20,987 bases of DNA, taken from a virus. Where the stretch lies: the IMG/VR virus record IMGVR_UViG_3300030099_006705, positions 1 to 20,987 of that record, one strand, 5' to 3'. Shown one piece after another: positions 1 through 20,987 of this stretch. Position numbers and translations under genes: made by a program. Below the pieces are notes generated by a model. That model was not told where the DNA came from. It ran no database searches and saw only the letters and a program-made list of their open reading frames with translations. How positions within the stretch are numbered: the first letter of the stretch is position 1; every line of letters starts with the position of its first letter.

Positions 1-434
1 TTGCACCTGACGATGGTGAGACATCCATCCCTGTGAAGATTGATCTGGAAGATATTAAAGTCATTGAAAATGAGGATCACAATAAACAGATCCAACTTGA
101 TGATAATCTGATGATGGAGATGAAGTATCCTTCACTCGACCAGTTTATCAAGAACAACTTTGATTTTGAAGATACCACTGTTGATAAATCATTTGAATTG
201 ATTGCAACTTGTGTAGATAAGATCTACAATGAGGAAGAGGTGTGGTCCACTGATGATGTATCCAAGAAAGAAGTAATTGAATTCTTGGAACAGATGAGTT
301 CAATTCAGTTTAAACAGATTGAAAAATTCTTTGAGACAATGCCAAGACTTTCACACAAGGTTGAGGTGTATAATCCGGTCACAGATGTGAAGAGTGAGGT
401 TGTATTAGAAGGACTTTCAAGTTTTTTCGGATAG
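1..434 (+). CDS. 26: Baseplate hub subunit gp26-like, C-terminal part (5' end cut by window)
   Basis: The frame is open from the first full codon at base 3, so the gene begins upstream of the window. A GTG at 33 is probably internal. The visible 143 or so residues are acidic and alpha/beta, and resemble the C-terminal half of the T4 gp26 family (T4_baseplate family), which in T4 is about 208 aa and takes part in baseplate hub assembly. Recognisable segments are MKYPSLDQFIKNNFDF, a helix around EVIEFLEQMSSIQFKQIEKF, and a C-terminal stretch ending LSSFFG. The next ORF lies in the -1 frame and a slippery heptamer overlaps the last codons. By analogy with lambda G/GT, this gene may also act as a tail assembly chaperone for the following tape-measure candidate. 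The assignment to gp26 is by resemblance, not search. Confidence 0.8.
   Translation, partial: APDDGETSIPVKIDLEDIKVIENEDHNKQIQLDDNLMMEMKYPSLDQFIKNNFDFEDTTVDKSFELIATCVDKIYNEEEVWSTDDVSKKEVIEFLEQMSSIQFKQIEKFFETMPRLSHKVEVYNPVTDVKSEVVLEGLSSFFG
407..434 (+). other. Probable programmed -1 ribosomal frameshift site at the end of gene 26
   Basis: The heptamer T TTT TTC at 422-428 is in the gene 26 reading frame and fits the X XXY YYZ slippery rule exactly. The gene 26 stop (TAG, 432-434) follows one codon later. A -1 slip would continue CGG ATA GGC CTA GTG CAT ATG into the 57-codon ORF with no stop between. An AGAAGGA stretch at 407-413, 8 nt before the heptamer, has no start codon at usable distance. 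It could act as the upstream Shine-Dalgarno-like stimulator known from E. coli dnaX. A weak stem (450-455 with 465-470) lies about 21 nt downstream, farther than usual for a stimulatory hairpin. Confidence 0.62.
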
Positions 435-439
435 GCCTA

Positions 440-613
440 GTGCATATGGATCTGGAGAATTACTTCAGATTAAATTTTGCCCTCATGCAGTACCATAAAT
501 ATTCTTTGACAGAGATTGAAAACATGATGCCTTGGGAACGAGATGTCTATGTTGCTTTACTTCAGGAACATTTAGAGGATGAAGAGCAAAAGATGAAGGC
601 ACGGAATGGCTGA
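440..613 (+). CDS. 51: Baseplate hub assembly protein, gp51-like (57 aa)
   Basis: A short ORF fills the gap between gene 26 and the 795-aa gene. It starts at GTG 440 or ATG 446 and ends TGA 611-613, overlapping the next start by 8 nt. The protein (MDLENYFRLNFALMQYHKYS, then a Met-Met-Pro-Trp-Glu-Arg motif and an acidic helix) resembles the short gp51/hub-assembly ORF annotated at this place in T4-like cyanophages. It is far shorter than T4 gp51 (249 aa). A weak GGATAGG precedes ATG 446 by about 10 nt, so independent initiation is possible. The frame is -1 to gene 26 and open back through its slippery site, so it may be made mainly as a gp26-gp51 fusion. The small size and position before the tape measure match the T part of lambda GT-like chaperones. 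Confidence 0.7.
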   Translation: MHMDLENYFRLNFALMQYHKYSLTEIENMMPWERDVYVALLQEHLEDEEQKMKARNG

Positions 614-2993
614 AAACCAGAACAACAATTTGAATATTGAAGAGCTCAGGAAGGAATATGAAGAGTTCAAGATGCTTGGTGTCGATGAAAAGACACTTAA
701 GAAGATTGAAGATGCAATAAATCAACTAGAGAAGAGAGAGGAAGAAAAAAAGAAGAAGGAAAAGGAAGCAAAAAAGAAAGCTGCTGATGTTGCTAAAAAA
801 TTAAAAGAGGATAAGAAGAACGAGGAGAAACAGAAAAAGAAAGTTGCTGATAATGTAAAGAAGTTCATAAAAGATCAAGAGAAACAAGAGGAAGAAAATT
901 TAGAAGAGATTGATCAAGAGATCCTTGACATCCTTGGACTGGATAAGTTTGATATTGAAATGGATCCAGAGGAGTATAGAACTCTTTTGCTAGAGAAAAT
1001 TCAGGCTAACAAACAAAAAGGACAAGATAGTTCTAATGCGAAGTTAGCTAATGAAAGAAAGAGAGTTAGAGGTTCAGGTAAAAAATTCACAGCGAAAAAG
1101 AAGAAGACAGTCAAACCATCCAATTTTGTAGGTAAAGACACAACAAAGAAAGAAGAACCACAGAAGATCCAAACAGATAAATTACTTCCCTCGGCCGGAC
1201 AGACTGGTGGTTCGATGCAGGGAGAGGATATTGATGCTCGTATTGAAGAATTAAAGGTAGAGATTGAAGAGAATACTCAACAGAAACTCCTTCCTCTGTC
1301 CCAATCACTTGATAGTATTGCTCAAACTCTTGAGGGTATACTTAATACTAATCAAAAGAAACTTGAGATTGAACAACAGGCTGCTCGTGATGCTGCGAAG
1401 AAAGAAGAGACCGAAGGGTTTAAAGAGAAGGAAGCAGAACTTGAGGATGTAGATATTGATAAGAAGATTGAGGAGGGACTGGAGAAGAAATTAAATCCCA
1501 CCACATCTATTTTTGATATGATACTTGGGTTCTTTAAGAACGTCTTGTTGGGTGGTGCAATCACAGGTCTGATTGATATATTCCAAAATCCTGCGAAGTT
1601 TCTTGGTGGTTTGACAAACTTCTTGAATGATTTTATTAATTTTGCAAATGGTATCATACAACAGGTATCACAATTTATATTCTCACCTTTCAATGCTGCG
1701 ATAAGTGGTATCAATTTCGCATTAAACGAACTTGAATTTGCAATGAAGCAGATTGGTAAAATAATTCCACTCCCAAATATTAAGTTCCCTGATATTCCTT
1801 TACTTCAAATACCTAACTTACCAACCATACCTCCAAATGCTTTAGCTAACCTTTTAAACATTCAACAACAAGCTGGTGGTGGTGAGGTCATGCCTGATGG
1901 TATGTCATTCCTTGAGGGTGGTGCCATTGATAACCTGAGTGGTATGAGGATCAAGGGTATGGGTAAGGACACTCAACTCATTGCTGCTCAACCTGGTGAG
2001 GTGATGATGAGTAAGAAGGCAGTTGAGATGTTTGGTGCCGACACTCTCCTCGGTATGAATGAGGCAGCCGGTGGTAACAATAAACCCAAGTATGGTAAGA
2101 TTCCTGGGTTCCAAGATGGTGGTCAGGTAGGAAAGGTTATCATCGGTGCAGGACATGCTCAGGACCCGTCAAGAATGGGTAGCATGTTAGGAATTGATGG
2201 TCGTCCTGTTCAAGGAACACAGGACTATGGAACAGGTGTCAGTGAATCAGCAGCCACAAAACATGTTGTCGATACTCTGAGGAAATTGGTTGCTGAACGT
2301 GGTTTGTCAGATAAGATAGGGTTCAGAGACATCCTATCTTACGAGGGTCTGACAGCCATCCCTAGAGAGGTTGAGAGTGTAAGAGGACAACAATATGTTG
2401 ACTTACATTTTGATGCGAGAGGGTATGGTAAAGCTGGTGTCATCCCAGCCAGAAATGTATCCTCAATTGATAGAAGTTTGATGCAACAGTTCGGTCAATA
2501 CTATACTGACGATAAGTCTAGTGAGTATGCTGTCACCAAAGCAGGTGGAACTCTACTTGAGTTGGCACGGATTGATGACCCAGCTATGCGTGCTCTCCTT
2601 ATGGAGGCAAAGAAAAATGAGATAGGTCCTGCATCCATGCAGATGGCAGAGAAGATTTTGAGAGGTATCTTACCTGGTATTCAGGGTGGTGGTTCTGTTG
2701 ATGCGGATATTGGACGGGACTTTACAATGGGAGCAGGTGCAATAGATGCTTTTGATTCAACCGGAACACAGAAAGCAAGAGTTGGTCCGACAAATATTAC
2801 CATGAATAATATAAGTCCCCCAGTCATGAGTGGAGGAGGTGGTGCAACACAAGTGGTCCCAGTTCCTCAGTCAACAGGACAAGTAAACAGTGCCGCCTCG
2901 GCTGCCCAAGGTAAAATTCCTACCTTTAATGCTGAAGATGCCGGTAACTTTGATCTTATCGTCGTCAAGTCAATCTATAATATAGTAGGATAA
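606..2993 (+). CDS. Tape-measure-like tail protein with embedded N-acetylmuramoyl-L-alanine amidase-like domain (795 aa)
   Basis: A GAAGG site 6 nt before ATG 606 supports the start. Residues 1-150 and about 210-300 are Lys/Glu-rich coiled coil. Residues about 296-390 form a long hydrophobic, amphipathic stretch. Residues about 422-505 are Gly-rich with the segment AAQPGEVMMSKKAVEMFGAD, a motif I associate with phage tape-measure C-termini. Residues about 510-690 resemble amidase_3: GAGHA (H517), GVSES (E547), VDLHFDA (H601) and LLELARIDDP (E652) match the Zn-binding His/Glu/His and the catalytic Glu, in the right order. The tail is Gly/Ser/Pro-rich. Its place right after gene 26/51 supports a tape-measure role (gp29 equivalent), with the amidase acting on peptidoglycan during DNA entry. 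The neighbouring 920-aa protein is the alternative tape measure. Confidence 0.65.
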   Translation: MAENQNNNLNIEELRKEYEEFKMLGVDEKTLKKIEDAINQLEKREEEKKKKEKEAKKKAADVAKKLKEDKKNEEKQKKKVADNVKKFIKDQEKQEEENLEEIDQEILDILGLDKFDIEMDPEEYRTLLLEKIQANKQKGQDSSNAKLANERKRVRGSGKKFTAKKKKTVKPSNFVGKDTTKKEEPQKIQTDKLLPSAGQTGGSMQGEDIDARIEELKVEIEENTQQKLLPLSQSLDSIAQTLEGILNTNQKKLEIEQQAARDAAKKEETEGFKEKEAELEDVDIDKKIEEGLEKKLNPTTSIFDMILGFFKNVLLGGAITGLIDIFQNPAKFLGGLTNFLNDFINFANGIIQQVSQFIFSPFNAAISGINFALNELEFAMKQIGKIIPLPNIKFPDIPLLQIPNLPTIPPNALANLLNIQQQAGGGEVMPDGMSFLEGGAIDNLSGMRIKGMGKDTQLIAAQPGEVMMSKKAVEMFGADTLLGMNEAAGGNNKPKYGKIPGFQDGGQVGKVIIGAGHAQDPSRMGSMLGIDGRPVQGTQDYGTGVSESAATKHVVDTLRKLVAERGLSDKIGFRDILSYEGLTAIPREVESVRGQQYVDLHFDARGYGKAGVIPARNVSSIDRSLMQQFGQYYTDDKSSEYAVTKAGGTLLELARIDDPAMRALLMEAKKNEIGPASMQMAEKILRGILPGIQGGGSVDADIGRDFTMGAGAIDAFDSTGTQKARVGPTNITMNNISPPVMSGGGGATQVVPVPQSTGQVNSAASAAQGKIPTFNAEDAGNFDLIVVKSIYNIVG

Positions 2994-2996
2994 GAC

Positions 2997-5759
2997 ATGC
3001 CATTACCTATGTTTCTGGGAGGAATAGCTAAGGGTGTCGCTGGTGGTGCTGCGAAGGGTGCTGCTAAGAAGTTTGTCAGTGGTAAGAAGGAGAAAAAACA
3101 AGAAGCAAAGACCGAAAAAAAATCTAAGATAAAGGATATAGGTCAGAAGACTTCAAAGAAAACTAAGACAAAATCTACACCTAAGACTAAGAAGGTAGCG
3201 ACAGTCAAGTTACCGAAGAGTGTATATAAAGATGCTAAAAATGCAGCAAAACCCACTGCAGATAGTAATGTATCTTATGACTCATTAAGTAAACAGCTTG
3301 ACAATATCAATAAGACTGCTGGAGCATTAGGAACTCAGGCAGAATCAGAGAGACAGGCAGCGAAGGAAAACTTAAGACAGTCTAGAGAGGATGCTAAAGA
3401 TAAAAAGGCGGACGACAAAGAGAAACAACTAGAGAAAAAGAAGGGGAGGAAAGGTGAAGGTATTTTATCAGTTGGTAAAAAGATTGGAAAGAACTTTGGT
3501 ATCTTTGATTTCATAACCAATGTTGCACTTGGTGGTCTGGCATTATTCCTTCTGAACAATTTTGACAAGATTGAAAATTTATTTAATCAACTTACAACCA
3601 ATTTATCGAACCCATTTAAATTCATGCAGGCAGCTATTGTCTCCATGTCAACTGTATTTGCTGGACCGATAAGAGGAGGATTGAGATTACTATCAAAACC
3701 ACTGAAGTTTGCTGGTAACCAGGTTGCAAAATTAGCTAAAAGAATAGCACCCTTGATGAAGAAGACCTTTGCCAATATTGGATCAGGTCTTGTAGGTTTT
3801 GCAAAGAATACTGTCAAGAGGATTACGGGTTCATTTACAGGTGGAGCAAGTGGTGCTGCATCAGGTGTAGGAACAGCTGCATCACGAAAGGGACAATCTA
3901 TATCAAAGGCTACTTCAAAGGCTGGTAGACAACAAGGATTATTCAATCGAGCAAGGAAACTTTATGGTGGCTCAAAAAATGTTGCCAAAAAAGGTGCTGG
4001 TAGATTACTGAAAATAGGTGGTGTCTTCAAAAAAATCCCTGTTATTGGTGGATTAATTGGTCTGTTCATTGACTTAGCATTAGGTGAGCCTCTAGACAGA
4101 GCATTGGTAAATGCTATTGGTGGTGGTCTTGGTGCATGGATCGGTGGTGGTGCTGGTGCCTTCCTTGGTGGTGGTGTGTTTAGTTGGCTTACCGCACCAA
4201 TGGGAGGAATTATTGGATATGAAATAGGAAAGTGGGCGGGTAATCAGTTTTACGACATGATTAGACAGAAGATGGGAATGTTACCTCCTATTGATCCTAA
4301 AGACATGGCGTTAGATAGAGCATCTGATAGGATACCTGATAGAGATCGAAGAGTTAAAGGAAGAACCTATACACTCGATAGTGGTGAACGAAAAGTATGG
4401 GATGGGTCTAAATTTGTAACACCTCAACAATATCAACAACAGACAGGGAACCAACCATCTGGACCAGGAACCACTCAACCATACTCTGCAACAATTACCA
4501 CTGGCGAACAAGATTTATTCCAGAGATTAGTTCTTGCAGAGTCACTAGGAGAAGGTGAGTTGGGGATGGCTGTAGTTGCTAGGTCTGTAATGAATCGTGC
4601 AGGTCTTATTCAATCAGGTAAGGTGGGTAAAGGTAAATTCCTTGCGAATGACTCCTCTATTACTGGTGTTATCATGGGTCCGCGTCAATATCAACCTGTA
4701 GAGGATGGAAGCATTGATAAACCATGGACTGATTCACAGAAGGCTCTGGCACAAAAGGCAATTGACTTGGCAAAGAACCCTCAAGCACTTAGATCAGCTC
4801 TGATTGCAAGTGGTGTGTCCGAAAGAGAAGCAGATATTTTGGTAGGTTCGACGGGATTCAGAACTGCTGCTGCTGGTTATGATGCCTCACAGGATGTAAA
4901 TACCACAAGGTTTAAGAATCACCTATTCAATACAGCAGGGAGTCCGACATCAAAACCGGTCAATCCCTCAATGTCTACACAACAAGCTCAGGTTACACAG
5001 ACATCACAGGCACAGATTGCACAGAGACAAATACCTGCAGGACAACAAACACTCACTAACAAAATTCCTTACTCTCAATTCTCTAGTATGACTGGTGGTG
5101 GAAAAGTTGGTATGAGTGCAAAGGGTGATTACAGAACTGCTCACAGACCAAATCACTTTGGTGTTGATATTGGAACCTCTGGTCAAAAGGGATATTACGT
5201 ATCACTTAAAACAGATGGTAAGGTCACTATCAATCAATATGACTCCAGAGGGGGTTATATGGTATTCATACAAGTTGGTAATATTGAATACGTCTTTATG
5301 CATCTTGCTCGTAAATCTGCATTGAGTGTTGGTTCTAATTACACTGCAGGAACTCCTATCGGTGAGATTGGAAACACCGGTAGATCATTCGGTGAACATC
5401 TACACTTTGAAGTAAGACCAGCAGGTGGTGGTTCTGGGACTGGCATAGATCCTAAACCCTACCTTAACATGTTAGAAATTGGTAGACTTGCAACCTCTGA
5501 TGGAACACAAACACAACAAGTTCAACTATCTCCAAACCAACAGTCATCTGGTCAAGCTTCATCTGTAAGTTCCCGCACCTCTTATGATCCCATGTCTCAG
5601 GGTGGTGGTGGAGGTGTCGTTCCTGTTCCTGTTCCTGGTCAGTCCGGTGGTGGAGGAGGAGCTGGAAGAAGCTTGAATATGGGTGGTCCATCTACTCAGC
5701 AGGTGTTAAATAGTTATTATAAATCTCAACTGATGGGATTCTTATATAAACAAGGATAA
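2997..5759 (+). CDS. Tail-associated cell-wall hydrolase: coiled coil + SleB-type hydrolase + M23 endopeptidase (920 aa)
   Basis: Residues 1-160 are basic, coiled-coil and Lys-rich. A hydrophobic stretch follows at about 165-235, and a Gly-rich, glycine-zipper-like hydrophobic region at about 347-423 could insert in membrane. Residues about 500-650 look like the SleB/Hydrolase_2 family (ESLGEGELGMAVVARSVMNR, candidate catalytic E515). Residues about 690-830 are a peptidase M23 domain with all metal and catalytic residues visible: H720 and D724 in HFGVDIG, H769 in FMHLA, and H801-L-H803 in GEHLHFEVR. The C-terminus is a Gly/Ser/Gln-rich linker. It lies between the tape-measure candidate and gp27 and its stop codon overlaps the gp27 start (TAATG), so it is a virion tail component, not a holin-lysin lysis gene. 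It plausibly digests glycan and peptide bonds locally during infection. Confidence 0.82.
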   Translation: MPLPMFLGGIAKGVAGGAAKGAAKKFVSGKKEKKQEAKTEKKSKIKDIGQKTSKKTKTKSTPKTKKVATVKLPKSVYKDAKNAAKPTADSNVSYDSLSKQLDNINKTAGALGTQAESERQAAKENLRQSREDAKDKKADDKEKQLEKKKGRKGEGILSVGKKIGKNFGIFDFITNVALGGLALFLLNNFDKIENLFNQLTTNLSNPFKFMQAAIVSMSTVFAGPIRGGLRLLSKPLKFAGNQVAKLAKRIAPLMKKTFANIGSGLVGFAKNTVKRITGSFTGGASGAASGVGTAASRKGQSISKATSKAGRQQGLFNRARKLYGGSKNVAKKGAGRLLKIGGVFKKIPVIGGLIGLFIDLALGEPLDRALVNAIGGGLGAWIGGGAGAFLGGGVFSWLTAPMGGIIGYEIGKWAGNQFYDMIRQKMGMLPPIDPKDMALDRASDRIPDRDRRVKGRTYTLDSGERKVWDGSKFVTPQQYQQQTGNQPSGPGTTQPYSATITTGEQDLFQRLVLAESLGEGELGMAVVARSVMNRAGLIQSGKVGKGKFLANDSSITGVIMGPRQYQPVEDGSIDKPWTDSQKALAQKAIDLAKNPQALRSALIASGVSEREADILVGSTGFRTAAAGYDASQDVNTTRFKNHLFNTAGSPTSKPVNPSMSTQQAQVTQTSQAQIAQRQIPAGQQTLTNKIPYSQFSSMTGGGKVGMSAKGDYRTAHRPNHFGVDIGTSGQKGYYVSLKTDGKVTINQYDSRGGYMVFIQVGNIEYVFMHLARKSALSVGSNYTAGTPIGEIGNTGRSFGEHLHFEVRPAGGGSGTGIDPKPYLNMLEIGRLATSDGTQTQQVQLSPNQQSSGQASSVSSRTSYDPMSQGGGGGVVPVPVPGQSGGGGGAGRSLNMGGPSTQQVLNSYYKSQLMGFLYKQG

Positions 5760-7081
5760 TGCCAGCTCAACAGAACGCACCAGCATCTCCTGGTAATATT
5801 TCAAAATTTAAAATTTCATCTAATGTCTCTGACAAGGCACTTGATTTATCAGGTGGTGTTGTAGAATTTAGATATTATGAGAGTGTATTATCTAACAATA
5901 TCACTGCAACTGCTGTCGTTGTAGATAGTGGTTACGAAGGTGATGCAGGAGCTGTCAAATCATCTAAGGGTGTGTTGGACTCTTTACCAATCAGAGGCGG
6001 AGAGAGAACAGATATTGCAGTTGAAGATAATATTGGAAATAAACTAAAATTTAAAGATGGATTGTATGTCAATAGAGTAAGAGATGCAGACCCTGGAACT
6101 CAGAAGGACGTGTTCTTTGTAGATTTTGCATCGAAAGAATTCTTTGCAAACGAACAACAGAGGGTGATGCAAAGATTTGAAGGTAAGATTTCTGAACATG
6201 TCAAAGAAATTATAGAAACCATCGATGGGGAGTTTGAGCAATTAGATAATACATCTTTGAGTTACAACTTCATTGGTAATGATAGAAAACCATTCTACAC
6301 TTGTACATGGTTAGCATCCAAGGCTGTGCCGGATAAAGATGTAGGTTCAAGAGCAGGATTTTTATTTTATCAAACCAGAGATGGTTTTAACTTTAGATCA
6401 ATTGATAAGCTCTTTGAGCAAGACCCAGTAAAGACATTTATATTCAACAACACGGGCGAAACACCACCCGAAGTTAATGCAAATGTTCTAAGTTATTCTA
6501 TCGATCAGGATGTTGATCTAAAACAAAACTTGACTCTTGGCACGTATAATAATAGATCTATCTACTTCAATCCATTCTCCATGGATTACTATGTGAAAGA
6601 GTACAAATATATTCCGGAAAATCTTGGGTCTGCTGGTAGATTCTTTGGTGGTGATATGGTGGCTGATGAGTTCACACTATCACCCACTAGATTGATGAGT
6701 CATGTATTTGATGTGGGTACGATGCCTAATGGAACGGGTAATGATCAATTTGATCAATGGAAGTCAGCCAAAACTGATCCTAATTATGACGCTGAGAACA
6801 CCATGGCTCAGTCGGTCATGAGATATAATCAAATGTTCTCAGTTAAAACAAATGTGACTATTGCAGCTGACTATAGTATCAAGGCTGGAGATATTGTCAA
6901 ATGCAAATTCCCAGAAGTACGTGGTGACAGAAAGGATGGGACCAACCCCCAAACAGATGGTATATATATGGTAGCAAGTGTGTGTCACCGGGTTACTTCA
7001 AGGGATAGTTTTACCAGACTAGCATTAGTCAGAGACTCCTTTGGAACTAAATCAGGATACAAATCCAGTAGTACGTATTAA
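5759..7081 (+). CDS. 27: Baseplate hub subunit gp27-like (440 aa)
   Basis: This protein resembles T4 gp27 (391 aa), the trimeric hub ring that joins the tail tube to the gp5 spike. It is a mixed beta/alpha protein without signal peptide. The segment AGFLFYQTRDGFNFRSIDKL at about residues 203-222 and the C-terminal beta part (GDIVKCKFPEV, then DGIYMVASVCHRV) fit the tube-like beta domains of the family. Both ends overlap neighbours by one base in TAATG (5759 and 7081), which suggests translational coupling in the order hydrolase, hub, spike. That order, with gp5 next, matches the physical contact between gp27 and gp5. The identification rests on resemblance and neighbourhood. Confidence 0.72.
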   Translation: MPAQQNAPASPGNISKFKISSNVSDKALDLSGGVVEFRYYESVLSNNITATAVVVDSGYEGDAGAVKSSKGVLDSLPIRGGERTDIAVEDNIGNKLKFKDGLYVNRVRDADPGTQKDVFFVDFASKEFFANEQQRVMQRFEGKISEHVKEIIETIDGEFEQLDNTSLSYNFIGNDRKPFYTCTWLASKAVPDKDVGSRAGFLFYQTRDGFNFRSIDKLFEQDPVKTFIFNNTGETPPEVNANVLSYSIDQDVDLKQNLTLGTYNNRSIYFNPFSMDYYVKEYKYIPENLGSAGRFFGGDMVADEFTLSPTRLMSHVFDVGTMPNGTGNDQFDQWKSAKTDPNYDAENTMAQSVMRYNQMFSVKTNVTIAADYSIKAGDIVKCKFPEVRGDRKDGTNPQTDGIYMVASVCHRVTSRDSFTRLALVRDSFGTKSGYKSSSTY

Positions 7082-9621
7082 TGATAGAACAAGGACTCTT
7101 TAAAAGATATTTTGTAGGTAGAGATGGATTCATTTGGTGGATCGGCCAAGTGGCTCCCGAATCAACTTGGAAAGATAATACACCTGGTTATCCTGTAGCT
7201 AATAATAGTGAGGTAAGGGGATTCTCGCAGAGATACCGTGTTCGTATCATGGGGTATCATACTGCAGACATTGGCGAGATACCTGATGAAGAACTACCTA
7301 TTGCATATGTAATGTATCCGATCACTTCTGGTAGTGGTGGTCGTGGAAGCACACAGTCGGCTAATATTGCACAAGGTGATTTTGTTTTTGGTTTCTTCTT
7401 GGATGGAGAAGATGCTCAGATGCCAGTCATCATGGGTATCCTTGGTAATAATCAATATGCTGCAGTTAGTAAAAATATCACTAAGGCAAGGTTCGTTCCC
7501 TTCAGTGGTTACACCGAGAATGATAATGTATCATCTACTTCATTGAATGTAGATAGGGGTAACGAAATTGTTAGACAGGAGGGTGCTAAAACACCTGAAG
7601 GTAAAAGTGACAATCAAGGTGATAAGACTGGTCAACCTAATAATGCAATAGTCAATGAGTCACAAAATACACCAGAACAAAAAGATGCGGCAAGCGAAGT
7701 AGCAGCAGAAGAAGAAACTAAACCCCTTGCACAAAGTGAAGATTGTGAACCATTACCAGTGGGTAGGATTCAAAAAGAAATTCAAAATATTATTGTTAAA
7801 ATTCAAAAGTTACAGAAGTCACTCTACAAATATTCTGGTGCAGTAAAGAATCGGTTCGGTGATATTCAGAAACAGATTGATAATGAAATTGAAAAGGTAA
7901 GCAAGTTAATTGCTGGAGGATTGAAAACAGTCTTCACGACCATAGAGAAGAATGTTCTTAATACTGTAAACAATGAGCTTAAGAAGACATATTTTCTTCT
8001 GTTCCCAAATGAAAGACCAGCATTGAAAGCAGCAGTTGAGACTGTGAATGATTTGATCGCATGTCTGTTCAGAAAATTCATTGGGGAACTTCTAGGACAG
8101 GTAGGTAATTTTGTAAGAGATGCAGTTAAGAAAGTAATTGATGTTGGTAAATGTCTTGTAGAGAATTTGATCGGAAACACACTTGGTAAAATACTCAAAC
8201 AGGTTCAGGATGGTATTAGTGGGGCTTTGAGTTCTGTTACATCACTTGTGGGACAGGCAACTAAAATTGCTGATGACATTCTTGGAGTCATTACAGATGT
8301 TCTTTCATTCCTTAAGTGTGATGAAGAACCTCAGTGTTCTGATGTAACTGAATGGAACATTCTTTCCGGTGGTAGGAAGACAAGCAAAGGTGATATTGAA
8401 AGTATAGTCGGGAATGCCAAGAATTTTGCTAAGGGATTTGAGACATCAGTTGATAATGCTGTTAATGCTGGAGAGGGTCTTAAAGAATCTATTGAAGATA
8501 CACTCAAGAATGATTTCAGTGAAGTCTTTAATGTATCTGGATGTGGAGTAGGCCCTATAGTCTGTGGTCCTCCTGTAGCTGAGTTCTTTGGTGTTGGAGA
8601 GGGAGCACTTGGTAATTTAATTATTGGTTCGGCTGGTGAAGTTATTGGTATCGATATGAAGAGTTTTGGTATCGGTTACGAGAAAGGGAAAACCTTTGGT
8701 AAGGTTAAAGACAACTGTGGTAAAGGTAAAGGGGCTGTAATCAAACCCATCGTTGAAGATTACACTGATGATGACGGTAATACACAGACTGGTATAGTTG
8801 ATATTGAGATTGTTTATTCTGGTACCGGATATCTACCTGCACCTGATGGAAGTAGAGGTGGTAATGAATATACTTGGGCTGACCCCGAAGATACCATTGT
8901 CAAGAAACCTAATGGTGACTATGAAATTCCAAGACCACCCGGTAATGTGATTGTGGTTGGTCCTGGAGATGAAGTGATCACTCCACCTGGTACAGTTATT
9001 GTTACTGAACCTATTGATGGTGATCAAGGTGGTGGTGAGGAAATTAGAGGTGGAATTCCTACTATACTTGAAGGTCCTGGTGTTATCACATCTCCTAAAC
9101 CAGACTTCAGTAGACAATCAGCTATCTATCCAACTGAATCTACCGGCTCTTATCCTGTCATCATGTATCTCTGTGAAATATTCATCGATGATAGTGGTAT
9201 CAATTACAACTTTGAGGATAAGGTTGTGATTGAACCAGACATCGGAGCAAAGGCAGAGCCCAAGTTTGATAATCAGGGACGGGTCATATCTGTTAAGGTC
9301 ACTGTACAGGGTGAGGGATTCACAGAATTGCCAAGGGTTTACATTAAATCCGAAACAGGTTATAATGCTCAATTGAGACCCAAACTCTGTATAGATAGAG
9401 TCGGGTCAGACAAACTCAAGGAACCAACATCTCAGGATAAAGTTATTTCAGTTGTTGATTGTGTGGGTCTTATTCCTGTTGGTTTCGTAAAAGGTGTTCC
9501 ATATTACGGACCCTTCCACGCACACCCCTCTAGAGGTGTCAAAATGGTAGGAGCCAAACATGTATCTACACCACATGAGGTGATTTATGATTCAGCAGAA
9601 GAAAGTTTACGTAATTCCTAA
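7081..9621 (+). CDS. 5: gp5-like baseplate central spike/hub protein lacking the lysozyme domain (846 aa)
   Basis: The N-terminal 130 residues fit the gp5 OB-fold: WWIGQVAPEST, RYRVRIMGYH, IPDEELPIAYVMYPITS and FGFFLDGEDAQMPVIMGILG align with T4 gp5 landmarks such as IPTEKLPWMSVIQPITS. After a polar linker (about 150-225) there is a coiled coil at about 229-303 and a long amphipathic helical region to about 400. I see no T4-type lysozyme domain. The second half is beta-rich and contains two related strands with a G-x-G-Y/F motif (VYSGTGYLPAP near 580, VQGEGFTELP near 745). It ends in a conserved tail (PFHAHPSRGVKMVGAKHVST). The product likely forms the trimeric spike under gp27. Lytic activity probably comes from the two upstream proteins instead. 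Confidence 0.78.
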   Translation: MIEQGLFKRYFVGRDGFIWWIGQVAPESTWKDNTPGYPVANNSEVRGFSQRYRVRIMGYHTADIGEIPDEELPIAYVMYPITSGSGGRGSTQSANIAQGDFVFGFFLDGEDAQMPVIMGILGNNQYAAVSKNITKARFVPFSGYTENDNVSSTSLNVDRGNEIVRQEGAKTPEGKSDNQGDKTGQPNNAIVNESQNTPEQKDAASEVAAEEETKPLAQSEDCEPLPVGRIQKEIQNIIVKIQKLQKSLYKYSGAVKNRFGDIQKQIDNEIEKVSKLIAGGLKTVFTTIEKNVLNTVNNELKKTYFLLFPNERPALKAAVETVNDLIACLFRKFIGELLGQVGNFVRDAVKKVIDVGKCLVENLIGNTLGKILKQVQDGISGALSSVTSLVGQATKIADDILGVITDVLSFLKCDEEPQCSDVTEWNILSGGRKTSKGDIESIVGNAKNFAKGFETSVDNAVNAGEGLKESIEDTLKNDFSEVFNVSGCGVGPIVCGPPVAEFFGVGEGALGNLIIGSAGEVIGIDMKSFGIGYEKGKTFGKVKDNCGKGKGAVIKPIVEDYTDDDGNTQTGIVDIEIVYSGTGYLPAPDGSRGGNEYTWADPEDTIVKKPNGDYEIPRPPGNVIVVGPGDEVITPPGTVIVTEPIDGDQGGGEEIRGGIPTILEGPGVITSPKPDFSRQSAIYPTESTGSYPVIMYLCEIFIDDSGINYNFEDKVVIEPDIGAKAEPKFDNQGRVISVKVTVQGEGFTELPRVYIKSETGYNAQLRPKLCIDRVGSDKLKEPTSQDKVISVVDCVGLIPVGFVKGVPYYGPFHAHPSRGVKMVGAKHVSTPHEVIYDSAEESLRNS

Positions 9622-10196
9622 TGGCACAACTTAAAAACTATCATACAATCAGATATGGTACAGCTGAAGGGGAATTGCAATTCGGTCATATCTCATGTGA
9701 CAATGTTCTATCAGCAGTTCTGTTGAGGAGTGGTGGTTCTCTTAATCACTACATTTCCATGGATTCCACTGGTGAGGATCATAGAAAACATGGTACAATT
9801 TGTCGTTCTCCTGGCTCATTTCAGATTGAGGCAGGAGATAATGTAACAGGTGATACTCCTGGTGTCTTCATTGATGCGGTCAGTGGTGATCTTGTTCTAA
9901 GAGCAGCTAGTGGTCGTGTTAGAATTGAAGGTGTCAACATCCAACTGGTCGCTACAGGATCAGATGGAAACAATGGTAATGTAGAAATCACTGCCAATGA
10001 AAAAGTCATTGTCAAATCACAGATCATTGACTTATCATCTAAAGTATCTACCAAGATTTTTTCTGAAAAGACTGTTGATATAATTGGTAAAGCAATTCTT
10101 GACATCTATGGTGGATTTGTTGATGTTGCAGACGGAGCAACAAGTATTAAAGGATCATCATGTGGTCCATCTACTAATGAGGCAAAAAATAAATGA
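9621..10196 (+). CDS. Small beta-helical spike/needle-like structural protein (191 aa)
   Basis: The start codon overlaps the gp5 stop (TAATG). The first 90 residues are globular. From about residue 90 to 180 the sequence becomes a regular alternation of beta strands with a spacing near eight residues (EITANEKV, IVKSQIID, LSSKVSTK, IFSEKTVD, IIGKAILD, IYGGFVDV). This recalls the octad repeats of the T4 gp5 C-terminal needle and VgrG spikes. I infer a trimeric beta-helix close to the spike tip, perhaps a needle encoded by its own gene. It is a conserved cyanophage structural protein by my recollection, with no firm T4 name. The last four bases overlap the next gene (ATGA). Confidence 0.55.
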   Translation: MAQLKNYHTIRYGTAEGELQFGHISCDNVLSAVLLRSGGSLNHYISMDSTGEDHRKHGTICRSPGSFQIEAGDNVTGDTPGVFIDAVSGDLVLRAASGRVRIEGVNIQLVATGSDGNNGNVEITANEKVIVKSQIIDLSSKVSTKIFSEKTVDIIGKAILDIYGGFVDVADGATSIKGSSCGPSTNEAKNK

Positions 10197-10969
10197 AAGT
10201 ACCTGATTTATTTGTAGGCAAGAGACTTTTTCTTGGGTGTGGAAACCCCGAAGCATTAGGAAGAGGATCCCTAGAAGTTCGTGGCTCTGGATATCTGCAG
10301 GGTCCTACTATTACTGGTGCAGCTGCATTCCCTAATGTATGGGCAACATCAATGATTGGACCCCTAGCTAATCCAGAATCACCTCCTCCTTTAATTCCGG
10401 GTGCATTGTGTTACGGACCCATTGCAAACCCATTCTCATTATCTGTAGTAGGAAGTACTGCACTGATGGGTATGGTTCAGACTAACTTTGATGTGATTGT
10501 TGGAAGACACCTTGCAGCTCAGGGTGATGTGATTTCTAATTGTGGTGGTCACGTTCTTTCTCTAAAGAAGAACTTTGATATCCCCCATCCATCTAAGAAA
10601 GGTTATAGACTAAGACACACCTGCCCTGAGGCTCCTTATAATGATGTTTACATTCGTGGAACACTTAAAAACAAAGATGTTATTGAACTCCCTGATTATT
10701 GGGAACGTTTTGTACATCAAGATTCAATTACAGTGAGTATTACTCCTATCGGATCTCATCAGGACATCATTGTTAGGGGTAACAATGCGAAGGCAATCTA
10801 CCTTCAATCACGATCTGCTGTTCCAATTCATTGTTATTATCATGTATATGCTGAACGAAAGGACGGAGATAAATTAATTCCAGAATACAAAGGTAAATCA
10901 CCAGCTGATTATCCCGGTGACAATGACCAGTATTCTATTGTAGGATACCATTACGACATTAAAAACTGA
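10193..10969 (+). CDS. Virion structural protein, paralogue A of a tandem pair (258 aa)
   Basis: Residues 1-120 are Gly/Pro-rich and probably beta (GRGSLEVRGSGYLQGPTI). Residues from about 125 form a compact domain: NFDIPHPSKKGYRLRH, VYIRGTL, ELPDYW, ITVSITPIGSHQDIIV, HVYAERKDGDKLIPEYKG and DYPGDN. The same domain makes up the C-terminal half of the next gene, and I recall it in many cyanophage tail fibres and structural proteins. No enzymatic motif is visible. Start ATG 10193 overlaps the preceding gene by 4 nt, and its position directly after the spike genes suggests a tail-tip or fibre-attachment role. No T4 homologue is recognised, so function is open. Confidence 0.65.
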   Translation: MKVPDLFVGKRLFLGCGNPEALGRGSLEVRGSGYLQGPTITGAAAFPNVWATSMIGPLANPESPPPLIPGALCYGPIANPFSLSVVGSTALMGMVQTNFDVIVGRHLAAQGDVISNCGGHVLSLKKNFDIPHPSKKGYRLRHTCPEAPYNDVYIRGTLKNKDVIELPDYWERFVHQDSITVSITPIGSHQDIIVRGNNAKAIYLQSRSAVPIHCYYHVYAERKDGDKLIPEYKGKSPADYPGDNDQYSIVGYHYDIKN

Positions 10970-10970
10970 C

Positions 10971-11678
10971 ATGACATCATCAACACCAGACTTCGGACCA
11001 TTCTTAGAGAGAAGTGGAGGAGGATCCCCCACATGTGGAGACAATCAAGTTACAGGACAAGCATCCAATATCTTCTCATACATTGCTAAACCCAGTAATG
11101 ATGATGACGATGCTCCACATAATCCATATACAAAAGTCCAATGTCAACCATTTTATCACTCCACCGCACAGATTGATCGTCTAAAGGTGAACACCGATAT
11201 CACCGGAGAGGGTCTTATTAATATTACTGGTACAATCACGACTCCAGCACAAATCAACACAGGATTTGTCAATGGCACCGGTGCAAGTGCTGCAGTAAAA
11301 GCCTTTGATATTAAACATCCTACCAAAGAGAACCATAGACTTCGTTATCTTTGTACGGAAGGTCCAGAGGCTGGTGTTTATCTCAGAGGTAAACTGAAAG
11401 GAACCAGTATTACTGTACCTGCGTACTGGGGTGGTCTAGTTGATGAAGAGTCTATCTCTGTTCATCTTACACCGATTGGATGTCATCAAGAATTGTTTGT
11501 TGAGTCTATTCAGTATGGTAGAAGAATTCAGGTAAGAAACGCTCTAGGTGGACCCATTGAATGTTATTATCTTATTCAAGCAGAACGAAAGGATGTTGAG
11601 AAACTTATTCCAGAATATGAGGGAGATAGTATTGATGACTATCCAGGAGACAATTCAAAGTTCAGTATCAACCGGTGA
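10971..11678 (+). CDS. Virion structural protein, paralogue B of a tandem pair (235 aa)
   Basis: The gene starts one base after the stop of paralogue A. Residues 1-105 are unlike those of A and contain an acidic patch (NDDDDAPHNP) and Gly/Thr-rich strands. From about residue 108 it carries the same domain as A: FDIKHPTKENHRLRY, VYLRGKL, VPAYWGGLV, ISVHLTPIGCHQELFV, IQAERKDVEKLIPEYEG and DYPGDN. Divergent N-termini with a shared C-terminal domain suggest duplication followed by change of the attachment part, or shuffling of a common module. It is the last gene of the tail operon before a regulatory gap. Function beyond virion structure is not evident. Confidence 0.65.
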   Translation: MTSSTPDFGPFLERSGGGSPTCGDNQVTGQASNIFSYIAKPSNDDDDAPHNPYTKVQCQPFYHSTAQIDRLKVNTDITGEGLINITGTITTPAQINTGFVNGTGASAAVKAFDIKHPTKENHRLRYLCTEGPEAGVYLRGKLKGTSITVPAYWGGLVDEESISVHLTPIGCHQELFVESIQYGRRIQVRNALGGPIECYYLIQAERKDVEKLIPEYEGDSIDDYPGDNSKFSINR

Positions 11679-11697
11679 TTGAACTGTCCACCACCCC

Positions 11698-11726
11698 TTG
11701 ACTTGTGTTATCAAGTCAGGTATAGT
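11698..11726 (+). promoter_or_regulatory. Sigma70-type promoter with overlapping inverted repeat
   Basis: TTGACT (11698-11703), a 17-bp spacer and TATAGT (11721-11726) form a near-consensus bacterial promoter immediately after the tail operon. A perfect 7-bp inverted repeat, TGACTTG (11699-11705) and CAAGTCA (11712-11718) with a 6-nt loop, covers the -35 box and most of the spacer. It could be an operator, or a hairpin in read-through mRNA; no T-tract follows, so it is not a normal terminator. The predicted start lies near 11733, just before a GAGGAG ribosome site for the 72-aa gene. Confidence 0.6.
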
Positions 11727-11747
11727 ATTACTGTATCGAGGAGTACC

Positions 11748-11966
11748 ATGTACCAACCCACTCATGACGCTGAAAATGGTTATCTTACCCGTGTGGTAAT
11801 CGATACCTGTCTCCGTAAATTCTATCTCTACTCTGACCTTGGAGAGACCAGAGAGGTTGAATGTGACACACCTGAACAGTTCATGGATGTTCTTGAGGTG
11901 GTCAGGGCCTTGGTGCCTGAAAAGAGTGTGGCTTATGCTGAGCCCCTGACCAAAAACGGCCTTTGA
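11748..11966 (+). CDS. Small conserved hypothetical protein (72 aa)
   Basis: ATG 11748 is preceded by GAGGAG at 11738-11743, the strongest ribosome binding site in the window. I therefore prefer it to a TTG at 11679, which would place the gene start inside the promoter. The protein has an N-terminal beta part (GYLTRVVIDTCLRKFYLYSD), an acidic turn and a C-terminal helix (PEQFMDVLEVVRALVPEK). No catalytic motif, signal peptide or membrane span is present. A host-type promoter sits just upstream, so early or middle expression is likely, unlike the flanking structural genes. I do not recognise a function. Confidence 0.65.
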   Translation: MYQPTHDAENGYLTRVVIDTCLRKFYLYSDLGETREVECDTPEQFMDVLEVVRALVPEKSVAYAEPLTKNGL

Positions 11967-12022
11967 TTTCAAAAAAGCCGGAAAAAAATTCCTGGTAAAA
12001 AACGGCCCCATTACTTTTTTAT

Positions 12023-12196
12023 ATGAGACCAGAAACTAGAAAATCGATGGAAATGTTGTTTACGGCGAAATGGAATTTGCCGACAGCAGCGGCTAACTGT
12101 AATTTAAGTCTAAAAGAGATGAAAATTACTTTTAACGAATATTGTCATTTACACCCACCCACATATAACGAGGCAGGAGAGCTAAATACTTTGTGA
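12023..12196 (+). CDS. Small hypothetical protein, possible helix-turn-helix (57 aa)
   Basis: An open frame of 57 codons starts at ATG 12023 and ends TGA 12194-12196. The product begins MRPETRKSMEMLFTAKWNLP and continues with a Leu/Ala-rich helix pair (AAANCNLSLKEMKITFNEYC), then HLHPPTYN. The spacing of the two helices recalls a small helix-turn-helix, but this is inference. It looks like a real protein by composition and resembles small conserved cyanophage ORFs I have seen. No clear Shine-Dalgarno precedes it. A T-rich run (12015-12020) directly upstream is part of a weak A/T inverted repeat. It is probably cotranscribed with the 72-aa gene. Its 3' end contains a sigma70-like promoter for the next gene. 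Confidence 0.55.
   Translation: MRPETRKSMEMLFTAKWNLPTAAANCNLSLKEMKITFNEYCHLHPPTYNEAGELNTL
12142..12169 (+). promoter_or_regulatory. Candidate sigma70-type promoter for the 104-aa gene
   Basis: TTGTCA (12142-12147), a 16-bp spacer and TATAAC (12164-12169) match five of six bases in each consensus box. It lies inside the end of the 57-aa gene and would start transcription near 12176, giving a leader of about 75 nt before ATG 12253. It is one of three host-type promoters within 900 bp. Confidence 0.42.
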
Positions 12197-12252
12197 CGTG
12201 AATTTATCAGTATGGATATGTAATGAACTAATACTACCTAATACGAAATTAC

Positions 12253-12567
12253 ATGCCATTAACACCAACCAAATACGACAAAATATACGTAAAATCCAGA
12301 AATCCTTACAAAACACCAGAGCCTGTTAAATACAAGGAAGAGAAAGAAATACAACTAAGGTTGTATTTTAGGTGTGAGTCCAGTCATTACACTAAACATA
12401 TGAAGGTAAATTTCTGGTATTCCAATGAAATGGAAGAATGGAGGTGGACACTTACCTCCGATGAGAATCTTTCACTACAAGAAAGTGGAAATAGGGAGAA
12501 TATTCGTGATGCGATGAATGATGTAGCTGATACCGTAGAGTATCTAATTGACAATGATCTATTATAG
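12253..12567 (+). CDS. Hypothetical protein (104 aa)
   Basis: ATG 12253 is the first in-frame start after the intergenic gap; no strong ribosome site is seen. The protein has a basic, Tyr/Pro/Lys-rich N-terminus (PTKYDKIYVKSRNPYKTPEP), a beta-rich middle with aromatic residues (QLRLYFRC, KVNFWYSNEMEEWRWTL) and an acidic C-terminal helix (RDAMNDVADTVEYLIDNDLL). There are no catalytic motifs, membrane segments or signal peptide. I do not recognise the family. Its 3' end carries the -35 box of a perfect sigma70 promoter, so gene and promoter overlap. Expression is probably from the weaker promoter at 12142-12169. Confidence 0.6.
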   Translation: MPLTPTKYDKIYVKSRNPYKTPEPVKYKEEKEIQLRLYFRCESSHYTKHMKVNFWYSNEMEEWRWTLTSDENLSLQESGNRENIRDAMNDVADTVEYLIDNDLL

Positions 12568-12576
12568 TGTTATAAT
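12548..12576 (+). promoter_or_regulatory. Perfect-consensus sigma70 promoter
   Basis: TTGACA (12548-12553), a 17-bp spacer and TATAAT (12571-12576) are the exact E. coli sigma70 consensus at optimal spacing. Transcription should start near 12583. The -35 box lies in the last codons of the 104-aa gene. No start codon with a ribosome site lies before the terminator at 12618-12644, so the immediate product would be a short RNA. Confidence 0.75.
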
Positions 12577-12582
12577 ATAGTT

Positions 12583-12644
12583 AACCTTCCGTGTGAATAG
12601 TGCCACTCTGTGGTATAGGGATCCCAACTTGGGGTTCCTTTTTT
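12583..12644 (+). ncRNA. Candidate phage small RNA (about 62 nt)
   Basis: The unit is defined by the perfect promoter upstream and an intrinsic terminator downstream, with no plausible ORF between. The predicted transcript has two hairpins. The first is TGCCAC/GTGGTA around a TCT loop (12601-12615, one G-U pair). The second is the terminator stem with its U-tract. A single-stranded 5' part rich in pyrimidines (about 12583-12600) could pair with a target. The alternative is a constitutive promoter with a terminator acting as attenuator for the 1633-aa gene. That gene has its own late promoter just beyond, so I favour a separate sRNA. Confidence 0.5.
12618..12644 (+). terminator. Intrinsic terminator
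   Basis: GGATCCC (12619-12625) pairs with GGGTTCC (12632-12638) with one T-T mismatch and a 6-nt loop, followed by six T residues (12639-12644). It ends the putative small RNA and would also stop read-through from the small-ORF island before the late promoter at 12649. Confidence 0.75.
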
Positions 12645-12648
12645 ATGT

Positions 12649-12656
12649 AATAAATA
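12649..12656 (+). promoter_or_regulatory. T4-type late promoter (AATAAATA)
   Basis: The octamer fits the NATAAATA late promoter described for T4-like phages, where the T4 consensus is TATAAATA. It begins 37 nt before the start codon of the 1633-aa structural gene and directly follows the terminator. The same spacing recurs at the other two rightward late promoters in the window. Confidence 0.7.
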
Positions 12657-12685
12657 TCTAATAATAGATATCGTGTGCAAGACAG

Positions 12686-15600
12686 ATGCCATTATCTCGT
12701 TTAGATAACTTTCTGAAGAATGTAAAAGGAAATATTCTCTATGTTGATCCCAACAACTTAGATGCCACCGATGGTATCGAGAATCAGGGTAATTCATTTG
12801 CTAGACCTTTTAAGACTCTTCAAAGAGCTTTAATTGAATCAGCTAGATTTTCCTATCAGAAAGGAATTGATAATGATAGGTTTGAAAAGACTACAATCTA
12901 CTTGGCACCCGGAACGCACCATATTGACAATAGGCCCGGATGGATTCCAATAGCAGCTAATTCTTTCAGACTTAGAAGTGGTGTTACTTCAAACGATTTT
13001 CCTGCATTTAGTAACACTTCTAACTTTGATATCTTTGACAGTAATAATGCCCTGTATAAACTGAATAGTATTCACGGTGGTGTAGTAATTCCCCGTGGCA
13101 CATCTATTGTTGGACAGGATTTGAGAAAATGTATTATCCGTCCAATCTATGTTCCAAATCCAGAAAATGATTTGATCGAAAGATCAGCCATCTTTAGGGT
13201 GACTGGTACAACTTATATGAATAGTTTTACCATTAAAGATGCAGATCCTCAAAAGGCATGTTATAAGGATTATAGTACAAATACATTTAAAGGAACATTC
13301 TCTCATCACAGACTGACGGTATTTGAATATGCCGATGGTAAAAATAATGTAAACATAAAAGATGACTTCATTAATTACGTAACAGATCGCACTGATCTGG
13401 AAATGTATTATGAGAAGGTCGGTTTAGTATATGGTCCTGCAAGTGGAAGAGAGATTGAACCCGACTTCCCAAGTGCAAATGTAGACATTCAACCTAGAAT
13501 TGATGAATTCAGAATTGTCGGTCCTACAAAAGGAACATCAGGTATCACTAGTATCAAAGCTGGTGATGGTGTCACCCCAACATCTGTGATTGATGTTCAA
13601 CTGTCCACTGCTATCTTTGGTCTGAATATTGATACTGAAGTTATCATCAATAATGTAACAGATACAAGATACAATGGAACATTCTTGGTCACTGAGGTAA
13701 CCTCAACCACTGATGCTGGAGTGACAGGATTTAAATATGAAGTCCCAGTATCACCGGGTGATCCTCTCCCTAATCCAAGTGGAACCAGTGTAGATCTATC
13801 AACTGATACGGTAACCAGTGCATCACCATATATCTTTAATTGTTCTGTCAGAACACTATATGGTTTGTGTGGTATGCATGCTGACGGCTCGAAGGCCGAT
13901 GGATTTAAATCTATGGTTGTAGCCCAGTATACAGGAGTTGGACTTCAGATTGACGACAATGCATTTGTAAAATATAACTCGTCGAGTGGTGCATTTGACG
14001 ATAAACTTACAATACCTAATCTACACACAGACATTAATGCAATATATAAACCTTCATACAGTAATTTTCATATCAAGGCATCAAACAATAGTTTGATTCA
14101 ATTGGTATCAATCTTTGCAATTGGATACTCAAACCAGTTCTTAGTAGAGTCTGGAGCTGATTTTTCTGTTACTAACTCAAACTCAAACTTCGGTCAAATT
14201 GCTTTAACTTCAAGAGGATATAAGAATAATGTATTCTCTCAGGATGATGTTGGATATATCACTCAAGTTATTCCTCCTAGAACTCTTGCACCTGAGAACG
14301 CAACAATTGAATTTTCGTCATTAGATATCACTAAAACCACATCGGTCGGGGACACCTCCAGATTATATCTGTATAATTTTGAAAATCAGGATGATATACC
14401 TAATAGCATCATTCAAGGATATAGATTTGGTGCTAAGAATGATGAGAATATCAATGTTGTATTTCCAGTTGGTGGCACTCCCACGACATTCCGTGCCAAA
14501 GTGGTCATGGACGATACTGCATATGCCACCAACAAAGCTTCTGGTAAAAAGGTAATGAGAGTCGGTAGAAATGTTTCTACTGGTAATAGTATTACAGGTT
14601 CAACATTAACCTTTACTCAGGATCATCAACTTAGTCAAGGAGAAACAGTCAGAATTATCTCCAATGATGGAAGATTGCCCGATGGTCTTGACCCTAATAT
14701 TGTTTACTTCTCAATTGTTGATGGATTGGGAGGTAATCAGATGCAGATTGCCCGATCATTCAATGATGCTCTATCTGGAAACAAAATTACTATTAACAAT
14801 CTAGGCGATACTTTGATTGTTGAAAGTAGAGTAAGTGATAAGATAGCTGGTGATATTGGTCACCCAATTCAATATGATACCACAAATACTCAATGGTATG
14901 TTAACGTATCATCTGCATCCACTGAGAATAATCTATATGCTAAAATGATTAGTGGTGGATTAGGAGATGCCTCACCAAGAAGTTTCTTCACCAGATTGAA
15001 AGATTCAAGACAATCTAATGATAGGATTCACAAAGTAAGATTTGTAATTCCATCGACTACAGGATCCGAATCAGCAAGACCACCTCTTGATGGATACATT
15101 ATTCAGGAGTCTGGTGATGTATCTGGCACAAACGATACTGAGGTTGCACTGGAGTTTAATCCTGGTTCAGTGACTATGAGTAATGATTCTCAGATGAGAA
15201 ACTTTAGTTTTATCGCTAATGTAGATTACAAAGCAGGTCTTGCTCATTATACCACAGAAAAACCACATGGACTTTCAATCGGTTCAAGTGTAGAGATTGC
15301 AAACGTTACAAGCACACTATTCCCTGTTGCTGGCGTTGGGCAGTCTGGTTTTAATGGTGTGTATGAAGTTACTGGAATTACAAGTGCAAGAACATTCTCA
15401 GTAAATCAAATCGCGTCGTCACCTGGAACCTTTACTAACAATACTTCAACAAGAACAACGTCTCTTCCAACTGTCAAGAGAAAGAATTATAGTAGAAACT
15501 ACTATGTTTATGATGTTGAAGAAATTAATACTTATAAGAATGGTGAGCAAGATGGTATCTATTATCTCAGTGTATTGAATGCTGATGTTAAACCCACTGT

Positions 15601-17587
15601 TGCTCCATTTAATTCAATTGATTATTCTTTCTCTCAACCAGTTCAAAATCTTTATCCTCAACTTGACAGAGATAATCCAAAATCAACTGCAGAATCCTCA
15701 TCATGTCATGCACCTGCGAGGTTGATTGGTGAGAGAAATATAAATGATCCCCTTAACAGTATCACCGGTGAAACTATTGAAGATTTCTTCACAGAAACCG
15801 GAATTGGAGTAGGTATCACTGATATTGTAAGTAATAATGTTGGAACTGCTTACACCATCTTCACTGATCATGATCACGGTCTCAATAGGATTACTAAACC
15901 TGTTATCGATAATCCTGGTGCAGGATATGGAGATGGAACATCCACCATTCAGTATTTCTATAATGCAACACTAGAAAATACAGGTGCAGGATCCATCGGT
16001 AGACATGGTACAGCACTTGTTACTGTTGATGGAACATCATCCGGTGAAATTATTGATATTGCTATCATGGATGGTGGAAGCGCTTTCGTTGCAGGTGACA
16101 CCTTCAAAGTTGTTGGTATTGCAACAACAACAGGCTTCACTGCTGCCACAGGTTCGATTAATAAGACCTACAATAACCTGGGTGATGTTATCTCAGTTTC
16201 TGGTATCAACGATTTTGACGGTAGAAGCTTTAATTCTGATTATAAAATCACCTCTGTTCCGGCAATCAATGAAGTTGAGGTTGTTCCACTAGCAGCAACT
16301 TCTCCTGGTATCGCAACAGCAGGTCTAGGAAATGTTGTATCAGATCCAGGATCATTCTCGATAATTGGACCAGCGTTTGATACGAATAATTTTGTTTATA
16401 ATAAAAATGTGGGTCTTGCCACAGTCACCACAGACTTTGCTAATAATTTCAGAGTCAATAATAGTGTGACGGTAAGTGGTGCTGCTCAAACATTCTTCAA
16501 CGGGTCTTTCATCTGTGTTAATAAAATTGGACTGACCACTGTTGTTCTGAATGTTGGTGTCAATACCGTAACACCCTCAACATCTGGTACTATTCAACTT
16601 CATAGTAACGGTCTACAAAATAATGGTGGTGACATTGTTGTTGGAAGTGGTGTTCTTCATGGAAGAGAACAACCCATCTATGCAGGTATTACTACCACTC
16701 TATCTGCTGCAATCTCTAGTAAAACAACTGACACTATCAATGTCAACAATATGACGGAATTTGGTTTCCTGATTGGAGACTATATTCAAATTAATGATGA
16801 AATCATGAGAATTAAGACCACCGTGAGTCGTGTGGGTGGAACAACACAATTGAAAGTCTTTAGAGCAGTATATGGCACTATTGCAGGACTTCATGATGTT
16901 GGATCTGTGGTACAGAGAGTCAGATTCTATCCTATTGAGTTTAGAAGAAACTCCATTATTAGGGCATCTGGTCATACATTTGAATATGTTGGATATGGAC
17001 CAGGAAATTACTCCACTGCATTCCCAGATAGACAGACAAAACAATTGACAATTGATGAGGAGATTATCTCTCAATCACAAAAAATGGCTGGAGGTGTTGT
17101 AAATTACACCGGTATGAATGATAGAGGTGACTTCTATATTGGAAATAAGAAAGTTGCTTCTAACACTGGTAGAGAACAAGTCTTTGATACTCCAGTTCAA
17201 ACTGTTACCGGTGAAGATCCATTTGCAAGTGGTTCAACTGATGACCTCAGTAACTTCAATTACTCAGAAAGTTCTACCGTTAAGATCAGTAGAAATCTTG
17301 TCGTGAATGGTGGTGACAAGACCAATATCCTCTCCGAGTTTAATGGTCCTGTCCAATTTACCCAGAAGGTTGTAAGCACGTCATCTGAAGGAGTTGAAGC
17401 GAATAGTTTGTTTATTCAGGGTAATGCTCAGGTATCAAGAAAGATTACTGTTGGTATTGCTACTCCTAGTGAAACTGGAACTCCTGGTGATATTGTCTTC
17501 CATGCCAATCCCACCACAGGCGGAACTGTCGGTTGGGTATTTACCACTGGTAATGTTTGGAAGGAGTTCGGAACAATTGCCAGTTGA
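12686..17587 (+). CDS. Large virion structural protein, beta-helix/tail-fibre-like (1633 aa)
   Basis: The N-terminus (MPLSRLDNFLKNVKGNILYV) and the following FKTLQRALIEASRF-like segment with TTIYLAPGTHHIDNRPGW are typical of a large structural protein conserved in T4-like cyanophages. The fold looks like a pectate-lyase-type parallel beta-helix over the first 500 residues (VVIPRGTSIVGQDLRKCIIR). The rest is beta-rich and contains a degenerate repeat with core FNGxFxV (about residues 315-355, 868-908, 1171-1200 and 1258-1290). The C-terminus is a conserved GTPGDIVFHANPTTGGTVGW motif. No enzyme site is visible. Size and late promoter suggest a baseplate-attached fibre or adhesin; some homologues are annotated only as virion structural protein. 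A gp10-like wedge role is possible but not shown. Confidence 0.7.
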   Translation: MPLSRLDNFLKNVKGNILYVDPNNLDATDGIENQGNSFARPFKTLQRALIESARFSYQKGIDNDRFEKTTIYLAPGTHHIDNRPGWIPIAANSFRLRSGVTSNDFPAFSNTSNFDIFDSNNALYKLNSIHGGVVIPRGTSIVGQDLRKCIIRPIYVPNPENDLIERSAIFRVTGTTYMNSFTIKDADPQKACYKDYSTNTFKGTFSHHRLTVFEYADGKNNVNIKDDFINYVTDRTDLEMYYEKVGLVYGPASGREIEPDFPSANVDIQPRIDEFRIVGPTKGTSGITSIKAGDGVTPTSVIDVQLSTAIFGLNIDTEVIINNVTDTRYNGTFLVTEVTSTTDAGVTGFKYEVPVSPGDPLPNPSGTSVDLSTDTVTSASPYIFNCSVRTLYGLCGMHADGSKADGFKSMVVAQYTGVGLQIDDNAFVKYNSSSGAFDDKLTIPNLHTDINAIYKPSYSNFHIKASNNSLIQLVSIFAIGYSNQFLVESGADFSVTNSNSNFGQIALTSRGYKNNVFSQDDVGYITQVIPPRTLAPENATIEFSSLDITKTTSVGDTSRLYLYNFENQDDIPNSIIQGYRFGAKNDENINVVFPVGGTPTTFRAKVVMDDTAYATNKASGKKVMRVGRNVSTGNSITGSTLTFTQDHQLSQGETVRIISNDGRLPDGLDPNIVYFSIVDGLGGNQMQIARSFNDALSGNKITINNLGDTLIVESRVSDKIAGDIGHPIQYDTTNTQWYVNVSSASTENNLYAKMISGGLGDASPRSFFTRLKDSRQSNDRIHKVRFVIPSTTGSESARPPLDGYIIQESGDVSGTNDTEVALEFNPGSVTMSNDSQMRNFSFIANVDYKAGLAHYTTEKPHGLSIGSSVEIANVTSTLFPVAGVGQSGFNGVYEVTGITSARTFSVNQIASSPGTFTNNTSTRTTSLPTVKRKNYSRNYYVYDVEEINTYKNGEQDGIYYLSVLNADVKPTVAPFNSIDYSFSQPVQNLYPQLDRDNPKSTAESSSCHAPARLIGERNINDPLNSITGETIEDFFTETGIGVGITDIVSNNVGTAYTIFTDHDHGLNRITKPVIDNPGAGYGDGTSTIQYFYNATLENTGAGSIGRHGTALVTVDGTSSGEIIDIAIMDGGSAFVAGDTFKVVGIATTTGFTAATGSINKTYNNLGDVISVSGINDFDGRSFNSDYKITSVPAINEVEVVPLAATSPGIATAGLGNVVSDPGSFSIIGPAFDTNNFVYNKNVGLATVTTDFANNFRVNNSVTVSGAAQTFFNGSFICVNKIGLTTVVLNVGVNTVTPSTSGTIQLHSNGLQNNGGDIVVGSGVLHGREQPIYAGITTTLSAAISSKTTDTINVNNMTEFGFLIGDYIQINDEIMRIKTTVSRVGGTTQLKVFRAVYGTIAGLHDVGSVVQRVRFYPIEFRRNSIIRASGHTFEYVGYGPGNYSTAFPDRQTKQLTIDEEIISQSQKMAGGVVNYTGMNDRGDFYIGNKKVASNTGREQVFDTPVQTVTGEDPFASGSTDDLSNFNYSESSTVKISRNLVVNGGDKTNILSEFNGPVQFTQKVVSTSSEGVEANSLFIQGNAQVSRKITVGIATPSETGTPGDIVFHANPTTGGTVGWVFTTGNVWKEFGTIAS

Positions 17588-17593
17588 TAAATA
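17586..17593 (+). promoter_or_regulatory. T4-type late promoter (GATAAATA)
   Basis: The octamer overlaps the stop codon of the 1633-aa gene and begins 37 nt before ATG 17623. There is no terminator between the two genes, so the fibre gene can be transcribed both by read-through and from this promoter. Confidence 0.65.
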
Positions 17594-17622
17594 AAAATAA
17601 CAAAAACTGACCTGGTAGATAA

Positions 17623-20034
17623 ATGGCAATTGATAAGGATTTTGTCATCAAGAATGGCTTACAAGTCAATGAAAACTTGGTCTTCGCAGACCCCGATACT
17701 AATAAAGTCGGTATTGGAACGACTGAAGCCAATAGAAAGTTAGTTGTTATCGGTGATGGTGAGGTCAGTCAATCATTGGCTGTAGGTACTACTATCACCG
17801 CTGAGAGGATAGCAGTTACTGGTGTATCTACTGCACAATCTGGTCTAGATGTTGGTATCGGTGGAACGGTTATTACAGCTTCTGTTCTTAATAAACAGAT
17901 CGGTATTAATTCGACCAATCCAACTTACACATTAGATCTAAGAGGTCCAGTATCTACTGGAACTACTGCTGCATTTGTTTTTGGTGATGTAGAAGTTACT
18001 GGTTCAATTAAGGCAGCATCTCTTTCAGGTCAGATATCTGCTGGTGGAACAGTTGGTTTTACCAATGTGACTGTTGATAATAAACTGATTGCAAATAACG
18101 CTGAAGTATTCACCAAGTTCAATATTGATGATAATAGTAATAAATTCAGGTTCCTAGCCGCAGGTGACCCTCCCGGAATCGGATTCACCGTAAATACAGA
18201 TAATCCAGAGATTTATCTACAAAGAGGACAGAATTATAGATTTGTTGTAGATGCTGGTGGTTTCCCATTCTACATTAAAACAGAACCCACTGCTGATCTC
18301 TTAAATCAATTTAACAGAGGTGTTGAAAATAATGGTGCTCAAGTTGGTATCATCACCTTTAAAGTTCCCTTTGATTCACCAAACAAACTTTATTACCAGG
18401 CATCTAACATTGCTGGTATGGGTGGTTCCATATTCATTGGTAATGATCAAAAGACCAATTCAATCGGTGTCCTCACCGTAACTTCATTCCTTGATAGTAA
18501 TACTCAAGCAGATTTTGAACAGATCTTTGTATCAGGTATTGGAACTATCAACAACCTGAAGGGTCCTGACTTCAGTGTAAGTTCTGGTATTGTGACTGTT
18601 AGACAAGACCAGACTGCATTTATCGGTGTTTCAACTGGTGCAGATAAAGTTCTGATTGAACAGAAGAACGATTCCACTGGTTATCAGGTATTGTTTACCG
18701 ATGATCAATCCATAGGATATAGGGCAGCTTACATTGATTCAAATACTGGACAGTTTAAATACAATCCATCTACACAAATTCTAACTGTAAATGAAGTTGT
18801 AGGTAATCTTTCTGGTATTGCCACCGGCGCCGATAACATTAATGTTGATCAAAAAAATAACAATGTAGATTATCAAGTTATCTTTAGTGATACTGATGGT
18901 AGTGCATATCAAAGACTGTATATTGACACTGATAATACCAATCTTACTTACAATCCCAGCACTAACACTCTTACATCAACCAATATCAATGCAACGACAT
19001 TCACCGGTAGTTTAAGTGGAACTGCAACGAATGCAAATAATATTAATGTTGATGAGAAGAATGATGATACCGATTATCAGGTATTGTTCTCCGACAATCA
19101 AGGAAATAGTTTCCAAAGACCCTATATTGATTCTAACAGTGGACAGTTTAAGTATAATCCATCCACACAAACACTGACAGCAGGAAACATTGCTGGTGCT
19201 GGCGATAATATTACCAATCTTGACGGGGGTAATATTTCACAAGGTATCGTCGATGTAGATAGATTACCTGATGCATCCACATCGGGTCAGGGTGTAGTTC
19301 AACTGAATACATCTATTACCAGCTCATCTACAACTCAAGCTGCAACACCATCTGCAGTCAAGGCTGCTTATGATGCTGCAATTCAAGTTATACCCTCCGG
19401 GTCGGTAATGTTGTTCTATCAATCTGCTGCACCAACTGGCTGGACAAAACTTACTACCAATAATAATAAAGCACTTAGAGTTGTAAGTGGTACCGGTGGT
19501 GGAACTGGTGGTAATAATACATTTACATCTACATTCGATAGCAGATCTGTTGTACTCCCTCAACATAATCATACCGCCAACCTCAGTAATCAAACCGCTA
19601 ATCACACTCACGAATATAGTGGTGATACTAGCAATCAGAGTTCTAATCATACCCATGGTGGTAATACAACAAGTAACGGTAGTCATGCTCACAATATTTC
19701 CGACCCTGGACACAACCATAATTACGTCAGAAGAACAGCTGACAATGTTGAACATGGTGATAGAAGTAATACTGCTGCAAAAGGACAGGACTCAAATGCA
19801 ACCACTGGTAATAGAGCAACCGGTATAAGTGTACTTTCCTCAGGAAGTGGTCACACACACAACATTTCTACAAACAATAACTCTTCAAATCACAAACACG
19901 AATATAGTGGTAATACGGGGGCCAGTGAAGGCAGCCACAAACATAATATCACTATAGTAAATGAAGGAACATCAGGAGCAACAATGGACTTCAGGGTTCA
20001 GTATATTGATGTTCTTATCTGTTCTAAGGACTAG
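17623..20034 (+). CDS. Tail fibre / short-tail-fibre-like adhesin with collar domain and HxH metal-binding tip (803 aa)
   Basis: The N-terminal 170 residues are Gly/Thr/Val-rich fibre shaft (NKVGIGTTEANRKLVVIGDG). Residues about 174-272 resemble a cupredoxin-like domain found in cyanophage fibres, but without the metal ligands. Residues about 339-530 hold three tandem copies of a 63-68-residue module. A collar-type motif, GSVMLFYQSAAPTGWTKL, lies near residue 592. The C-terminal 160 residues carry eight His-x-His motifs from H648-H650 to H772-H774. Such motifs bind iron along the T4 gp37 receptor-binding tip. The end, YIDVLICSKD, fits collar/fibre proteins. It probably contacts the cyanobacterial surface. 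Its 3' end overlaps the convergent minus-strand gene by 11 nt. Confidence 0.78.
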   Translation: MAIDKDFVIKNGLQVNENLVFADPDTNKVGIGTTEANRKLVVIGDGEVSQSLAVGTTITAERIAVTGVSTAQSGLDVGIGGTVITASVLNKQIGINSTNPTYTLDLRGPVSTGTTAAFVFGDVEVTGSIKAASLSGQISAGGTVGFTNVTVDNKLIANNAEVFTKFNIDDNSNKFRFLAAGDPPGIGFTVNTDNPEIYLQRGQNYRFVVDAGGFPFYIKTEPTADLLNQFNRGVENNGAQVGIITFKVPFDSPNKLYYQASNIAGMGGSIFIGNDQKTNSIGVLTVTSFLDSNTQADFEQIFVSGIGTINNLKGPDFSVSSGIVTVRQDQTAFIGVSTGADKVLIEQKNDSTGYQVLFTDDQSIGYRAAYIDSNTGQFKYNPSTQILTVNEVVGNLSGIATGADNINVDQKNNNVDYQVIFSDTDGSAYQRLYIDTDNTNLTYNPSTNTLTSTNINATTFTGSLSGTATNANNINVDEKNDDTDYQVLFSDNQGNSFQRPYIDSNSGQFKYNPSTQTLTAGNIAGAGDNITNLDGGNISQGIVDVDRLPDASTSGQGVVQLNTSITSSSTTQAATPSAVKAAYDAAIQVIPSGSVMLFYQSAAPTGWTKLTTNNNKALRVVSGTGGGTGGNNTFTSTFDSRSVVLPQHNHTANLSNQTANHTHEYSGDTSNQSSNHTHGGNTTSNGSHAHNISDPGHNHNYVRRTADNVEHGDRSNTAAKGQDSNATTGNRATGISVLSSGSGHTHNISTNNNSSNHKHEYSGNTGASEGSHKHNITIVNEGTSGATMDFRVQYIDVLICSKD
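18637..19210 (+). repeat. Three tandem protein-coding repeats in the tail fibre
   Basis: Units begin near 18637, 18826 and 19030, that is 63 and 68 codons apart. Each encodes a version of INVDxKNxxxxYQVLFSD, then a YID/D-N/T-x-x-F/L-x-YNPSTQ-x-LT block. Copies one and three are the most alike (DSNTGQFKYNPSTQ and DSNSGQFKYNPSTQ). Copy two is more diverged and followed by an extra short Gly/Thr segment. Such units could change shaft length by recombination. Confidence 0.8.
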
Positions 20035-20350
20035 GTGGTAATGTATCAAGGGGATTATGAGGTGTAATCTGTGATTGCACAATCCCCTGTTGTAATCCTT
20101 CAATGTAGAGTTGTTGATTTAATTGATTTGCTTGTGCTACATCGTTTCTAAAACTTTCTACTGCAGCACCAGTCTGATTTGATTTCTGAGCAATCTCAAC
20201 GGCCATCATGGGCATCCACGCGACAGCACACTTCCATTCGTCAATCTCTTGTCCTGTGTTTGGATTTACTCCTCTTACCTCAGTATACCAAGCACATTTA
20301 CGACCAACACATTTCTTTTTGATGAGGGGACAAAACTCACCTTCCTTCAT
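20024..20350 (-). CDS. Conserved cyanophage hypothetical protein with Cys cluster (108 aa)
   Basis: This is the only clear minus-strand gene. I chose ATG at 20350-20348; a TTG five codons upstream (20365) is less likely. The N-terminus has Cys at residues 7, 14, 19 and 41 (CPLIKKKCVGRKCAWY, then EWKCAVAWMP), a spacing that could bind zinc or an iron-sulphur cluster. The C-terminal half is helical and Gln/Asn-rich (AAVESFRNDVAQANQLNQQL), followed by a Pro-rich tail. I recall similar proteins in many marine T4-like cyanophages without known function. It sits between two fibre genes, convergent with one (11-nt 3' overlap) and divergent from the other. A GATAAATA late promoter 33 nt upstream implies late expression. 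Confidence 0.75.
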   Translation of the reverse strand: MKEGEFCPLIKKKCVGRKCAWYTEVRGVNPNTGQEIDEWKCAVAWMPMMAVEIAQKSNQTGAAVESFRNDVAQANQLNQQLYIEGLQQGIVQSQITPHNPLDTLPPSP

Positions 20351-20375
20351 TGTGTAAATACTCAATCACCTTAGA

Positions 20376-20383
20376 TATTTATC
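20376..20383 (-). promoter_or_regulatory. T4-type late promoter, minus strand (GATAAATA)
   Basis: Read on the minus strand, the octamer begins 33 nt before ATG 20350. It lies back to back with the plus-strand late promoter at 20393, with only 9 bp between the two octamers. Confidence 0.6.
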
Positions 20384-20392
20384 CACTCACTT

Positions 20393-20400
20393 TATAAATA
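20393..20400 (+). promoter_or_regulatory. T4-type late promoter, exact consensus (TATAAATA)
   Basis: This is the exact T4 late consensus, beginning 36 nt before ATG 20429 of the next fibre-like gene. It forms a divergent pair with the minus-strand octamer at 20376-20383. Confidence 0.75.
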
Positions 20401-20428
20401 CAACTAACAGGAAAAGCATTATAGTTTA

Positions 20429-20987
20429 ATGTCATTACTTAGGGCCGATAAGATAACCAATAGGTTTAAGAATAGTGGCCCGATCATTGTTGGTCCTTCC
20501 TCCGTAACTGGTGATTTTACGGTATCTGGAATTCTTACAGCACTAGGAATTGGTGTTACTAATGATGTTTTAATTGGTGGTGCGACTACCACAAAGTTTT
20601 TAACAGCTCAAAACTCAGCAGATCTTTTTAATACAACATTAACAGGTGTGACCACTGTTGGTGTAATTACTGGTGGTACATATTTTGGTAATGGTGTCAA
20701 TCTTTCCGGTGTTGTTACATCAATCGCTGCTGGTGCTGGTGTTGTTATATCTCCGGTTAGTGGTCAAGGTAGAGTTACAATAAGTGCCAATAATGTAGCT
20801 GTCGCTGGTTTTGCAGTAACTGCCGGTGTATCTACAAATCTAAAGGGTGGTATTGGTGGTGCCATACCATATCAATCCGCAGTTAATACTACAGCATTTA
20901 CTGGTGTTGGTAATACTGGAGAAATTCTTTTATCACAAGGAGCTAATACTCCTCTATGGACTTCACTTGCATCGATTAATGTATCAT
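20429..20987 (+). CDS. Tail-fibre-like structural protein, N-terminal part (3' end cut by window)
   Basis: ATG 20429 opens a frame that runs to the window end with no stop, giving about 186 residues. The product starts MSLLRADKITNRFKNSGPII and continues as a Gly/Thr/Val-rich shaft (GDFTVSGILTALGIGVTNDV, GGTYFGNGVNLSG). It then shows a motif common in cyanophage fibres (NLKGGIGGAIPYQSAVNTTA, then GEILLSQGANTPLW). It has the same style as the 803-aa fibre shaft but is not a copy of it. The exact late promoter upstream supports the start. The C-terminal receptor or chaperone part lies outside the window. Confidence 0.75.
   Translation, partial: MSLLRADKITNRFKNSGPIIVGPSSVTGDFTVSGILTALGIGVTNDVLIGGATTTKFLTAQNSADLFNTTLTGVTTVGVITGGTYFGNGVNLSGVVTSIAAGAGVVISPVSGQGRVTISANNVAVAGFAVTAGVSTNLKGGIGGAIPYQSAVNTTAFTGVGNTGEILLSQGANTPLWTSLASINVS

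Follow-up and report, generated by a model that had tools for sequence, protein, structure and literature searches.

In phage lambda, the tail assembly chaperone gpG is extended to gpGT by a −1 frameshift at the heptamer G GGA AAG. Xu, Hendrix and Duda reportedly found in 2004 that the frameshift is conserved in the tail assembly chaperones of long-tailed phages. An excerpt of a 2016 review describes G-T frameshifting as widely conserved in these phages ‘except T4’ (PMC5009743). In T4, gp26 and gp51 are listed in another review as hub assembly chaperones, with gp51 absent from the final particle, and genetic studies are said there to support gp26 as part of the hub (PMC3004832). The absence of gp51 from the particle fits a chaperone reading, but gp26 as a hub part does not. 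For the cyanophages, Sullivan et al. 2010 describe a gp51 that is without the first ~200 residues and only ~20% as long as other gp51 proteins are; in phage Aeh1, the same work found gp51 to be missing (PMC3037559).

Here, we analysed a virus record of 20,987 bases (the window), whose best DNA matches in a phage collection are Synechococcus phages, e.g. S-B05 and S-H68. A preliminary description had proposed that a programmed −1 frameshift leads from gp26 into a gp51-like ORF. This proposal is strongly supported by comparative evidence, namely the conservation of the slip site, its spacing, the missing start codons and the selection acting in the −1 frame.

Reading frames in the window

The features of the locus are collected in Table 1. 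The 5′ end of gp26 is cut off by the contig edge, while the full-length protein of 238 residues is present in the near-identical locus L005. Read from the window sequence, the zero frame of gp26 ends with ...CTT TCA AGT TTT TTC GGA TAG. The −1 frame entered at the slip site reads FFRIGLVHMDLENYF... and is free of stops until 611-613, thereby including a 57-codon ORF with a GTG start (440-613). The preliminary description had all of these coordinates right: the in-frame T TTT TTC, the stop one codon on and the −1 frame opening into the 57-codon ORF. AGAAGGA was likewise confirmed 8 nt before the heptamer. When re-read from the window letters, the junction peptide of the predicted gp26-gp51 fusion, for example SSFFRIGLVHMDLENYF, also proved correct.

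Profile matches to PF12322, phrog_150 and phrog_634 in the window place the locus in the gp26/gp51 protein family. The extension matches phrog_634, which is labelled ‘baseplate hub assembly catalyst’, and also the C-terminal end of phrog_150 (E 1.4e-6). This double match was the first sign that both parts are present in one protein in some family members.

Table 1. Features of the gp26-gp51 locus and the following ORFs in the window.
Feature	Position	Strand	Basis or remark
gp26 ORF, predicted short tail assembly chaperone	3..434	+	PF12322, 128.7 bits (cut-off 24.5); phrog_150, E 1.9e-38
Internal Shine-Dalgarno-like AGAAGGA	407..413	+	8 nt 5′ of the heptamer; sequence and anti-SD pairing in relatives
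Slippery heptamer T TTT TTC, phase X XXY YYZ, −1 slip to TTT TTT	422..428	+	sequence; relatives
−1 frame extension (gp51 domain), predicted long chaperone, FFRIGLVHMDLENYF...KARNG, stop 611-613	422..613	+	phrog_634, E 1.6e-29
Bridge, slip site to first ATG, −1 frame RIGLVH	428..445	+	−1 frame pN/pS 0.30 (window clade)
gp26 zero-frame stop TAG	432..434	+	one codon past the heptamer; sequence
Possible own starts of the 57-aa ORF, GTG 440 and ATG 446 (not favoured)	440..448	+	sequence
Predicted RNA stem	450-457 pairing 463-470	+	21 nt beyond the slip site; stimulators usually lie closer
Next ORF, tape-measure candidate	606..2993	+	weak phrog_37649 tape measure match, E 0.0029
Second tape-measure/hub candidate, 920 aa	2997..5759	+	Peptidase_M23 and Hydrolase_2 match; phrog_167 tape measure, E 7.2e-13

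The preliminary description also took the next ORF for the tape measure gene. This assignment is plausible, but the profile match is weak and the following ORF scores better. The latter also has tape-measure-like stretches, and Hydrolase_2 denotes a cell wall hydrolase. In the records of phiM12 and HTVC008M, a tape-measure-like gene is found two genes past gp51.

Conservation of the slip site

Relatives were fetched from IMG/VR by similarity to gp26 at the protein level, and the heptamer was not used as a criterion. The best 80 matches were taken with the gp26 of the window and the best 80 with that of ACG-2014j, while Pelagibacter HTVC008M, Sinorhizobium phiM12 and T4 gp51 yielded 11, 78 and 10 matches, respectively. 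The gp26 of Vibrio K361 gave no matches when used as a query against the IMG/VR viral contigs. Twelve loci were added from named phage records. In total, 268 loci were readable, with the window counted twice (as itself and as L083), and 11 of them are T4-type. The heptamer was scored in 255 loci, leaving out five in which gp26 runs off the contig, L096 with its interrupted frame and the window copy L083. The 11 T4-type loci also stand outside this set; in 10 of them the long form is a single open frame, and the one in L191 is interrupted. In the latter (L191:2501-3247, T4-type gene 51), the frame is broken after codon 120, either by mutation or by sequencing error.

Among the matches listed, an in-frame TTTTTTY (TTTTTTC or TTTTTTT) lies within 13 codons of the gp26 stop in 253 of the 255 loci, the exceptions being Vibrio K361 and Pseudomonas Cygsa01. 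The gp51 domain was found in the −1 frame in all 257 non-T4-type loci, a count that includes the window twice and relies on a profile for which 17 of these loci were used. The preliminary description had named the conservation of heptamer and −1 phase as a check of the frameshift, and both hold to this extent, but the canonical heptamer is absent from six phages considered below. The spacing between the heptamer and the gp51 core is constant, since, counted in −1 codons from the slip site, the aromatic pair of the core begins at the 14th in 253/253 loci, while the zero-frame stop follows 0, 1, 2, 3 or 8 codons after the heptamer. The fixed element is the slip site and not the stop.

When 252 of the 253 heptamer loci (one contig-clipped locus was left out) were clustered by single linkage, they fell into 48 groups at 80% identity and into 17 at 50%; the 48 lineages are therefore heptamer holders by construction. 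In these lineages, the T preceding TTT is provided by seven different codons (AGT, AAT, TCT, GAT, GCT, CAT and ACT). TTC serves as the second Phe codon in 41 of the 48, whereas it accounts for 122 of the 353 Phe codons in the rest of the gene (TTT 231, TTC 122). No in-frame TTTTTTY occurs in the 6215 codons of ten other ORFs of the window and only two occur in 13,755 interior codons of the gp26 relatives; ~0.0013 would be expected by chance per 9-codon gene end. The placement of the heptamer is not due to chance.

All seven named cyanophage records examined contain the heptamer, as do nine of 13 further named phages, namely PhiW-14, Melnitz, BUCT608, P19, Aeh1, 65, S13, nt-1 and VmeM-32, the last six of which belong to Straboviridae, T4's own family, according to their records. 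Of 15 phages searched with the gp51 profile, 14 have the domain in the −1 frame. In BUCT608 the heptamer is present, yet its extension gave no match to the gp51 profile.

The six phages lacking the canonical heptamer are K361, K452, Cygsa01, VAP7, LIMEstone1 and A8-29, and a TAATG stop-start overlap is present in all of them except A8-29. They group together in the protein tree (support 92/73) and adjoin PhiW-14 (99/97 with PhiW-14), which fits a single loss of the heptamer. In Aeromonas phage phiA8-29 (L277:1486-2441), the canonical heptamer and an ATG overlapping the stop are both missing, and the gp51 domain is in the −1 frame.

Start codons and coding selection across the junction

Between the slip site and the gp51 core, 140 of 253 loci have no ATG, and 77 of 253 (19 of the 48 lineage representatives) have no ATG, GTG or TTG, although rarer starts such as CTG or ATT may occur there. 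As no usual start precedes the core in so many loci, frameshifting appears to be needed in many phages. We further analysed the bridge, i.e., the six codons ahead of the usual ATG. In the window clade its pN/pS is 0.30 in the −1 frame, compared with 1.05 and 5.83 in the other frames. The corresponding values are 0.08 vs 1.94 in the ACG-2014j clade, and 0.50 vs 1.24 and 2.40 in the phiM12 set. Judging from these ratios, the bridge evolves as a protein in the −1 frame. As in the lambda G/GT-type chaperones, the extension ORF occupies the shifted frame, is not interrupted by a stop at the junction and is subject to coding selection.

A different reading would treat gp26 and gp51 as separate proteins, with the 57-residue ORF starting at GTG 440 or ATG 446 by its own or by coupled initiation, and with the −1 phase as an accident of gene packing. 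Such possible starts do exist in the window, an ATG is present ahead of the core in 113 of 253 loci, the TAATG overlap in five of the six heptamer-less phages speaks for initiation at the junction, and many phage records annotate gp51 as a gene of its own. However, the heptamer persists where the start is missing, as in the 77 loci with none of the three usual codons, and the bridge is under −1 frame protein selection already ahead of the usual ATG. In the T4-type phages, moreover, the long form is one protein. Overall, we regard separate synthesis as very improbable. Slippage of the RNA polymerase, rather than of the ribosome, on the run of six T is hardly credible at all: the T run kept in 253/255 loci would be needed by either mechanism, but six T are short for polymerase slippage, the second Phe codon is TTC in 41/48 lineages vs a background of 35% although a longer T run would help, and the upstream anti-SD pairing and the downstream structure fit ribosomal stimulators.

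Elements flanking the slip site

For a ribosomal frameshift, the sequences on both sides of the heptamer were compared with recoded or shuffled controls. In 36 of 48 lineages, the 20 nt upstream pair more strongly with the anti-SD of the 16S rRNA than their synonymous recodings do on average (mean −6.39 vs −5.43 kcal/mol), which is a moderate effect. When 60-nt folds of the 48 lineages were compared with dinucleotide shuffles, the mean z was −2.06 at +6, but only −0.16 to −0.71 from +20 onward and at −40 or further upstream. The downstream RNA is more stable than its synonymous recodings in 40 of 48 lineages, with z < −1.64 in 26, and this effect is lost by codon 12. The L003 segment, which is identical to the window here, is also more stable than its synonymous recodings (p 0.01).

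A single conserved RNA structure was considered and rejected: RNAalifold gave no consensus on the 48 lineages or on the window clade, and the position of the signal depends on the clade. In the window clade, a five-pair stem covaries, with 16 cells changed on both sides; none of 500 shuffles reached this value, and slid versions of the stem gave 0 to 3. The number of pairs with double changes and the number of pair types are ordinary for the same stem (149 and 245 of 500 shuffles as high, respectively). Its pair 19-30 occurs as GC 24, AU 15, GU 9 and other 4. This stem is broken in the window itself, where the strongest stem is the one listed in Table 1. The ACG-2014j clade has a stem with 97% pairing and no covariation. 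Since relatedness inflates shuffle tests of covariation, we grade a downstream RNA structure as probable in many relatives, from their sequences, and as unproven in the window.

At the position corresponding to 439-452 of the window, many of the clade loci L003-L082 have a stem of the form GATCC-ATAT-GGATC or GGTCC-ATAT-GGACC, with a possible gp51 ATG at the loop edge. The clade stem, which is broken in the window, could thus also hide this possible start.

Relationship to T4 gp26 and gp51

T4 gp51 matches phrog_150 over nearly its full length and phrog_634 as well, while T4 gp26 matches only the part of phrog_150 that precedes the extension. Furthermore, a profile of the −1-fused proteins matches T4 gp26, where the match ends at the FF of the slip site, and ten T4-type gp51 proteins, and the T4-type gp51 alignments shown by the search run across the junction without a gap. 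The short form therefore appears to have its counterpart in T4 gp26, and the long form in T4 gp51. The ‘gp51-like ORF’ of the preliminary description was named too broadly, as its 57 residues are equivalent to the C-terminal domain of T4 gp51 only; the whole gp26-gp51 fusion is the counterpart of T4 gp51, and gp26 that of T4 gp26.

The number of PF12322 copies per record follows the same division, with two copies in 6/6 T4-type records and one in 15/15 others. A single copy was also found in five more Straboviridae, and again in P19, so that one copy is present in 20/20 non-T4-type records. In the window, which is a genome fragment, one copy was found rather than the two genes of the T4-type split arrangement, with the extension in the −1 frame. 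An unrooted tree of 37 proteins places the T4-type gp26 group next to the T4-type gp51 group as its sister, at moderate support (86/75), as expected from one duplication. A remnant of the slippery sequence was sought in T4 gene 26 and not found, the FF being encoded there by TTC TTT.

In Aeromonas phage Aeh1 (L281:1513-2455), the sequence T TTT TTC GAC TGA is present and the gp51 domain was found in the −1 frame (E 4.1e-6), unannotated in the record. For the cyanophages, the frameshift would supply the ~200 N-terminal residues that are absent from their gp51. We lean, with some reserve, towards the following history. For the chaperones of the T4 superfamily, with part of the Straboviridae included, frameshifting would be ancestral, and T4 genes 26 and 51 would be the outcome of one duplication and a split. 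The −1 extension of gp26 would account both for the ‘missing’ gp51 of Aeh1 and for the short gp51 of the cyanophages. A single loss of the heptamer would have occurred in one clade around the Ackermannviridae, with a third way to the long form, if it has any.

Structural comparison with tail assembly chaperones

The AlphaFold2 (AF2) model of the full-length gp26 (L005) has a pLDDT of 86.6. Residues 1-96 of this model match 3fgx (Z 7.8) and the HK97 tail assembly chaperone 2ob9 (Z 7.8, 84 aligned, rmsd 4.2), followed by YqbN 3klu (Z 7.2), 5ir0 (4.8) and 1p32 (3.9); we take 3fgx and 3klu to be chaperone-like. Foldseek ranked 2ob9 third with a non-significant E of 0.59. The model thus suggests a modest resemblance between the N-terminal domain of gp26 and the HK97 tail assembly chaperone, given that a Z under 8 can reflect a common arrangement.

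No chaperone appeared in the structure-match list for the model of a T4-type gp51, although this protein may have the fold. Sequence searches found no solved structure for T4 gp51 and just two short zinc-finger matches for T4 gp26. NCBIfam returned nothing above cut-off for gp26, the −1 extension or T4-type gp51, and the tail-chaperone families of Pfam gave sub-threshold matches only (Phage_TAC_3, E 0.018 for one protein; Phage_TAC_7, 2/52 members, best E 0.13). In the record of Dickeya phage LIMEstone1 (L276:1501-2307), gp26 is given as a confirmed structural protein, which conflicts with a chaperone role, in which gp26 would not stay in the virion.

Discussion

Our findings comprise the conservation of the sequence, coding selection in the −1 frame, resemblance to a chaperone fold and two-form homology to T4 gp26/gp51. 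Combined, they point to a chaperone pair of the lambda G/GT type, and we hold with high confidence that this locus encodes a two-form tail assembly chaperone, produced from one start via a −1 frameshift at T TTT TTC. The likeness to lambda G/GT suggested in the preliminary description is borne out by the short ORF, the heptamer, the −1 extension and the HK97-like N-terminal domain. The occurrence of the shift, its rate and the assembly function are inferred.

Most ribosomes would terminate at 432-434 and release the short gp26. A minority, held at 422-428 by the SD-like element and, in many relatives, by downstream RNA structure, would slip back by one base and read on to 610, yielding the long form that bears the gp51 domain. 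If the pair acts like lambda G and GT, the tape measure protein would be coated by many copies of the short chaperone and a few of the long one, which would recruit the tail tube subunits and then depart.

If this is true, many cyanophage proteins annotated as ‘gp51, baseplate hub assembly catalyst’ would be the tail of a frameshifted chaperone and not proteins of their own. It would also explain why the cyanophage gp51 is short and why gp51 seems to be absent from Aeh1. The two separate genes of T4 would then look derived, while many of its relatives meet the same need by frameshifting.

The core of this finding is very probably already in print. According to an excerpt of PRFect, which cites Vladimirov et al. 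2022, some T4-like phages carry a short gene and a fused long gene (PMC10885494). Vladimirov et al. 2022 is reported to have identified the chaperone genes of T4-like phages, and the poly-T −1 signals are credited to it in a later paper. The unification of the T4 hub factors with the lambda-type scheme, put forward in the preliminary description, appears to have been published there. Among the literature matches listed, none states a gp26/gp51 frameshift for cyanophages by name; Vladimirov et al. 2022 itself lies outside this comparison.

Among described systems, phage Adele (Vandenendeviridae/Andersonviridae) has a conserved poly-T −1 frameshift where the short chaperone gene ends, and its authors liken this signal to those of poly-T type in the corresponding genes of T4-like phages (PMC12846349). 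Adele differs from the present locus in belonging to another phage group and in its motif, given there as GTTTTT (PMC12846349). In comparison with lambda gpG/gpGT, the locus shares the short ORF, the slippery heptamer near its end, the −1 extension joined into one longer product and the position in a tail cluster, but the heptamer is T TTT TTC and the proteins belong to the T4 superfamily (PF12322). In comparison with T4, gp26 of T4 is homologous to the short form up to the FF of the slip site, and the T4-type gp51 is homologous to the fused long form. The T4-type phages use two genes for the short and the long form, whereas the other phages tested use one.

Follow-up and report, generated by a model that had tools for sequence, protein, structure and literature searches.

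The locus described here raises the question of why a phage should keep a promoter and a terminator only some sixty bases apart, just upstream of a tail-fibre gene, and on what the RNA made between them might act. It lies in the window, as we call the whole 20,987-base stretch analysed, a virus record carrying tail and baseplate genes of T4-like cyanophage type. The first-pass annotation had proposed that a perfect sigma70 promoter and a GC hairpin with a T run define an undescribed small RNA of about 62 nt, placed just before a late promoter in a virion gene region, and these points are borne out below. The features concerned, all on the plus strand, are:

12253 to 12567, plus strand: small ORF of 104 aa, phrog_2818 (no assigned function), ending ..EYLIDNDLL* and containing the -35 box
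12548 to 12576, plus strand: sigma70 promoter TTGACA-N17-TATAAT with extended -10, conserved in relatives
12583 to 12644, plus strand: predicted 62-nt small RNA, starting 7 nt past the -10 box and ending with the T run
12585 to 12597, plus strand: CCTTCCGTGTGAA, exact antisense to the anticodon loop and 3′ anticodon-stem strand of tRNA-Val(CAC), RNA nt 3-15
12599 to 12615, plus strand: decayed antisense (by alignment) to the positions before the anticodon arm and to the D-arm, AGTGC and then CTGTGGTA against CTGTGCTA
12617 to 12644, plus strand: intrinsic terminator, AGGGATCCCAACTTGGGGTTCCT plus T run, 10-bp stem and 3-nt loop
12648 to 12656, plus strand: T4-type late promoter-like element TAATAAATA of the tail-fibre gene (from sequence), conserved in relatives
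12686 to 17587, plus strand: tail-fibre gene, phrog_529, the downstream context of the RNA unit

The promoter boxes (TTGACA at 12548-12553 and TATAAT at 12571-12576, separated by 17 nt, with a TG at 12568-12569) form the only 12/12 match among the 49 promoter-like sites of the window; at one mismatch or fewer there are two sites, where shuffles lead one to expect 0.29. A second near-consensus promoter, TTTACA-N17-TATAAT (11/12), is found at 9338-9366, within the baseplate hub/lysozyme ORF at 7081-9621. The terminator stands first among the 15 terminator-like sites listed for the window, and the region 12583-12650 has a folding energy of -21.5 kcal/mol (z -2.6), a value equalled by 3 of 200 shuffles. 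A stricter scan for promoters paired with terminators returned this one unit in the window and 1-5 per cyanophage genome of ~180 kb. As expected of a trans-acting antisense sRNA, the window unit has its own promoter and its own terminator.

The further claim that no ORF lies between the two signals holds for the plus strand, on which 12583-12644 contains no ORF of at least 40 aa, but on the minus strand a 75-aa ORF (12570-12797), for which we found no support, overlaps the unit. Because the -35 box falls inside the last codons of the upstream small ORF, whose ..EYLxDND.. end is kept in relatives, the box is partly codon-constrained; where the upstream gene differs in relatives, either the -35 box is retained or other promoters take its place. 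No Rfam family, including Cyano-1 (RF01701), matches the predicted RNA, and in the window as a whole nothing reached its gathering score, the only hit at E up to 5 being a weak one to Atu_C8 (18.9 bits against a cut-off of 50). The region 5′ of the tail-fibre gene (12198-12686 in the window) is variable: in six relatives it holds tRNAs (Leu, Thr, Pro, Asn, Ala), 2OG-Fe(II) oxygenases and small ORFs.

The stems of the RNA vary between relatives, and its conserved part is the unpaired 5′ segment, which a covariance search for kept stem pairs, as the annotation proposed, would pass over. Here the annotation had suggested a role in regulating host or phage mRNA, or as a decoy; the conserved segment is instead antisense to a host tRNA, tRNA-Val(CAC). 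In the window, CCTTCCGTGTGAA is an exact 13-nt antisense and the only match of at least 11 nt to this tRNA, and about 0.002 such matches would be expected by chance at RNA positions 3-15 over all 41 tRNAs. It is a variant of an exact 15-mer, GTGTGAAGGAAGTGC, and includes the anticodon-loop complement GTGTGAA (12591-12597), in which GTGTGA rather than GTGTCA distinguishes the CAC from the otherwise similar GAC isoacceptor. In the RNA sequence the conserved GUG immediately precedes UGA. The decayed stretch that follows, at 12599-12615, is predicted to fold alternatively into a small hairpin, GTGCCAC-TCT-GTGGTAT.

Relatives were gathered solely by their tail-fibre protein, and a 95-nt stretch 5′ of the gene was matched against the RCC307 tRNA set in antisense. 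In 41 of the 57 distinct relatives, which share ancestry and so are not independent trials, the stretch carries 11-17 nt of exact antisense to tRNA-Val(CAC), one of 41 host tRNAs; every other host tRNA reached at most 10 nt in these rows, the opposite strand at most 11 nt and shuffled sequences at most 10 nt. The predicted RNA of ~62 nt likewise stands up in relatives, which keep promoter, start position and terminator while the terminator sequence changes. Thus the Synechococcus phages RN05-S and S-B05 (80% identity over the region) retain the promoter and the terminator position with a different hairpin sequence and have the 5′ segment CCGTGTGAAGGAAG in common, and S-B43 and RB11-B show the same match. 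In a minority, ~16 of the 57, the tail-fibre gene is present and the unit at that site is absent or degenerate, so the RNA is common there rather than universal. Most relatives with the flanking genes keep promoter and terminator, and the minority loss argues against an essential role at the tail-fibre site, not against the RNA itself.

A scan of viral contigs for GTGTGAAGGAAGTGC returned at least 120 stretches, from which 105 distinct ones were analysed. Among the matches listed, 88 of the 105 have a sigma70-like promoter with the motif at the predicted transcript start (6-8 nt from the -10 end in 79 of them), a spacing with which the predicted start at 12583 agrees, and 8 further contigs have a T4-type late promoter. 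A terminator follows the motif in 64 and a tRNA gene in 29 of the 105, again among the matches listed. The promoter spacing together with these downstream elements places GTGTGAAGGAAGTGC at the 5′ end of short predicted transcripts. Early, high expression, as had been foreseen, is plausible where the promoter is of the sigma70 class; several relatives, however, use the late promoter, so that timing is not uniform. In six contigs with the unit after gp23 the promoter class switches and the RNA stays: at the same position some phages have a sigma70 promoter and others one of the T4-type late class (TGTGATATAAT versus TGATCTAAATA).

The unit occurs 5′ of the tail-fibre gene, near gp23 and at the head of tRNA clusters (e.g. 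S-SKS1); in S-SM1, Syn9, S-SSM5, S-PRM1, S-8S53 and S-CAM9 it lies directly or slightly downstream of this major capsid gene. The complete phages that we checked have one clear copy each or none. Of 19 Synechococcus phages, 14 have the unit and five have no recognisable copy, as against 0 of 9 Prochlorococcus phages with it (Fisher p 0.0006), several of the Synechococcus phages having been found via similarity to the window; in the subset picked by name alone the counts are 4 of 9 and 0 of 7. The Prochlorococcus phage P-SSM4 (NC_006884) has a late promoter near 120163 on the plus strand, together with CACGTGTGAAAAGGGGAAGG and a terminator, which may be a degenerate relative of the RNA.

On the host side, 201 genomes of the Synechococcus/Prochlorococcus family were sampled; 112 of them have a single exact copy of GTGTGAAGGAAGTGC, and the reversed pattern, used as a control, occurs in none. 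All 30 host copies that we fetched are the antisense strand of the tRNA-Val(CAC) anticodon arm, GGGCGATTAGCACAGCGGTAGCGCACTTCCTTCACACGGAAGGGGTCACTGG.., and Rfam confirms a tRNA in 18 of them. A homologous host sRNA was considered and rejected: the host genomes have the single copy, and it lies within the tRNA gene itself. Among 24 inspected host genomes without the 15-mer, the small ones have tRNA-Val(GAC) and/or tRNA-Val(UAC) and no tRNA-Val(CAC), which is thus absent from the Prochlorococcus-size genomes inspected, and a wider pattern survey agrees; in five larger genomes tRNA-Val(CAC) is present with a diverged arm. Four phage copies (GTGTGAAGGATGC) fit the common host arm less well than a variant arm, GCATCCTTCACAC, which is suggestive, though these are too few for us to claim co-variation with divergent host tRNAs.

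Host and phages also differ in how much they use the codon concerned. GUG makes up 58% of valine codons in RCC307 (160 kb sample) and 8-13% in phages, or 39.6 versus 5-9 per 1000 codons. Phages that do not have the RNA, including Prochlorococcus phages, are equally GUG-poor, so the low use is not an adaptation to it. The tRNA genes on the phage contigs include tRNA-Val(UAC) 17 times; two phage contigs have a tRNA-Val(CAC) gene, and in these the match to the motif is that very gene.

We favour the reading, with a probability of roughly 0.6, that the unit encodes a short antisense RNA with which the phage captures the host's tRNA-Val(CAC), so that less GUG is decoded. The wider proposition, that many T4-like cyanophages make a dedicated sRNA of this kind to switch off GUG decoding, an RNA-only, codon-selective host shut-off favouring AT-rich phage messages, seems to us about an even bet. 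The case for the anatomy of an antisense RNA unit is strong; from it we infer the physiological effect, from transcription and binding in the cell through charging and translation to a benefit from lost GUG decoding, which would run as follows. Transcription by host RNA polymerase would run from about 12583 to the terminator and yield a 62-nt RNA whose 5′ end is accessible, and the loop complement GUGUGAA of this RNA would pair with the anticodon loop UUCACAC of host tRNA-Val(CAC). Pairing would extend to one strand of the anticodon stem and, in the window copy, patchily to the D-arm. The bound tRNA would be unable to read codons and, since valyl-tRNA synthetase recognises the anticodon, probably could not be charged, so less GUG would be decoded. 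The GC-rich messages of Synechococcus/Cyanobium, in which GUG is the main valine codon, would be hit far harder than AT-rich phage messages, whose rarer GUG codons could be read by tRNA-Val(UAC), often phage-encoded. Masking of tRNA-Val(CAC), costlier to the host than to the phage, would be the most economical model for these sequences. Several points weigh against this reading: what we call Type A pairing requires the host anticodon stem to open; the tRNA is very abundant, so that the RNA would have to be plentiful or act on a sub-pool; and the phages themselves retain their 5-9 GUG per 1000 codons.

With the same RNA and the same target, the pairing could instead protect tRNA-Val(CAC), for instance from a host anticodon nuclease, or hold it in reserve. 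All the sequence data would fit this equally, the pairing spans precisely the anticodon loop at which such nucleases cut, and T4 has two enzymes for the repair of an anticodon cut by PrrC (PMC3014915). We nevertheless consider protection unlikely: a tRNA with its anticodon covered would be unusable while bound, and GUG decoding is hardly needed by the phages. In addition, we know of no nuclease specific for tRNA-Val(CAC) in Synechococcus-type hosts.

The position of the antisense directly before a terminator (64 of 105) or at the head of a tRNA cluster (29 contigs, among the matches listed) would also suit a cis-acting sensor, in which tRNA-Val(CAC) binds the nascent 5′ end, alters termination and so sets the expression of the downstream gene or tRNA cluster. 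Like a T-box leader, such an RNA would touch the anticodon of one specific tRNA; a T-box, however, combines a 3-nt specifier with recognition of the tRNA 3′ end and a switching terminator, whereas the phage RNA has 13-17 nt of antisense and no visible switch, and the T-box family of Rfam has no match in the window at gathering score. No alternative antiterminator pairing of the 5′ segment with the terminator is visible by eye, the virion genes downstream vary and come with a late promoter-like element of their own right past the terminator, and copies in tRNA clusters lack a terminator, all of which makes a sensor rather improbable. A recurrent 5′ leader or antitermination element, suggested by the motif's position before terminators and tRNA clusters, was dropped, as the 15-mer is tRNA antisense. 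In seven of the tRNA-cluster leaders a conserved element, GGCACCGTGCCTGTGAAGGGAAACCTGAGGCTGGGTAAGTCCTC, stands between the anti-tRNA motif and the first tRNA, and in four others a different conserved stretch, TGAGAGTGATGCCAAAAGTAAGGCACCCCGACAAGGGATACAGTAGAAGGATGCGAAACC, lies 3′ of the motif; Rfam gave no match to the former in three copies or to the latter in one.

The extent of the antisense differs among copies. Those of the window, S-CAM9 and RN05-S cover the 5′ half of the tRNA, and those of S-SCSM2R and two contigs (L338 and L345) the 3′ half, including acceptor and T-arm patches; other copies have the 15-nt core, and the anticodon-loop complement is present in nearly all. That several copies align with gaps to at least half of the tRNA, as if from a full-antisense ancestor, would be expected of a relic, that is, a decayed tRNA-Val gene in reverse orientation (such as an old attachment site) with a promoter and a terminator unrelated to it. 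In 40 copies scored for the mirrored anticodon stem, however, the left strand is kept in 11, the right in 27, neither in 2 and both in 0, and the loop complement is retained while the remainder decays. Since the complete antisense of a hairpin would fold into a hairpin too, losing one strand keeps the RNA open, and we read the retention of a single strand as a sign of selection for an accessible anti-anticodon sequence. Furthermore, the start site is set on the loop complement across contexts and promoters, T4-type late promoters included; in most copies the match is to the anticodon arm, whereas an attachment site would share the 3′ end of a tRNA gene beside an integrase, and the genes seen nearby are structural ones and tRNAs. 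We therefore give the relic little credence. Little can be said either for mere gene-boundary signals, namely the terminator of an upstream operon and a stray promoter making no functional RNA: the hairpin could indeed also end upstream transcription, and codons overlap the -35 box, but promoter-terminator units are rare in these genomes and the anti-tRNA segment keeps its place at the start site from one context to another.

Returning to antisense capture, the predicted folds and pairing energies bear on both the accessibility of the segment and its choice of target. With the predicted start sites the antisense segment is ~0.9 unpaired, and with up to 12 nt upstream of the motif included it is 0.54 unpaired, so accessibility depends on the correct start site. 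By these computations the RNA has a conserved, accessible segment complementary to a target RNA encoded elsewhere. In duplex energies, which leave internal structure out of account, the 5′ part of the window RNA reaches -41.2 kcal/mol with tRNA-Val(CAC) and -31.3 with the next tRNA, Val-GAC; its shuffles average -18.9 kcal/mol (sd 3.5), and 0 of 1000 do as well as the tRNA-Val(CAC) duplex. In Syn9 the duplex energy of the whole RNA fails to set tRNA-Val(CAC) apart, and a 17-nt exact match to this tRNA is the longest found in that genome. In complete phages, a genome-wide scan for the longest match to any tRNA is uninformative by itself, because ~200 kb yields chance matches of 14-16 nt, and becomes informative only when combined with promoter and terminator; in eight complete or near-complete phage genomes we found no convincing anti-tRNA units for other tRNAs.

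Another target altogether, an mRNA or the host sRNA Yfr1 (the Yfr1 core, ACUCCUCACAC, is complementary in part to GUGUGAAGGAAGU), is the least probable of the alternatives considered here. The 5′ motif GUGUGAGGAGU of Cyano-1/Yfr2-like RNAs is similar to the phage motif, and Yfr2 antagonises Yfr1 (PMC6778093); but the window 5′ part pairs with Yfr1 at -19.3 kcal/mol, far less well than with the tRNA, the tRNA match is 15/15 and bulge-free, and the copies of the window, S-SCSM2R and L345 keep tRNA complementarity beyond the Yfr1-like part. A Yfr1 sponge, the initial idea from GTGTGAAGGAAGT, was rejected because the duplex is weaker and the variants do not track Yfr1. Chance or artefact is ruled out by conservation in relatives.

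To our knowledge, no natural sRNA targets a mature tRNA by plain antisense pairing, and a survey, not exhaustive, of open-access full-text literature turned up no phage RNA antisense to a tRNA. The novelty is the target class, a tRNA, base-pairing sRNAs as a generic idea being already known. Host leucine tRNA was reportedly inactivated on infection in early work on T-even phages. As there and with PrrC (PMC3014915), infection would alter the use of one host tRNA; there, however, a protein cleaves the tRNA, whereas the phage RNA would act by base pairing. By analogy, the nearest functional parallel is CreT, of the type VIII toxin-antitoxin system CreTA, an RNA that depletes one specific host tRNA by trapping tRNA-Arg(UCU) through AGA codons on the ribosomes it recruits (PMC12737573). 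CreT is cellular and works through codons, whereas the phage RNA is viral, has no ORF and is directly antisense to the anticodon arm; a short ORF with a strong ribosome-binding site and codons for the target tRNA, as in CreT, was not found in 12583-12644.

If true, our reading suggests a previously unnoticed viral means to disable or control part of the host translation machinery. It would amount to a new strategy in which a virus reshapes the host tRNA pool by silencing one tRNA and supplying others; where the RNA heads the phage tRNA cluster itself, as it does in some phages, RNase P could free it along with the replacement tRNAs. It would also bear on host range and codon bias in one of the ocean's most abundant virus-host systems.

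Yfr2/Cyano-1 (RF01701) resembles the phage RNA as a short, abundant cyanobacterial RNA whose 5′ segment pairs with another sRNA, and differs from it in target, pairing length and the rest of the molecule. Two RCC307 loci are of interest here: the Yfr1 core resembles a truncated form of the anticodon arm of tRNA-Val(CAC) (ACUUCCUUCACAC), and a Cyano-1 (Yfr2-like) RNA has at its 5′ end GUGUGAGGAGUGC, which resembles a shortened antisense of the same arm. These resemblances may be due to chance or may possibly hint at the origin of the host RNA pair.
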